A stretch of 61,561 nt of DNA from contig NZ_CAMAYF010000011.1 in the NCBI RefSeq assembly GCF_945862485.1, forward strand, positions 1 through 61,561, in the 5' to 3' direction. Under the pieces are notes generated by a model. The model was not told the origin of the DNA and did no database searches. It saw only the letters and a program-made list of their open reading frames with translations. A program made the position numbers and the translations under genes. This DNA comes from Sphingorhabdus sp. EL138 (GTDB lineage Bacteria > Pseudomonadota > Alphaproteobacteria > Sphingomonadales > Sphingomonadaceae). Positions 1 to 61,561 of this stretch are shown here, in pieces; within the stretch, counting starts at the first letter, position 1, and each line of letters opens with the position of its first letter.

Positions 1-180
1 GTGCGCTCTTACCGCACCGTTTCGACCTGGCCGCATCGAAATGCGGTGGACTATTTTCTGTGGCACTTTCCCTAAAATTGCTTTCGCCGGACGTTATCCG
101 GCACCGTTCCTCGCTGGAGCCCGGACTTTCCTCCCCTTAGCAGTTACCCACTAAGCGGCGGTCGCCCAACCCTCTGGCGC
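1..180 (-). ncRNA. rnpB: RNase P RNA (class A), 3' part cut off by window edge
   Basis: Catalytic RNA that matures the 5' ends of tRNAs. Read on the minus strand it carries the universally conserved P4-region core GAGGAAAGTCCGGGCTC (about 106-122) and, further on, the GTGCCACAGAAA motif (about 53-64), in the correct order and spacing for bacterial type A RNase P RNA. The 5' end falls at about 175-183, right after the stop codon of the amidase gene, so the promoter probably lies inside that gene. The 3' half lies outside the window. The 5' boundary is an estimate; the identification is firm. Confidence 0.95.
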
Positions 181-183
181 ACG

Positions 184-876
184 TCAGATAACAGAACTGC
201 CCTCAACCGCCAAGAGCAAGCTGAGCAGAATAGCGCGGCACTCCCCGTCGATTACGCCGTCGATGTTTGCGGGCCGGAACCGGCGCTGGAATGCAATTGT
301 AACCGCGCGGCCATCGGCTATGCCATAGCCATAACGTTCAAGTGCCAAAAGAAATGCGCCGTCAGACCAACCGGGATCCACCAGATTTTCAGTAGGCCGC
401 TTTATGGCGAGCCCCAACTTAGCCAATCGTTCCCAATCGAACAGCTCGCCCGGATCTTCTTTGCGGGCGGGTGCAACATCGCTGTGTCCGACAACATTGC
501 GCGGTTCAATCCCATAAGTCCGGACTAACTCAGCAACCAATCTGGTCACGGTGTCCATTTGCGCCTCAGGAAACGGGCGATAACCAAATTCGTGCCCGGG
601 ATTGACGATCTCAATGCCAATGCTGGCGCTGTTGCAATCGGTTACGCCGCGCCAATAGGATAATCCCGCATGTTGGGCGCGTTGTTCTTCGCGCACCATG
701 TACACCAGCTGTCCATCTTCATCGACCACATAATGCGCAGATACCTTGGACGCTGGGTTCGCCAGCCAGTTAATAGCTGCCGCGCCAGACTGCATGCCTG
801 TATAGTGCAGCACGATCATATTGATGGGCAGGCTGCGCTCGCCGAAATTGGGTGATGGGTTCCAGATCATAGTCAT
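184..876 (-). CDS. N-acetylmuramoyl-L-alanine amidase, AmpD/AmiD type (Amidase_2)
   Basis: Predicted zinc amidase that cleaves the MurNAc-L-Ala bond of peptidoglycan or anhydro-muropeptides. About 230 aa from the ATG at 876. The Amidase_2 domain shows the metal ligands in context: 'VLHYTGM' near the N-terminus, 'QRAQHAG' mid-domain and 'VVGHSDVAPARKEDPG' near residue 135-150. The last ~65 residues look like a PG_binding_1-type helical domain, as in AmiD-like enzymes. No signal peptide is visible, so location (cytosol or periplasm) is open. The reading frame is open to a GTG at 924 preceded by GGAGG 13 nt upstream, so a longer N-terminus is possible. It follows chpT on the same strand; rnpB begins directly downstream. 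Confidence 0.85.
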   Translation of the reverse strand: MTMIWNPSPNFGERSLPINMIVLHYTGMQSGAAAINWLANPASKVSAHYVVDEDGQLVYMVREEQRAQHAGLSYWRGVTDCNSASIGIEIVNPGHEFGYRPFPEAQMDTVTRLVAELVRTYGIEPRNVVGHSDVAPARKEDPGELFDWERLAKLGLAIKRPTENLVDPGWSDGAFLLALERYGYGIADGRAVTIAFQRRFRPANIDGVIDGECRAILLSLLLAVEGSSVI

Positions 877-965
877 GTCCGAACCATAGGTAAGTCGGCA
901 GCGACGTGCAATATCAGGCCACACACTCTTTACGCCGCCTCCAGCATGCGCAGCCCACTCTAACC

Positions 966-1607
966 TTATATGCGGATGAGCGCGCCGATCACCAAATGTT
1001 CAGGGTCGGGCTCTGCCAGTTGCAATATGCCATTACCTTGAACGGCGAGCTTATGCGCCATCCACGCCGCCGCCGTCCGTATATCCACAGCTGCAGGGTC
1101 AAGCTGACCGGTCAGTGCCTCTCGAATAGCCGAATCCATGAGGATTTTAGGGCCGCTCGCCCGGATAACAATTTCCTGCTCGCCTGCGCGCGCTTCTGCT
1201 CCGACGAACAATGTCCCGCCACGCGCCAACGCCTCATTGGCCAACAGAACGAGATTCAGCAATATTTTCACCGCCCTTTTGGGCATCACGTTCGCAGGCA
1301 CAGCCCACTCAAGCACCGTCCGTCCACTTGCGGTAACCATTGGCACAATAACCAATTTTGCTTCATTTGGATCAACTTCAGCGCCAAATCCGCCAGCAGC
1401 GCCAAAGGCCAAACGGAAAAATTTCAATTTGTCAGCAGCGGCCTTTGCACTCTCCGCCAGCAAATCCATGCACCGCTTCCGCATTTCGGGATCATGTTCA
1501 TCCGCCAATAGCTCAAGGCCATTATTCATCGCACCAACGGGGCTTAACAGGTCATGGCACAAGCGCCAGCACAGCAGGCTGGCAAAATCGATTTCGGTAT
1601 CGGGCAT
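966..1607 (-). CDS. chpT: ChpT-like histidine phosphotransferase
   Basis: Phosphotransfer protein of the alphaproteobacterial cell-cycle phosphorelay (in Caulobacter, CckA to ChpT to CtrA/CpdR). The N-terminal helix carries the expected phospho-accepting segment 'RLCHDLLSPVGAMNNG', and 'FFRLAFGAAGG' is the usual continuation of the DHp-like helix pair; the C-terminal half resembles a degenerate HATPase fold. About 213 aa, normal for the family. I prefer the ATG at 1607 because AGGA lies about 10 nt upstream; an in-frame ATG at 1649 would add 14 residues. It lies 3' of the JAMM gene (stop at 1670). Cognate CckA/CtrA genes are not in the window. Confidence 0.85.
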   Translation of the reverse strand: MPDTEIDFASLLCWRLCHDLLSPVGAMNNGLELLADEHDPEMRKRCMDLLAESAKAAADKLKFFRLAFGAAGGFGAEVDPNEAKLVIVPMVTASGRTVLEWAVPANVMPKRAVKILLNLVLLANEALARGGTLFVGAEARAGEQEIVIRASGPKILMDSAIREALTGQLDPAAVDIRTAAAWMAHKLAVQGNGILQLAEPDPEHLVIGALIRI

Positions 1608-1669
1608 TACAAAATTCCTGAGGGCATTTGGCGTGTTAGCGCCGCTCATGGACCGAGTTGGCGGGTGTT

Positions 1670-2077
1670 TCAACCCTCCTTCATTATTGCCACGGGCGTA
1701 AATCCGGTCACCCGACCGCCTGCGACTACAGGCTGCCATGCGGTAATCGCTTCGGCCGCAATTATCAGCCAAATATGCTGATCGGGCGCCGCTTGTGCGA
1801 CGTCGGTTGGTGACGGAGCGGCCACACCATTGGGGTGCGAATGGAAAAATCCCAACACAGGAATTCCGCCGCTTCTCACGTCCTTAGCCGCTGAGATCAA
1901 TGCGTCCGGATCGATTTCGAAATGCCTTGTCGGATCGGCAGCAACATTATGCGCCAGTTCGACCGCGGCGACCCGATCCCCTGCCCCCCGCAATAAACCG
2001 CAGCACTCATGGTCCCCCGCGGTGTCCGCCCAATCCAGAAGTTGCCGCCAGTCGCTGCTTGATAAATGCAAAGCCAT
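1670..2077 (-). CDS. JAMM/Mov34-family (Prok-JAB) metallopeptidase
   Basis: Small (135 aa) stand-alone JAB1/MPN domain protein. The full JAMM zinc site is visible: the glutamate in 'HECCGLLRG' (about residue 25) and 'HSHPNGVAAPSPTD', i.e. H-x-H with downstream S and D. Such bacterial proteins are thought to be isopeptidases or sulfur-carrier processing enzymes, but no ubiquitin-like, ThiS-like or E1-like gene is adjacent, so the substrate is unknown. The start could be GTG at 2080 or ATG at 2077. The gene is divergent from rluD with only 16 nt between the ATGs; its stop is followed by chpT. Confidence 0.85.
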   Translation of the reverse strand: MALHLSSSDWRQLLDWADTAGDHECCGLLRGAGDRVAAVELAHNVAADPTRHFEIDPDALISAAKDVRSGGIPVLGFFHSHPNGVAAPSPTDVAQAAPDQHIWLIIAAEAITAWQPVVAGGRVTGFTPVAIMKEG

Positions 2078-2093
2078 CACCCATGTCTATGCG

Positions 2094-3035
2094 ATGTCGG
2101 GGGAAATTACTACATTTACGGGCGTTTTGGGTGCCGGGCGGCTGGATAGTGCGCTTGCCGCAGCCTTGCCGCAATTTTCGCGTGCGCGCATACAGGCTTT
2201 GATCGCGGATGCTGCGCTCCGCATCAATGGTCAGATCTTTGCCGACGCTGGCAGCAAGAAAATGTCGGGACAGGCATTTGAACTTAACGTCCCTGCCCCC
2301 ATACCTGACAAAGCAATGGCGCAGAACATTGCGCTGGACGTGGTTTTTGAAGATGAACATTTGATTATCGTCAATAAACCCGCCGGGCTGGTCGTGCATC
2401 CCGCGGCAGGCCATAGCGACGGAACCCTTGTCAACGCACTGCTGCACCATTGCCAGGGCAAGCTTTCGGGCATTGGCGGGGTGCAACGTCCAGGGATAGT
2501 CCATCGCATTGACAAGGACACCTCAGGGCTGCTGGTCGTCGCCAAAAGCGATGCAGCGCATGAGGGCCTCGCGAAACTTTTCGCCGCCCATGATATTGAG
2601 CGCAAATATATTGCAATCGTCAACGGTATCCCCGCGCCACCTGCTGGCACAGTCCGCACACAAATTGGCCGGTCGACCACAAACCGAAAGAAAATGACGG
2701 TGCTGCCCGAATCAAAGGGTCGGCATGCGGTCACGCATTACCGGATGGTTGAGGCCTTCGCCAAAACAGCGATGGTCGAATGCACTCTAGAAACGGGGCG
2801 CACGCATCAGGTGCGCGTGCACATGGCGCATATCGGCCATCCGCTGATTGGCGATGGCGTCTATTCTAATCGACAAAACCACTATAAAATTGGTCCAAAT
2901 CAAGCCAAATTCGACCGCCAAGCATTGCACGCCGCCTCTTTGGGGTTTATTCATCCTATCACCGGCGGAACTTTACGGTTTGAATGCGGTATACCAGAAG
3001 ACATGCAGCTTCTGTTAAGCAAGCTTCAGTTATAA
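2094..3035 (+). CDS. rluD: RluD-type 23S rRNA pseudouridine synthase
   Basis: Isomerises uridines to pseudouridine in 23S rRNA (by RluD homology, the helix 69 positions). 313 aa: an S4-like RNA-binding domain at about residues 10-75 ('GRLDSALAAALPQFSRARIQ') followed by the RluA/RluD catalytic domain with 'GIVHRIDKDTSGLLVVAK', in which the aspartate is the invariant catalytic residue. The frame is open upstream to 1830, but that part is antisense to the JAMM gene and lacks family similarity; the ATG at 2094 gives a standard RluD N-terminus. The RluC-like versus RluD-like assignment is not certain. Confidence 0.88.
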   Translation: MSGEITTFTGVLGAGRLDSALAAALPQFSRARIQALIADAALRINGQIFADAGSKKMSGQAFELNVPAPIPDKAMAQNIALDVVFEDEHLIIVNKPAGLVVHPAAGHSDGTLVNALLHHCQGKLSGIGGVQRPGIVHRIDKDTSGLLVVAKSDAAHEGLAKLFAAHDIERKYIAIVNGIPAPPAGTVRTQIGRSTTNRKKMTVLPESKGRHAVTHYRMVEAFAKTAMVECTLETGRTHQVRVHMAHIGHPLIGDGVYSNRQNHYKIGPNQAKFDRQALHAASLGFIHPITGGTLRFECGIPEDMQLLLSKLQL

Positions 3036-3108
3036 AAGTTTCGAAGGGAACGCTTTACCATCGGGTGCTTGATGAGGCCCGGCGGAAGGCACAATGAAAG
3101 AGGAAAAC

Positions 3109-4014
3109 ATGTCTGATAGAAAGAATGTTCCGGCTACGATACCTGCCCTTGGGGGGGACGCGAGCCTTAATCGTTACCTAAGCGAAATTCGGAAATTTCC
3201 GATACTCAAGCCCGAGCAGGAATATATGCTCGCCAAACGCTTGCAAGAACATGGCGACACCAAAGCAGCGGAACAGCTGGTCACGTCGCATCTCCGCCTC
3301 GTATCGAAAATCGCCATGGGCTATCGCGGCTACGGCCTGCCGGTATCCGAGCTGATTTCCGAAGGGAATATCGGATTGATGCAGGGCGTAAAGAAATTTG
3401 ACCCCGATCGTGGCTTCCGCCTCGCGACCTACGCGATGTGGTGGATTCGTGCCTCGATGCAGGAATTCATCCTGCGCAGCTGGAGCTTAGTAAAGATCGG
3501 CACCACCGCCGCGCAGAAGAAGCTTTTCTTCAACCTGCGCCGCATGAAAAACAATCTGCAGGCTTTTGAAGACGGCGACCTGAATCAGGAAGCCTTGCGC
3601 AAAATCGCAACGGACCTCGGCGTTTCCGAAGAAGAAGTGAACAATATGAACCGCCGGATGGCGATGGGCGGTGATACATCGCTCAATGTGCCCATGCGCG
3701 AAGATGGCGATGGCCAATGGCAAGACTGGTTGGTCGATGACACGCCGTTGCAAGACGAGCGCGTTGCTGACGCACAAGAAGGTGACATGCGCCATGCCTT
3801 ATTGTCCGAAGCGATGGGCAGCCTGAATGACCGCGAGAAGCACATTTTGACACAGCGCCGCTTGATTGAAGAGCCGCAAACTCTGGAAGAACTCAGCCAG
3901 ACCTATAGCGTCAGCCGAGAGCGTGTGCGCCAGATTGAAGTGCGCGCTTTTGAAAAGCTGCAAAAGGCGATGTTGCGTATCGCTACTGAAAAACGGCTGC
4001 TGCTCGCGATTTAA
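3109..4014 (+). CDS. rpoH: RNA polymerase sigma-32 (heat-shock) factor
   Basis: Heat-shock sigma factor, 301 aa. Region 2 is intact ('ELISEGNIGLMQGVKKFDP', 'RLATYAMWWIRASMQEFIL'). The RpoH box 'QKKLFFNLRR' that distinguishes sigma-32 from other sigma-70 proteins is at about residue 135, and region 4.2 reads 'YSVSRERVRQIEVRAFEKL'. The ATG at 3109 is preceded by GAGGA at ideal spacing; an in-frame ATG at 3094 lacks one. Alphaproteobacteria often carry more than one rpoH, so paralogues elsewhere are possible. A match to the sigma-32 consensus is found upstream of clpP in this window. Confidence 0.95.
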   Translation: MSDRKNVPATIPALGGDASLNRYLSEIRKFPILKPEQEYMLAKRLQEHGDTKAAEQLVTSHLRLVSKIAMGYRGYGLPVSELISEGNIGLMQGVKKFDPDRGFRLATYAMWWIRASMQEFILRSWSLVKIGTTAAQKKLFFNLRRMKNNLQAFEDGDLNQEALRKIATDLGVSEEEVNNMNRRMAMGGDTSLNVPMREDGDGQWQDWLVDDTPLQDERVADAQEGDMRHALLSEAMGSLNDREKHILTQRRLIEEPQTLEELSQTYSVSRERVRQIEVRAFEKLQKAMLRIATEKRLLLAI

Positions 4015-4064
4015 CTATCCGTAAAAAAGATGACGGGCGGAAAACACTGCGCTAGCTTTTGGCA

Positions 4065-4766
4065 ATGACAAAAACCAAGCGTTCGCTTTCCGCACGTTTT
4101 CTACGTTCCAGCTTTAAGGGCGCGATATACTTCATCGGGGGTACGGTCGCGTTAACCGCAGTCTATGCCGTGGTTCCTGTTCCAACGACATTGACGATGT
4201 TGTTCGACAGCAACGGAGCCAAAAGCGAGTGGGCCACCCTTTCCGACATTTCGCCAAACCTTGTGCGTGCCGTCATCGCCGCTGAGGATGGTAAATATTG
4301 CAGCCATGATGGCTTTGATCGCGAAGCTATTGAAAAGGCGCTAACCCGCAACATAGAGGGCGGCCGTATGCGCGGTGGCTCTACCATCAGCCAGCAGACC
4401 GCGAAAAATGTGTTCCTATGGCAAGGGTCGGGCTGGACGCGTTATCTGCGCAAAGTGCCTGAAGTATATTTCACGTTCCTGATCGAGAAAATCTGGGGCA
4501 AGCGCCGGATCATGGAAGTATATTTGAACGTCGCGGAGACCGGCATCGGTACGTATGGCGCAGAGGCCGGCGCACAGCGTTATTACAAAAAATCCGCCAA
4601 GAACCTGACCCGCATAGAGGCCGCGCGCTTGGCGGCTATCTTACCCTTGCCCAAAAAGCGGGCCGTCAATGGCGTAGGCGGCTTCACCCGCCGCTATGGC
4701 AACAGCATCTCCGCGCGCATCCGCGTTGTGAAACGCGATGGCCTCGACGCTTGCATCTACACATAA
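4065..4766 (+). CDS. mtgA: Monofunctional biosynthetic peptidoglycan transglycosylase
   Basis: GT51 glycosyltransferase that polymerises lipid II into glycan strands at the inner membrane. 233 aa with one N-terminal membrane anchor (about residues 18-40). Catalytic-domain motifs are in order: 'AAEDGKYCSHDGFD' with the catalytic Glu, 'RGGSTISQQTAKN', 'RRIMEVYLNVAETG'. No transpeptidase domain follows, which separates it from class A PBPs. An upstream in-frame TTG at 4059 is less likely than the ATG at 4065. Convergent with the TonB receptor gene. Confidence 0.93.
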   Translation: MTKTKRSLSARFLRSSFKGAIYFIGGTVALTAVYAVVPVPTTLTMLFDSNGAKSEWATLSDISPNLVRAVIAAEDGKYCSHDGFDREAIEKALTRNIEGGRMRGGSTISQQTAKNVFLWQGSGWTRYLRKVPEVYFTFLIEKIWGKRRIMEVYLNVAETGIGTYGAEAGAQRYYKKSAKNLTRIEAARLAAILPLPKKRAVNGVGGFTRRYGNSISARIRVVKRDGLDACIYT

Positions 4767-4770
4767 AAAA

Positions 4771-4799
4771 AGGGCGGAGCCAAAGCCCCGCCCTGTTTT
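4771..4799. terminator. Bidirectional intrinsic terminator between mtgA and the TonB receptor
   Basis: GGGCGGAGC and GCCCCGCCC form a nine-position stem (one mismatch) with a CAAA loop. An A-run lies on the left and TGTTTT on the right, so a U-tract exists in both directions. It sits 5 nt after the mtgA stop and 15 nt from the convergent receptor stop. Confidence 0.8.
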
Positions 4800-4813
4800 C
4801 AATATTTCATTAC

Positions 4814-7800
4814 CTAGAAATCGTAGCTGATACCCACCTTGATGCGCCATACCGACGAAGATGTGTTGATGAAGTTGTCAGCATTAAAATCACTAACACC
4901 TTCAGCGTTCGGGTTGTTCGCTGTAAATCCAGTGATGATGTAACGACCTTGGGTATCAATCCCGCTGATCGAAGCAATATCCTGACGACCACCGAAATCT
5001 CTCCGACGCTGAACGTTCCATTTTGGATCAAGCAAATTGAGGAAGTTATCGAAGCTCGCAAAAAGCTTCAACTTGTCTTCGCGACCAAAAAGACGGCCTG
5101 GGCCAGGTATTTCTTGTGAGAACGACAGGTCAAGATCGTAATACCATTCGTTTGAGCAAGTGTTGCGCTCAATGGTCCTACCCAAGAACTTGCGCGCGCA
5201 CTTCAGCGAATTACCGAAATCGGAGAGTCCTTGCACCGCTGTCATATTCGACGTTGGCGAAACATTGGGGTCGGTCACGCCAGTCGGCAAGTAAACAAGT
5301 GCATTTTCTGTACCCGATACGCTATCACCAAAGACGCTGCCGCCGCTAAAGGTTAAGCTATATGGCCGTCCCGACCGCGCAACAAAGGTTACCCCAAAGC
5401 GCGTTGCGTAGTCACCGAAAAACTCTTCCTTGAAGCTTGTGTTCAAGGTGAAGTTGTGACGGCTGTTATAGAAACCACGCGATGCCGCAGGGTTTTGACG
5501 ATCGGATGCCGCCGAGATGTCGTAGTTCGAACCGGCGGTTGAACTATACATGTTACGACGATCTTGGCTGTCCGAGAAGGAGTAGCCAACATTGAAGAAG
5601 GTGGAACCACCTTCTGTAAAAATGCCCCCATCAAAATTCTTCGACAAAATGAACGAAGCCGTGTGGCTGCGGAAGCTGCCGGCATTGGTTAACATTAGTT
5701 CGTCATCGCGACTGGTAGCAAAGCATGCCGCGTTGATGCCGCCGTAGGTGGGGCTTGGAGAGAAGCCCACCAAACGAGCCGAACAACCGGCAGCGCTTGG
5801 ATCAATCGAACGATAAATAGGGCGGCTATCAATAGTGAAGCCGTTCAAACCGATTGGAGCGCCGCCAGTACCCGCTGCCGTGCCCGGTACCGCCGCCAAA
5901 TCGACGAGGTTGAACGGATTACGGTATTTCGAGTAGATATAGTCGAGCGTGAGATCCCAACCGCTGAAAAAGCCGGTTTCAGCAAAGTTCAGCTGCGACG
6001 AGAAGCCTGCATTGAAGCGCACCACCGTTGGCTGCTTGAGGTTAGGGCTGATCGATTGGGTATCGCCTAGACCCCGAGCTGCTTCAGTGCTGCCCGCTGT
6101 CTTGATACACGCTGGAACGCCCGTAAACGCACCACCGGTTACCACGTCGATTTGCGCTGTGACCGGTAAAGGGCACCCAAGCGAACGTGTTGTACCTTCA
6201 CCAACTGTGCTGCCGTCATTCTGGAAAGCATTACCAAACCAGACCAATGGGTCGCCACCAGAGAAGATACCCAAGCCTGTGCGGAACTGGGCGCGAGAAA
6301 ACACCGCAAAATCGTTCAGGTCATAAGTGAACGCTACGCGCGGCAGAACGGCAATCGGCAATTTGCTGAAACCGTTGCCATTGCTGAAGCCATAACGATT
6401 TATGAACAGCGGATTTGCTTCGGGAGCACCACCGTCATACCATTCTGCCCGAACGCCACCAACAACGCTCAAAGAATCCGTTACCTGCCAATCGTCTTGG
6501 GCAAAAATCGAATAGATGCCTCGATTAAACTTAGCCGCCGCATCTCTGACGTCGCCTGTTGCAGAGAAGTTTCCAGCGGCACCTGCCGCAAGGCCACCCG
6601 CCAATTGTGCGGCAGTCGGGTTCGTGCTTGTGCCGGTCGAGAGCAAACCTGCCTCGAGATCGGCAGCATTGCGGAAGAACAAAGTCCCGGTCGCATTTTG
6701 GACAAAGAGATTGAACAAGTTGGCTTGGTTCATTTCTGCGCCGAACTTGAGCTGATGATCGCCAGCGTCAAGCTTACCTACAGCACGGTATTGTTGAATT
6801 TTCGTTTGCAGGTCATTGGCCGAACGCGAAAACCCTGGACCCGCGGATACACGGCCGAATGTGCCATCGGCGTTGGTGATACCCACAACAATCGCAGGGA
6901 TCGGCGCGTCCGATTGTGCTTCGCCGCCGCCAACGGGATTCTGCAAATCCTGAACTTGCGAACGCGAGTAACGCACCTCAGTCGAGAATGTATCGGTCCA
7001 CTGCGAATAGAGACGACCAGAGTAATAGTTAGACTCTGTTCCACTGAGGTAGAAGGTGTTGACACCAGTTACACGCGGGTTTGTTGCAGAGTTGCTGAAA
7101 TCGTCGGAACGCGTGGTCGATTCTTCGAGCCGCTGATACGTTGCCTCCAAACGGTGATCGTCGTTAATCTGCCAGTCAGCGCGTGCAAAATAGCGCTTGT
7201 TGGTGAACGGACGGTTGGTGACCAACTCGCCTGTATCGATTTTATATGCGCGATTTAGAATCTCGCTTATGCGATTGAATTCAGCAACAGGTACGCCGGT
7301 GATGCTGTTGGGATAGCCCGCACCTGCTGGACCATCATCCTGTGACTGACCGGCTTGTTGGTTCTCATACGCACCAAAAATGAACAATTTGTCCTTGATG
7401 ATGGGACCACCAAGGTAAAGACCCAAGCGCTTGTCGGGTTCAATCGGCGCAACTTTGCGGCTGCGGTCTGAATATTTGTCAAAGACGTTATCGGCGCGAA
7501 GTTTGCTATCCGAATATTCGTAAAAAGCCCCAAAGGTGTAGTCGTTGGTACCCGATTTGGTAACAACGTTGATGGCACAGCCAGTAAATTGGCCATAGTC
7601 AACATCAAAAGGTGCGAACTGGACCTGTGTTTCGCGAATGGCATCATATGGCAATGGGGTAGAGCTACGCGATGAAAAACCTGTGTCATTCAAGCCATAA
7701 ACGTCGCCTTGGCTAATGCCATCAACAGTGAAGGCATTCCCTCGATCGTTGCCGCCGAGGCAGGAAATACGATCCTGGCCCGATCCGGTGTCGTCGCGGT

Positions 7801-8302
7801 CAAGGCTAACACGAGGATCAATACGAATAATGTCGCGAACGTCACGGTTGAAGGTTGGCGCATTTTCGATAAATTCGCTGGAGAAGCTCTGGCCAGGACC
7901 GACAGCCAGTTGGGTAACGCGAACGCGTGTTCCGGTAACGACAATTTCACCAGCGCCCGAGCTTAAGGTGAACGCGAGGCTCGTGTTGCCTTGAATGCTT
8001 GTTTCCAAGTTTTCAATTGATTGGCCTTCAAAGCCAGTGGCGTTGATTGCTACAGTGTATGGCCCTCCCGAAGTGAGACCAGTTGCGTTGAACGAACCGG
8101 TCGACCCGGTCATAAGGGTGCGTGTGTTTCCAGTCCGCGTGTCAGTGACTTCAACGGTTGCTCCAACTACAGGCGCGCCAGCGTCGTCTAAGACCGTTCC
8201 TTCAATCCCCGAAGTAATCTGTTGCGCAAACGCAGGCGTTGCTAAAACCGAAGCGACCGAAAGCGCGGCGGCACTAGCGGCTAGATAAAAACGAACTTGC
8301 AT
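4814..8302 (-). CDS. Oar-like TonB-dependent outer-membrane receptor with N-terminal carboxypeptidase-like domain
   Basis: 1162-residue outer-membrane protein. A signal peptide (about residues 1-26, ending 'ATPAFA') precedes a CarboxypepD_reg-like beta-sandwich ('GIEGTVLDDAGAPVVGATV', about 32-115). A plug domain follows ('DIIRIDPRVSLDRDD', 'RGNAFTVDGISQGD'), then a long beta-barrel ending in 'VGISYDF', with the terminal aromatic typical of barrel proteins. The arrangement matches Oar/TonB receptors common in sphingomonads. The substrate cannot be read from sequence, and no partner gene (SusD-like, hydrolase, sensor) is adjacent. Preceded by a 260-nt leader rich in inverted repeats. Confidence 0.87.
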   Translation of the reverse strand: MQVRFYLAASAAALSVASVLATPAFAQQITSGIEGTVLDDAGAPVVGATVEVTDTRTGNTRTLMTGSTGSFNATGLTSGGPYTVAINATGFEGQSIENLETSIQGNTSLAFTLSSGAGEIVVTGTRVRVTQLAVGPGQSFSSEFIENAPTFNRDVRDIIRIDPRVSLDRDDTGSGQDRISCLGGNDRGNAFTVDGISQGDVYGLNDTGFSSRSSTPLPYDAIRETQVQFAPFDVDYGQFTGCAINVVTKSGTNDYTFGAFYEYSDSKLRADNVFDKYSDRSRKVAPIEPDKRLGLYLGGPIIKDKLFIFGAYENQQAGQSQDDGPAGAGYPNSITGVPVAEFNRISEILNRAYKIDTGELVTNRPFTNKRYFARADWQINDDHRLEATYQRLEESTTRSDDFSNSATNPRVTGVNTFYLSGTESNYYSGRLYSQWTDTFSTEVRYSRSQVQDLQNPVGGGEAQSDAPIPAIVVGITNADGTFGRVSAGPGFSRSANDLQTKIQQYRAVGKLDAGDHQLKFGAEMNQANLFNLFVQNATGTLFFRNAADLEAGLLSTGTSTNPTAAQLAGGLAAGAAGNFSATGDVRDAAAKFNRGIYSIFAQDDWQVTDSLSVVGGVRAEWYDGGAPEANPLFINRYGFSNGNGFSKLPIAVLPRVAFTYDLNDFAVFSRAQFRTGLGIFSGGDPLVWFGNAFQNDGSTVGEGTTRSLGCPLPVTAQIDVVTGGAFTGVPACIKTAGSTEAARGLGDTQSISPNLKQPTVVRFNAGFSSQLNFAETGFFSGWDLTLDYIYSKYRNPFNLVDLAAVPGTAAGTGGAPIGLNGFTIDSRPIYRSIDPSAAGCSARLVGFSPSPTYGGINAACFATSRDDELMLTNAGSFRSHTASFILSKNFDGGIFTEGGSTFFNVGYSFSDSQDRRNMYSSTAGSNYDISAASDRQNPAASRGFYNSRHNFTLNTSFKEEFFGDYATRFGVTFVARSGRPYSLTFSGGSVFGDSVSGTENALVYLPTGVTDPNVSPTSNMTAVQGLSDFGNSLKCARKFLGRTIERNTCSNEWYYDLDLSFSQEIPGPGRLFGREDKLKLFASFDNFLNLLDPKWNVQRRRDFGGRQDIASISGIDTQGRYIITGFTANNPNAEGVSDFNADNFINTSSSVWRIKVGISYDF

Positions 8303-8562
8303 GGATACACCCCTTCAAAGATACACGTTCTGACATTTCGGCATTCCCAACTCAAAAGCGAATCACGCGAATGAAATGGGCCTTGAGTTCCCCTTGGGGT
8401 TGGTAAATGTCAGTAAAATGACAGTCGGCCAAGCAGATGGAGCGCGCTTAGCCGAGAGTGACGCGCCAGCATAGTTTCGCGTTGCACCAAATTGTGCAAA
8501 GCAACATTTTTGTTTATTTTGTCGGCAAATGTTGCACGTTTACCACAGTTTACCAACTTACT
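8303..8562 (-). promoter_or_regulatory. Intergenic leader upstream of the TonB receptor, rich in inverted repeats
   Basis: 260 nt between clpX and the receptor gene with no ORF. It holds several dyads: TTGCAC/GTGCAA with a 6-nt spacer (8482-8499), GCAACATTT/AAATGTTGC (8501-8509 and 8527-8535), TGTCA/TGACA with a 6-nt spacer (8408-8423) and CCCCTTGGGG (8390-8399). The TTGCAC word recurs at 8532. GAAGGGG lies just upstream of the receptor ATG as ribosome-binding site. Which dyads are operators and which are RNA structure cannot be decided by eye. Confidence 0.5.
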
Positions 8563-9834
8563 TTAGGCGGCGTCTTCCTTGCTAGCCTTGGCAGACTTGG
8601 CATACACCAAAACGGGGGTTTTGCGTCCTTCGACCACGTCCTTGTCGACCACAACCTCATCCACGCCATCATAGGTAGGAAGGTCGAACATCGTATCTAG
8701 CAAAATCGCCTCAAGTATGGACCGAAGCCCACGCGCCCCAGTTTTGCGTTCAATCGCCTTTTTAGCAACGGCTTCCAAGGCATCATCGGTGAAGCTGAGG
8801 CCGACTTCTTCCATTTCAAACAGCTTACGATACTGCTTCACAAGCGCGTTCTTTGGCTCCGATAGGATTTTCACCAAAGCCGCGATGTCGAGATCTTCCA
8901 GCGTGGCTGTTACCGGCAAGCGCCCTACGAATTCTGGAATAAGACCAAATTTCAACAAATCTTCAGGCTCAATCTGCTTGAGGATTTCGCCCGTGCGGCG
9001 CTCGTCAGGGTCGGCGACATGCGCGCCAAAGCCAATCGACTTGCCCTCAAGGCGGTTTGAAATAATCTTTTCAAGCCCAGCAAACGCACCGCCGCAGATG
9101 AACAGTATGTTCGTCGTATCCACCTGCAGAAACTCTTGCTGCGGATGCTTGCGACCGCCTTGTGGCGGAACGCTGGCGGTTGTGCCCTCCATGAGCTTAA
9201 GCAACGCCTGCTGCACGCCCTCCCCGCTGACATCGCGGGTGATGGAGGGATTTTCGGCTTTGCGGCTAATCTTGTCGATTTCGTCGATATAGACGATCCC
9301 GCGCTGCGCCTTTTCGACATTATAGTCCGAGGCTTGCAGCAGCTTGAGAATGATATTTTCGACATCTTCACCGACATAGCCGGCCTCAGTCAAAGTTGTC
9401 GCGTCCGCCATAGTGAACGGCACGTCAAATGTTTTGGCGAGTGTTTGCGCCAACAATGTCTTACCGCAACCCGTAGGGCCGACAAGTAGGATGTTGGACT
9501 TCGCAAGCTCCACATCCGCGCCCTTTGCGCCATGGTTGAGGCGTTTGTAATGGTTATGGACGGCAACTGACAATACGCGTTTTGCCTGCGGCTGACCAAT
9601 GACATAGTCGTCCAGTACTTCGCAGATTTCATACGGCGTTGGCACTTCGCCCTCTTTACGGCCGTTCAAGGCGCCCTTTGTTTCTTCGCGAATGATATCA
9701 TTGCAAAGTTCCACACATTCATCACAGATGAACACAGTGGGGCCGGCGATCAGCTTGCGTACTTCGTGCTGCGATTTTCCGCAGAAGGAGCAATAAAGAG
9801 TGCTTTTTGTATCTGAACCGCTCAACTTCGTCAT
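8563..9834 (-). CDS. clpX: ATP-dependent Clp protease ATP-binding subunit ClpX
   Basis: AAA+ unfoldase that feeds substrates to ClpP; 423 aa. The N-terminal zinc-binding domain is present ('CSFCGKSQ' and 'CDECVELC'), followed by Walker A 'GPTGCGKT', Walker B '[10 protein letters not shown]' and the 'RKTGARGLR' sensor 2 region. The ATG at 9834 has AGGA 8 nt upstream. It is the third gene of tig-clpP-clpX, on the same strand, with 134 nt separating it from clpP. Confidence 0.97.
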
Positions 9835-9968
9835 AATATGTCCTGCTTGCACGCCAATTTCAAACGCACCTTATTAAATCGACATCCTAAAGATGCCTTC
9901 CGATTTGGCAATAGCCCAATAAGGACTAGGCCATCACGGCAAATCTACGTAAACTATCGACGATAATG

Positions 9969-10601
9969 TCAGCCTGCGTCAGCTTCTGCATTAGCCGGCC
10001 GCTTGTCGAATACCTCATCCACAAGGCCAAATGCCTTTGCTTCTTCTGCTTCCAGGAAGGTATCGCGATCCATCGCTTTTTCGATATCCTTCAATGGCTT
10101 GCCAGTATATTTGGCATAAAGATCGTTCATACGCTTACGAATACGCAGGATTTCATTTGCCTGAATCTGGATATCCGACGCCATGCCACGCGCGCCGCCG
10201 GAAGGCTGATGCACCATGATACGGGAATTGGTCAATGCAACGCGCATGCCCGGCTCGCCCGCCGCCAGCAGGAAACTGCCCATAGAAGCCGCCTGACCGA
10301 TGCATACGGTACCGACTTTCGGACGGATATATTGCATCGTGTCATGGATCGCCATGCCGGCGGTCACAACGCCACCCGGCGAGTTGATATACATCCAAAT
10401 GTCTTTCTTCGGATTGTCCGATTCGAGGAACAAGAGCTGCGCGGTGATGACGGAGGCCATATTGTCCTCCACTTCGCCCGTCACAAAAATGATCCGTTCG
10501 CGCAAAAGCCGCGAAAAAATGTCCCAGCTGCGCTCCCCACGGTTCGATTGCTCGATAACGACGGGGACCAATGCTTGGACGGGATCAAAAGGAACGTGCA
10601 T
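9969..10601 (-). CDS. clpP: ATP-dependent Clp protease proteolytic subunit
   Basis: Serine peptidase forming the ClpXP/ClpAP degradation chamber; 210 aa. The catalytic serine lies in '[11 protein letters not shown]' and the histidine in 'IMVHQPSGG', with the aspartate in the following helical region; 'YINSPGGVV' is the substrate-groove segment. The protein starts at the ATG with the usual short propeptide-like N-terminus ('[13 protein letters not shown]'). A sigma-32-like promoter lies about 33 nt upstream of the ATG. Confidence 0.97.
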
Positions 10602-10640
10602 GAAATACCTCTAAGATGTTATGTGTATGCGTCACCGCCT

Positions 10641-10669
10641 ACATCGGCGTGGGCAAGCAAAGTTTCAAG
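10641..10669 (-). promoter_or_regulatory. Candidate sigma-32 promoter of clpP
   Basis: On the minus strand CTTGAAA (10669-10663) is separated by 14 nt from GCCGATGT (10648-10641). The sigma-32 consensus is CTTGAAA, 13-15 nt, CCCCATNT: the -35 matches fully and the -10 matches five of eight positions, counting the free one. Predicted start about 10634, giving a ~33-nt leader before the clpP ATG. Confidence 0.55.
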
Positions 10670-10840
10670 CAGGAAAACGGTTAAGGTTGGGGATGAATTG
10701 GAGCGCTTGGTAGTACCCTAGAGTTCTTTATTCACAAATTAGATTAATTTGCCGTCATTTAATGCTTTAATCGATATTAACGCATGTATCGCCTATAGGC
10801 TCAACATCAGTCAACTTTTGCCATGTGCCTTCGTAGATAC

Positions 10841-10875
10841 AAAAAGGGGGGGACGCATCGCATCCCCCCCTTTTT
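10841..10875. terminator. Strong intrinsic terminator after trigger factor
   Basis: Perfect 13-bp stem (AAAAAGGGGGGGA paired with its complement) around a 9-nt loop, 22 nt past the tig stop codon. The A/T part of the stem supplies the U-tract in either direction. It separates tig from clpP, so clpP needs its own promoter. Confidence 0.9.
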
Positions 10876-10897
10876 GCTTTATCGCATATCGCAGCGA

Positions 10898-12397
10898 TTA
10901 TTTCTTAGGGGCAGCCTTTTTGGCGGGTGCCTTCTTGGCTGGCGCAGATTCAGCGTCTTTTTTAGGGGCAGCCTTCTTTGCAGCAGGCTTAGCGTCCTTG
11001 GCAGGAGCCTCGTCCTTTGCGGCGGCCTTTTTCGCAGGGGCCTTTTTCTTGGCGGCAGGCTTTGCGTCTGGTTCAGCTTCAATCGCTGCCTCCAGAACGT
11101 CCTTGGTTACAGCCTTGTCCGTTACGGTCGCCTTGTCGAAAAGGAAGTCGACAACCTTGTCTTCAAACATTGGCGCACGCAATTGCGCGGCTGCCATCGG
11201 GTTTTCCTGCAGATATTGGACGAAACGCTGACGGTCTTCGGGGCGATATTGCTGCGCAGCTTGTTGCACGAGCATGTTCATTTCCTGCGCACTCACTTCA
11301 ACGCCATTGGCTTGGCCGATTTCCGAGAGGAGTAAGCCCAAACGCACACGGCGGACGGCGATATCGCGATACTCTTCGCGCTCTGCTTCCATTTCCTTTT
11401 TCGCAGCTTCGGCATCTGCTTCGCGCGCAGCTTCCTGCTCCAATTGGGCCCAAATCTGTTCGAACTCGGCTTCGACCATGGAAGGCGGCACGTCGAAATC
11501 ATGACCGGCGGCCAACTGATCCAGCAACTGACGCTTCATATATGTGCGCGTCAGGCCGTTATGCTCTTGCTCAACTTGAACCTTCATCAACTCACGGAGC
11601 TTGTCGATGCCGTCCAGGCCGAACATTTTGGCAAGATTGTCATCCGCCTTAGCTTCAACGGGCTTGCGCACTTCGTTGACGACGATGTCAAAAGTTGCCG
11701 CCTTACCCTTTAGGTTTTCGGCATTATAATCGTCAGGGAAGGTTACATTCAGAACCTTTGCGTCATTGGCTTTCACGCCAACCAACTGGTCTTCGAAACC
11801 GGGTATCAACTGGCCTGAGCCAAGTTCAACGGCCATGCCCTCGCCCTTACCGCCTTCGAAAGGCACGCCGTCAACCTTGCCTTCAAAATCGATAACAACG
11901 CTGTCGCCCATTTTGGCAGCATATTTCTTGTCGGCCGCTTCAAAGCTCTTTTGCCCTTGGGCAAGCTTCAGGATCGATTCGTCAACTTGCGCGTCGCTCA
12001 CTTCGACGGTCAGGCGCTCAAGCGTGATGCCGTCGATCGATGGCGCGGCAATCGCGGGAAGCACTTCGAGATGGAAATCAACAACCGCATCTTTGCCCGG
12101 CGCGTAATCATCGCCCAAATGGACATGTGGCTGTGTCGCTGGACGCAATTTATTGTCCGAAATTGCTTTTTGTACGCCTTCTTGAATCGAGCTGTTCAGC
12201 GCGTCTTGAAGGAGTGAATCCTTATGCATTTTCTTAACGAGATTGGCGGGAACCTTGCCGGGACGGAAACCGGGCATACGCACTTGAGGTGCAATTTTCT
12301 TCACCTCGGCATCGATGCGGGATTCAACGTCCTTTGCGGTAATCGTCATGCGATAAGCGCGCTTCAGGCCTTCATTCTGTGTCTCGACGGTCTGCAT
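10898..12397 (-). CDS. tig: Trigger factor with Lys/Ala/Pro-rich C-terminal tail
   Basis: Ribosome-associated chaperone and peptidyl-prolyl isomerase, 499 aa. The N-terminal domain carries the ribosome-docking signature region 'MPGFRPGKVPANL' (about 40-52). A PPIase domain ('GDSVVIDFEGKVDGVPFEGG') and the helical C-terminal chaperone domain follow to about residue 430. The remaining ~65 residues are low-complexity repeats of the 'APAKKA' type, absent from E. coli trigger factor and resembling histone H1-like tails. First gene of tig-clpP-clpX; its own terminator follows. Confidence 0.96.
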   Translation of the reverse strand: MQTVETQNEGLKRAYRMTITAKDVESRIDAEVKKIAPQVRMPGFRPGKVPANLVKKMHKDSLLQDALNSSIQEGVQKAISDNKLRPATQPHVHLGDDYAPGKDAVVDFHLEVLPAIAAPSIDGITLERLTVEVSDAQVDESILKLAQGQKSFEAADKKYAAKMGDSVVIDFEGKVDGVPFEGGKGEGMAVELGSGQLIPGFEDQLVGVKANDAKVLNVTFPDDYNAENLKGKAATFDIVVNEVRKPVEAKADDNLAKMFGLDGIDKLRELMKVQVEQEHNGLTRTYMKRQLLDQLAAGHDFDVPPSMVEAEFEQIWAQLEQEAAREADAEAAKKEMEAEREEYRDIAVRRVRLGLLLSEIGQANGVEVSAQEMNMLVQQAAQQYRPEDRQRFVQYLQENPMAAAQLRAPMFEDKVVDFLFDKATVTDKAVTKDVLEAAIEAEPDAKPAAKKKAPAKKAAAKDEAPAKDAKPAAKKAAPKKDAESAPAKKAPAKKAAPKK

Positions 12398-12490
12398 GTT
12401 TTCTTCTCTATCTACGACAAGCCCGCTGGCTTGCCAAAAACTGTTAAATGGCTTTCGGGTTTAACGACAGCCGGGGAATTCCCCTTTTCG

Positions 12491-12575
12491 TGGTGCGGGC
12501 GAAGGGACTCGAACCCCCACACCTTGCGATGCCAGAACCTAAATCTGGTGCGTCTACCAATTCCGCCACGCCCGC
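12491..12575 (-). tRNA. tRNA-Leu (anticodon TAG)
   Basis: Read on the minus strand: acceptor GCGGGCG pairs with CGCCCGC, anticodon stem CCAGA/TCTGG encloses loop TTTAGGT (anticodon TAG), there is a long class II variable arm, T-loop GGTTCGAGTCC, and an encoded CCA end at 12491-12493. 85 nt including CCA. Confidence 0.97.
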
Positions 12576-12640
12576 TTACGAAAAGCTACCGTTTAACAAA
12601 CGACGGGAGCCTCTAACGGGAAAGCCGCTGCGGGGCAAGG

Positions 12641-12668
12641 GGAGAAGCGGCGAAACCGCCGCAACTCC
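12641..12668 (-). terminator. Stem-loop downstream of gatB
   Basis: GGAG-AA-GCGGCG, loop AAAC, CGCCGC-AA-CTCC: a symmetric GC-rich hairpin with one internal bulge pair, 12 nt past the gatB stop. It lacks a U-tract, so it may be a Rho-dependent end or an RNA 3' stabiliser rather than an intrinsic terminator. Confidence 0.4.
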
Positions 12669-12679
12669 GCACTAACAGG

Positions 12680-14146
12680 TTAGCCCAAGGCCTTTTTCAG
12701 CAAATCGTTGATGATTTGCGGATTGGCCTTGCCCTGCATGGCCTTCATGGTTTGGCCCACAAAGAAGCCGAACAATTTGTCCTTACCGGATCGATATTCG
12801 GCAACCTTGTCCTCGTTCGCGGCCATGATCTTGGCGATTTCCGACTCAATCGCGCCCGTGTCGTTGGTTTGCTTCAGGCCCTTTTCTTCAACGATGGCCG
12901 ACGCAGCCTGCCCCGTTTCGAGCATGATTTCAAAAACTTGCTTCGCGATGCTGCCGCTGATCGTGCCATCGGCAACGAGGCCGAGTAATTCGGCGGCTTG
13001 CTTGGGATTGACTGGGCTTTCGTCCAAAGTCTTGCCCATCTTGTTCAGCGCGCCGAACAATTCGGACATCAGCCAGTTGGACCCTTGCTTGGCATCCACG
13101 CCTTGCGCCAGCAAATCTTCAAACCAGAATGCCGTTTCAGCCTCTGCCGTCAGAACGGCCGCATTATAGGCCGTCAGGCCCATCGCCTCATACCGTGCAC
13201 GCTTGGCGTCGGGAAGCTCTGGCAAGGACGCACGACACTCCTCAAGAAACGCGTCGTCGAGTTCCACCGGCAACAAATCAGGGTCGGGGAAATAGCGATA
13301 GTCATGCGCGTCTTCTTTCGACCGCATCGACCGCGTTTCCATTTTATTGGGGTCAAATAGGCGTGTTTCCTGCACCACTGCGCCGCCGTTTTCGATCAGG
13401 TCCACCTGACGCTGCGCCTCATACTCAATCGCTTGCATCATGAAGCGTATCGAGTTGACATTCTTCGTTTCGGTGCGCGTGCCCAATTCGCCGCCGGGCT
13501 TACGTACCGAGACGTTCACGTCAGCACGCATGGAGCCTTGCTCCATATTGCCATCGCACGAGCCAACATAGCGCAGGATGGAACGCAGTTTCTTGAGATA
13601 CGCCCCTGCCTCTTGCGGGCTGCTGATATCAGGGCGCGAGACGATTTCCATCAAGGCCACGCCCGAACGGTTAAGGTCAACGAACGACATCGTTGGATGC
13701 TGGTCATGCATCAACTTGCCTGCGTCCTGCTCAACATGGATGCGTTCAATGCCGATCTTCTTGGTCGGGCTGTCCGGGTCTTTTTCGTTGAGCGTAACCT
13801 CAATTTCGCCCTCACCCACTATTGGGTGATAGAGCTGCGAAATTTGGTAGCCCTGCGGCAAATCAGCGTAAAAGTAGTTTTTGCGGTCGAAACGTGACCA
13901 GCGGTTGATCTGCGCATTGATCGCCATGCCCGTGCGGACGGCCTGACGCAGACATTCGCGATTGGGCACGGGCAACATGCCCGGCATGGCCGCGTCGACT
14001 AGGCTGACATGGCTGTTCGGCTCAGCGCCAAAGCCGGTCGAGGAGCCCGAAAACAGCTTGGACTCGCTGGTGATCTGCGCATGAACTTCAAGGCCAATTA
14101 CGACCTCCCATGCGCCGGTGTTTCCCTGGATGCGGTATTCACTCAT
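12680..14146 (-). CDS. gatB: Asp-tRNA(Asn)/Glu-tRNA(Gln) amidotransferase subunit B
   Basis: Kinase/amidotransferase subunit of the GatCAB complex that converts misacylated Glu-tRNA(Gln) or Asp-tRNA(Asn). 488 aa from the ATG at 14146, which begins 2 nt after the gatA stop codon. The GatB cradle domain opens with '[13 protein letters not shown]' and contains '[15 protein letters not shown]'; the C-terminal YqeY-like tail ('[22 protein letters not shown]') recognises the tRNA elbow. The 41-residue upstream extension of the frame lies inside gatA and is not used. Confidence 0.97.
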
Positions 14147-14147
14147 C

Positions 14148-15632
14148 TTACCACCACTCTCCGGCTTCCGCCGTAAATCCTGAACGCTGTTCAATCGCAA
14201 GCCCCGCATTGAGTACCGCCTGTTCATCCAGCGCTTTGCCGATAATTTGCAGGCCCAATGGCAAGCCATCCTTGCTGAGGCCGCCGGGAACGGACATGGC
14301 AGGTAGACCAGCCAAGGAAGCTGGCACAGCGAATACGTCGTTCAAATACATCGACAATGGGTCGGCATTCTTTTCACCCAAGCCGAACGCAGCGCTCGGT
14401 GCGGTTGGCGCGAGGATGAGGTCGCAGCTTGCCCATGCATTTTCGAAATCGCGTGCAATCAAGGCGCGAACCTTCTGCGCTTGCGTGTAATATGCGTCGT
14501 AGAAACCGGCGCTCAACACATAAGTGCCGATCATGATACGGCGGCGGACTTCTTCGCCAAAGCCAGCGGCGCGGGTCGCGGCATACATGTCTTGCAGGCC
14601 TGCGCCTTCTGGCAAGTCGCGCAGACCGAAGCGCACGCCGTCATAGCGCGCAAGGTTCGATGACGCCTCGGCAGGCGCGATGATATAATAAGCAGGCAAC
14701 GCATATTGGGTATGCGGCAGGCTGATATCCACGATTTCCGCGCCTGCATCCTTCAACCAGGCGATGCCATTGTCCCACATTTTGGCGATATCTTCGTCAA
14801 TACCATCGAGACGATATTCCTTGGGTATACCAATGCGCTTGCCCTTCAGGTCTCTGTTCAGGCCAGCTTCCCACGTGGGCACAGGTAAATCGAGCGAAGT
14901 CGAATCCTTAGGATCGAAACCTGCCATAGCTTCTAACATGATCGCACAATCGCGCACGTCGCGCGCCATCGGGCCAGCTTGGTCCAACGAACTTGCAAAG
15001 GCCACGACGCCCCAGCGTGAGCAACGGCCATAAGTTGGCTTAATGCCACTAATACCAACAAAAGCGGCAGGCTGGCGAATCGATCCGCCCGTGTCAGTTC
15101 CGGTAGCCGCAGGGCAAAGCCGTGCCGCTATCGCGGACGACGAACCGCCAGACGATCCACCGGGCGCCAGTGCGGCGTTGCTGCCGTCATTGCGGCGCCA
15201 TGGCGAAATGACGTTGCCAAAATAGCTCGTCTCGTTCGACGAACCCATGGCAAACTGGTCCATGTTCAGCTTGCCGAGCATCCCTGCCCCAGCCTTCCAA
15301 AGTTTCGCAGAGACGGTCGATTCATAGGTCGGCACAAAACCTTCCAATATGTGGCTTGCGGCGGTTGTTTGCACGCCTTGGGTGCAGAACAAATCCTTCA
15401 TGCCAATGGGAACGCCCGCCATTTTGCCCAGCGGCTTGCCCGCGGCACGGTCGGCATCGACGGCTTGCGCGGCCTCTATCGCCTTTTCGGGGGTTTCCAC
15501 GATGAAGGCGTTGAGCGCCTTTGCCTTGGCGACATTAGAGTTGAAGGCGGTCGCAACTTCAACGGCGGTAAATGCGCCGGAGGCCACGCCATCACGGATC
15601 GCGGCGACGCCCAATTTGGTTAGTTCGGTCAT
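14148..15632 (-). CDS. gatA: Asp-tRNA(Asn)/Glu-tRNA(Gln) amidotransferase subunit A
   Basis: Amidase subunit of GatCAB: hydrolyses glutamine and channels ammonia to GatB. 494 aa, amidase signature family. The catalytic Ser-cisSer-Lys triad is recognisable: Lys in '[10 protein letters not shown]' (about residue 77), the glycine/serine-rich loop '[14 protein letters not shown]' and '[12 protein letters not shown]' with the acyl-enzyme serine. Upstream, between gatC and gatA, lies a 29-bp inverted repeat, an unusual insertion in an otherwise compact operon. Confidence 0.97.
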
Positions 15633-15642
15633 ACCAGTACTC

Positions 15643-15731
15643 CGTCACCCTGAACTTGTTTCAGGGTCCATTTATCCGTTCTGGCTCCAGTTGTGCTGCA
15701 CGATGGACCCTGAAACAAGTTCAGGGTGACG
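15643..15731. repeat. REP-like inverted repeat, copy 1 (between gatC and gatA)
   Basis: Two perfect 29-nt arms (15643-15671 and 15703-15731) around a 31-nt spacer. The arm begins CGTCACCCTGAACTTGTT. A second copy with the same arm length and the same 31-nt spacer is at 17799-17887. It encodes only the spurious 'HPELVSGS'-type peptide often mis-annotated from this repeat. As RNA it would form a very stable hairpin between gatC and gatA. Confidence 0.9.
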
Positions 15732-15756
15732 GCGGCAGAGAGCATTGCCGCGCCAA

Positions 15757-16044
15757 TCACTCAATCACCTTCGGCACGCCAAAGAAGCTGCCTTCCTTGG
15801 CGGGCGCATTGGCGAGCACTTTGTCGCGCACGTCGCCATCCGTCACAACATCATCGCGCAGGCGCAGCTTATTGGCGATGACAGCTGTCATCGGCTCAAC
15901 GCCAGTGACGTCGACCTCTCCCAATTGCTCCACCCAGGCCAAAATGCCATTGAGCTCGCCGACCATTTTGTCAGCCTCAGCATCGCTAATCGCGATACGC
16001 GAAAGCCGTGCGATTTTATTCACGGTATCTTTATCTACAGACAT
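15757..16044 (-). CDS. gatC: Asp-tRNA(Asn)/Glu-tRNA(Gln) amidotransferase subunit C
   Basis: Small 95-aa subunit that wraps the GatA-GatB interface. The family pattern is clear: '[19 protein letters not shown]' near the N-terminus, 'WVEQLGEVD' and 'GVEPMT' in the middle, and a C-terminal 'RDKVLANAP' followed by 'FFGVPKVIE'. Start at the ATG at 16044; the open frame to 16191 has no family similarity. First gene of the gatC-gatA-gatB unit; divergent from the DUF3089 gene across a ~140-nt promoter region. Confidence 0.95.
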
Positions 16045-16184
16045 AAGCCCGCCGCTAGCATTGCGCCTGCATTGCTTCAACGGAAAAGCTTGGGTTAAAG
16101 ACCTAATCTTTAAGCCCCCGTTCAATTTTCCGATGCTATTTCCATCTAATCGGGTAAATCGCATCAAAATCTTGGGACATACAC

Positions 16185-17294
16185 TTGGCACGTAAATTTC
16201 TTTATATCGTCGCAGCGCTCATCGTTCTTGTCATTGCAGGTGGCTTTGTCATTCGCATTTATGAAAGCGAGCTGACCGAGCTTGCCTTTGTCCCCACAGC
16301 CAAATTTGAACCGCAACCTGCCTTTGCACCCAGCAAATATGCGGGCAATGACATGTGGTTTGCGCGTCCCGGCAAAGCAGACAATCCAGCCGACTGGTTA
16401 CCGACCGGTGCCGCAAAGCCCGAAATGCGGGGCTCCGCCGCAATATTCTTCGTGCATCCTACATCCTATATCGGCCGGGATTATTGGAATGCGCCCCTAA
16501 ATGATACAGAATCGCAGGACCGTGCCCGCATGTTCCTACGTGGCCTTGCCTCGCCCTTGGCCAGTGCAGGTGAAATGTGGGCACCCCGTTATCGTCAGGC
16601 GGCGATTGGCGCGTTTCTGACCAGCAAGCCGGAGGGTCAACAAGCGTTGGATGCCGCCTATCAAGACGTTCTGTTGGCCTTTGATGAATTTGCGGCAAAG
16701 GTGCAAAAGGACCGCCCGATCATTTTGGCGGGGCATAGCCAAGGTGCGCTGCACCTCACACATTTGCTCAAGGACCGCGTAGCGGGCAAACCCATCGCCC
16801 AACGCATTGTCGCTGTCTATGCCGTGGGTTGGCCGATTTCAGTGACAGCTGACATGCCGCAAATGGGCTTCCCCGCATGCGCCGGGCCCGACGACACAGG
16901 CTGCATCATGGCCTGGCAAAGTTTTGCCGAACCGGCCGAATATGACCGGATCGTCAAAGTCTACAACGTCACAACCGGCTTTAACGGCACGCCGCGCAAG
17001 GACACGGCAATGCTATGCACAAACCCGCTCAATGGCGGCGCGAAGCCTGCAGCGTTGATGGAAGCCAATTTGGGCACGTTAAAGCCCGATGATAAATTGG
17101 AAACCGGCGAATTGATTGTGGGTGCCGTGCCTGCCCGATGCGACACCAAAGGTTTTCTACTGATTGGCGATCCGCCGGAAATTGGCTCTTATGTCCTACC
17201 CGGCAACAATTACCATGTGTATGATTTTCCCTTATTCTGGGCCAATGTGCGCGCGGATGCGACATGGCGCTTAAAGAAATATCTACAGAAATGA
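16185..17294 (+). CDS. DUF3089 family alpha/beta-hydrolase-like membrane-anchored protein
   Basis: 369 aa with an N-terminal hydrophobic segment (about residues 5-24) that could be a signal anchor. The hydrolase core shows '[12 protein letters not shown]' and the nucleophile elbow '[11 protein letters not shown]' (G-x-S-x-G); DUF3089 proteins are annotated as lysophospholipase-like but poorly characterised. No ATG precedes the hydrophobic segment, so the TTG at 16185 is the likely start, with GGGA about 8 nt upstream. The stop overlaps the ruvX start in an ATGA, implying translational coupling. Confidence 0.8.
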
Positions 17295-17752
17295 TTTTTG
17301 AATCGGTTGCCAGCTTCCGCGATCAGCTGCCTGACGGCGGTGTTTTAATCGGGCTTGATGTCGGTAGCAAAACTATCGGCACGGCCTTTTGTGATGCTGG
17401 CTGGACCTTCGCCTCACCCGCCGAGCTCATTAAGCGCGCCAAGTTTACGAAGGATAAATTCGAATTAAAGGCCGCGATTGCGACACGGCCAACGCGCGGC
17501 ATTGTCATTGGCTTGCCGCTCAACATGGACGGGAGTGAAAGCCCGCGCAGCCAGTCCAGCCGTGCCTTTGCAAAAAATATCGCCGATCTGGGCCTTCCGA
17601 TTTTGCTGCGCGACGAACGCTGGTCTACCCAAGCCGTCGAACGCGACATGATCGCCGCCGACATGAGCCGCGCCAAACGCGCGGAGAAAATCGACAGCGG
17701 CGCGGCGGCGTTTATTCTGCAAGGCGCGATTGACGCTTTGACGATTGGGTGA
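17291..17752 (+). CDS. ruvX: YqgF/RuvX family RNase H-like nuclease (pre-16S rRNA processing)
   Basis: 153 aa. The RNase H-fold motif '[13 protein letters not shown]' contains the first catalytic Asp, '[16 protein letters not shown]' is the conserved second strand, 'RDERWST' carries the Glu and '[15 protein letters not shown]' the last Asp. E. coli YqgF matures the 5' end of 16S rRNA; earlier names call it a putative Holliday junction resolvase. The ATG at 17291 overlaps the previous stop (ATGA); a longer start at 17264 would overlap by 31 nt. Confidence 0.92.
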
Positions 17753-17798
17753 TGCGTACACGAAATGACGCCCTGCACCCGTACCCTAGAAGCAATCC

Positions 17799-17887
17799 CG
17801 TCACCCTGAACTTGTTTCAAGGTCCATTTAGCCTTTCTAGCTCTGGGCGTGCGGCGCGATAGACCCTGAAACAAGTTCAGGGTGACG
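17799..17887. repeat. REP-like inverted repeat, copy 2 (between ruvX and pyrB)
   Basis: 29-nt arms at 17799-17827 and 17859-17887 around a 31-nt spacer. The arms differ at two positions, both compatible with G-U pairing in one RNA strand. Arm sequence and spacer length match copy 1 at 15643-15731, and the two spacers are partly conserved, so the whole 89-nt unit is the repeat rather than just the arms. Confidence 0.9.
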
Positions 17888-17988
17888 AATTGTATGTATG
17901 GCGAACGGCAACGAGGCTGGCCATGCCGAACCTCCAGCTGACAAATCATTTGAGTCTCACCCAAATTCCCATTAAGGGCATCGCTTTA

Positions 17989-18984
17989 ATGACATGGACA
18001 ACACCCTTCGCAGCCGATAGCTTTCCTAGCGGGTCGGATGCCTTTCCGCACAAGCATTTGCTTGGCATCGCCGGACTTCAGCCGTGGGAAATTCTCTACA
18101 TCCTCAAAGAGGCAGAGCAATGGGTTGCGCTGAACCGCGCTGGCGCGGCGAAACATGCTGACACACTATCCGGCTTGACCATCATCAACGCCTTTTTCGA
18201 AAATTCAACGCGCACCTTGTTATCGTTCGAAATCGCCGGAAAGCGGCTCGGCGCGGACGTTGTGAATATGCACGCGGCGCAATCGAGCGTGAAAAAGGGC
18301 GAAACGCTTATCGACACGGCCATGACGCTTAACGCCATGCGCGCCGACGCCATTGTGATTCGCCATGGCAGCTCAGGTGCGGTGCAGCTGATCTCCAGCA
18401 AGGTGGATTGCCCTGTCCTCAACGCTGGCGACGGCAGCCACGAACATCCAACCCAAGCCTTACTCGATGCGCTGACCATATTGCGCCGCAAGGGCAAGGT
18501 TGAAGGTCAATCGGTCGTTATTTGCGGCGATGTGCTGCACAGCCGCGTGGCCCGGTCAAACCTGTTTTGCTTAAAATCCTTGGGCGCCGAAGTGCGCGTG
18601 GTTGCGCCCCCTGCCCTCATGCCCAGCGGGATTGAGGCATTTGGTGCCATTCCCTTTACCAATTTCGATGCCGCATTGAACGGCGCCGATGTTATCGTGA
18701 TGCTGCGACTGCAAAACGAACGGATGCAAGGCGATTTCATTCCGTCCCCACGCGAATATTTCCATCTATATGGCTTGGATGAACGGCGATTGGCCTTGGC
18801 CAAGCCGGACGCGCTTGTCATGCACCCCGGCCCCATGAACCGCGGCGTGGAAATTGCCAGCAGCGTTGCGGACCATGTCGACCGCTCCGCCATTACCGAG
18901 CAGGTCGAAATGGGCGTAGCGGTGCGCATGGCCTGTCTCGACATATTGACCCGCAAGGCACGCGGTCAGGAGGGCTGGGCATGA
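17989..18984 (+). CDS. pyrB: Aspartate carbamoyltransferase catalytic subunit
   Basis: Second step of de novo pyrimidine synthesis: carbamoyl phosphate plus aspartate. 331 aa. Carbamoyl-phosphate loop '[13 protein letters not shown]' (STRT motif) and '[18 protein letters not shown]' (HPTQ) are intact; '[11 protein letters not shown]' and '[13 protein letters not shown]' belong to the aspartate domain. The ATG at 17989 gives the usual N-terminus; the upstream extension reads through the repeat. No pyrI follows; instead the stop overlaps (ATGA) a dihydroorotase-like gene, the arrangement of Pseudomonas-type ATCase. Confidence 0.96.
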
Positions 18985-20198
18985 TGGACATAAGCATCAT
19001 TCAAGGCCAAGTAATCCTGCCAGGTGCGGATAAGGCCGAACCGCTGAATCTGCATATACAGGACGGCAAAATTGCCTCGATCGGCACGGCTGCACCGATA
19101 GCCAATCACATAGACGCCAGCGGTTTAATCATTGCCCCCGGCATAATCGATTTGGGTGTTTTCAAAACCGATAAACCGGCATTTCGATTTGGCGGGATAA
19201 CCCGCGCCGCATTGATGCCCGATCAATCGCCCGTACATGACGACCCAGCAACCGTCCGTTTTGCCGCATTAAAGGGTAAGCCCGATCTATGGGTGCACCC
19301 GCTTGCTGCGGCGACTCAAGGCCTTGACGGGCTTCATATGGCGGAAATAGCGCTGATGAAAGACGCGGGCGCTGTGGGTGTGGCGACTGGCCGCAAATGG
19401 ATTTCCGACAGCGGCGTCATGCTCCGCATCATGCATTATTGTGCAGCTTTGGACCTTCCCGTCATCGTACATAGCGAGGATTCAGGGGTAACCGGCCATG
19501 CTGTAGCTACGGCAGGCGAAACCGCCACTTTGCTTGGCCTTTCAAGCGCTCCAATCGTTGCCGAAACATTGGCCATCGCCCGCGATCTGATGTTGGCGGA
19601 AGAAAGCGGCGCGCATGTGCATTTCCGGCATGTTACCACTGCACTTGGTCTCGACCTGATCCGTGCGGCAAAGGCAAAAGGCCTGCGCGTTACGTGCGGA
19701 GTCACGCCAGCGCATCTGTTCTTGTCCGACAACGCCATTTCAGATTTCCGCACTTTTGCGCGGCTTTCGCCGCCGCTGCGGTCCGAAAGCGACCGGCTGG
19801 CATGTATCGCCGCGATTGCCGATGGCACGATTGACGTTATCGCATCGGGCCATGACCCGCGCGGGCCAGAAGACAAGCGCCTGCCTTTTTCCGAAAGCGC
19901 GCCGGGCATGGCGGGGGCAGAAACATTGCTGGCTCTGTCGCTTAACCTCGTGCGCGATAATGTGATTTCGATGGGCCGTATGTTTGCATTGCTCGCATCA
20001 AACCCTGCAAAAATATTGGGATTAAACGCAGGTCAAATTGTGGATGGACAAGAGGCCGACCTGATCCTGATTGATCCGGATGCCCCGTGGCAGGTCGATG
20101 GTGACCGCATGGCCGCGCTGGCAGGCAACACGCCCTTCGATCGCTTACCCGTTCAAGGTCGCGTTCGGCACATGCTAAAGGGCGGCAAGCTTATTTGA
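18981..20198 (+). CDS. Dihydroorotase-like protein lacking the HxH metal motif (probable non-catalytic PyrC')
   Basis: 405-aa amidohydrolase-fold protein. Active type I dihydroorotases have a PGxIDxHxH metal motif; here the equivalent is '[13 protein letters not shown]', with neither histidine. The catalytic 'TDHAPH' segment reads 'ASGHDPRG', without the first Asp. The rest of the family scaffold is kept ('HSEDSGV', 'HFRHVTT', '[12 protein letters not shown]', '[12 protein letters not shown]'). By analogy with Pseudomonas PyrC' it probably serves as a structural partner of PyrB. A functional dihydroorotase must then be encoded elsewhere. Coupled to pyrB by an ATGA overlap. Confidence 0.85.
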
Positions 20199-20245
20199 AC
20201 GCGGGCTAGGAATCCCTTGCCGCACACATAGTATTGCCCCTGCTT

Positions 20246-20605
20246 TCAGACGGGTTCCAAGCCTTCATCGGTCAGCTTACGATAAAAACAGCTTCTTGCG
20301 CCAGTATGGCAGGTCGGACCTTGCGGCCGCGCGATAATCCAAAGGGCGTCTTGATCGCAATCGATGCGTATATCGACAATATGCAAGACATTGCCGCTGC
20401 TTTCACCCTTTTGCCAAAGCCGCTGGCGGCTGCGTGAGAAAAACACGGCCGTGCGGGTTTCCATGCTTTTCGCAAGCGCCTCTGCATTCATATGCCCCAC
20501 CATTAACATGGCTCCATCGGCTTCATCGGTGACGACAGCAGTAAGCAAGCCGTTGGCGTCATATTTGGGGTTAAGCGCCCATCCGCTTTCTCGTTCATCG
20601 GTCAT
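20246..20605 (-). CDS. hisI: Phosphoribosyl-AMP cyclohydrolase
   Basis: Third step of histidine synthesis, opening the adenine ring of PR-AMP. 119 aa, the stand-alone HisI form without HisE. 'GHMNAEAL' leads into 'SRSRQRLWQKGESSGN', and the zinc/magnesium segment 'IRIDCDQDALW' and 'GPTCHTGARSCFYR' carry the expected Asp and Cys ligands. The start at 20605 fits the family; an in-frame ATG at 20644 is possible. Convergent with pyrC' (47-nt gap) and divergent from purF; no other his gene is nearby. Confidence 0.94.
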   Translation of the reverse strand: MTDERESGWALNPKYDANGLLTAVVTDEADGAMLMVGHMNAEALAKSMETRTAVFFSRSRQRLWQKGESSGNVLHIVDIRIDCDQDALWIIARPQGPTCHTGARSCFYRKLTDEGLEPV

Positions 20606-20733
20606 ATTCGGATCGTAACCCAAGCATTCTTGCCCCGCCAACATTTTCTTTGTGACAATCGCACGACAAGGGGGAGACAATTGTAACAGCCATGACTATA
20701 GGCAACGCAACGAAGCGCAGCGGGATTCGATAT

Positions 20734-22191
20734 ATGCTGACCACCGACCCTTTTGATGACGACAAACTTCGAGAGGAGTGCGGGATTTTCGGTGTCTACG
20801 ACACGGAAGGTGCCTCTGCTATGGTGGCACTTGGCCTCCACGCGCTACAACATCGCGGCCAAGAGGCTGCGGGTATCACCAGTTTTGACGAGCATGATTT
20901 CCACACGCATCGGGCGATGGGCCATGTCGCAGGCAATTTCGACCGCGAAGAAATCATCGGCGGCCTAGTCGGACGATGCGCCATTGGACATGTGCGTTAT
21001 TCCACGACCGGCGAGACATCGCTGCGCAATGTGCAGCCTTTATATGCCGATCTTGCCACGGGCGGATTCGCAATTGCGCACAACGGCAATATTTCAAACG
21101 CGATGACCCTGCGCCGCGACCTTGTGCGTCGTGGTTCCATTTTCCAGTCTACATCCGACACAGAAGTCATCATCCATCTGGTTGCAACATCTGGTTACCG
21201 GACGTTGCTCGACCGTTTGATTGACGCGCTGAAGCGAGTTGAGGGCGCCTATTCGCTCCTGTGCCTGACGACAGAGGGTATGATCGCCTGCCGCGACCCA
21301 TTGGGTATTCGGCCATTGGTCATGGGCAAGCTCGACGACACCATCATCTTTGCATCGGAAACCGTGGCGCTTGATATTGTGGGCGCGGAGTATATCCGTT
21401 CGGTGGAACCTGGCGAATTGGTTGTGGTGCGCGGAACGGACATTCAGTCGCACAAGCCGTTCATTCCCATTTCACAACGTCCCTGTATTTTTGAGCATGT
21501 CTATTTCTCACGCCCCGACTCAATAGTTGAAGGCATCAGCGTTTATTCGGTCCGCAAGGCGATAGGCGCGGAACTCGCGCGTGAAAATGGCGTCGATGTT
21601 GATTATGTCATTCCTGTGCCCGATAGCGGCACGCCAGCCGCCATTGGCTATGCCGAAGCAGCCAAAATCCCCTTCGAACTTGGCATCATCCGTTCGCATT
21701 ATGTCGGTCGCACCTTCATTCAGCCCGGCGACGGCGTCCGACATTTGGGTGTGAAGTTAAAGCATAATGCCAACAGAAACTTGGTGGCAGGTAAACGCAT
21801 CGTTCTGATCGACGATTCTATCGTCCGTGGCACAACGTCGCTCAAAATTGTTCAGATGATGCGCGAAGCAGGCGCCGCTGAAGTGCATATGCGTATTGCA
21901 AGCCCGCCCACCATGAACAGTTGTTTTTACGGCGTCGATACGCCCGAACGCTCCAAGCTGCTTGCCAGCCGCATGGATGTCGAAGAAATGCGCCAGTTTA
22001 TTCAGGCCGACAGCCTTGCGTTCTTGTCCATCGACGGCCTGTATCGTGCGCTTGGCGTAGATTCGCGCCATGCGGACAGGCCGCAATATTGCGATGCGTG
22101 CTTCACGGGCGATTATCCCACCACCCTGACTGACCATGAGGCGCATGAGGCAAGCGACCTCATGATGCTTGGCGACCAAAAACTGGCATAA
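20734..22191 (+). CDS. purF: Amidophosphoribosyltransferase (PurF), Fe-S-containing type
   Basis: Committed step of purine synthesis: PRPP plus glutamine to phosphoribosylamine. 485 aa. A short propeptide (to 'LREE') precedes the catalytic Cys of 'CGIFGV', so self-processing is expected. The glutaminase domain shows 'IGHVRYSTTG' and 'FAIAHNGN'; the PRPP loop is 'IVLIDDSIVRGTTS'. Cysteines in 'QRPCIFEHVYF', 'TMNSCFYGVD' and 'YCDACFTG' match the [4Fe-4S] ligands of the B. subtilis-type enzyme. The start at 20734 is chosen because it places the propeptide normally. Confidence 0.96.
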   Translation: MLTTDPFDDDKLREECGIFGVYDTEGASAMVALGLHALQHRGQEAAGITSFDEHDFHTHRAMGHVAGNFDREEIIGGLVGRCAIGHVRYSTTGETSLRNVQPLYADLATGGFAIAHNGNISNAMTLRRDLVRRGSIFQSTSDTEVIIHLVATSGYRTLLDRLIDALKRVEGAYSLLCLTTEGMIACRDPLGIRPLVMGKLDDTIIFASETVALDIVGAEYIRSVEPGELVVVRGTDIQSHKPFIPISQRPCIFEHVYFSRPDSIVEGISVYSVRKAIGAELARENGVDVDYVIPVPDSGTPAAIGYAEAAKIPFELGIIRSHYVGRTFIQPGDGVRHLGVKLKHNANRNLVAGKRIVLIDDSIVRGTTSLKIVQMMREAGAAEVHMRIASPPTMNSCFYGVDTPERSKLLASRMDVEEMRQFIQADSLAFLSIDGLYRALGVDSRHADRPQYCDACFTGDYPTTLTDHEAHEASDLMMLGDQKLA

Positions 22192-22193
22192 AC

Positions 22194-22904
22194 ATGACGA
22201 AGGCATTTGCAGGCAAGATTGCGCTGGTAACGGGTGCAAGTCGTGGGATTGGCGCGGCGACGGCGACGGCATTGGCGGCGCAAGGCGCACATGTCATTTT
22301 GACGGCGCGGACGGCAAAAGACCTTGAGACTGTTGAAGACGCAATTTTTAACGCCGGCGGCAATGCGACCATTGCCCCTCTCGATTTAACCGACGGCGAC
22401 AGCATATCGCGCTTGGCCGCCGCTGTGACAGAGCGTTGGGGCAAGCTCGATATTCTTGTTTTGAATGCCGCTATGCTTGGAACCTTAAGCCCAGTGCCCG
22501 CGATTGATGGCGCAGAATTTGCGCGGCTCTTCACTTTAAATGTCACGGCACAGCAAGTGATGATCGCCTCATTTGATGCCTTATTACGCAAAAGCGAAGC
22601 CGGTCGATTAGTGGCGCTCACATCCTCCGTTGGCGCAAGCCCACGGGCATTTTGGGGCGCCTATGGCGCCTCAAAGGCGGCATTGGACAATCTGGTCCAA
22701 AGCTATGGCGATGAGGTCAAGAACCTGTCGCAGGTGCGCACTCTTATTGTCGACCCCGGCCGCACACGCACCGCAATGCGGGCGAAAGCCTATCCGGGCG
22801 AAGACCCGTCAACGGTCAAAGAGCCGTCAGTTGTTGCAGATGCAATCGTGCGGATGCTGCAAACCGAATTTGCGACCGGACACCGGTTGGTGGTTGCGGG
22901 TTAA
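22194..22904 (+). CDS. SDR-family NAD(P)-dependent oxidoreductase
   Basis: 236-aa classical short-chain dehydrogenase. Cofactor loop 'VTGASRGIGAATA' at residues 13-25, 'NAAMLGT' (NAG-like motif), catalytic serine in 'LTSSVGASPR' and 'YGASKAALD' with the YxxxK pair. It begins 2 nt after purF and is probably cotranscribed; the same purF-SDR adjacency is common in alphaproteobacteria. The substrate is unknown. Confidence 0.9.
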   Translation: MTKAFAGKIALVTGASRGIGAATATALAAQGAHVILTARTAKDLETVEDAIFNAGGNATIAPLDLTDGDSISRLAAAVTERWGKLDILVLNAAMLGTLSPVPAIDGAEFARLFTLNVTAQQVMIASFDALLRKSEAGRLVALTSSVGASPRAFWGAYGASKAALDNLVQSYGDEVKNLSQVRTLIVDPGRTRTAMRAKAYPGEDPSTVKEPSVVADAIVRMLQTEFATGHRLVVAG

Positions 22905-22923
22905 GCGGGGGTTTGTCCCCACC

Positions 22924-24321
22924 CTACCCCTTCACCACCTCATGCGCCTTTAACGCGCGTTCACGCGCTGCTTTGTGTCCCATAATCTTGCGTGGATAGT
23001 CCTTCGGACGCGCGCCATATTCATCGGGATCGTGGATATAGGGCGCCTGCAATGCCGCCAATTCGGGTACCCATTCACGGATGTAACGCGCGGCATCGAA
23101 TTTCTCCGATTGCGACAAGGGCGCCATGATACGCACGAACATATTGCTGTCGACACCCGTGCCAGCGGTCCACTGCCAATTGACCGCGTTGCTGCCATAA
23201 TCGGCATCGACCAACGTATCCCAAAACCATTTCTCGCCTTCGCGCCAGTCAATCAGCAGATGTTTGACCAGGAACGACGCCGTTATCATGCGCACGCGGT
23301 TGTGCATCCACCCCGTCGCCCATAATTGCCGCATACCGGCATCGACAATGGGATAACCGGTCTGTCCCTTGGTCCACGCAACAAAGTCGGCCCGAACCGC
23401 CGGATCGGACAGGTCACGCCAAGGGAGGTTATCGAAAGCCTCGCGCGCATTTTTTGCGCCATATTCCGGCATTTGGACAATGACATTCTGCGCATAATCC
23501 CGCCAGACCAGTTCTTTCAGGAATACATCCACCGATCCGCCCTGATCCATGGTTGCATGCCAGCAAGCCGCAGGCGAAATCTCGCCAAAGTGCAAATGCG
23601 GGGACAGAAAGGAGGAGCCTTCTACCGACGGCAGGTTGCGTCTCTCGTCATAGAATTTCGCCTTATCCACAAATGCTGCGAGCCGATCTTGCGCGCCCGC
23701 CTCGCCCGGCGTCCACATTTCGGACATGCCACCCGACCAATCGGGCTTCGTCGGCAGCAAGTTCCAGCCGGACAGGCTATCGCTTTCCGGCCAACTGTCT
23801 GGCGCTGGGATTTGTGTCGGTGCAGGATGCGGAGCGGGCGGCGGCATATGCTGCCACAAAGCCCGCATGAACGGCGTGTAAATCTTATACTGCCCGCCGC
23901 TACCGGTGGTCACGCTGCCGGCGGGAAGCAGATAATTGCCGTCATGGCACACAAACGCCGTGCCTTCGCTTAGTCCGTTCACGACCGCTTTTTCGGCATT
24001 GCGCCACCACGGCTCATAATGCCGTATGCAATGCACAGCCGAAGCCTTGGTCTCTGCGGCCAACGCGCCCAGAATCGCGTCAGATTTGCCCGCACGCAGG
24101 ATGAGCTTTGATCCAAGCGCCCGCAAATCCGCATCCAGCGCCGTCAGGCTATGGTGCAGCCACCAACGCGATGCAGCCCCCATCTTGCGATGTTTTGGCG
24201 TGTCGTCGTCGAGAATGTAGACCGGAATGACTGGTGCGCCGCTCGCGACCGCGGCGGCCAATGCGGGCTGATCCGATAGGCGTAAATCGCGGCGGAACCA
24301 GAGTATCACAGGCGCGGTCAT
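22924..24321 (-). CDS. phrB: Deoxyribodipyrimidine photolyase (cryptochrome/photolyase family)
   Basis: Light-driven repair of cyclobutane pyrimidine dimers; 465 aa. The N-terminal antenna-binding domain starts 'ILWFRRDLRLSDQPAL'; the FAD domain has 'SFLSPHLHFGEISP', 'LVWRDYAQNV', 'GYPIVDAGMRQLWATGWMHN' and 'DADYGSNAVNWQW', the usual class I CPD photolyase signatures with the electron-transfer tryptophans. Its ATG overlaps the stop of the upstream DUF457 gene (ATGA). Confidence 0.95.
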   Translation of the reverse strand: MTAPVILWFRRDLRLSDQPALAAAVASGAPVIPVYILDDDTPKHRKMGAASRWWLHHSLTALDADLRALGSKLILRAGKSDAILGALAAETKASAVHCIRHYEPWWRNAEKAVVNGLSEGTAFVCHDGNYLLPAGSVTTGSGGQYKIYTPFMRALWQHMPPPAPHPAPTQIPAPDSWPESDSLSGWNLLPTKPDWSGGMSEMWTPGEAGAQDRLAAFVDKAKFYDERRNLPSVEGSSFLSPHLHFGEISPAACWHATMDQGGSVDVFLKELVWRDYAQNVIVQMPEYGAKNAREAFDNLPWRDLSDPAVRADFVAWTKGQTGYPIVDAGMRQLWATGWMHNRVRMITASFLVKHLLIDWREGEKWFWDTLVDADYGSNAVNWQWTAGTGVDSNMFVRIMAPLSQSEKFDAARYIREWVPELAALQAPYIHDPDEYGARPKDYPRKIMGHKAARERALKAHEVVKG

Positions 24322-25277
24322 TTGTCGTCATCTCCGATCGGAAAAGTCTCAGAAAAGCGGTCGCCGACCATCGGGTCGACAAAGCGTTGGTCGGAAATTT
24401 TTAACACCTTTTTGTCGTTCTCAGCGATAATCTGGGCCACGGGCATACGTGCCCAGAATAAGAATGGCGATTGCGCAGTCACATTTGCCGCAAACGCCTT
24501 TTTATCGTCCACGCCCATATAATGCGCGCGCACAGTGTCATCGACGCGAACGGTGCTGAAGGCGGTATAGATGCCCTGCCCATAAAGCCTGTCGTTGCGC
24601 CATAGCATCTCACGCTTCCAAAATTGGAGAGGAACGGGGTTTGCCACAATGAGGGTGGGGACAATGTCATGCTTCTGCCGCACGGCCTCCGTCGTCAATT
24701 GCTCCGCACGCCCCGTAATCAGGCCATTGGCCAAGATGTACGCGCCAATTGCAGCGAAGCTCACCAAAGCGGGCGCGCGCCAGCTTGTACCGTGCCGCTC
24801 ACGCCGCCGTGAAATCCAAACGCCCGCGATCAACGCAGCCCACAACCAAATATCGATAATGAACAAGGTGTCGCCGTAGAACCACTGGCTGGAAAAGGGT
24901 TCTAACAAGCGGATGCCATAGCTGTTGAACCAATCAAACAGGGGGTGGCTTAGGCAACCGATATAGGCCAAGGTGAGCAACCAACCCTTATGCACAGGCA
25001 GCCGCTTTTCCGGTCGTTTCCCACGCTGGGTCTGCCAGTGGTCAAACCACAGCATGATGCCCCACAGCATCAACGGCAGGACCAGCATTGCAATCGGCCC
25101 ATGCGTCAACCCACGCCGCAAAGCGAGATGCTGTTGCCCGCCCAGCAATGTTGCCACGGCGTCAATATCAGGGATGTTCGCCGCGATAATAAGCGTTGGC
25201 ATCGCAAGGCCAGTTTTTCGCTTTAAGCCCGCCTGACCTATCAGCGCGCCGACGAGGCTATGAGTGAGATTATCCAT
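24318..25277 (-). CDS. DUF457/YdjM-family membrane-bound metal-dependent hydrolase
   Basis: 319 aa. 'MDNLTHSLVGALIGQAGL' at the start and 'NIPDID' around residue 35 are hallmark metal-binding elements of the YdjM (DUF457) family; further histidines occur in 'RRGLTHGP' and 'LSHPLFDWFNSYG'. Four to five membrane spans fill the first 190 residues and a ~120-residue C-terminal soluble domain follows. The biochemical activity of the family is unproven. The ATG at 25277 fits the family N-terminus; the frame extends to 25370 without similarity. Coupled to phrB. Confidence 0.85.
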   Translation of the reverse strand: MDNLTHSLVGALIGQAGLKRKTGLAMPTLIIAANIPDIDAVATLLGGQQHLALRRGLTHGPIAMLVLPLMLWGIMLWFDHWQTQRGKRPEKRLPVHKGWLLTLAYIGCLSHPLFDWFNSYGIRLLEPFSSQWFYGDTLFIIDIWLWAALIAGVWISRRRERHGTSWRAPALVSFAAIGAYILANGLITGRAEQLTTEAVRQKHDIVPTLIVANPVPLQFWKREMLWRNDRLYGQGIYTAFSTVRVDDTVRAHYMGVDDKKAFAANVTAQSPFLFWARMPVAQIIAENDKKVLKISDQRFVDPMVGDRFSETFPIGDDDK

Positions 25278-25425
25278 GTGCGCGTTGCTGGCGGAATGGT
25301 GCCGGAATGGCAATACGGCGTTATCGCTATGCTGATTTTCTTCGTGCCGAGGTGAGGCCTTGTGACCCAATATGCTGGACCTGCACGGCGCACCGCCCTA
25401 TCACGCGGCCCATATGGAGAATGCG

Positions 25426-26385
25426 ATGACTGAAACGACACCCTTTGTGCGCCCCGATGTGGCCTTATTCCTGCAATTTCTAAATGCGGTTCCCGGTCCT
25501 AAATTTTGGGAGGTTTCCGCAGATGAAGCGCGCGCGATCACGTCGGCGATGCGCGATGTCGCCGATGCGCCCGTGGGTGAACTTGCAGTAATCCGCGATA
25601 TCAACATTCCCGGCCCCGCAGGAACCATCCCCGCACGGGTTTATGACAGCCGCGCCGATCGTGGCCCTGGCCCGGTCATGGTGTTTTACCATGGCGGCGG
25701 CTTCGTGATTGGCAGCCTATATACTTACGAGCCTTATTGCGCCGAAGTCGCGCGTTTGCTCGACCTGCCCGTCATTTCCATCGATTACCGTCTATCGCCG
25801 GAACATCCCTTCCCCGCCCCTGCGGAAGATTGCGAAGCTGCAACGCGCTGGATCGCGTCAAGCCCTGCCGAATTGGGCCTAAAGGTTACCGGCCTCATCA
25901 CGTCGGGCGATAGCGCGGGCGGCAACCTGACGATTGTGACAAGCATGGCCCTGCGCGATAAGCCCGCAGCTGTTCCCGTGCTGGTGCAGTTTCCCATTTA
26001 CCCGGTCGTCACGCTTGACCCCGATTGGCCAAGCATGCGCGATTTTGCCAATGGCTATTTGCTGACGGAAGAAGCCATGGCCTATTTCGGCGAAGGCCAT
26101 GCAGCGGTTGCGGGTGACTATCGCTCGGAACCACTAAACTTCCCCCAAGAAGGCATGCCGCCCAGCCTTGTGACTACCGCCAGCCTAGACCCTTTGCGCG
26201 ATCAGGGTCTTGCTTATGTGGAAAAGCTTAAACAGGCCGGCGTTCATGTTCAGCACATCAGCGTCGATGGCAATATTCACGGCCATATCAACATTCGCCA
26301 AGCCATTCCTTCGGTTCAAACGGATGTTGAGGGCTATATCAGGGCTTTGAAAATCATGCTCGCTGAAGTAACGCCTGCGGCATGA
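25426..26385 (+). CDS. Alpha/beta hydrolase, HSL-family esterase/lipase
   Basis: 319-aa carboxylesterase of the hormone-sensitive-lipase group. The oxyanion-hole motif 'FYHGGGFVIGS' and nucleophile elbow 'GDSAGGNL' are intact; 'DPLRDQGLAYVEKL' supplies the Asp and 'GNIHGHINI' the His of the triad. A GGAG 7 nt before the ATG at 26 nt into the frame (25426) decides the start. Its stop overlaps the rppH start (ATGA). The natural substrate is unknown. Confidence 0.9.
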   Translation: MTETTPFVRPDVALFLQFLNAVPGPKFWEVSADEARAITSAMRDVADAPVGELAVIRDINIPGPAGTIPARVYDSRADRGPGPVMVFYHGGGFVIGSLYTYEPYCAEVARLLDLPVISIDYRLSPEHPFPAPAEDCEAATRWIASSPAELGLKVTGLITSGDSAGGNLTIVTSMALRDKPAAVPVLVQFPIYPVVTLDPDWPSMRDFANGYLLTEEAMAYFGEGHAAVAGDYRSEPLNFPQEGMPPSLVTTASLDPLRDQGLAYVEKLKQAGVHVQHISVDGNIHGHINIRQAIPSVQTDVEGYIRALKIMLAEVTPAA

Positions 26386-26867
26386 CCGCTATTTTTGAAG
26401 ATCTGCCTTACCGCCCTTGCGCGGGCATCATGCTTGCCAATATGCAAGGCAAAATATTCGTGGGGCAACGCATGGACGAGCCCAATGGAACCGACGCATG
26501 GCAGATGCCGCAGGGCGGTATTGACGATGGCGAAGAGGCCGAGGCCGCAGCGTTACGCGAATTGTTCGAAGAAACCGGCGTCCGCGCGGACTTGGTAGAC
26601 ATTCTCGCCCGCAGCAAAGAAGAACATTTTTATGATTTACCCGAAGACATGATTGGGCGGATCTGGAAAGGCAAATATCGCGGACAGCGGCAAATCTGGT
26701 TTTTGATGCGTTTCAAAGGCACCGATGCCGACATCAATATTGAAACTGAGCATCAGGAATTCAATCGCTGGCAATGGGTGGATGCCCCCCGTTTACCGCA
26801 ACTTATCGTGCCTTTTAAAAAGCGGCTATATGAGAATATTGTCGCTGAATTTTCCGACCTGATATAA
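26382..26867 (+). CDS. rppH: RNA pyrophosphohydrolase (Nudix)
   Basis: Removes pyrophosphate from the 5' end of triphosphorylated mRNA (and hydrolyses Ap4A) to trigger decay. 161 aa. 'YRPCAGIML' and 'WQMPQGGIDDGEEAEAAALR' lead into a complete Nudix box (GGIDDGE..RELFEETGV). 'GQRQIWFLMRF' and 'EFNRWQWV' are RppH-specific neighbours. An RNase J gene lies just downstream on the other strand. Confidence 0.94.
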   Translation: MTAIFEDLPYRPCAGIMLANMQGKIFVGQRMDEPNGTDAWQMPQGGIDDGEEAEAAALRELFEETGVRADLVDILARSKEEHFYDLPEDMIGRIWKGKYRGQRQIWFLMRFKGTDADINIETEHQEFNRWQWVDAPRLPQLIVPFKKRLYENIVAEFSDLI

Positions 26868-26879
26868 ACGGCCTAGGGT

Positions 26880-27152
26880 TTAAACGGGTGGGTTAAACAA
26901 CCCATCAAAAGTGTCACGGTTTATCCAATCAAAGCTATAATTGGCATAAAATAGAGCAAACAAAGCAGCCGAGAGCAGCGTCGTTCGCAGCAATATTTTC
27001 CGGGGCTGAAAATTTCCTGGCGCACTGTCCGCTTGGCCGGGCGTCTTTGGAAGTCCAAGTTCTTCATGCGTGCGCACGCCAATGGGCAAAATGACGAAAG
27101 CGGTCATTACCCAAAATAGCAAATAAATGGCAATAATCGAGGTCCAGGTCAT
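26880..27152 (-). CDS. DUF1467 family small membrane protein
   Basis: 90 aa with two predicted membrane spans (about residues 5-25 and 55-75). 'FVILPIGVRTHEE' after the first span is typical of DUF1467, a family found next to RNase J and complex I genes in alphaproteobacteria. No function is known. Its ATG overlaps the rnj stop (ATGA), so it is the last gene of the long leftward nuo unit. Confidence 0.85.
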   Translation of the reverse strand: MTWTSIIAIYLLFWVMTAFVILPIGVRTHEELGLPKTPGQADSAPGNFQPRKILLRTTLLSAALFALFYANYSFDWINRDTFDGLFNPPV

Positions 27153-28792
27153 GCGGTCTCCACTATCAAAACATCCACAATTGGTTTCTTACCCGTCCAG
27201 CTTACTGCCACACGGCGCACAGCCAAACGCACAGTTTCGCGCAACTTGTCATATTCACCACGATGGTCCTTCACGGCTTTCACAGCAGCGGCAGTGGCTT
27301 CTTCCAGAAAATCATCAAGATCTTCCTCAATCGGCACACCATGCAACCGGATCTCCGGATTGCCTAGCATCCGGTCTTTGGCATCCAGCGCGAAGGCGAC
27401 CGAAATCAGGCCGTACCATGACAGGCGGCGGCGTTCGTTCAACGTGGCACCATCGGCCGCGATAATGGTATCTCCATCAAGGATCAAACGGCCAGTGCGT
27501 TCCTTGCCAATGATTTTTGGCTCTCCAGGCGCAAGGCGCACGACGTCGCCGTTAGACTGCACTACGGCCTTTGGCACACCGTGAGCACGCGCAAACCGCG
27601 CCTGTTCCGCCATGTGCCGGCGCTCGCCATGCACGGGAATAAGAATTTCGGGCCGGATCCAATTATAGAGCGCGGCAAGTTCCGGTTGCCCCGGATGGCC
27701 GGACACATGCACATGCGCTTGCTTTTCGGTAACCGTCAGGATGTTCCGTTCGGCAAGCTTGTTCATGATCACGCCAATAGCGATTTCATTACCCGGTATC
27801 TGCTTCGACGAGAAAATAACCGTGTCGCCTGCTTCCAGCTTTACTGGGTGATTACCCTCGGATATGCGCGCCAAAGCCGCACGCGCTTCACCCTGCCCGC
27901 CAGTGGCAACCACGATAACGTCGTGACGTGGGAGGCTATCAACGCTCTCCATATTCACCGTCTTTGGCATATCTTTCAAATAGCCATTGGCCTGCGCGGC
28001 TTCAATAATCCTGTGGAGCGAGCGCCCTGCAAAACATAAGGTGCGACCGCTTTCGCGCGCGACCTCACTTAAGGTCTGCAACCGCGCTGCGTTGGAGGCA
28101 AAGGTTGTGACAACGACCCTGCCCTTGGCAGCCTTCACGGACTTGAGCAGATCATCCTTCACGCTGCCTTCGCTACCGCTGGTTTCTGGATTGAACACGT
28201 TGGTAGAGTCACACACCATCGCCAACACTTTGCTGTCGCCAATCGCAGTCAGAGTTTCTTGGGTCGATGGTGTGCCCAATACAGGGCTAGGGTCCAGTTT
28301 CCAGTCACCCGTGTGGAAAATCTTTCCGTAAGGTGTTGTGATGAGGCAGGCACTCATCTCAAGGATAGAATGCGCTAAGGTGACGAATTTGAAGTCGAAC
28401 GGCCCCAAGGAAAACGCACCTTCCATCGGGATTACGTTCAACTCTACAATGTCGGCGATGCCTTCTTCTTCCAGCTTGCCCCGGATGAGGGTCGCCGTAA
28501 AGGGTGTGGCATACAATGGCACGCCCAAATCGGCGGCAAAATAGGCTACGGCGCCAATATGATCTTCATGGCCATGGGTCAGAACGATGCCCAGCAAATC
28601 ATCCTTGCGCTTTTCAATAAATTCCAGATCCGGCAGGACAAGGTCAATTCCTGGATATTCCGAGTTCGCAAATGTCAGGCCCAAGTCAACCATCACCCAT
28701 TTGCCCTGACAACCGTATAAATTGACGTTCATTCCGATTTCGTTGGACCCACCAAGGGCAAGGAAAAGCAGTTCATTTTTTGGGGTCGTCAT
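27149..28792 (-). CDS. rnj: Ribonuclease J
   Basis: Metallo-beta-lactamase/beta-CASP exo-endoribonuclease; 547 aa. The zinc motif '[11 protein letters not shown]' (HxHxDH) is at about residue 75, 'HTGDWKLD' and 'DSTN' follow, the beta-CASP part contains '[11 protein letters not shown]', and '[12 protein letters not shown]' and 'PVHGERRHM' complete the active site. The C-terminal domain mediates dimerisation. Coupled to coaX upstream and DUF1467 downstream by 4-nt overlaps. Confidence 0.95.
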
Positions 28793-29574
28793 GAGTTAAT
28801 GTCTCTATTCCTGTATAAATGCGCCAGCCCCCGCAGCGTCAAATCGGGCTCTACCCGGTCAAATAAATGGCCATGTTGCTGAAATAAGATGGCCAAACCA
28901 CCGGTCGCAATGACCGACACCGGTTCGCCAATTTCAGCTTTCATTCGTGCGAGGATCCCTTCGATCATCGCTACATAGCCCCAATAGATGCCAATCTGCA
29001 TTTGTCCAACAGTCGTTGTGCCAATAACGCTTTCATTTGGCGGTGGTTCGATTGCAATTCGCGGCAACATGGCGGCTGCGGCATATAATGCATCGAGCGA
29101 CAGGTTAACGCCCGGCGCGATGCTGCCCCCCCGATAGGAACCATCTGGCCCAATATAATCAAAGGTTGTTGCTGTGCCAAAGCTGATGACGACCTTGTGC
29201 CCTTCGGCCAAGGACTGCGCGGCAATAGCATTCACCGCGCGATCCGCGCCAACGGCGTGCGGTTCTGCCACACGTAATGGAATACCCCAACCAACGCTTC
29301 CGCGCCCCGCAACTAGCGACTCAGTTCCAAAATAGCGTGTCGCGAGCAACTGCAAATTGTGCAAAGCGCGCGGAACGACCGTGGCAATAATGACCGCTTT
29401 GATATCATTGCGGCGAAAGCCGGCCATCTGAATCAATTGGTCCAACCATACCGCATATTCATCGGCGGTGCGCCGCGCATCGGTCGCAATGCGCCATCGT
29501 TGCAATATTTCGCCAGCGTCATTCACCAATGCAAATTTTACATTGCTATTACCTGTATCAATCGCGAGCAGCAT
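28789..29574 (-). CDS. coaX: Type III pantothenate kinase
   Basis: First step of CoA synthesis; ATP- and monovalent-cation-dependent. 261 aa with the ASKHA phosphate loop '[14 protein letters not shown]', '[11 protein letters not shown]' (pantothenate-binding region) and '[10 protein letters not shown]'. The CoaX type is feedback-insensitive to CoA, unlike CoaA. It lies between birA and rnj in a conserved alphaproteobacterial order. Confidence 0.95.
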
Positions 29575-29586
29575 AGCCCACCCCTG

Positions 29587-30333
29587 CTAAATTAGAAAAA
29601 CATCGGCAGCGTGAATGGCACGAATTGAACCATCCGCCAAGCGAAGCCGCAACGCACCATCATCATCAAGACCAGTGTACAGACCGTTCACTTCCTCACC
29701 ATCAGGTAGTTTGGCCGACAAGGCTGTGCCGCGTGGATGGGCGTGCGCGTCCCAATGCCGGACGATGGTGCCCAAACCCGACAGCCGCCAGACATTAAGA
29801 TAGCGGGCGAAAGCCTCGGCCACGACCTCCACTGCCGTTTGCGCATCGGGCGGCGCTGCGCCAAGCGTAAAAAGGTCAGACACCTTCCGGTCCAGATTGT
29901 GCGGGTGCCAGACGAGGTTAAGACCAATGCCCACAACAACGGCATCCGCTGCGCGCTCCAACAATATGCCGCATAATTTTGAACCATCATGCGCCAATAT
30001 GTCATTGGGCCATTTGAGGCGGATATCGACTTGGGGCGCCATATGTCGAACGGCATCATATGCGGCCACGGCAGTTACAAAAGCGAGACCAGCGGGCGAA
30101 GGGTCTGTATCGCGCAAACGGACAATCGTGCTAGCAAACAGATTACCCTTTGGGCTTTCCCAACTGCGGCCAAGTCGCCCACGCCCGCCATCTTGCGCAT
30201 CGGCGCGAAGCCATAGCCCCTCCGGTGCGCCTTGTGCCGCCCGCAATAAGAGATCCGCGTTCGTTGAACCGGTGAGCGCGACTTCTTCAAAAATGGGTGT
30301 CAGAAGAGCGCCCTCGCGGCATAAGCTGTCCAA
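29587..30333 (-). CDS. birA: Biotin--[acetyl-CoA-carboxylase] ligase (no DNA-binding domain)
   Basis: Attaches biotin to AccB through biotinyl-AMP. About 240 aa, monofunctional: the helix-turn-helix of E. coli BirA is missing. The biotin-binding signature 'GGRGRLGRSWESPKGNLF' is at about residue 50, followed by 'LKWPNDI' and 'KLCGILLE'. There is no ATG at the expected position. The frame is open to a TTG at 30333, which would overlap nuoN by 34 nt; a CTG at 30303 with GAGGG 7 nt upstream is an alternative. The 5' end is therefore provisional. Confidence 0.88.
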   Translation of the reverse strand: MDSLCREGALLTPIFEEVALTGSTNADLLLRAAQGAPEGLWLRADAQDGGRGRLGRSWESPKGNLFASTIVRLRDTDPSPAGLAFVTAVAAYDAVRHMAPQVDIRLKWPNDILAHDGSKLCGILLERAADAVVVGIGLNLVWHPHNLDRKVSDLFTLGAAPPDAQTAVEVVAEAFARYLNVWRLSGLGTIVRHWDAHAHPRGTALSAKLPDGEEVNGLYTGLDDDGALRLRLADGSIRAIHAADVFLI

Positions 30334-31742
30334 ATGCCAAGCGCAGGTATCGCAAAATAGCCCAATGGCGAGTTCGCTGCGGCCAGCACGCCGCCGGTCC
30401 AGGCGAGAACCTTATCGTCGTTCTCGACAATGACATCTGCCGCATCATCAAAATACATGACCTTGACGACCTTCAGATAATAAAATGTACCAATCACTGA
30501 TGCTGTGATGCCGATGACGGCGAGAGGCAAAAGCCCGGCAGCCACTGCGGCGTTAAACACCACGAGCTTGCCCCAGAAACCGAACAATGGTGGAATACCG
30601 GCAAGGCTGAGCATGAAAATCAACAAAGCAGCGGCCAGCGCAGGACGCGTCTTGGACAGACCAGCGATATCAGCAAATTCTTCGCGATAGCCGCCATCCT
30701 TATCCTTCAACTGCATTAGGCAGACAAAGCTGCCTAAGGTCATGGCAACATAGATGACCAAATACACCAGCATGGCAGAAATGCCCTGCTCCGTTCCGGT
30801 GGCAAGGCCGATCAGAATGAAGCCAACATTGTTGATCGAGCTATACGCCATTAGGCGTTTCAGATTTTGCTGACCAATAGCGCCTACTGCACCGATGATG
30901 ATCGACATCAATGCAACCGCGATAATGATTTGCTGCCATACCAATATTTGCGAGCCAAATGCCTCAAGCACGATACGGATCGTCAACGCAATCGCAGCAA
31001 CCTTTGGCGCGCTTGCGAAGAATGCAGTGACGGGTGTCGGCGCACCTTCATAAACATCCGGCGTCCACATGTGGAAGGGCGCTGCGCTAATTTTGAAGGC
31101 CAGACCCGAGAGGATGAACACAATACCGAAGATTAGGCCAAGGCCGACTTCCGCATCCATAGCCGCGCCAATTGCCGCAAAACTTGTGGATCCAGCAAAG
31201 CCATAGACCAACGACGCACCGAATAACAGCATGCCGCTGGCCAGCGCACCAAGGACGAAATATTTAAGCCCGGCTTCGGCTGAACGCCCGTCGGAGCGCA
31301 CAAAACTTGCAAGGACATAAGCGGACAAGCTCTGCAGCTCTAAACCAATATAGAGAGAAATTAGGTCGGTTGCCGACACCATCACGCCCATGCCGATGCA
31401 GGACAAGAGGATAAGCACCGGATATTCGGCGCGCATGGCACCCGCATTTTCCAAGAAGCGTGGCGCAATCATCAGCGAGATCGTCGCCGCGATGAAGATC
31501 AGTATCTTGGAGAAATTGCCGAATGCATCATTGACCAAAAGACCATCAAAAGCGGATAGATTGGTGCCTTTCATCATAAAGTTGATGACGAATGCCCCGG
31601 CGGCACTGAGTGCAGCAACGGCCAATATGCTGATTAAGCGCCCGGCCTGCTCACGCCAAGCAGCCAAAAGCAGCAAAGCGAGCGCAGAGAAGCTCAAAAT
31701 GATTTCCGGACGAACCAGAGAGAGAGAAGCGTTCAGTTCCAT
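30300..31742 (-). CDS. nuoN: NADH-quinone oxidoreductase subunit N
   Basis: Antiporter-like proton-pumping subunit in the membrane arm of complex I. 480 aa, about 14 membrane segments. 'SDLIS'-type helices, 'GLELQSLSAYVLAS' (with the conserved Glu) and 'KLMAYSSINNVGFILIG' are typical. GGGGAG about 10 nt upstream supports the ATG at 31742, 2 nt past the nuoM stop, over the in-frame TTG at 31748. Confidence 0.96.
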   Translation of the reverse strand: MELNASLSLVRPEIILSFSALALLLLAAWREQAGRLISILAVAALSAAGAFVINFMMKGTNLSAFDGLLVNDAFGNFSKILIFIAATISLMIAPRFLENAGAMRAEYPVLILLSCIGMGVMVSATDLISLYIGLELQSLSAYVLASFVRSDGRSAEAGLKYFVLGALASGMLLFGASLVYGFAGSTSFAAIGAAMDAEVGLGLIFGIVFILSGLAFKISAAPFHMWTPDVYEGAPTPVTAFFASAPKVAAIALTIRIVLEAFGSQILVWQQIIIAVALMSIIIGAVGAIGQQNLKRLMAYSSINNVGFILIGLATGTEQGISAMLVYLVIYVAMTLGSFVCLMQLKDKDGGYREEFADIAGLSKTRPALAAALLIFMLSLAGIPPLFGFWGKLVVFNAAVAAGLLPLAVIGITASVIGTFYYLKVVKVMYFDDAADVIVENDDKVLAWTGGVLAAANSPLGYFAIPALGIWTAYAARALF

Positions 31743-31744
31743 TA

Positions 31745-33304
31745 TCAATGGCTCCCCTCAGCCATATTTTTTTCCGGACTATGCACAACGCGATACCGCG
31801 CGGTGGTTGGGTCGACTAATTTCAGCTTGCTGTCGCCCACAGGGGCAGCGCGTTCAATGCGCGCGACAATCGTTGCCACGTCGCGGCGAATGGGTGCCAG
31901 GAATGTCTCAGGATATACGCCCATCCACAACACCACGACAGCAATAGGCGCGAGAAGCCACATTTCACGGCCATTGATGTCCGACATCGCAGCGGCATCG
32001 GCATTGACCTGCGGCCCAAATGCAATGCGGCGATAGAGATACAGCATATAGCCAGCGCCCAATATAATCCCCGTGGTCGCAATGAATGTGGCCCAAGTGG
32101 AAACCTTATACGCGCCAGCAAGACTCAAAAATTCACCCACAAACCCGCTGGTGCCAGGCAAGCCTACGCTTGCCATGGTAAACAGCATAAAGAGTAAGGC
32201 ATATTTAGGCATATTGACGCTGATGCCACCATAACGGCTAATCTCACGCGTATGCAGGCGGTCGTAGATGACACCCACGCACAAGAAGAGCGCGCCCGAA
32301 ACGAGGCCATGGCTCAACATCACAATGATCGCACCTTCAATACCTTGTTGGTTGAAGGTGAAGAGGCCAACGGTCACAATCGCCATATGCGCGACCGAGG
32401 AATAGGCTATCAGCTTTTTCATATCCTGCTGCACCAAGGCAACAAGCGATGTGTAGACCACCGCGACCATCGACAGACCAAAGACCAACGGAATGAAGTC
32501 AGCGCTCGCCTCCGGGAACATCGGCAAGGAGAAGCGCAAGAAGCCGTAGCCTCCCATTTTCAGAAGCACACCTGCCAATATCACGGAACCTGCGGTCGGT
32601 GCCTGAACGTGGGCATCAGGCAACCATGTATGCACGGGCCACATAGGCATTTTCACCGCAAAAGATGCGAAGAATGCAAACCACAGCCATTTCTGCGCTT
32701 CTGCAGGGAAATCTGTGTTCAGCAATGTTGGGATATCAGCGGTGCCCGCAAATTGGATCATCCACAGCATCGCAATCAGCATCACAAGCGAGCCAAGCAA
32801 GGTATAGAGGAAAAATTTGTACGACGCGTAGATGCGGTCCTGCCCACCCCAGATGCCGATGATGAGATACATTGGGATTAGGCCAGCTTCAAAGAAGATG
32901 TAGAACAGCAGCAAATCCTGCGCCGCGAAAACACCAATCATCAGCGTTTCCATCAACAAAAACGCCGCCATATACTCGCCGACGCGTTTCTGGATGGATG
33001 TCCAGCTTGCACCAATACAAATGGGCATCAGGAATACCGACAGCATGATCAATGTCAGCGAAATGCCGTCAATGCCAAGCCGCCAGCCAATGGGCCCGAA
33101 CAAAGTCGCGCTTTCGGTAAACTGCCACTGCGCACCCGCCGGATCGTAGCTTATCCATAGCCACACACCAAGAACAAGGTTCAACAATGTCGCCGACAGC
33201 GCAATGATGCGTGCAAGCTCTGCGCGTACAAACAGGCACAATGCCGCTGCGACCACCGGAATGGCCAACATGATCGAAAGGACAGGAATATCTGCGGCGT
33301 TCAT
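31745..33304 (-). CDS. nuoM: NADH-quinone oxidoreductase subunit M
   Basis: Antiporter-like membrane-arm subunit; 519 aa with about 14 membrane segments. Diagnostic stretches: 'LLFYIFFEAGLIPMYLIIG' with the essential Glu in helix 5, 'PVHTWLPDAHVQAPTAGSV' and 'KLIAYSSVAHMAIV'. The start codon overlaps the nuoL stop (TAATG). Confidence 0.97.
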   Translation of the reverse strand: MNAADIPVLSIMLAIPVVAAALCLFVRAELARIIALSATLLNLVLGVWLWISYDPAGAQWQFTESATLFGPIGWRLGIDGISLTLIMLSVFLMPICIGASWTSIQKRVGEYMAAFLLMETLMIGVFAAQDLLLFYIFFEAGLIPMYLIIGIWGGQDRIYASYKFFLYTLLGSLVMLIAMLWMIQFAGTADIPTLLNTDFPAEAQKWLWFAFFASFAVKMPMWPVHTWLPDAHVQAPTAGSVILAGVLLKMGGYGFLRFSLPMFPEASADFIPLVFGLSMVAVVYTSLVALVQQDMKKLIAYSSVAHMAIVTVGLFTFNQQGIEGAIIVMLSHGLVSGALFLCVGVIYDRLHTREISRYGGISVNMPKYALLFMLFTMASVGLPGTSGFVGEFLSLAGAYKVSTWATFIATTGIILGAGYMLYLYRRIAFGPQVNADAAAMSDINGREMWLLAPIAVVVLWMGVYPETFLAPIRRDVATIVARIERAAPVGDSKLKLVDPTTARYRVVHSPEKNMAEGSH

Positions 33305-35334
33305 TATGCTCTCACCATCATCCAGCTCACCGCGATGACTAAGCCAAGAAGCATCACAAGCGCATATGTGTAAAGATAACCCGACTGCATCCGTACAGCC
33401 AATTTGCTACCGAAGGACACCAAGGCCGCCGAACCATTGGGCCCAAAACGGTCAATGATGCCGATATCACCTTGTTTCCAGAACAGACGTCCGAACCAGA
33501 ATGCAGTACGCACGAACAAGAAGTTATAGAGCTCGTCAAAATACCATTTGTTCAGGAAGAAACGGTAAATTGGCGCAAAGGTCGTCGCCAAACGCTGTGG
33601 TGCATCTTTCGACAACTGGTACATGACATAGGCAGTCGTCAGACCAATAAGCATAGCCGCCGTAGACGACAATTTTACCCACAACGGCACTTCATGCATG
33701 GCATGCATCAAATGGGTGTTGAAATAGAGCGTACTGTTTGCCCAAAACGCCGCGCCGACCTCTGCATCAATAAACGCGTTGTGGAACACAAATCCTGCAA
33801 AAACCGCACCGATGGTCAGCAAGGCCAAAGGCGTCAGCATTGACCATGGGCTTTCATGTGGATGATAGCCCGCCGTTCCGTCACTTTTCGGATCATGCCC
33901 ATGTGCGTCATGGTCATGATCATCATGATCGTGCATCGCGTGTTGAATATGCTCCGACTGTTCCCAACGCGGCTTTCCAAAAAAGGTCAGTAACATTAGG
34001 CGCCAGCTGTAGAAGCTCGTCAGAAGCGCTGCGAGGACGCCAATACCGAAGCCGTACATATGGAAGGTAGATTCACTCGCGAACGCGGCTTCGATAATCG
34101 CATCTTTGGAATAGAAACCAGCAAAACCGCCAACGCCCAATATGCCAACGCCGGTAATCGCAAGCGTGCCAGCCATCATCGCCCAAAATGTCAGCGGGAT
34201 ATGTTTCCGCAGGCCGCCATAATAACGCATATCCTGTTCATGATGCATGGCATGGATGACTGAGCCCGCGCCCAAGAACAGCAGTGCCTTAAAAAATGCA
34301 TGCGTGAACAGATGAAACATCGCCGCGCCATAAGCGCCGGTGCCTGCCGCAAAGAACATATAGCCCAATTGCGAACAGGTGGAATAAGCGATGACGCGTT
34401 TGATATCGGTCTGCACAAGACCAACCGTCGCGGCAAAAATCGCAGTCGTCGCGCCCACGATCGTAACGACATCGAGCGCAAATTGGCTGGTTTCAAAAAA
34501 GGGCGACAAACGGCACACCATGAACACGCCAGCGGTCACCATGGTCGCTGCATGGATCAGCGCCGAAACGGGGGTTGGCCCCTCCATCGCGTCAGGCAAC
34601 CATGTGTGCAAGCCAAGCTGCGCCGATTTACCCATCGCACCAATAAACAGCAATATGCACAGCAAGCTCATCGTATCCACACGAAGGCCCAAAAAGCCAA
34701 TGCTTGAACCGACCTTATCCGGTGCGGCAGCAAGAATTTCGGGAATCGAGACGGTACCAAACAACCAGAATATGCCAAAAATGCCGAGCATGAAGCCGAG
34801 GTCGCCGACGCGGTTGACCACAAAAGCCTTGATAGCTGCCGCGTTCGCGCTGGGTTTCTTGTACCAGAAACCAATGAGCAAATAAGACGCGAGGCCAACG
34901 CCTTCCCATCCGAAGAACATTTGCACCAGATTGTTGGCGGTGACCAACATCAACATCGCAAAGGTAAAAAGCGATAGATACGCAAAAAAGCGCGGCTGAT
35001 CAGGATCTTCCTCCATATAGCCCCAGCTATAAAGATGGACGAGCGCCGAAACGCTGGTGATGACCACAAGCATGACCGCGGTCAGCGCATCAACACGCAA
35101 TTCCCAGTCAAAAGTCAGATCGCCCGACTGCACCCATGTCATTACGGGTTGGACATAAGCGGTTTCACTGCCGTTCAGAAAACCGATGAAAATCGGCCAG
35201 CTTAGGAATGCAGCAATAAACAGGCCTGCGGTTGTAATCGTCTTCGCCGCCAAAGCGCCAATAAAGCGCTGCCCCAGGCCCGCAACAAGCGCAGCCAGAA
35301 GCGGCAGGAAAACAATGAAATGGATTGCAGTCAC
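33304..35334 (-). CDS. nuoL: NADH-quinone oxidoreductase subunit L with His/Asp-rich loop
   Basis: Distal antiporter-like subunit with the long lateral helix; 676 aa. '[18 protein letters not shown]', '[19 protein letters not shown]' and '[17 protein letters not shown]' are family hallmarks. Between predicted late helices (about residues 460-490) lies a His/Asp-rich stretch including '[14 protein letters not shown]', which could bind metal and is absent from E. coli NuoL. The start is GTG, with AAGGGG upstream. His-rich loops of this kind occur in other alphaproteobacterial NuoL proteins as far as I know. Confidence 0.96.
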
Positions 35335-35340
35335 TGGATG

Positions 35341-35646
35341 TTACCCCTTCATCCGGTTGACGTCATCAACGGCTATGGTGCCACGGCCGCGGAAATAGAT
35401 AACCAATATCGCAAGACCAATCGCGGCCTCACCTGCGGCCACGGTCAACACAAACATGGCGAAAATTTGCCCAGTCAAGTCGCCTAAAAAAACGCTGAAC
35501 GCGACGAGATTGATGTTCACCGCAAGCAGTATGAGCTCAATCGCCATCAGGATGATGATGACATTCTTGCGATTCAGGAAAATGCCAAGCACACCCATCA
35601 CAAACAATATGCTGCTAACCACTAGATAATGTTCGATACCAATCAC
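35341..35646 (-). CDS. nuoK: NADH-quinone oxidoreductase subunit K
   Basis: 101-aa, three-span membrane subunit. '[15 protein letters not shown]' and '[15 protein letters not shown]' hold the conserved glutamate of helix 2, and '[15 protein letters not shown]' the second conserved Glu. GTG start overlapping the nuoJ stop (GTGA). Confidence 0.97.
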
Positions 35647-36263
35647 AGCTCAATCCCCTGCCCGACGGGCTGATTAACATTGCGCGTCGCGTCTTGCGGA
35701 CGGCGTTGAACCTGGCTGCTGATATTCTGGCCACGCGTACCATGGCTGCGGCGATGCGTCAGAACGATTGCGCCAACCATTGCGACCAACAGGATCAAGC
35801 CAGCCGTTTCGAACAAAAACACATATTTGCTATACAGCAAGGCGCCAATGGCCTCGATATTAGGCACCGTCGCCGATATGGTAGCACCGCCAGCCTCTGC
35901 TGTGCCAAGCTTCACGGCACCAGCCTGATACGCGCCGATGCCCAACACCAATTCAGCCACCAAAACCACCGCGAGCAACAAACCAAGCGGTACGTTTTTG
36001 ACGAAACCCGCACGTAATTCGGCAAAATCAATATCAAGCATCATAACGACGAACAGGAACAACACTGCGACCGCGCCGACATAGACAATGACCAGCAACA
36101 TCGCGATGAATTCTGCACCTATTAGCACCATAAGGCCTGCCGCGTTGAAGAAGGCGACAATCAACCACAGTACGCTGTGCACCGGATTGCGCGCAAAAAT
36201 GACCATCGCGGCAGACGCGATGACGATGGTTGCGAAGATATAGAAAGAGACAAGTTGGATCAC
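35643..36263 (-). CDS. nuoJ: NADH-quinone oxidoreductase subunit J
   Basis: 206 aa, five membrane spans in the first ~170 residues followed by a hydrophilic tail. '[19 protein letters not shown]' and '[19 protein letters not shown]' (the pi-bulge helix 3 region that controls coupling) are clear. GTG start. Lies between nuoI and nuoK as in other nuo operons. Confidence 0.96.
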
Positions 36264-36275
36264 GATGGGTCGCCC

Positions 36276-36764
36276 TTAACGATAGGGTGCATCAGCGGCA
36301 AGGTTCGCGGCAATGGCCCGTTCCCATTTAGCGCCGTTGTCGAGGAGCTTGGCCTTATCATAGAGCAATTCCTCCCGCGTCTCTGTTGCGAACTCGAGGT
36401 TCGGACCTTCGACAATCGCATCAACGGGGCATGCTTCTTGGCAGAAGCCACAGTAAATGCATTTGGTCATATCGATGTCATAGCGCGTGGTCCGACGGCT
36501 ACCGTCGTCGCGTGGCTCGGACTCAATGGTAATTGCCAAAGCCGGACACACCGCCTCACATAATTTGCACGCAATGCAGCGTTCTTCCCCATTGGGATAA
36601 CGGCGCAACGCATGCTCACCCCGAAAACGTGGAGAAAGCGGGTTCTTTTCGAAAGGATAATTGATCGTTGCCTTTGGCTTGAAGAAATATTTCAAGGTCA
36701 ACCAATGCGCGGTTACGAATTCCCACAAAGTGAAGGTTTTGATGAGATGGGCGATAGTGGTCAT
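36276..36764 (-). CDS. nuoI: NADH-quinone oxidoreductase subunit I
   Basis: Ferredoxin-like peripheral subunit carrying clusters N6a and N6b. 162 aa with two complete CxxCxxCxxxCP motifs: '[12 protein letters not shown]' and '[12 protein letters not shown]'. The N-terminal ~50 residues include an amphipathic helix that docks onto the membrane arm. The start overlaps the nuoH... stop region in reverse order: nuoH ends at 36761, 4 nt inside this gene (ATGA). Confidence 0.97.
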
Positions 36765-37807
36765 GCGAAATGTCCTGTGAACATAAGATAGCCGCTCACC
36801 AAAAAGACCCAGAAGAGCGAGATTGGTAGGAATACTTTCCAGCCCAAACGCATCAATTGGTCATAACGGTAACGCGGTACAGTCGCCTTTACCCATGCAA
36901 AGATGAAGAACATCAGCAGGATTTTGACAAAGAACCAGATAATGCCTGGAACGGCGTACAATGGTGCCCAATCAACGGGTGGCAAATATCCGCCCCAGAA
37001 CAGAATCACGTTCAACGCGCACATTAACAGGACGTTGGCATATTCGCCCAGCCAGAACAAAGCGAAGGCCATGGAGGAATATTCGGTCTGATAACCGGCA
37101 ACCAATTCGCTTTCCGCTTCGGTCAAATCGAAAGGCGCGCGTGCAGTTTCTGCCATTGAGCTGATGAGGAACATCACCGCAATCGGGAACAACAAGGGGT
37201 TAAAGGCATAGGCATTGATGAAGCCAAAAATGTGGCTGCGCTGCCCCTCGACAATGCCGCCAACATTGAAGGTGCCAGCCCAAAGGACGACGCAAATTAG
37301 GATGAAGCCAATGGAAACTTCATAAGAAATCATCTGCGCCGCGGCGCGCATCGCCGAGTAAAATGGATATTTGGAGTTGGATGCCCATCCCGCAATAACC
37401 ACGCCGTAAACGCCAAGGCTGCTGATCGCGAGGATGTAGAGCAAGCCGACATTAATATTCGACAGCACCACACCATCGGCGAAGGGAATGACCGCCCAAG
37501 CCATCAATGCAACGGTGAAGGTGATAATCGGCGCGATCAGGAACAAGCCGCGATTCGATGCACTTGGGATGATCGTTTCTTGCAAGAACACCTTCAAACC
37601 ATCGGCAAAAGATTGCAACACGCCGAAGGGTCCAACGACATTAGGTCCGCGCCGCAGTGCAAAAGCTGCCCATAATTTACGTTCCGCATAAATGATGAGC
37701 GCCACGGCCAACATGAGTGGCAACGCGATAAGCAGTATCCCCGCGATTGTTGCTGTGAACCATGCGCCTTCGTAACTCATGCCAAGGGTTTGGAAGAAGG
37801 ATGTCAT
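36761..37807 (-). CDS. nuoH: NADH-quinone oxidoreductase subunit H
   Basis: Membrane subunit forming the quinone chamber with NuoB/NuoD; 348 aa, 8-9 spans. '[18 protein letters not shown]' and '[21 protein letters not shown]' are the strongly conserved cytoplasmic loops that contact quinone. Translation starts at the ATG at 37807, overlapping the nuoG stop (ATGA); the longer open frame lies inside nuoG. Confidence 0.97.
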
Positions 37808-39804
37808 TCCGCCGCCTCCAAATATTGTGTGCCATGCACCAGTTCCGCCGAGCACTTTTGCATCGTTTCGGACGCGCGGCAAATGGCGTTGGTCAGGTAA
37901 AAATCCTTAATCGGATAATCGACAATCTTGCCGCTGACATCCGATGGCAGCGATGGTTCTGACCAACCATAATCCGCCAGCCCTTCAACACCCAAAGCAG
38001 GTACAGCCTTCGCCATTTCGGCGCGCAACGCGTCGAGGCTGTCAAACGGCAGGCGCTTGCCCAGCACATCTGACAAAGCCCGGAAAATGGCCCAATCTTC
38101 GCGCGCATCTCCTGGCGGGAACACCGCGCGCTCGCCACGTTGAACGCGGCCTTCCAAGTTTACGTAAGTCCCCGACTTTTCGCTATAAGCTGCACCCGGC
38201 AAGATGACATCAGCATGATGCGCGCCCTTATCGCCATGGTGGCCGACATAGACTTTGAAACTGCCAGCGAACAGGCTGTAATCCACCTCGTCCGCACCAA
38301 GGAAAAATGCTAGCTTGGGCTGCGCCGCAGCGAGCTTCTTTATGCCACCATCATGCGCATAACCGAGCATCAGCCCGCCCATACGGGCAGCCGCGAAATG
38401 CAGGACGTTGAAACCGTTCCAATCGTCACGCACCAGCTTAAATTTCTTGGCCAAAGCCAATGCCGCGCCGTGGACGCCAGCATAACGCAGCGCACCGCCA
38501 CCGACGATAATCGCCGGACGTTCAGCCGTCTTCAAAGCGTCGGCTAGAGCCTTGGGCGCCTTGGTTAACGCACTCAGGTCATCACCGAGCCATTCGACCT
38601 TATAGGTAAGGTCGGTCATGGGTCCGATAGCGAACACCTTTGCCTTGCGCTTGCGAATGGCTTTTTGAATGCGGGTGTTCACCAACGGTGCCTCACGCCG
38701 CAAATCGCTTCCGATCAATAGGATCACGTCGGCATTTTCGATACCCGTAATAGTAGTGTTGAAATTCACCGCAGACAGCGACGAAGTGTCGTATGCAAGG
38801 CCCGTCTGACGGCCCTCCAACATCGACGTGCCAGCCAATTCGCGCGCAGCAAACATGGTTTCGCAATCGACCTGATCACCCGCCAATACCGCCGCTGCGC
38901 CGTTCCAATGCGCCTTGATCGCATCAAAGGCTTCAGCCCATTCTGCAGCGACCAGCTTCCCATCCTTGCGGATGTAGGGCTTGTCCAAACGGCGATGCGT
39001 CAGGCCGTCAACGGCATGGCGCGTTTTATCCGACGCCCATTCTTCGTTCACATCGTCATTAATACGCGGCAAGGCGCGCAGCACGGCCCTGCCCCGGCTG
39101 TCGAGACGGATGTTGGTGCCCACGGCATCCATGACGTCGATGCTTGGGGTCTTTTTCAACTCCCACGGACGCGCCTCAAATGCATAAGGCTTGGCGGTCA
39201 ATGCACCCACAGGGCACAGGTCAACGACATTGCCCGAAAGCTCGCTTTGCATAGCGTGCTCTAAATAGGTCGTGATCTGCATATTTTCGCCGCGACCAAT
39301 CGCGCCAACTTCTTCTATGCCGGCTACTTCTTCCGCAAAACGGACACAGCGTGTGCACTGAATGCAACGCGTCATCGCTGTTTTCACCAGCGGCCCCATA
39401 TATTTTTCCGTGACCGCGCGCTTGTTTTCCTCAAACCGCGAAGCACCGCGACCATAGGCCACGCTTTGGTCCTGCAAGTCGCATTCGCCGCCTTGGTCGC
39501 AAATCGGGCAATCGAGCGGGTGGTTGATGAGCAAAAACTCCATCACGCCTTCACGCGCCTTTTTCACCATTGGCGTATCAGTGCGGATGATCTGACCTTC
39601 TGTGGCTGGCAAAGCGCAAGATGCCTGCGGCTTTGGCGGCCCTGGGGCAACCTCAACCAAACACATCCGGCAATTGCCCGCGATAGACAGCCGTTCGTGA
39701 TAGCAAAAGCGCGGAATTTCCTTCCCCGCCATTTCGCACGCCTGAAGGACGGTTGCGCCCTGCGGGACTTCAAGTTCTAATCCGTCTACGGTAACTTTAG
39801 GCAT
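37804..39804 (-). CDS. nuoG: NADH-quinone oxidoreductase subunit G
   Basis: Largest peripheral subunit, with clusters N1b, N4 and N5. 666 aa, the shorter form compared with ~900 aa in E. coli. The N-terminal 2Fe-2S domain has 'CYHERLSIAGNCRMCLVEV'; 'HPLDCPICDQGGECDLQD' binds N5 (His ligand included) and 'CIQCTRCVRFAEEVAG' binds N4. The remainder is a molybdopterin-oxidoreductase-like fold without a cofactor, as usual in the short form. Confidence 0.97.
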   Translation of the reverse strand: MPKVTVDGLELEVPQGATVLQACEMAGKEIPRFCYHERLSIAGNCRMCLVEVAPGPPKPQASCALPATEGQIIRTDTPMVKKAREGVMEFLLINHPLDCPICDQGGECDLQDQSVAYGRGASRFEENKRAVTEKYMGPLVKTAMTRCIQCTRCVRFAEEVAGIEEVGAIGRGENMQITTYLEHAMQSELSGNVVDLCPVGALTAKPYAFEARPWELKKTPSIDVMDAVGTNIRLDSRGRAVLRALPRINDDVNEEWASDKTRHAVDGLTHRRLDKPYIRKDGKLVAAEWAEAFDAIKAHWNGAAAVLAGDQVDCETMFAARELAGTSMLEGRQTGLAYDTSSLSAVNFNTTITGIENADVILLIGSDLRREAPLVNTRIQKAIRKRKAKVFAIGPMTDLTYKVEWLGDDLSALTKAPKALADALKTAERPAIIVGGGALRYAGVHGAALALAKKFKLVRDDWNGFNVLHFAAARMGGLMLGYAHDGGIKKLAAAQPKLAFFLGADEVDYSLFAGSFKVYVGHHGDKGAHHADVILPGAAYSEKSGTYVNLEGRVQRGERAVFPPGDAREDWAIFRALSDVLGKRLPFDSLDALRAEMAKAVPALGVEGLADYGWSEPSLPSDVSGKIVDYPIKDFYLTNAICRASETMQKCSAELVHGTQYLEAAE

Positions 39805-39806
39805 GT

Positions 39807-41102
39807 TTACTCCGCCGCCTCCAGCATATTGTCGCCCTTGGCTTCGTTAATCCGACGCTCCATCTCTGGACGGAAATGCTTAATCAGCCCTTGAATTGGC
39901 CACGCCGCTGCGTCGCCGAGCGCGCAGATGGTGTGGCCTTCAACCTGCTTGGTAACATCATACAATGTGTCGATGTCGCCAATCTCGGCATTGCCAGTAC
40001 GCATCTTTTCCATGACTCGCCACATCCAGCCTGTACCTTCACGGCAAGGTGTGCATTGGCCGCAACTTTCATGCTTGTAGAAATAGGAAAGCCGCGAGAT
40101 TGCCCGCACGATATCAGTGGACTTATCCATCACGATCACCGCTGCGGTACCAAGACCGGAGCCGACAGCTTTGCAGCCATCAAAGTCCATCGGTACATCC
40201 ATCATCATCGCTGCGGGAACCAATGGTACCGACGAGCCGCCGGGAATGACCGCCAAGAGATTGTCCCAACCGCCTCTTATACCGCCGCAATGCTTCTCAA
40301 TCAGTTCGCGGAAAGGGATGCCCATTTCTTCTTCGACCACGCATGGTTTTTCAACATGCCCGGAGATTTGGAACAGCTTCGTACCGTGGTTATTTTCGCG
40401 GCCAAAGCTTTTGAACCAAGCTGCGCCGCGCCGCAGGATCGTAGGCACAACCGCAATGCTTTCGACATTGTTGACTGTTGTAGGGCAACCATAGAGCCCT
40501 GCCCCTGCAGGAAATGGCGGCTTCAGGCGAGGTTGGCCCTTTTTGCCTTCCAGGCTTTCGATCATCGCGGTTTCTTCACCACAAATATACGCGCCCGCGC
40601 CGCGATGGACGAAGACATCAAAGTCATAGCCGGACTTGGCGGCATTCTTACCGAGCAAGCCTGCGGAATAGGCTTCGGCAACTGCCTTTTCGAGTATCTT
40701 GGCTTCAAAAATATATTCACCGCGAATATAGATATAGGCCGCACGCGCACGCATAGCGAAGCCAGCGATCAACGCTCCTTCGATCAGCTTATGCGGGTCA
40801 TGACGAATGATCTCGCGATCCTTGCACGAACCGGGCTCGGATTCATCGGCGTTGATAACGAGGAAATTCGGACGCTCGGGCGTCGGCGTCTTGGGCATGA
40901 AGCTCCACTTCATTCCTGTCGGGAACCCAGCGCCACCGCGCCCGCGCAGGCCGGAAGCTTTCACTTCCTCAATAATCGCATCCTGCCCGACCTTCATCAG
41001 GTCAGCAGTCTTGTCCCAATCACCACGTGCCTGCGCTGCTTTCAGGGCAAAATCCTGATAGCCGTATAAATTGGTAAAAATGCGGTCTTTGTCAGCGAGC
41101 AT
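39807..41102 (-). CDS. nuoF: NADH-quinone oxidoreductase subunit F
   Basis: NADH-oxidising flavoprotein subunit (FMN, cluster N3); 431 aa. '[16 protein letters not shown]' and '[15 protein letters not shown]' form the NADH/FMN sites, and '[15 protein letters not shown]' with a later Cys binds N3. The ATG at 41102 is preceded by GGAGG, which lies inside the small ORF upstream; that ORF's stop overlaps this ATG by one nucleotide. Confidence 0.97.
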
Positions 41103-41239
41103 CAGCCCAAACCTCCAAGAAAAAACCAAGCTGCCCCAGCGATGAGCAAACCAATAGCAGCGAGCTTAATAACACCCTTGAGCAATTTCCACGCGACGAA
41201 CGCGGCAATCAAAATGCCGATGAGAGGGAGAAATTCCAT
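41102..41239 (-). CDS. Unrecognised small membrane protein in the nuoE/nuoF junction (45 aa)
   Basis: A 45-codon ORF that fills the gap between nuoE and nuoF exactly. Its ATG overlaps the nuoE stop (TGATG) and its TGA overlaps the nuoF ATG (TGATG). A GGGGGGAA purine run sits about 6 nt upstream. The protein is almost entirely hydrophobic: two membrane segments ('[13 protein letters not shown]' and '[19 protein letters not shown]') joined by a basic turn 'KLLKGVIK'. I do not recognise a family. Position and coupling imply it is made with complex I; roles such as assembly factor or accessory subunit are inference only. Confidence 0.72.
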
Positions 41240-41907
41240 CAATATTCCCCCCGATAGTCATGGTTCTTATCAACCATCGCATGCAAGGTCGTCGCACCGC
41301 CATAAGGCTCCACCGTGTGGCGGCCCGGCAATTGGGTGCCAATCTTCGGCTGCTTACCCTCCGCCAAGTCTTTGAGGATCGCGGTCATGCTGCCATGATC
41401 GAGATCTTCGTAATTATCGTCGTTGATCTGAACCATCGGTGCAGACGCGCAATTGCCCATGCACTCCACTTCGTTCAGCGTAAACATGCCGTCGGGTGTC
41501 GTTGCACCTTTGACCAGTCCACGGCTCTTGCACGCCGCCAAAATATCATCCGACCCGCGCAACATGCATGGCGTCGTCCCGCACACTTGCACATGATAGC
41601 GGCCCACGGGCGCGAGATTGTACATCGTGTAGAAGGTCGCAACTTCGTAAGTGCGCATATAGGGCATGCCAAGATAGCTCGCGACATATTCGATCACCGG
41701 TACAGGTAGCCAACCCTGTGTATGCGTTTCTTCACCAACCTGACGCTGCGCCAAGTCAAGCAGCGCCATCACCGCCGATTGCTGACGTCCGGCGGGGTAG
41801 CGACCGATATACATATCGGCTCGTGCCTTATATTCCTTGGAAAAGGCGAAATTGCTCCATTTAGCACGAGTTTCGGCTTCATCTGGGATGTTTACTGCAT
41901 CAGCCAT
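41239..41907 (-). CDS. nuoE: NADH-quinone oxidoreductase subunit E
   Basis: Thioredoxin-like subunit with 2Fe-2S cluster N1a; 222 aa. Ligands are visible in 'VCGTTPCMLRGSDD' (CxxxxC) and 'ECMGNCASAPMVQI' (CxxxC). The C-terminal ~55 residues after the cluster are longer than in E. coli. The ATG at 41907 is chosen because the upstream part of the frame lies in the overlapping 59-codon ORF. Confidence 0.96.
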   Translation of the reverse strand: MADAVNIPDEAETRAKWSNFAFSKEYKARADMYIGRYPAGRQQSAVMALLDLAQRQVGEETHTQGWLPVPVIEYVASYLGMPYMRTYEVATFYTMYNLAPVGRYHVQVCGTTPCMLRGSDDILAACKSRGLVKGATTPDGMFTLNEVECMGNCASAPMVQINDDNYEDLDHGSMTAILKDLAEGKQPKIGTQLPGRHTVEPYGGATTLHAMVDKNHDYRGEY

Positions 41908-42079
41908 GTGCTTCTTTCCGTCCCCAAATCCGCCCGATATATGCGCCAAACATCATGGCTGCAGCGGTCGAACCCACTTCCTTTGCCGACACCTCGGCAT
42001 GAAACAAATAGAGATAGGCCGCGACCAACGCGACCGAGCCAAAAGCCGCAGATGCCAAAAACAGAAGCTCGCGAGTCAT
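41900..42079 (-). CDS. Unrecognised small membrane protein in the nuoD/nuoE junction (59 aa)
   Basis: A 59-codon ORF whose ATG overlaps the nuoD stop by one nucleotide (TGATG) and whose TGA lies 8 nt inside nuoE (ATGGCTGA). GGGGAG is 11 nt upstream. The protein has one strongly hydrophobic segment (about residues 5-26, 'LLFLASAAFGSVALVAAYLY'), a short acidic stretch ('FHAEVSAKEV'), a second weaker hydrophobic patch ('AAAMMFGAYIG') and a basic end ('RIWGRKEAHG'). No family recognised. The fit between two nuo genes argues for real translation. Confidence 0.7.
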   Translation of the reverse strand: MTRELLFLASAAFGSVALVAAYLYLFHAEVSAKEVGSTAAAMMFGAYIGRIWGRKEAHG

Positions 42080-43290
42080 CAGCGGTCACACTCCCCAAAC
42101 ACGATGTCGAGCGCGCCCAAGATTGCCGTCGTATCCGCCAGCATATGCCCACGAGTCATGAAATCCATCGCTTGAAGGTGCGAAAAGGCTGTTGGCCGGA
42201 TTTTGCAGCGATAAGGCTTGTTGCTACCGTCGGCGACCAGATACACTCCGAACTCGCCCTTGGGGCTTTCGGTGGCGACATAGACGCTGCCTGCGGGCAC
42301 TTTGAAGCCTTCGGTGTACAATTTGAAGTGATGGATCAATGCTTCCATTGATTGCTTCATTTCGGCACGCTTGGGCGGTGCGACCTTGCGATCATCGCTG
42401 CAAACAGGGCCTTCGGGCATTTGTTGCAAGCACTGTTTGATAATGCGCACCGATTGGCGCACTTCTTCGACCCGGACCATGAATCGGTCATAGCAATCGC
42501 CGCGCGTGCCGACCGGAATATCAAACTCCATCCGGTCATAGACATCATAAGGCTGGCTTTTGCGGATATCCCACGGGATGCCCGCGCCACGGATCATCGG
42601 GCCGGAAAAGCCCCATTTGATCGCGTCTTCCTTTGAAACAATCGCGATATCGACATTGCGTTGTTTGAAAATACGGTTGTCGACGACAAGCGACATTGCG
42701 TCCTCGAACAAGCGGGGCATGCGATCATCCAACCATTCGGCAATGTCGGTTAACAGCTTTAACGGTACATCCTGATGCACGCCGCCGGGGCGGAACCATG
42801 CGGCATGCATACGCGCACCGCTTGCCCGCTCGTAAAAGGCCATGATGTCTTCGCGGATTTCATACAACCACAAGGGCGGCGTCATCGCGCCAACATCGAT
42901 AATATGGTGCGCGATGTTTAGCGTGTGGTTCTTGATGCGCGTCAATTCGGCGAACAATACCCGAAGATATTGTGCACGGAGCGGCACCTCCAGATCCAAC
43001 AGCTTTTCGACCGCGAGCACATAGCTATGCTCCATCGCCATAGGCGACGCGTAATCCAACCGATCAAAATACGGCAAAGCCTGCAAATAGGTTTTATACT
43101 CGATCAGCTTTTCGGTCCCACGATGCAAAAGGCCGATATGCGGGTCAAGCCGCTCGACGATTTCACCGTCCAGTTCCATCACCAAACGCAATACGCCATG
43201 CGCTGCGGGGTGCTGTGGCCCGAAGTTAATCGTGTAATTCTGGATCACTTCATCGCCAGTTGTGGGCGCGAGATCCTGCTGCATGCTCAT
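42079..43290 (-). CDS. nuoD: NADH-quinone oxidoreductase subunit D
   Basis: 49-kDa subunit forming the quinone pocket with NuoB; 403 aa. '[16 protein letters not shown]' (with the quinone-binding His), '[14 protein letters not shown]', '[10 protein letters not shown]' and the C-terminal 'DIVFGECDR' are family signatures. nuoC and nuoD are separate genes here, unlike the E. coli fusion. The start overlaps the nuoC stop (ATGA). Confidence 0.97.
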
Positions 43291-44039
43291 GCTTTGTCTC
43301 CCGTCGCCTTTGGCTTGCGCACGCTGCGTTTAACGGCTTCTTTGTTTGCAGCTTTACCTGCACCAGTCTGTGTCGCGGAATCGGTCGTTTTGGGTGTAGG
43401 CGGCGGCGATGTGCCCTTGGCAGCGCCCTCGCCAGCTTTCTCATCACCTGGCAGGACATAATCCGCGCCTTCCCAAGGGCTAAGAAAGTCGAAATTGCGG
43501 AAATCCTGCGCCAATTGCACAGGCTCATATTTCACGCGCTTTTCTTCTTCGGAATAGCGCAGTTCGACATAGCCCGACAATGGAAAGTCCTTGCGCTGCG
43601 GGTGTCCGGAAAAACCGTAATCGGTCAATATGCGCCGTAAATCGGCATTCCCGGAGAATAAGACGCCATACATGTCGAACACTTCGCGTTCCAACCATCC
43701 GGCAACTGGCCAGATGCCGGTGACCGACGGCACAGGCCGATCTTCATTCGTGGTCAAATGTACCCGAATACGGTGGTTTTTGGTAATGCTCAGCAGGCAA
43801 TAGACAATCTCAAAACGCGGGTCGCGATCTGGCCAGTCAACGCCGGCAATTTCCATGAGTTGCTGGTATTCGCATTCATCACGCAGTTGGACCATGCAGT
43901 CCACCAACGCATCGCGGTGAATGTGCACAGCAACTTCATCATTAGCTTCTTCAATAGAAAACATATGCTTACCAAGTGCTCTTGAGATCACTTCTATCGT
44001 GCCATCGGGCGTGTGTATGTGGGGTGCAGAGTGGCTCAC
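43287..44039 (-). CDS. nuoC: NADH-quinone oxidoreductase subunit C with C-terminal extension
   Basis: 30-kDa subunit; 250 aa. The conserved block '[38 protein letters not shown]' (about 125-165, quoted here only by its key features E-x4-D-x-x-G and the GHP-x-R-KDFP motif) identifies it. After 'YVLPGDEKA' the last ~45 residues are a low-complexity Ala/Lys/Thr/Pro tail ending '[12 protein letters not shown]', likely disordered and absent from most homologues. Overlaps nuoB and nuoD by 4 nt. Confidence 0.96.
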
Positions 44040-44572
44040 CGTTCGACCGTCCCTGTCCGGCGAATTTTACGCTGCAACTGCATAATGCCGTAAAGCAACG
44101 CTTCGGCCGTTGGTGGGCATCCGGGTACATAAATGTCCACAGGTACAACGCGGTCGCAACCGCGCACAACACTGTAGCTATAATGATAATAGCCACCGCC
44201 ATTGGCGCAGCTACCCATGGAAATGACATATTTGGGTTCAGACATCTGGTCATAAACCTTGCGGAGCGCAGGTGCCATTTTGTTGCAGAGCGTGCCTGCG
44301 ACGATCATCACGTCGGACTGACGCGGTGACGCGCGTGGCGCGATGCCGAAACGTTCAAAGTCATAACGCGGCATATAGCCGTGAATCATTTCCACCGCAC
44401 AACATGCAAGGCCAAAGGTCATCGGCCATAAAGAGCCCGTGCGCGCCCAATTAAATAAATCTTCAGTCGTCGATACGACAAAACCCTTGTCGTTCACTTC
44501 GCTCTCAATATCCTTGAAGAACGCGATGTCCGTCGCTTGCACGTCAGACAGTGATGGCGTGATTACTCCCAT
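44036..44572 (-). CDS. nuoB: NADH-quinone oxidoreductase subunit B
   Basis: Carries cluster N2, the final electron donor to quinone; 178 aa. The tandem cysteines in '[18 protein letters not shown]' and the cysteines of '[11 protein letters not shown]' and '[14 protein letters not shown]' are the N2 ligands. The ATG at 44572 overlaps the nuoA end by 10 nt and has GGGAG upstream; the frame is open to 44647 inside nuoA but this is not needed. Confidence 0.97.
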
Positions 44573-44937
44573 TCGAGTGCTCCCACTTTCCATGCATAGA
44601 TAAATCCGATGACCAATTCGAACAGGAACAGCATCATAGTACCCCAACCGATCCAGCCTGTTTCCCCCAGACTAACGGCCCATGGGAATAAAAAAGCCGC
44701 TTCAAGGTCGAAAATGATAAACAAAATCGCAACAAGGTAGAAGCGGACATCAAATTGGCTGCGCGAGTCTTCGAACGCTGGAAAGCCGCACTCATACTCG
44801 GTGAGCTTCGCCTCGCTGGGCTTGTACGTACCCGTCAGCCGCGACACGCCCATCGGCAAAAACACAAATGCCGACGACAATGCGAGCGCCACCATCAAAA
44901 AAAGCAGTATGGGCAAATATTGCGACAGATCAGTCAT
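44563..44937 (-). CDS. nuoA: NADH-quinone oxidoreductase subunit A
   Basis: 124-aa, three-span membrane subunit and first gene of the nuo operon. '[24 protein letters not shown]' is the conserved loop (quoted by its parts: YECG with the switch-loop Cys, and FDVRFY), followed by '[18 protein letters not shown]' with the conserved acidic residues. Confidence 0.97.
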
Positions 44938-44973
44938 ATCAGACTCGTTTCCGAAACCCCGTAAGTTGCGGCG

Positions 44974-45013
44974 CTTTTAGGCAGAAGAGTCTTGACCTGC
45001 AAGGCCAAGACTC
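44974..45013 (-). promoter_or_regulatory. Candidate nuo promoter overlapping an 11-bp inverted repeat
   Basis: In the 102-nt gap upstream of nuoA. On the minus strand TTGCAG (45002-44997), 17 nt, TAAAAG (44979-44974) is a plausible sigma-70 promoter. The -35 sits in the loop of an inverted repeat with arms 44987-44997 and 45003-45013 (pairing complete with one G-U in the minus-strand RNA). It could be an operator, or the end of the suhB transcript; no U-tract follows on the minus strand. Confidence 0.35.
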
Positions 45014-45039
45014 GGCATTTTTTCTGCCATTTTCGTCGA

Positions 45040-45858
45040 TTATTTTATGGCGCCAACCAACAGCTTATGCAGCTTGCTGTGAAGGATGTCATTTGCCGCC
45101 AAAACTTGGGCATCTGCGATGTGCGGGCTGCGGCCCCGATAGTCGGTTACAAAGCCGCCAGCTTCGCGCACCAGCAAGCATCCAGCAGCCGTATCCCAAG
45201 GCGATAAGCCACTTTCCCAGAAACCATCATAGCGGCCAGCGGCCAACCAAGCGAGATCAAGGCTCGCCGCGCCAAAACGCCGAATGCCCGATACCGAAGG
45301 CCCGATAGCGCCAAAAATCTTAGCCCATTCATCAAAATCGCCATGGCCCTTATAAGGCGCGCCAGTTGCGATCAGTGCCTCATTTAACTCACGGCGTGCA
45401 GATACCCGCAAACGGCGGTTACCAAGCCAAGCCCCCTTGCCGCGTTCGGCCCAGAAGCTTTCGTCCGTGATCGGATTATACACAAGGCCTGCAAAAATGT
45501 CGCCCCAGCCCGAACCATCGGGTTTCGGGTCTTGCACTGCGATTGAAATCGCAAAATGCGGAATACCATGGAGGAAGTTGCTGGTGCCGTCGAGCGGATC
45601 GACGATGAACCGCGGTTTACCTTCGGCTCCAGCGATCTCGCCCCCTTCTTCCATCAGAAAGCCCCAGTCGGGACGTGCAATTTCGAGCTCGCGGAAAATC
45701 GTGTCTTCAGCGCGCTCATCGGCTTTTGATACGAAATCTGCAGGGCCTTTTTGCGAAACCTGCAAATGTTCTATCTCGCCAAAATCTCGGCGAAGCTTGC
45801 CACCCGCTTTACGGGCTGCTTTTTCCATTATGGTCAAAAGACCGGTTAATGCTGGCAT
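45040..45858 (-). CDS. suhB: Inositol monophosphatase family protein (SuhB-like)
   Basis: Lithium-sensitive Mg2+-dependent phosphatase fold; 272 aa. Metal-binding motifs: 'FLMEEGGE' (Glu), 'FIVDPLDGTSNFLHGIPHF' (DPxDGT) and 'GLSPWDTAAGCLLVREAGG' (WDxAAG). In proteobacteria such proteins act as inositol-1-phosphatase and, as SuhB, in ribosomal antitermination; which applies here is not readable. The start overlaps the efp stop (TAATG). Confidence 0.93.
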   Translation of the reverse strand: MPALTGLLTIMEKAARKAGGKLRRDFGEIEHLQVSQKGPADFVSKADERAEDTIFRELEIARPDWGFLMEEGGEIAGAEGKPRFIVDPLDGTSNFLHGIPHFAISIAVQDPKPDGSGWGDIFAGLVYNPITDESFWAERGKGAWLGNRRLRVSARRELNEALIATGAPYKGHGDFDEWAKIFGAIGPSVSGIRRFGAASLDLAWLAAGRYDGFWESGLSPWDTAAGCLLVREAGGFVTDYRGRSPHIADAQVLAANDILHSKLHKLLVGAIK

Positions 45859-46421
45859 TAATCGGCCTTCCGAACATATTCCCGTTCGTAGACATCAACG
45901 ACAATCCGCGTACCCGCGCTAATGAACGGCGGCACCATAACGCGCACGCCATTGTCGAGGATGGCAGGCTTATAGCTGGATGACGCTGTCTGGCCTTTAA
46001 CTACCGCATCTGCTTCCACAATCGTAGCTTCGATTTGGTCAGGCAAAGCGACCGAGAGTGCTTCGTCATCATACATTTCCATAACAACGTCCATGCCATC
46101 CTGTAGGAAAGCAGCCGCATCGCCGAGAAGGTCACTAGGCAAAGTCACCTGATCATAGGTTTCCTTGTCCATGAACACCAGATTATCGCCCTCGGCATAG
46201 AGAAACTGGAAATCTTTCTGATCAAGGCGCACTTTTTCCACGCTTTCAGCCGACCGGAACCGGATATTGTTCTTGCGGCCATCGCGAAGATTTTTGAGCT
46301 CAACCTGCATATATGCGCCGCCCTTGCCCGGTTGGGTGTGCGCGGTCTTTACGACACGCCATAGGCCGCCTTCATATTCCAATATGTTACCCGGCTTGAT
46401 TTCAACCGCGTTGATTTTCAT
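45858..46421 (-). CDS. efp: Elongation factor P
   Basis: Relieves ribosome stalling at polyproline. 187 aa with three beta-barrel domains. The tip loop of domain I reads '[19 protein letters not shown]', with lysine at the position modified by beta-lysylation in E. coli (about residue 34). The C-terminal domain contains '[12 protein letters not shown]'-like sequence ('[14 protein letters not shown]'). Modification genes (epmA/B) are not in the window. The upstream open frame to 46511 is not conserved. Confidence 0.96.
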
Positions 46422-46503
46422 GAGTTGCACTCGCTTGACAGGTGGAAAGAGCAAGCACGCAAATACGTGCCGATGGTCGCGGCCTTTAGCGATGACAGCG
46501 CCA

Positions 46504-47127
46504 TTAGGCAAGCAGTGCGTTGAACGCCTTGACCGCTTCGGCGGGACCTTGTGGGTGGTTCCACACCGCGCCGCTCACTGCTATGAAATCTGCGCCTGCG
46601 TCGATTAATGGCTTGGCATTGACTGGTGTAATCCCGCCAATGGCAACGCAAGGAACTTCCGTTACAAACGACCATTTCTGTAATGTGTCGAGATCGGCGA
46701 CATGCTCCACCGTCTTCGTCGCTGTGGGAAAGAACGCGCCAAAGGCCACATAATCAGCTCCCGCCTCCGCGGCCTCCATCGCGAGATGACGGCTGTTGTG
46801 ACAGGTCACCCCAATCTGGGCATCACGCCCCAACAGTTCACGCGCCTCCCGAACGTCACCATCGCCCTGCCCCAAATGCACGCCATCTGCCTTCAAGCGC
46901 TTGGCCAAAGCAACGCTGTCATTCACAATGAAAGCCACGTCATGCGCGGCGCAAATGGCCTGCAATGGCTCCGCGAGCGCTGCAGCCTCATGCTGATCTA
47001 GGTCTTTGACGCGAAACTGGAACGCCGCGACAGCACCAGCGGACAAGGCAGCCTCAAGCTGGGCGGGAAAATCACCGCCGACTTCAAGCGGTGAGATCAA
47101 GTATAATTGGCAGGGAAATTCTTTCAT
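46504..47127 (-). CDS. thiE: Thiamine phosphate synthase
   Basis: Couples HMP-PP and thiazole phosphate to thiamine phosphate; 207-aa TIM barrel. 'FQFRVKDLD' (strand 2), '[25 protein letters not shown]' region (NDxxxxA...DGVHLGQ), 'IGVTCHNS' and 'AIGGITPVN' are the family landmarks. No other thiamine gene is adjacent; the neighbours are efp and the aldolase gene. ThiE/TenI-like regulators look similar but normally lack the intact HLGQ and GGI motifs. Confidence 0.9.
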
Positions 47128-47151
47128 GCCGCGCTCATTAGCGGGGCTTTA

Positions 47152-47188
47152 GGCCGGCGGCAAATATCTTGCGCATTTACCGCCGGCC
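47152..47188. repeat. GC-rich palindrome upstream of thiE (possible terminator remnant of fba)
   Basis: GGCCGGCGG (47152-47160) and CCGCCGGCC (47180-47188) form a 9-bp stem, extended by an AAAT/ATTT pairing around the loop. Before the MITE inserted it would have lain ~15 nt beyond the fba stop, so it probably ends fba transcription; there is no clear U-tract. Confidence 0.5.
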
Positions 47189-47202
47189 CCTCTCCAAACT
47201 TA

Positions 47203-47405
47203 GGGTCAGGACCACTTAAATCTACCTTCGCGGCGTCAAAATGGCAAAGATATCGAAGCCATTTTGGCGTCCTTCGGATTTGACCCATACTGTCCATTGC
47301 CGCGTTGGCAAGCTTGGACTTAGAACCACTATGCCCTGCGTTTGCCGCCTTGCACTGAACAAAATGGCCTCAAACCGCGAAGGTGGATTTAAGTGGTCCT
47401 GACCC
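47203..47405. mobile_element. MITE-like element (~203 bp) with 31-bp terminal inverted repeats and TA target site
   Basis: The ends GGGTCAGGACCACTTAAATC... (left, 47203-47233) and the matching right arm (47375-47405) are inverted repeats of 31 nt with one mismatch. Both ends are flanked by TA, the target duplication of IS630/Tc1-mariner-type transposases. No transposase ORF lies inside; the interior holds another dyad (CAAAATGGC/GCCATTTTG, ~47236-47266). The right TA plus the first G of the element form the fba stop codon TAG; removing the element restores TAA at the same codon. Confidence 0.8.
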
Positions 47406-48292
47406 TAGGTTGCGGATGCTGCGTGAATTTCATCGATGGCGCTGGCAAGCGCGGCATCAAATTCTTCCGCGGTCATCTGGTGACGCAAATCTTCCAACAA
47501 AGCCCGCGAGAAACTGGCAATCATGCCCTTATTCTTGGCAAGTTCAGCGCAAGCCTCTGGACGGGCGTAGCCGCCGGAAAGCGCGACAACCCGCAACACA
47601 CGCGGGTGATGGATAAGCGCATCAAAAATACCCGCCTCGGCTGGAATCGAAAGTTTCAGCATGACCTTGTTGTCAGCCGATACCTTATCGAGAGCCTTTA
47701 AAATTTCATCGCGCAAGATGATGTCGCTTTGCGCGCGATCAAGGCTTTTGATGTTCACCTCAGGCTCGATAATCGGCATCAATCCGGCGGCGAGGATTTG
47801 TTCGGCCACATCAAATTGCTGTTTCACGATCGCAGCAATACCGGAAGGCGAGGCTTGATTGATCACCGAACGCTTTTTTGTCCCAAACACGCCCTTCGCC
47901 TTGGCGCGTTGCAGCAACGCATCAAGATCAGGCATTGGCTTCATCATTTGAACACCGTCTGCCTCTTCCTCAAGCCCCTTGTCTACCTTAAGGAACGGCA
48001 CAACGCCGCGATCTTGCAATGCTGTCGGCACGGGCTTGCCGCCGGCTTGACCGTCCATCGTACGTTCGAACAAAATCGCGCCCAACACCTTTTCACCGGA
48101 AAAGCTTGGCGCAGTAATGATACGCGTGCGCATGTCATGTATAAGGCCAAACATCTCTTCTTCGGTCGTATAGGCATCTTCCTCTATGCCATAGCCCTTG
48201 AGCGCCTTGGGTGTTGAACCACCGCTTTGATCAAGTGCAGCAATAAAGCCCGAAGCAGTGGACACTTTTGCAAGCATTTCGGCGTAATTCAT
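47405..48292 (-). CDS. fba: Fructose-bisphosphate aldolase, class I
   Basis: Schiff-base (metal-independent) aldolase of glycolysis and gluconeogenesis; 295 aa. 'GFIAALDQSGGSTPKALKGYG' (DQSGGSTPK, stated as its core) is the class I signature, 'PFLKVDKGLEEEADGVQ' follows, 'MPIIEPEVNI' and 'VMLKLSIPAE' contain the Schiff-base Lys, and 'VALSGGYARPEAC' the phosphate site. ATG 48292 has AGGA 8 nt upstream; an ATG at 48301 is alternative. The stop codon is shared with the end of a MITE. Confidence 0.94.
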   Translation of the reverse strand: MNYAEMLAKVSTASGFIAALDQSGGSTPKALKGYGIEEDAYTTEEEMFGLIHDMRTRIITAPSFSGEKVLGAILFERTMDGQAGGKPVPTALQDRGVVPFLKVDKGLEEEADGVQMMKPMPDLDALLQRAKAKGVFGTKKRSVINQASPSGIAAIVKQQFDVAEQILAAGLMPIIEPEVNIKSLDRAQSDIILRDEILKALDKVSADNKVMLKLSIPAEAGIFDALIHHPRVLRVVALSGGYARPEACAELAKNKGMIASFSRALLEDLRHQMTAEEFDAALASAIDEIHAASAT

Positions 48293-48316
48293 CTTTGGCA
48301 TCCTATAGACTGGCCT

Positions 48317-48330
48317 TGCATACGTATGCA
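48317..48330. promoter_or_regulatory. 14-bp perfect palindrome upstream of fba (candidate operator)
   Basis: TGCATACGTATGCA, fully symmetric with a central CG, lies 25-38 nt upstream of the fba ATG and just after the pgk terminator. Central-CpG palindromes of this length are typical of LacI/GalR-family operators; the regulator is not in the window. Confidence 0.45.
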
Positions 48331-48340
48331 TCGGCAATTG

Positions 48341-48361
48341 AAAAAAAAGGGGCATTGCCCC
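48341..48361 (-). terminator. Intrinsic terminator after pgk
   Basis: On the minus strand GGGGC-AAT-GCCCC is followed directly by eight T residues, 7 nt past the pgk stop codon. It separates tkt-gap-pgk from fba, which therefore needs its own promoter. Confidence 0.9.
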
Positions 48362-48367
48362 GCAGGT

Positions 48368-49564
48368 TTAAGCGATATTCAAAGCATCGACGCCCGGTAA
48401 AGGCTTACCTTCCATCCATTCGAGGAAAGCGCCGCCTGCCGTCGAGACAAATGTAAAATCTTCAGTTACGCCCGCATGCGCCAGTGCGGCAACGGTGTCA
48501 CCACCCCCTGCAACCGACACCAGCGACCCTTCCCGGGTCAGGGCAGCCGCCGTCCGGGCTAATGAGACTGTTGCGGCGTCAAAAGGCTCAATCTCGAACG
48601 CCCCCAATGGCCCGTTCCACACCAACGTCCGGCAGTTTTTCAATACATCGGCCAATGCTTCAACAGCGGCGGGGCCAACATCCAAGATCATTTCATCCGC
48701 TGCTACTTCATGCACATTTACCGACCGAATTGGCGGATTGGCACGGAATTCGCGTGACGTCACGACGTCATAGGGCAGGTGAACCGTACAGCCTGCAGCG
48801 TCCGCAGCATCCATAATCGCATTGGCTTGATCCGCCAGATCATGTTCACACAAGGACTTCCCGACATTGACCCCGCGCGCAGCCAAAAAGGTATTCGCCA
48901 TACCCCCGCCGATAATCAAATGGTCAACCTGCGTTACCAAATTATTCAGTACGTCGAGCTTAGTGGAAACCTTTGCCCCGCCGACAACAGCCGCCACAGG
49001 ATGCTCGGGTGCGCCCAAGGCAGCCTGAAGTGCCTTCAACTCTGCCTCCATTGCTCGGCCAGCATAAGCTGGCAAGATATGCGCGAGCCCTTCGGTCGAC
49101 ATGTGGGCACGATGCGCCGCCGAAAATGCATCATTTACGTAAAGGTCACCATTGGCAGCCACTGCACGCGCCAGTTCAGGGTCGTTCTTTTCTTCGCCGG
49201 CCCAAAAGCGGGTGTTCTCAAGGAGCGCGATGTCGCCATCTGCCAATATACCCACGGATTGCGTAACAACGTCCCCCGCTATTTCTGGCACGAACATGAT
49301 TTCGCGACCCAGCACTTCTTGCAAGGCATCAAGCACCATCGACACCGACATTTCGCTATGCTTCGCCCCCTTAGGACGCCCGAAATGTGCGAGCAGTAGG
49401 ACCTTAGCGCCCTTGTCCGACAATTCCAGCACCGTCGGCAACAGCGCACGCATGCGCGTAACGTCGGTCACACGACCGTCGGCCATGGGCACGTTCAGGT
49501 CAACACGCACAAAAGCACGTTTGCCCTTGATATCGCCGAGGTCGTCGAGCGTGCGGAATGGCAT
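48368..49564 (-). CDS. pgk: Phosphoglycerate kinase
   Basis: Transfers phosphate from 1,3-bisphosphoglycerate to ADP; 398 aa. '[19 protein letters not shown]' is the N-terminal substrate site, '[10 protein letters not shown]' the second, and '[16 protein letters not shown]' and '[13 protein letters not shown]' form the nucleotide-binding C-terminal domain. Directly downstream of gap; an intrinsic terminator follows. Confidence 0.97.
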
Positions 49565-49574
49565 TGATTAATCC

Positions 49575-50582
49575 TTACAGAAATTTGGCAATGACACCGG
49601 CTGTATCAACCATGCGGTTCGAGAAGCCCCATTCATTGTCATACCAGCTCAATACACGCACCAGCTTGCCGTCAATGACGGCAGTTTCCAAGCTGTCGAT
49701 CGTCGAACTTGCGGGGCAATGGTTATAGTCAATGGAAACCAAAGGTTCATTTGAATAGGCCAAAACGCCTTTCAAGGACCCTTCTGAAGCCGCTTTCAGC
49801 AGCGCGTTCACTTCCTCAACACTCGTGTCCCGCTTTGGCGTGAAGGTTAGGTCGACGATGCTGACATTTGGCGTGGGCACGCGGATGGCTGAACCGTCCA
49901 GCTTACCTTTCAGTTCTGGCATAACTTCACCGACGGCTCGCGCAGCACCAGTTGTGGTAGGGATCATTGACATCGCTGCGGCCCGCGCGCGGCGCATGTC
50001 GTCATGGATTTGATCGAGGATCTTTTGATCATTGGTGTAGCTATGGATTGTGGTCATCAACCCGCGCTCGATACCGATGGCATCGTTCAGGACCTTCGCC
50101 ATTGGCGCCAAGCAGTTAGTGGTACAACTTGCGTTTGATACGATTATATCGGCGGCGCTCAGAACGTCATGATTGACGCCAAAAACAACGGTCTTGTCGA
50201 CATTTTTACCGGGCGCGGAGATCAGGACGCGCTTTGCGCCTGCCGCAAGATGCTTTTCGGCGCTGACGCGATCAGTGAAGAAGCCAGTACATTCCAGCGC
50301 AATATCGACGCCATTGGCCGCGTGCGGTAAATTTGCGGGGTCACGTTCTGCCGTCACATGAATACGCTTGCCGTTGACGATGATGTCATTGCCATCTGCC
50401 TCAACTGTGCCTGGGAACGGGCCGTGTACACTGTCCCGTTTGAACAACAACGCATTTGCCTTGGCCGGTGCAAGATCGTTAATCGCTACTAGTTCCAGAT
50501 CATGGTCACCGCGTTCCAATATCGCGCGGGCGACCAAGCGGCCGATGCGACCAAAACCGTTAATTGCTACTTTCACTGTCAT
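49575..50582 (-). CDS. gap: Glyceraldehyde-3-phosphate dehydrogenase, type I
   Basis: 335 aa. Rossmann motif '[15 protein letters not shown]', catalytic cysteine in '[13 protein letters not shown]' and the C-terminal '[14 protein letters not shown]'. '[15 protein letters not shown]' around the adenosine site suggests NAD preference. Second gene of tkt-gap-pgk. Confidence 0.97.
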
Positions 50583-50593
50583 AAATGCTCCTA

Positions 50594-52552
50594 TCAGCCC
50601 AATCGGGCGACAATTTGCGGGGTGATCTTGTCAGCCGTCAGGCCAAAATGTTCGTAAAGCGCGTCAATGGGGGCAGAAGCGCCAAAGCTATCGATACCGA
50701 TACGAAGTCCGTCGCCGACATAGCGCTCCCATCCCATGGTCGTACCAGCCTCAATGGAAACACGCAGCGTATCCGTGGGCAATAGTGCCGATTTGTAAGA
50801 CGCTGGCTGTGCGTCAAACCGCTCCCAGCTTGGCATTGAGACGACATCCGCGCCAATACCTTGTGCTTCGAGCTTATCCGCCACCACGGTAGCAATTTCA
50901 ACTTCAGACCCCGTTGCAACGAGGATCACTTTGCGTATGGCGGTTGCGGCACGCAGTCTATACGCGCCCTTGGCAGAGAAATTCTCGCTAATGTCCGTGC
51001 GCAATTGCGGAAGGTTTTGCCTAGACAGCGCCAGTACCGATGGCGTGGATGCACTTTCAATCGCAAGCGCCCAGCATTCGGCGGTCTCAATGGTATCACA
51101 GGGCCGGTAAACATCCAAATTCGGGATTAGCCGCATCGACATGATTTGTTCGATGGGCTGGTGCGTCGGGCCATCTTCACCAACACCGATGGAGTCGTGC
51201 GTCATAACGTAGATGACACGCGTTTCTTGCAATGCGGACAAGCGAATGGCGGCGCGGCAATAATCGGAGAAGATCAGGAACGTGCCACCATAAGGTATGA
51301 TGCCACCATGCAACGCCATGCCGTTCATCGCCGCCGCCATCCCAAATTCGCGAATGCCATAATTGACATAGCGACCCGAATAGTCGTTTTTATCCAAGGT
51401 GCTGGTGGACGCGGTGCGGGTAAAGTTGGAGCCCGTCAAATCCGCAGAACCACCCAACAGCTCCGATATAGCTGCCGTGGCTGCCGTCAGCGCGATTTCC
51501 GATGCCTTGCGGGTCGCAATTTTCTGTGGTGCGGCAATCAAACTATCAAGATGTGGCTTCAACCAAGCGCCGCTGGGCTCTCCTGACATCGCCGATTTAA
51601 ACGCCGCTGCATTTGCAGACGCTGCCAACCGCACATTCCACGCCGCATGCGCCGCTACGCCTGCTTCACCCGTTGCGCGCCAAGCGCCAAGAATATCATC
51701 CGGAATTTCGAATGCAGGATAAGGCCAATCTATTGCAGCGCGCGTCGCAACAATTTCGTCTGCGCCAAGCGGGCTGCCATGTGGCGCTTTTGTGCCTTCT
51801 TTATTGGGTGATCCCTTCCCAATAAGCGTCCGGCAGGCAATCAAAGAAGGGCGATTATCTGCCAACGCCGACTTAATCGCGCGCTCTATGTCACTGAAAT
51901 CATGTCCATCGCAGCTTTCAACATGCCAACCACTGGCCAGATACCGCGCGGCAATATCTTCGCTGGTGGAAAGGTCAGTCGAACCATCGATGGTAATACG
52001 GTTGTCGTCCCAAAATACAATCAAGCGTCCCAGGCCAAGATGCCCGGCGAGACCAACGGCTTCATGGTTAATGCCCTCCATCAGGCAACCATCACCGGCC
52101 ACAACCCATGTTCGGTGGTCGACCAGATCATCGCCAAAGCGCGCATTCAGATGGCGTTCCGCCATGGCCATGCCGACGGCCATGGCCAAACCCTGTCCCA
52201 ATGGACCGGTTGTGCATTCAATGCCATCGATCAGGAAGTTTTCCGGATGCCCCGCACATGGGCTACCCAATTGCCGAAAGTTCCGGATGTCCTTGATGGT
52301 CGGGCTTGCGTAACCGGTCAAATATAAGGTCGCATAAGCGAACATCGAACCATGCCCTGCGGACAAAACAAAGCGGTCGCGGTCTACCCAATCGGGCGCC
52401 TTTGGGTCGAATTTCAGAAATTTGGAGTATAGTACCGTCGCCACGTCGGCCATCCCCATGGGCATACCAGGATGGCCGCTATTTGCGGCTTGCACAGCAT
52501 CCATAGCCAGTGCCCGAATTGCATTGGCCATTTGCTGGTCACTCACAGTCAT
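50594..52552 (-). CDS. tkt: Transketolase
   Basis: Thiamine-diphosphate enzyme of the pentose phosphate pathway; 652 aa. ThDP motif '[36 protein letters not shown]' (core: GDGCLMEG...NN-type DDN), '[14 protein letters not shown]' near the N-terminus, '[20 protein letters not shown]' and '[19 protein letters not shown]' (catalytic His and Glu region) are all present. The ATG at 52552 is preferred over an upstream start. Leads the tkt-gap-pgk group; divergent from the zapA operon. Confidence 0.97.
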
Positions 52553-52771
52553 GTTCTTTTCCCCACTTATCACTCCCGAAAGGGAGCGGGTGACGGAGCA
52601 CATTCTAATAGGCGCCCTGCCGAATCAATCGTCCGAACCCTTGCGGATGCAAGCGCAAAGCGTCAAGTGAGCGAGGATGCTTTTCCCCATGAATTTATGC
52701 TTATAATGGCGTTCACACATTTGCATTGAACATGGTCTCTGCTAGACTTCCTCAGCAAAGGAAACTAACCC

Positions 52772-52957
52772 GTGATAGAACAACGATTTATTGCAGCAAT
52801 CGACCGTATCGAGAGCGCTTTGTCCCGCATCGAGAAATCGGCAATCGCGCCTGCACCAGTTGGCGATAATGACCTTGCCGAACGGCATGAAAAGCTAAAG
52901 TCCGAAACGCATATGGCCATTCAAGATTTGGACAAGATTTTGGCGGATGCCCGCTGA
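52772..52957 (+). CDS. Small coiled-coil protein upstream of zapA (DUF4164-like)
   Basis: 61 aa, GTG start with AAGGA upstream. Heptad-like spacing ('FIAAIDRIESALSRIEKS' and 'HEKLKSETHMAIQDLDKIL') predicts two short coiled coils. A similar small protein precedes zapA in many alphaproteobacteria. Stop overlaps the zapA ATG (TGATG). Function not established; a cell-division role is suggested only by context. A TATAAT at 52702-52707 may be its promoter. Confidence 0.72.
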   Translation: MIEQRFIAAIDRIESALSRIEKSAIAPAPVGDNDLAERHEKLKSETHMAIQDLDKILADAR

Positions 52958-53271
52958 TGCCTGACGTTAAGTTATCTATCGCTGGTCGTGACTATTTCGT
53001 CGCATGTAATGCCGGAGAAGAACAGCGTTTGCTGGAACTGGGCGCTATGGTGAACGCCACGGCGCACCAAGTGGCTGGCGGCGCACGTGGCCTAACAGAA
53101 ACGCGCGCGCTGCTTTTTTCTGCGTTGATGCTCGCCGACAAGCTCCATGACGCAGGCGGGGCAGTGCGCGTCGATACTGCGGGACCTTCGGCCGCCTTAA
53201 AACAATCTGCCGATACATTAGAGGGGCTTGCTACCCGATTGGAAAATCTGGCACTAAGGCTTGAGAATTAA
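52957..53271 (+). CDS. zapA: Cell division protein ZapA
   Basis: FtsZ-ring-associated protein that bundles FtsZ; 104 aa. The N-terminal globular part 'VKLSIAGRDYFVACNAGEEQRLLELGAMV' region (key elements: V-x-I-x-GR-x-Y near the start, then GEE-x-x-L) and the long C-terminal helix ending 'LEGLATRLENLALRLEN' fit ZapA. Position before 6S RNA and fau is the standard proteobacterial arrangement. Confidence 0.92.
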   Translation: MPDVKLSIAGRDYFVACNAGEEQRLLELGAMVNATAHQVAGGARGLTETRALLFSALMLADKLHDAGGAVRVDTAGPSAALKQSADTLEGLATRLENLALRLEN

Positions 53272-53288
53272 CATAAGCGGCTTATATT
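53261..53288 (+). promoter_or_regulatory. Promoter of 6S RNA
   Basis: TTGAGA (53261-53266), 16 nt, TATATT (53283-53288). The predicted start, 7-8 nt later, coincides with the 5' end of the 6S RNA closing stem at 53296. The -35 overlaps the zapA stop region. Confidence 0.6.
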
Positions 53289-53295
53289 GGCGTCT

Positions 53296-53467
53296 GGCGG
53301 TACTGTCCGGCACGAACTGATGAGAACATCCCTGAGGCGATTATCTATCTAAGGGAGCTGTCCCTGCCTGGGCCGTTTGGGAAACCTTAAGGTCCAGATC
53401 ACACGGTGCCCACCTGACGTCCTGGCGTCAGAGGATATTCCGGGAAACGACCCATGATGGTTCCGCC
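53296..53467 (+). ncRNA. ssrS: 6S RNA
   Basis: Global regulator that binds the sigma-70 holoenzyme and mimics an open promoter. It lies between zapA and fau, the conserved location. The 5' GGCGGTACTGTC (53296-53307) pairs with GATGGTTCCGCC (53456-53467) as closing stem, with one U-U mismatch. Inside are CATCCCTGAGG, a large bubble region, then CCTTAAGG and the 3' hairpin CACCTGACGTCCTGGCGTCAGAGG-like segment (53411-53434), which parallels the E. coli 3' arm. Length about 172 nt. Ends are inferred from pairing. Confidence 0.85.
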
Positions 53468-53487
53468 AACATTATTCAGGAAAAATA

Positions 53488-54057
53488 GTGCAACCAGATT
53501 TTAACAAGCAGTCGCAGCGGTTGGAATTCCGTCAAAAGCGTGACCGGTTTGTTGATGCACTGTCCCCACAGGATCGCGCGCTGGCCTTCTCCAAAACTCC
53601 TTCCCCGCTGGCGCAATATCTTTTGCCGGGCAAAATTGTGGCCGGCTATATAGCCATTGGATCTGAGGTAGATCCTGCGGCATTGCTGACTCAGGCCCAC
53701 CAACTGGGCTGCGATATTGCGCTACCCCATATCACAAGCAAGGCCGCCCCGATGCGCTTCCTGCGTTGGACGCCGGGTGACAATTTGGTTCCCGGCCCCT
53801 TTGGATTGCTCCAACCTGCAGAGAACGCTCCCCCCTGCACTCCAGACATCGTTCTCACGCCCTTAGTAGCCTTTGACGACCAATTGATGCGGCTTGGACA
53901 GGGTGCTGGCCATTATGACCGCGCCTTAAGCGTGCTTGAGCAAGCCATCGCGATTGGCCTTGCATGGTCCGTTCAACATGCGCCTGCCCTCGCATCGGAT
54001 ATTTGGGACATGCCATTGGACGCTATACTTACCGAAAAATCATGGATGACCTTATGA
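53488..54057 (+). CDS. fau: 5-formyltetrahydrofolate cyclo-ligase
   Basis: Converts 5-formyl-THF to 5,10-methenyl-THF with ATP; 189 aa. 'RLEFRQKRDRF' at the N-terminus, 'VAGYIAIGSEVDP', 'DNLVPGPFGLLQP' and 'LGQGAGHYDRAL' (GxGxGxYDR phosphate-binding motif) are characteristic. GTG start with AGGA 8 nt upstream. Downstream of 6S RNA as in many proteobacteria. Confidence 0.93.
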   Translation: MQPDFNKQSQRLEFRQKRDRFVDALSPQDRALAFSKTPSPLAQYLLPGKIVAGYIAIGSEVDPAALLTQAHQLGCDIALPHITSKAAPMRFLRWTPGDNLVPGPFGLLQPAENAPPCTPDIVLTPLVAFDDQLMRLGQGAGHYDRALSVLEQAIAIGLAWSVQHAPALASDIWDMPLDAILTEKSWMTL

Positions 54058-54290
54058 AAACACCACTCAAGCAACCGACTTGGCGGAAGCCTGCCGGCAT
54101 GCTGGCGATATTGCTGATTATATTGCTCTGGTCGGCTATTATTGTCAGCGCATCCGACTTTATTGGAGCGCAAAACATCGCAATCCAAAGCATCATCTAT
54201 CTGGTCGCAGGTATCATATGGATAGCGCCGATGCGCCCACTGATGATTTGGATGGAGACAGGATCGTTCCGCGCACCACCTCAAGACTAA
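54054..54290 (+). CDS. DUF2842 family small membrane protein
   Basis: 78 aa with two membrane spans (about 16-36 and 45-62). 'TWRKPAGMLAILLI' and 'IWIAPMRPLMIWMETG' match the DUF2842 pattern of alphaproteobacteria. Starts in an ATGA overlap with fau. No function is known. Confidence 0.82.
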   Translation: MKTPLKQPTWRKPAGMLAILLIILLWSAIIVSASDFIGAQNIAIQSIIYLVAGIIWIAPMRPLMIWMETGSFRAPPQD

Positions 54291-54303
54291 AACTTGAAAG
54301 AAG

Positions 54304-54380
<77 letters not shown>

Positions 54381-54399
54381 TAACTTGCGGTGGGGGCGC

Positions 54400-54426
54400 A
54401 CTATAAGCGGCGCAAGATTCTGTCAA
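54400..54426 (-). promoter_or_regulatory. Candidate promoter of tRNA-Asp
   Basis: Minus strand TTGACA (54426-54421), 15 nt, TATAGT (54405-54400): both hexamers are near consensus, although the spacer is short. The start would fall ~12 nt before the mature tRNA. Confidence 0.5.
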
Positions 54427-54706
54427 CGCCATTTGTCATAAAAGGGCATATTCGGCGAGATCACCTTTGACCAACTGATTGTCAGATCTTTAGCAACGCC
54501 TAAATTTAGCGTGACCCATAGACTTAGATATCTGTTTAATATTTTGTTTCCGCTAACTTCCTGAGGGCCCATGTCGCAACGCTGCAGCACCGGACGGCGG
54601 TGAAAGCATTCGCCTCTTGCGCCAACGAAACAGTCTACGTTGCTGGAACCATGCGCGCAAATAATCCCCTATCAGCCCGGTCTGGACGCGCCTGCCGCGT
54701 TAGGTA
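54427..54706. other. 280-nt gene-free stretch between tRNA-Asp and the bkd operon
   Basis: I find no ORF with recognisable similarity on either strand and no clear terminator hairpin with U-tract for bkdB. Short AT-rich patches (about 54505-54545) are present but no defined element. Confidence 0.5.
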
Positions 54707-55963
54707 TTAATCGGCGAACAGCAAAACGGGCGTCTCGATCAGTTTTTTGAGCGTTTGAACATAATTGGCAGCGTCCCAACCGTCGACGACACGATGGTCG
54801 CAACTCATGGACAGGTTCATCAACTTGCGCGCCTCAATAGTGTCGCCAACAAACATGGGGCGCTCCACAATCTTGTTCGGGCCGATAATGGCCACTTCTG
54901 GACGATTGATAACGGGCGTGGTCGCGATCCCGCCGAGCGGGCCCAATGATGTAATGGTCAGGGTTGACCCAGATAGCTCTTCGCTTTTTGCGGAGCCGCT
55001 GCGTGCAGCGTCGGCCAAGCGCGCAATTTCGGTCGCCAATTGCCAGATATTCCGGTCCTGCGCATCACGGATGACAGGCACCATCAGGCCAGCATCGGTC
55101 TGCGTCGCCATACCCAAATGTACAGCGCCATGACGCGTGACAACGCCTGCTTCATCATCAAAACGCGCGTTAATCATCGGAAATTGCGGAATGGTCTTGC
55201 AAATCGCGACGATCAGCATGGGCAACATCGTCAGCTTTGGCTTTGTCCCGCGATTGGCGTTCAAGTCTGCGCGCATCGATTCAATGGCAGTGACATCGAT
55301 TTCCTCCACATAAGTGAAATGCGGGATGTGCCGTTTCGACGCTGCCATATTGTCGGCAATCCGGCGGCGCAAGCCTATAACCTTGACCGCTTCATTGGCG
55401 CGGCGAACATTTGCATGCACTGGGCGATACCCCATCTGCGATCCATAGGTAAGAAACGCATCAAGGTCTGCATGCCGAACATGCCCGCCTGCCGCCTTAA
55501 CGTCGGCCAAATCGACGCCAAGGTCTTTGGCACGTTGGCGCACCGCAGGCGACGCGGTGACCTTGTCGGCGACGGACATGGCATGCTGCATTGCTGTTGG
55601 AGCAACGGGTGGCGGGGTGACTTCTGCGATAGAGACAGGCTCTGGCATATGCGCATTTTCATCCTCAACCACAGCCAAAATCGGCTCTTTTGCTGGCTTT
55701 TCTGCCTCATTTCCAGAATCGCCAGCGATCTCAATCTCGACAAGCATCGCGCCAATGGCGATCACATCGCCCGCTTCGCCCGCAACCTTGGTGACAACAC
55801 CCGAAACCGGGCTTTCCATTTCAACCGTCGCCTTGTCGGTCATCATGTCGGCAAGGGGCTGGTCTTCGGAGATGATATCGCCAATCTTGACGTGCCAAGC
55901 GACGATTTCAGCCTCAGCAATGCCTTCACCAATGTCGGGCAGATTGAATGTAAATTTGGGCAT
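54707..55963 (-). CDS. bkdB: Branched-chain 2-oxoacid dehydrogenase E2 (dihydrolipoamide acyltransferase)
   Basis: 418 aa. An N-terminal lipoyl domain with the modified Lys in 'MMTDKATVEMESP' (about residue 45), an Ala/Pro linker, a peripheral-subunit-binding domain ('ASPAVRQRAKDLGVDLADV') and the catalytic domain ending in 'MSCDHRVVDGWDAANYVQTL' (HxxxDG, with His and Asp). The E1 pair upstream and the 'LPDIGEGIAEAEIVAWHV' N-terminus favour BCKDH over pyruvate dehydrogenase. An E3 gene is not in the window and must be supplied elsewhere. Confidence 0.93.
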   Translation of the reverse strand: MPKFTFNLPDIGEGIAEAEIVAWHVKIGDIISEDQPLADMMTDKATVEMESPVSGVVTKVAGEAGDVIAIGAMLVEIEIAGDSGNEAEKPAKEPILAVVEDENAHMPEPVSIAEVTPPPVAPTAMQHAMSVADKVTASPAVRQRAKDLGVDLADVKAAGGHVRHADLDAFLTYGSQMGYRPVHANVRRANEAVKVIGLRRRIADNMAASKRHIPHFTYVEEIDVTAIESMRADLNANRGTKPKLTMLPMLIVAICKTIPQFPMINARFDDEAGVVTRHGAVHLGMATQTDAGLMVPVIRDAQDRNIWQLATEIARLADAARSGSAKSEELSGSTLTITSLGPLGGIATTPVINRPEVAIIGPNKIVERPMFVGDTIEARKLMNLSMSCDHRVVDGWDAANYVQTLKKLIETPVLLFAD

Positions 55964-55967
55964 CGCG

Positions 55968-56996
55968 TCAGTCCTTCATGATCTTGTCAAAGGCGCGGGC
56001 AAGGCGCACGGGGCCAGGAAAATAGGCCCATTCCAGGCTATGTGGATAAGGCGTGTCAAACCCGGTGACGCGCTCGATTGGAGCTTCCAGATGATAGAAG
56101 CACCGTTCCTGCACCTGCGCCGCCAATTCCGCACCAAAGCCGCTGGTGCGCGTCGCTTCATGCACCACCATGCAACGGCCAGTTTTCTTGACCGACGCTT
56201 CGATGGTTCCAATGTCGAGCGGTAGCAATGTCCGTAGGTCAATGATCTCCGCGTCAATACCATGCTCGGCGACAACGGCCTTCACCACATGGACCATGGT
56301 GCCATAAGTTAACACGGTAACCGCCTCGCCTGCCCGTACAACCGCCGCCTTGCCAAGATCAATGCGATAATAGCCTTGCGGAACCATGCTTCCTTCATGT
56401 TTTGACCATGGCTCCACAGGGCGATCATAATAGCCCGTGAACGGACCGTTATAGATGCGCTTGGGTTCGAAAAAAACAACAGGATCATTGTCCTCAATCG
56501 CAGCAATCAAAAGGCCCTTGGCATCATAAGGTGTGGCCGGAATGACGGTCTTAATCCCGCAGACATGGGTAAATAGGCTCTCCGGGCTTTGGCTGTGCGT
56601 CTGCCCGCCAAAGATACCGCCACCAAAGGGCGAACGGACCGTCATCGGGCAAATGAAGTCATTCGCCGAACGGTAACGCATACGCGCGGCCTCGCTCACC
56701 AATTGGTCGAGGCCAGGATAGATATAATCGGCAAATTGAATTTCAGGCACGGGCCGGAGGCCATAAGCCGCCATGCCGACGCCAACGCCAATGATACCGC
56801 ATTCGCTGATCGGGGTATCAAACACGCGTGTCTTGCCATGCTTGGCTTGCAAACCCGCAGTCGCGCGAAACACGCCGCCAAAATAGCCGACATCCTCGCC
56901 CATGATGACGACATCGTTGTCTTTTGCGAGCATGATATCCAACGCGCTGTTAATCGCCTCGATCATGTTCATCGTTTTTGTGGCAGGCTCTGACAT
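55968..56996 (-). CDS. bkdA2: Branched-chain 2-oxoacid dehydrogenase E1 beta subunit
   Basis: 342 aa, transketolase-like pyrimidine-binding half of the E1 heterotetramer. 'MGEDVGYFGGVFRATAGL' (ThDP-activating Glu), 'FDTPISECGIIGVGVGMAAYG', 'EIQFADYIYPGLDQL' and 'GGIFGGQTHSQSPES' are typical of BCKDH E1beta. The ATG overlaps the E1alpha stop (TGATG); an extended start at 57011 would overlap further. Confidence 0.94.
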   Translation of the reverse strand: MSEPATKTMNMIEAINSALDIMLAKDNDVVIMGEDVGYFGGVFRATAGLQAKHGKTRVFDTPISECGIIGVGVGMAAYGLRPVPEIQFADYIYPGLDQLVSEAARMRYRSANDFICPMTVRSPFGGGIFGGQTHSQSPESLFTHVCGIKTVIPATPYDAKGLLIAAIEDNDPVVFFEPKRIYNGPFTGYYDRPVEPWSKHEGSMVPQGYYRIDLGKAAVVRAGEAVTVLTYGTMVHVVKAVVAEHGIDAEIIDLRTLLPLDIGTIEASVKKTGRCMVVHEATRTSGFGAELAAQVQERCFYHLEAPIERVTGFDTPYPHSLEWAYFPGPVRLARAFDKIMKD

Positions 56997-58282
56997 CAAC
57001 GTGCCTCCCAATCAGGGCCAAATTTATCCTCTTGTTCCTTAAGCATTTGCGTGCATTGCTCTTTCAAATGCCACGGCATTTCTTCGAACACATCTTCGAA
57101 CATCGTTTCGAACGGATGATGCAAGCCATGGCCGAGAATACCATTTTGCTCGGCCTCTTTCTGAATAGCCTTCACATGCTCGGACAGTTCAAGGACTAGC
57201 GCGTCATGCTGCGCTTCGCTCCACGCGCCGATAGTTATGAGATGGTCCTTCAACCGCGTGACGGGGTCGCCCAGTGGCCACAACGCATATTCTTCGGCCG
57301 CGCGATATGCGCTGGGATCATCTGAGGTGGAATGCCCTTCCCCGCGATAAGTGAAATATTCAATCAGCGTCGGTCCGCCATTGGTCCGTGCACGGTTCGC
57401 GGCCCATTGCATCGCGGCGTAAACTGCCAATGCGTCATTGCCGTCAACGCGTAAGCCAGCAATACCATAACCGATGGCCCGCGCGGCGAAGGTCGTCCGC
57501 TCGCTTCCGGCAAAACCGGAAAAGGACGAAATCGCCCATTGGTTATTCACAACCTGAAAGATGACTGGCGCGTTGTAGACGGCGGCAAAGGTCAATGCGT
57601 TATGAAAGTCACCTTCCGCCGTTGATCCGTCACCGCACCAAACCGCTGAAATACGGGTATCTCCGCGCGAGGCAGAGGCCATCGCCCAACCCGCGGCCTG
57701 CGGATATTGCGTGGTCAGATTGCCGGAAATGCTGAAAAATCCGTAATCCTTTGCCGAATACATGATAGGCAGTTGGCGGCCCTTCAGTCGGTCGCCCCGA
57801 TTGGAATAAATCTGGTTCATCATATCAACGAGCGGATAATCGCGCGTGATCAATATCCCTTGCTGGCGATAGCTTGGGAAACACATGTCATCAAAATGCA
57901 ACGCCATGGTCGTTGCAACCGACGTCGCCTCCTCGCCAAAAGACTTCATGTAAAAGCTCGTTTTGCCCTGCCGCTGTGCCCGAAACATACGATCATCAAA
58001 AGCACGCAAAAGCAGCATTCTTCGCAACATGACCTGTAGAGTAGCGAGATCAAGTCCGGGGTTCCAACTGCCCGAAGCCACGTGGTCATCGCCCAAAACG
58101 CGCACAAGACCATAAGCCAACGGGTGAATGTCGGCCGGCAAAACATGCTCATCAGGGCGCGGATGGGTATCGACCGCAGGCACAATGATATCGCTAAAGT
58201 CGGCTATATCACCGGGACGGAATTTGGGTTCAGGGATGTGCAGATGCAGCGGCGCGAGATTGTCTTTCGTAGATTGCACCAT
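56996..58282 (-). CDS. bkdA1: Branched-chain 2-oxoacid dehydrogenase E1 alpha subunit
   Basis: 428 aa, the ThDP-binding half: 'AVWCGDGSTAEGDFHNALTFAAVYNAPVIFQVVNNQWAIS' region (core: GDGSTAEGD...NNQWAIS). 'FYMKSFGEEATSVATTMAL' and 'YRGEGHSTSDDPSAYR' (phosphorylation-loop equivalent) are BCKDH-type. GGAG 6 nt upstream supports the ATG at 58282 over the one at 58288. First gene of the bkdA1-bkdA2-bkdB operon. Confidence 0.94.
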   Translation of the reverse strand: MVQSTKDNLAPLHLHIPEPKFRPGDIADFSDIIVPAVDTHPRPDEHVLPADIHPLAYGLVRVLGDDHVASGSWNPGLDLATLQVMLRRMLLLRAFDDRMFRAQRQGKTSFYMKSFGEEATSVATTMALHFDDMCFPSYRQQGILITRDYPLVDMMNQIYSNRGDRLKGRQLPIMYSAKDYGFFSISGNLTTQYPQAAGWAMASASRGDTRISAVWCGDGSTAEGDFHNALTFAAVYNAPVIFQVVNNQWAISSFSGFAGSERTTFAARAIGYGIAGLRVDGNDALAVYAAMQWAANRARTNGGPTLIEYFTYRGEGHSTSDDPSAYRAAEEYALWPLGDPVTRLKDHLITIGAWSEAQHDALVLELSEHVKAIQKEAEQNGILGHGLHHPFETMFEDVFEEMPWHLKEQCTQMLKEQEDKFGPDWEAR

Positions 58283-58340
58283 GTCCATCTCCGCCCACAA
58301 CCGCCCGAACGACTCAGGGAGTTTATTATCTATATTTGTT

Positions 58341-58384
58341 ATAATATTTCAAACATGACTTTAGGTCAACATAGCTGACCTAAA
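58341..58384 (-). promoter_or_regulatory. bkd promoter with palindromic operator over the -35
   Basis: Minus strand: TTGACC (58369-58364), 17 nt, TATTAT (58346-58341), each one base off consensus. A 9-bp inverted repeat, TTTAGGTCA (58360-58368) and TGACCTAAA (58376-58384) with a 7-nt spacer, covers the -35. Predicted transcript start about 58334, ~50 nt before the bkdA1 ATG. The geometry fits repression by a dimeric regulator; none is encoded nearby. Confidence 0.65.
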
Positions 58385-58390
58385 TAGAGA

Positions 58391-59323
58391 TTACACCGCG
58401 ACCGGCGCGGAAATATGGGACTGCGGCTGGTAATCAACGACTTCAAAATCTTCGATACGATAGTCGAAAATGCTTTCGGGTGTGCGCAAAAGCTTCAATT
58501 TGGGACTGCCAGAGGGCGTGCGCGACAATTGCTCTTCGACCAAGGGTGCATGGTTGAGGTATAAATGCACATCCCCACCCTGCCAGATCAACTCGCCCAC
58601 TTGATATCCACACACCGCTGCGAGCATCCGGGTCAGCAATGCCGCCGAAAATGCGTTAAAGGCAAAGCCAAGCCCCAAATCGCACGAGCGCTGGAATAAG
58701 ATGCAGCTTAAAACACCATCGGCGACATGAAATTGGTAGGTTTTGTGGCAGGGCGGCAGCGCCATTTGGTCCAGTTCGGCAACATTCCAGCCTTCGATAA
58801 TATGTCGGCGGGAACCCGGATTGCTCTTCAGGCTCTCAACAAGAAGGCTGACCTGATCAATGCCCTTTTCCGCGCGGCGGAATAAACCATTTTCTGCGGC
58901 TTCATACCGCGGCCAATTCACCCATTGCGCGCCATAGACTGGGCCCAGATCGCCCCATTTTTCGGCGAAAGCGGCATCCGCGATTATGCGTTGTTCAAAA
59001 TCATCTTGCGAAATGTCTGTACCCGTTTCGCGACGATAGCGATCTAGCGGCCAATCGGTCCATATTTTGACCTTATGCTCCAACAATGGCCGAATATTCG
59101 TGTTGCCGGTAAGGAACCACAGCATTTCCCGCGCTGCGGTCTTCCAATACACCCGCTTTGTCGTCAGCAACGGAATGGCATCATCGGCGAGCGAAAAGCG
59201 CATAGTTGCGCCGAACAACGCTTTGGTCCCAACCCCCGTCCGATCACGCTGAACTGTGCCATTTTCCCAAATTCGGCGCATCAGCGACAGATATTGTTCT
59301 TCATAATGTGGCATATTGTGCAT
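58391..59323 (-). CDS. thyA: Thymidylate synthase (ThyA)
   Basis: Methylates dUMP using 5,10-methylene-THF; 310 aa, the long form with the ~50-residue insert seen in L. casei-type enzymes. 'RDRTGVGTKALFGATMRF', 'ALPPCHKTYQFHV' (catalytic Cys), 'QRSCDLGLGFAFNAFSAALL' region and 'GGDVHLYLNHAPLVEEQL' are invariant blocks. ATG at 59323 or 59314 (adds or removes three residues). No dfrA (folA) follows; the bkd operon is downstream. Confidence 0.95.
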   Translation of the reverse strand: MHNMPHYEEQYLSLMRRIWENGTVQRDRTGVGTKALFGATMRFSLADDAIPLLTTKRVYWKTAAREMLWFLTGNTNIRPLLEHKVKIWTDWPLDRYRRETGTDISQDDFEQRIIADAAFAEKWGDLGPVYGAQWVNWPRYEAAENGLFRRAEKGIDQVSLLVESLKSNPGSRRHIIEGWNVAELDQMALPPCHKTYQFHVADGVLSCILFQRSCDLGLGFAFNAFSAALLTRMLAAVCGYQVGELIWQGGDVHLYLNHAPLVEEQLSRTPSGSPKLKLLRTPESIFDYRIEDFEVVDYQPQSHISAPVAV

Positions 59324-59336
59324 CTGCTATCGCTAA

Positions 59337-59735
59337 GCGCCGCGTAACGTTTTTGCAACCTTGCCAATAAGCAATGGCTCTGATGCCCTTATCCTCATCG
59401 AAGCAAACCCAGCGTCGACAACTATCGCTGGCAGCCTCCTGTCCCAAGATCGAGGCACGTCGAAGCAGGAGATTGATCAAGGCTATGGCCTCGTCTGCGA
59501 TAGCGCTGGCACGCCGTTTCAGGATCTTATTCTGGCGGATGCTAATCAAGAACATGGCATCCTAAAGGTGCGTCCGGGGTCGAACGCGGTGCTTCCCGAA
59601 CTGGCCATTGGCGATCGCGTGCGTATCTTGCCCAATCACGCCTGCGCTACTGGCGCGCAGCATCGCAGCTACCACATCGTGCATGGCACGTCAGATATCG
59701 TTACCAATGAGTGGGTGCGTTTTACAGGCTGGTAA
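59337..59735 (+). pseudogene. Truncated D-threonine aldolase / D-serine dehydratase-like protein (C-terminal part only)
   Basis: The frame is open from 59337 but has no ATG near its start; a TTG at 59361 is the first usable codon. Its ~130 residues match only the C-terminal region of PLP-dependent D-threonine aldolases/DSD1-like enzymes (normally ~370-400 aa). 'LLSQDRG', 'DQGYGLV', 'QEHGIL', 'IGDRVRILPNHACATG' (zinc-ligand His and Cys) and 'WVRFTGW' end the family domain. The N-terminal PLP barrel is absent, cut off against the thyA start. Probably a decayed remnant; a stand-alone domain is less likely. Confidence 0.75.
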
Positions 59736-59872
59736 AGCCAATGAAGAAATTGCTTTTGCGCTGGGCGCCAAAGGGCAGCAAAGGCCGGCGCGCAATTTGA
59801 TAAGAAAGTGTCACCCGACACTCACAACATCCCTTTTCAAAGCTGCGGACCTGTCAACTCGCTTGCGCTTAT

Positions 59873-59887
59873 GTTCTGTTTATGTTC
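59873..59887 (+). promoter_or_regulatory. LexA (SOS) box upstream of the Y-family polymerase
   Basis: GTTC-N7-GTTC, exactly the alphaproteobacterial LexA-binding consensus, 32 nt before the polymerase ATG and overlapping the expected core-promoter region. Confidence 0.8.
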
Positions 59888-59919
59888 TTTTACAAATCCC
59901 TCTCCGATTCGGCACCCCC

Positions 59920-61164
59920 ATGCGCAAACCAGACACAATCGAGCATCTCTATTTGGACTTTGACGGCTTTTTTGCGAGCGTTGAGCAGTTGCGAAACCCT
60001 GCCTTACGCGGGCGTCCCATCGGCATTGTTCCCTATGAGGGCGGACGTTCGTGCATCATCGCCTGTTCACGCGAAGCGAAGGCGCGCGGCGTCAAAAACA
60101 TAATGATGGTGGATGAAGCCAAGCGGATATGTCGCGATCTAATTTTGGTGCCGCAAAAGCCAGATTTATACAGGCGTGCGCATAACGAGCTTATATCACA
60201 AATTGGTTCCGTAATCCCGGTCGATCAGGTCAAGTCGATTGACGAATTAAGTTGCAAACTTGACGAAGGGCAAAGGGCCGATCCGGCTGGCGTGGCTGCG
60301 GCTATCAAACGGACGATCCGCTATAACATCGGCGCAAGCATCACATGCTCTATCGGCTTTGCCGCCAATCGCCATTTGGCCAAGATTGCGGGCGGGACGC
60401 AAAAGCCGGATGGCCTTTCTATCTGGCGACCTGAGGCCATGCCAGCCCCCTTATTGAAGCTCCCCCTGGATGATATACCGGGCATCGGGAAACGGATGGA
60501 AATTCGGCTCGCAAAAGCTGGGATAACGACAATGGCGGCCTTGCTGGCAACCCAACCTAAACAGCTTCGCGCTTTGTGGAATAATGTGACCGGCGAGCGG
60601 CTTTGGTATGCGCTACACGGCTATGCGATAGAAGCCCCGCCGACCGAACGCGGCATGTTCGGCCATGCAAGGGTTTTGCCGCCCGATGCGCGGACGTTGA
60701 CGGATGCTAAGACAATATCGCGCCTGTTGCTTGTGAAAGCAGCTAGGCGGGTGCGTAGGGCCGGATATTACACAAAGTCCATTACCCTATGGATGCAATA
60801 TTATGAGGGTAGCGGGTTCGACAGCCTGACACTGCCACAAGTGAATGACGATCAAGCGTTGCTAACCGCGCTCGCTGCTCTTTGGGAACGCCTCACCAGC
60901 CGCTTGACTAGCAAAACGAGAGTGATGCGTATCGGTGTTACCCTTGGCGATCTAACGACTGCCAATCATCGCCAGCTCGATTTTTTGTTGGATGACGATT
61001 CCGAACGGCAAAAATGGGAGCGGCTGGGGTCTGCGCTTGATCGGCTTAATATAAAATATGGCAAAACGGTTGCCAGTGTCGGTTTTTGGGAGCCGCCGCC
61101 CGGTGGCAATGTTGGTGGCAAAATATCATTTACGCGGATTCCCAGTGCAGAGGATTTTTGGTGA
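59920..61164 (+). CDS. dinB: Y-family (DinB/UmuC-type) translesion DNA polymerase
   Basis: 414 aa. 'LYLDFDGFFASVEQ' and 'KSIDELSCKL' hold the catalytic acidic residues (D-x-D and S-x-DE). 'PGIGKRMEIRLAKAGITTM' is the HhH-like thumb segment, and 'HRQLDFLLDDD' near the C-terminus looks like a beta-clamp-binding motif. The upstream part of the open frame (59608-59919) is not family-like; the ATG at 59920 is chosen. Preceded by a LexA box and coupled (GTGA) to a small zinc-ribbon-like gene. Whether it is Pol IV-like or an UmuC relative without UmuD is not clear. Confidence 0.88.
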   Translation: MRKPDTIEHLYLDFDGFFASVEQLRNPALRGRPIGIVPYEGGRSCIIACSREAKARGVKNIMMVDEAKRICRDLILVPQKPDLYRRAHNELISQIGSVIPVDQVKSIDELSCKLDEGQRADPAGVAAAIKRTIRYNIGASITCSIGFAANRHLAKIAGGTQKPDGLSIWRPEAMPAPLLKLPLDDIPGIGKRMEIRLAKAGITTMAALLATQPKQLRALWNNVTGERLWYALHGYAIEAPPTERGMFGHARVLPPDARTLTDAKTISRLLLVKAARRVRRAGYYTKSITLWMQYYEGSGFDSLTLPQVNDDQALLTALAALWERLTSRLTSKTRVMRIGVTLGDLTTANHRQLDFLLDDDSERQKWERLGSALDRLNIKYGKTVASVGFWEPPPGGNVGGKISFTRIPSAEDFW

Positions 61165-61412
61165 ACTGGCGAAGCAATATCCAAATACTCGATTTGGACG
61201 CAAACGACCGGCTGGAACTGACTTGCAAGAAATGCGGAACGTTCCGGTGGCTAACGGGTGCAGAGTTACAAGCGCGGAAGGGAAAAGAGCGGCTAACTTT
61301 AGGCGAAGTCGAAATTCGCGCACGTTGTCGGCAGCGCGGGTGCGGCGGCGCTATGCGAATGGCCATGCCCGCGCCTCAAGACACGGCTGGGTTTGTCGGC
61401 GGAATTGCTTAA
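61161..61412 (+). CDS. Small CxxC...C zinc-ribbon-like protein coupled to dinB
   Basis: 83 aa, GTG start overlapping the polymerase stop (GTGA). 'CKKCG' at about residue 22 and 'CRQRGCGG' at about 56 form a possible four-Cys zinc ribbon around 'FRWLTGAEL'. I do not recognise a named family. Shared promoter and LexA box with the polymerase suggest DNA-damage induction; a role in lesion bypass is inference. Confidence 0.72.
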   Translation: MNWRSNIQILDLDANDRLELTCKKCGTFRWLTGAELQARKGKERLTLGEVEIRARCRQRGCGGAMRMAMPAPQDTAGFVGGIA

Positions 61413-61415
61413 AAT

Positions 61416-61505
61416 TGGCGGAGAGATAGGGATTCGAACCCTAGGTACCGTCACCGGCACGCCGCATTTCGAGTGCGGTGCTTTCGACCACTCAGCCATC
61501 TCTCC
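61416..61505 (-). tRNA. tRNA-Ser (anticodon CGA)
   Basis: Minus strand: acceptor GGAGAGA/TCTCTCC, anticodon stem CCGCA/TGCGG around CTCGAAA (anticodon CGA), a long class II variable arm, T-arm GGGTTCGAATCCC, discriminator G and encoded CCA at 61416-61418. 90 nt. Confidence 0.97.
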
Positions 61506-61561
61506 GCAATTCATAGGGGCTGGTCATTGCCGTAAAAACAGCGCATCCCTATGGCAGAGCG

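Follow-up and report, generated by a model that had tools for sequence, protein, structure and literature searches.

The nuoE-nuoF Junction and Its Occupant

The window, i.e., the whole stretch of 61,561 nucleotides that was analysed, covers positions 1 to 61,561 of contig NZ_CAMAYF010000011.1 of Sphingorhabdus sp. EL138 (assembly GCF_945862485.1). Its minus strand carries an operon that we take, by gene order, to run from nuoA (44937) to nuoN (30300). NuoE and NuoF are clear members of their families in profile tests, and the nearest named genomes, as judged by NuoE, are those of Sphingorhabdus and Sphingomonadales, with the NuoE of S. wooponensis being 95% identical. Between the two genes lies the small frame ORF45 (Table 1), which is present in one copy in the window's own genome. 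A reading of this DNA from its letters alone (the sequence-only reading) had proposed that the frame takes up the entire gap with a 1-nt TGATG overlap at both ends, and the coordinates bear this out: the A of the nuoE stop codon TGA is the first base of the ORF45 start codon, and the TGA of ORF45 overlaps the ATG of nuoF in the same manner.

Table 1. Features at and around the nuoE-nuoF junction of the window.
Feature	Position	Strand	Basis or remark
ORF45, gene for a 45-aa hydrophobic protein	41102..41239	minus	1-nt overlap with the neighbour at each end; supported by family and dN/dS
nuoE, neighbour upstream of ORF45	41239..41907	minus	PF01257 (3.3e-52); TIGR01958 (3.8e-50)
nuoF, neighbour downstream of ORF45	39807..41102	minus	NF010120 (4.1e-247)
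Conserved core of ORF45, A16-W-K-L-L-K-G-V-I-K25 (codons)	41165..41194	minus	Alignment A1, 47 members
GGGGGGAA, weak though purine-rich ribosome site of ORF45, in the nuoE tail	41245..41252	minus	3-nt contiguous Shine-Dalgarno match
GGAGG, Shine-Dalgarno site of nuoF	41112..41116	minus	Inside the last ORF45 codons; encodes GG of ...FLGGLG
ORF59, another small membrane ORF, located at nuoD-nuoE and sharing bases with the nuoE start	41900..42079	minus	Profile matched in 30 of the 216 junctions inspected

A strong purine-rich ribosome site had also been ascribed to ORF45. The sequence upstream of its start, GGGGGGAA, is indeed rich in purines, but only 3 contiguous nt of it match the Shine-Dalgarno core that was applied; the strong site, GGAGGT, belongs to nuoF and sits inside ORF45, 8 nt before the nuoF start. 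A similar arrangement is seen in relatives. Among the 53 members of the ORF45 family described below, 34 begin within -6 to 0 nt of the nuoE stop, and 37 end in a stop codon that overlaps a possible nuoF start. In these 37 members, a Shine-Dalgarno match of at least 4 nt is present in 32 and absent in five, and GGAGG itself is found in the tail of 23. The codon usage of the tail is also particular: counted over the 53 members, GGA accounts for 44 of the 110 Gly codons among the seven final codons, as compared with 5 of the 134 in the body of the gene. The C-terminal Gly-Gly was considered as a case of conservation at the protein level, but this was rejected as it is explained by the Shine-Dalgarno site; on the codon counts, these residues are largely the ribosome site of nuoF. 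Since the tail of ORF45 holds this site, a plain deletion of ORF45 would confound nuoF expression. The seams at nuoE-nuoF junctions are 1-nt (TGATG or TAATG) or 4-nt (ATGA or GTGA) overlaps, and TGATG overlaps with coupling by termination-reinitiation are described in an excerpt of PMC6728339.

Conservation of ORF45

Relatives were sought in 149 genomes of a group taken to be the family Sphingomonadaceae in the GTDB sense, as judged from the named loci. A NuoE match was found in 143 of these genomes and, with G007, G025, G097, G117, and G135 left out for partial or weak NuoE matches, 138 nuoE-nuoF junctions were read. A profile seeded with the ORF of the window and three relatives found a member of the ORF45 family in 53 of the 138 junctions, with lengths of 42-60 aa by the starts chosen. 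Alignment A1 comprises 47 of these members; L009, L028, L047, L055, L110, and L117 were excluded as near-copies or doubtful. Within the core, G22 and K25 are invariant and A16 and K18 are conserved in at least 90% of the aligned members, whilst the 51 members that carry the motif use differing synonymous codons for K, G, and A. At four loci (L140, L143, L146, and L149), an element is found between nuoE and ORF45, and the start and the frame of ORF45 are unbroken. By eye, these inserted elements are REP-like and palindromic, and three of the four are of the CACCCTGAACTTGTTTCAGGGTC type.

The sequence-only reading had suggested comparing ORF45 at the nuoE-nuoF junctions of sphingomonads by means of substitution ratios, and the outcome was favourable: frame and length are kept, and dN/dS of ORF45 was 0.04-0.32 in 11 close pairs chosen by hand. 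In the same pairs, the ratio was 0.03-0.22 for nuoE and 0.01-0.11 for nuoF. In all 11 pairs, ORF45 showed fewer amino-acid changes than given by random placement of the substitutions (P ≤ 0.0095). Over all 1378 pairs, in which the synonymous sites of the far pairs are saturated, median pN/pS was 0.70 for ORF45 vs. 0.33 for nuoE. By the latter measure the protein is fast-evolving, and by the ratios in close pairs its frame, length, and core residues are held by purifying selection. Thus, to judge from its sequence, ORF45 is a real protein-coding gene, coupled in its geometry to nuoE and nuoF.

Distribution of the Family

ORF45 is absent from 85 of the 138 family junctions, or from 78 if a divergent branch of Sphingomonas type, called branch B, is counted in. 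Comparison of branch B with ORF45 gave an hhalign probability of 85% (E 6e-6), as against at most 4.5% in 30 column-shuffled control comparisons. The two together occupy 60 of the 138 junctions, a count that adds seven junctions picked by eye (L062, L077, L080, L086, L113, L115, and L122). Branch B yielded 11 matches among the 149 genomes, all beside nuoE, and four of these are ORF45 members too.

In a named set of 80 loci, of which 79 were readable, 20 had an ORF45 match. All 14 readable loci with a NuoE that is at least 86% identical to that of the window are among them, the remaining matches being L208 and, with weak E-values of 1e-4 to 1e-3, five loci of Sphingomonas. Loci titled Sphingorhabdus but with a more distant NuoE (L160, L165, L166, and L214) gave no ORF45 match, and genome G068, which is placed in the window's own genus, has no ORF45 and carries an unrelated hydrophobic ORF of 70 aa in the slot (L007). 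On a quick tree of NuoE and NuoF, the presence of ORF45 requires 22 changes, at least ten of which are forced by well-supported branches, as compared with a mean of 42 when presence is shuffled. ORF45 is, on this tree, clustered but gained or lost repeatedly.

When 99 whole genomes of the family were searched with the A1 profile, 32 matched, once each, and all matches adjoin nuoE. Adjacency was judged by eye from the NuoE coordinates in this search as well as in those for branch B and for family C (see below). Part of the 32 matches are members of A1 itself, so that the informative point is that no match was found elsewhere in the 99 genomes. The four of these genomes that lack a NuoE match (G012, G024, G037, and G082), a small sample, have no ORF45 either. 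At the level of the order, 24 of 147 genomes matched, all in the same family, with adjacency to nuoE left unread for ten newly drawn genomes. A search of 289 genomes of the class returned, apart from the window, four partial matches, and no credible relative outside the family. The partial matches, considered as possible relatives, had E-values of 2.5e-4 to 4.3e-3, covered 21-26 of 46 positions, and lay in frames of 89-462 aa; they were taken as chance.

Family Identity and Topology

Searches of the libraries gave the protein no name. Pfam matches of the 47 aligned members were scattered and weak (13 families, best E 0.003), the most frequent one, Ycf66_N, concerning at most six of the 47 members (best E 0.007), and no family scored above its cut-off for the protein of the window. 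None of NDUFS4, NDUFS6, and NDUFA12 appeared among the Pfam matches, whether of the window protein (taken to E 10) or of the 47 members (taken to E 0.1). NCBIfam, searched with the window protein only, gave a best E of 6.8. No match marks it as a phage holin or other small phage membrane protein: PHROG support consisted of one unnamed family matched by one of the 47 members (E 0.005), with no match for the window protein. Among PDB sequences, the profile matched weakly to photosystem I subunit XII and a light-harvesting protein (E 0.058 and 0.78, respectively) and to no chain of a complex I-type enzyme. An origin from a core Nuo membrane subunit, as a fragment or by duplication, was rejected as well: in an hmmsearch with all filters off, NuoA, NuoH, and NuoJ-N appeared at E 15, and the best full-sequence match in the operon was ORF59 (E 1.5). 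In the literature on extra nuo frames, on this junction, and on small membrane proteins, the gene is not described as far as titles and the beginnings of abstracts go. The phrase "between nuoE and nuoF" does occur in an excerpt of PMC10101131, which concerns Acinetobacter inhibitors. Within the libraries and literature searched, ORF45 is thus an undescribed family of nuo-locked small membrane proteins.

Two membrane spans with a basic central turn had been proposed for the product. Two hydrophobic halves do flank K18, K21, and K25, but two spans are not established, as AlphaFold2, run with 17 sequences, models a single helix of residues 4-43 (mean pLDDT 91.4, pTM 0.48). A hydrophobic helix of 40 residues with three lysines mid-way would seem too long for one ordinary span, and short hairpins may come out straight in AlphaFold2 models.

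Other Small Membrane ORFs at the Junction

ORF45 is one of several occupants of this position. Of the 138 junctions, 43 are shorter than 60 nt, 53 contain ORF45, 29 lack ORF45 but contain other small hydrophobic ORFs, and 13 contain no such ORF. Other small hydrophobic ORFs are also present in 21 of the 53 junctions with ORF45. Considering the 95 family junctions of at least 60 nt, a small hydrophobic ORF lies wholly inside the junction in 81 on the sense strand vs. one on the antisense strand, and 200 first-order Markov simulations gave a mean of 3.6 and a maximum of eight. The excess persists without the ORF45 family: such an ORF is found in 28 of the 42 remaining junctions, with none antisense and 1.4 expected.

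Some of these occupants form families of their own. Family C (58 aa) is unrelated to ORF45 (hhalign probability 4.4%), and the probability for family D was 0.2%. Family C was matched 13 times among the 149 genomes, 12 times beside nuoE and once elsewhere; the lone copy far from nuo is at L295:3727-4020 on the minus strand in genome G064. In the close relatives L107 and L111, one junction is filled with family C and ORF45 and the other is empty, and coupling is kept in both; in L111, the nuoE stop runs directly into the nuoF start as TAATG.

The paracoccal and rhodobacterial nuo (nqo) operons carry unidentified reading frames. These resemble ORF45 in being small ORFs within a complex I operon. 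Extra frames in alphaproteobacterial nuo operons had been invoked for ORF45 by the sequence-only reading, but this could not be confirmed for nuoE-nuoF: of the 28 best-scoring loci outside the family that were read, 26 were usable, and in all 26 the gap was at most 51 nt. Unlike the slot of ORF45, the junction is closed in the other alphaproteobacterial families read, and the 289 genomes of the class hold no credible relative of ORF45 outside its own family. In seven other families of the order, the gap was at most 13 nt in 27 of 29 readable junctions, the other two having a small hydrophobic ORF inside (66 aa in one case and 62 aa in the other).

Within the operon, some positions are expanded more often than others. 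Among the named loci, the genes are frequently separated by 60 nt or more at nuoD-nuoE (56/79), nuoE-nuoF (40/79), and nuoF-nuoG (30/75) and rarely so at nuoA-nuoB (0/75), nuoB-nuoC (7/76), nuoC-nuoD (6/78), and nuoG-nuoH (3/51). At the nuoD-nuoE junction of many loci, e.g., L006, a SnoaL_2-like ORF is present, one of which was tested and matched PF12680 at 6.3e-14. A coiled-coil-like ORF of 75 aa also occurs at nuoD-nuoE, with look-alikes, identified by eye, at nuoE-nuoF of L005, L113, and L138. At nuoF-nuoG, e.g., in L160, L171, L188, and L208, ORFs of ~200-235 aa begin, by eye, with a signal-peptide-like segment.

Tentatively, the nuoE-nuoF seam in Sphingomonadaceae might be a cassette site, at which unrelated, (nearly) nuo-exclusive membrane microproteins are swapped as interchangeable accessories of complex I. 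This reading, which we would not put forward as the probable one, would cover the ORF45 family with branch B, family C with its 58 aa, and further ones, all joined by 1- or 4-nt overlaps and with tails that often contain the ribosome site of the next gene. If true, it would mean that a core respiratory enzyme bears an evolving, modular set of tiny subunits.

Possible Role of ORF45

As it was found only beside nuoE in 99 genomes, a link with complex I is what we infer as the best explanation. ORF45, a true gene with the layout for co-translation, would then most likely encode a protein that serves the sphingomonad complex I as a lineage-specific accessory subunit or as an aid in its assembly, a role to which we assign a probability of roughly one half. 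A role in assembly or stability of the complex is suggested by the exclusive linkage, the selection on the core, and the precedent of NdhP, a protein of ~5 kDa that belongs to NDH-1L and is required for this complex to form, according to an excerpt of PMC4131877. The same source describes NdhP and NdhQ as single-span NDH-1L subunits of under 5 kDa, and ORF45 is similar to them in its size of ~5 kDa, its hydrophobicity, its link with a complex I-type enzyme, and its restriction to a lineage. However, NdhP has been shown to bind its complex, whereas for ORF45 such binding is putative.

An accessory subunit would be expected to have a gene linked to those of complex I, to be under purifying selection, and to be present wherever that form of the complex occurs in the lineage. 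ORF45 lies beside nuoE in all 32 genome matches and shows low dN/dS ratios in the 11 hand-chosen pairs, but it occupies 53 of the 138 junctions, or 60 with branch B. Given the absences and the 22 changes on the tree, ORF45 is no general component of complex I, and it appears to be dispensable, as many relatives lack it or have a different small membrane ORF in its place. The patchy distribution, the fast evolution, and the unrelated ORFs in the slot argue against a role in complex I, and the first and last of these would also fit a generic role or a permissive site. Of the co-translated accessory or assembly protein that the sequence-only reading had envisaged, the coding gene, its coupled geometry, and, in 99 genomes, its exclusive association with nuo have been substantiated, but binding to complex I or a function in its assembly stays putative and the gene is missing from most junctions.

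The following course of events may be envisaged. Ribosomes that terminate on nuoE would reinitiate on ORF45 and then on nuoF, as suggested by the geometry, and the three products would thereby be made together. The ORF45 peptide would enter the membrane via its hydrophobic halves, with the W-K-x-x-x-G-x-x-K core facing the cytoplasm. This placing of the lysines is based on the positive-inside rule. The protein might then contact the membrane arm of complex I, or the junction between the membrane and peripheral arms, and stabilise the complex or speed up its assembly, as NdhP does in cyanobacterial NDH-1.

Other explanations have to be weighed against this one. Perhaps any short hydrophobic nascent peptide would do, pulling the polysome of the soluble NADH module (NuoE, NuoF, and NuoG) to the membrane, although we consider this improbable. 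The subunits would in that case meet the membrane arm, and sequence beyond hydrophobicity would matter little, which would allow unrelated ORFs to interchange. The abundance of small hydrophobic ORFs in the expanded junctions, even in 28 of 42 without the ORF45 family, agrees with such tethering, as do the presence of the unrelated families C and D in the same slot, the nearly nuo-exclusive location of family C (12/13), and the pair L107 and L111, one filled and one empty, with coupling kept in both. Yet the function would not be required in the 43 short junctions without an ORF or in the 13 expanded ones without a hydrophobic ORF, the junctions of the other alphaproteobacterial families read are closed, and the invariant G22 and K25 together with the low dN/dS suggest more than bulk hydrophobicity. 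Nor is it probable that ORF45 acts outside complex I and merely borrows the nuo promoter from a seam that, like nuoD-nuoE and nuoF-nuoG, is permissive. The frequent gaps of at least 60 nt at these three positions and their rarity at nuoA-nuoB, nuoB-nuoC, nuoC-nuoD, and nuoG-nuoH are consistent with a permissive site, and so are the patchy distribution of ORF45 and occupants such as the SnoaL_2-like ORF and the ORFs of ~200-235 aa with a signal-like start. However, a gene that travels in this way should at times sit elsewhere, and none did so for ORF45 in 99 genomes or for branch B in 149.

It is highly unlikely that the translation of ORF45 matters and its product does not, i.e., that the frame governs the NuoE:NuoF ratio through termination-reinitiation and harbours the ribosome site of nuoF. 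This idea accords with the Shine-Dalgarno matches in the tails (GGAGG in 23 and at least 4 nt in 32 of the 37 members with a stop codon that overlaps a possible nuoF start) and with the coupling at TGATG reported in the excerpt of PMC6728339, but nuoE directly adjoins nuoF in relatives without ORF45, and the constraint at the protein level is in the middle of ORF45, away from the ribosome site. The notion of a chance ORF in a spacer has the small size in its favour and nothing further; with the purifying selection, a relative in 53 of 138 junctions, and a single antisense case among 95, its likelihood is negligible.

Few enzymes have been studied as thoroughly as complex I, which in bacteria is generally regarded as a set of 14 core subunits with a small number of known additions. 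With a 5-kDa membrane protein conserved between nuoE and nuoF, and with unrelated nuo-linked microproteins in the same slot of relatives, bacterial complex I would gain and lose tiny accessory parts at the scale of genera. The slot of ORF45 would then offer a tractable system for the origin of supernumerary subunits.

Comparison with Alphaproteobacterial Complex I

Small hydrophobic parts of the complex are easily missed, since in Paracoccus even the core subunits Nqo7 and Nqo11 escaped mass spectrometry, likely because of their small size and hydrophobicity (PMC8115037, in excerpt). The structure of complex I from the alphaproteobacterium P. denitrificans contains no small extra membrane subunit according to an excerpt of PMC11522691, which counts against the proposed role of ORF45, although this organism is of another lineage. 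The extra parts described there for Paracoccus are NDUFS4, NDUFS6, and NDUFA12, together with PIMT; ORF45, as a candidate, would likewise be an extra part of the alphaproteobacterial enzyme. Homologues of NDUFA12 and NDUFS4 are present in the window's own genome, on other contigs and outside the nuo operon, and complex I in this organism is therefore likely of the alphaproteobacterial type with extras. In contrast to these two, ORF45 is located inside the nuo operon, is a hydrophobic protein of 45 aa, and has no Pfam match above the cut-off. The NDUFS4 match in the window's genome (G000:C8:16888-17157) shows one apparent TAA inside its frame.
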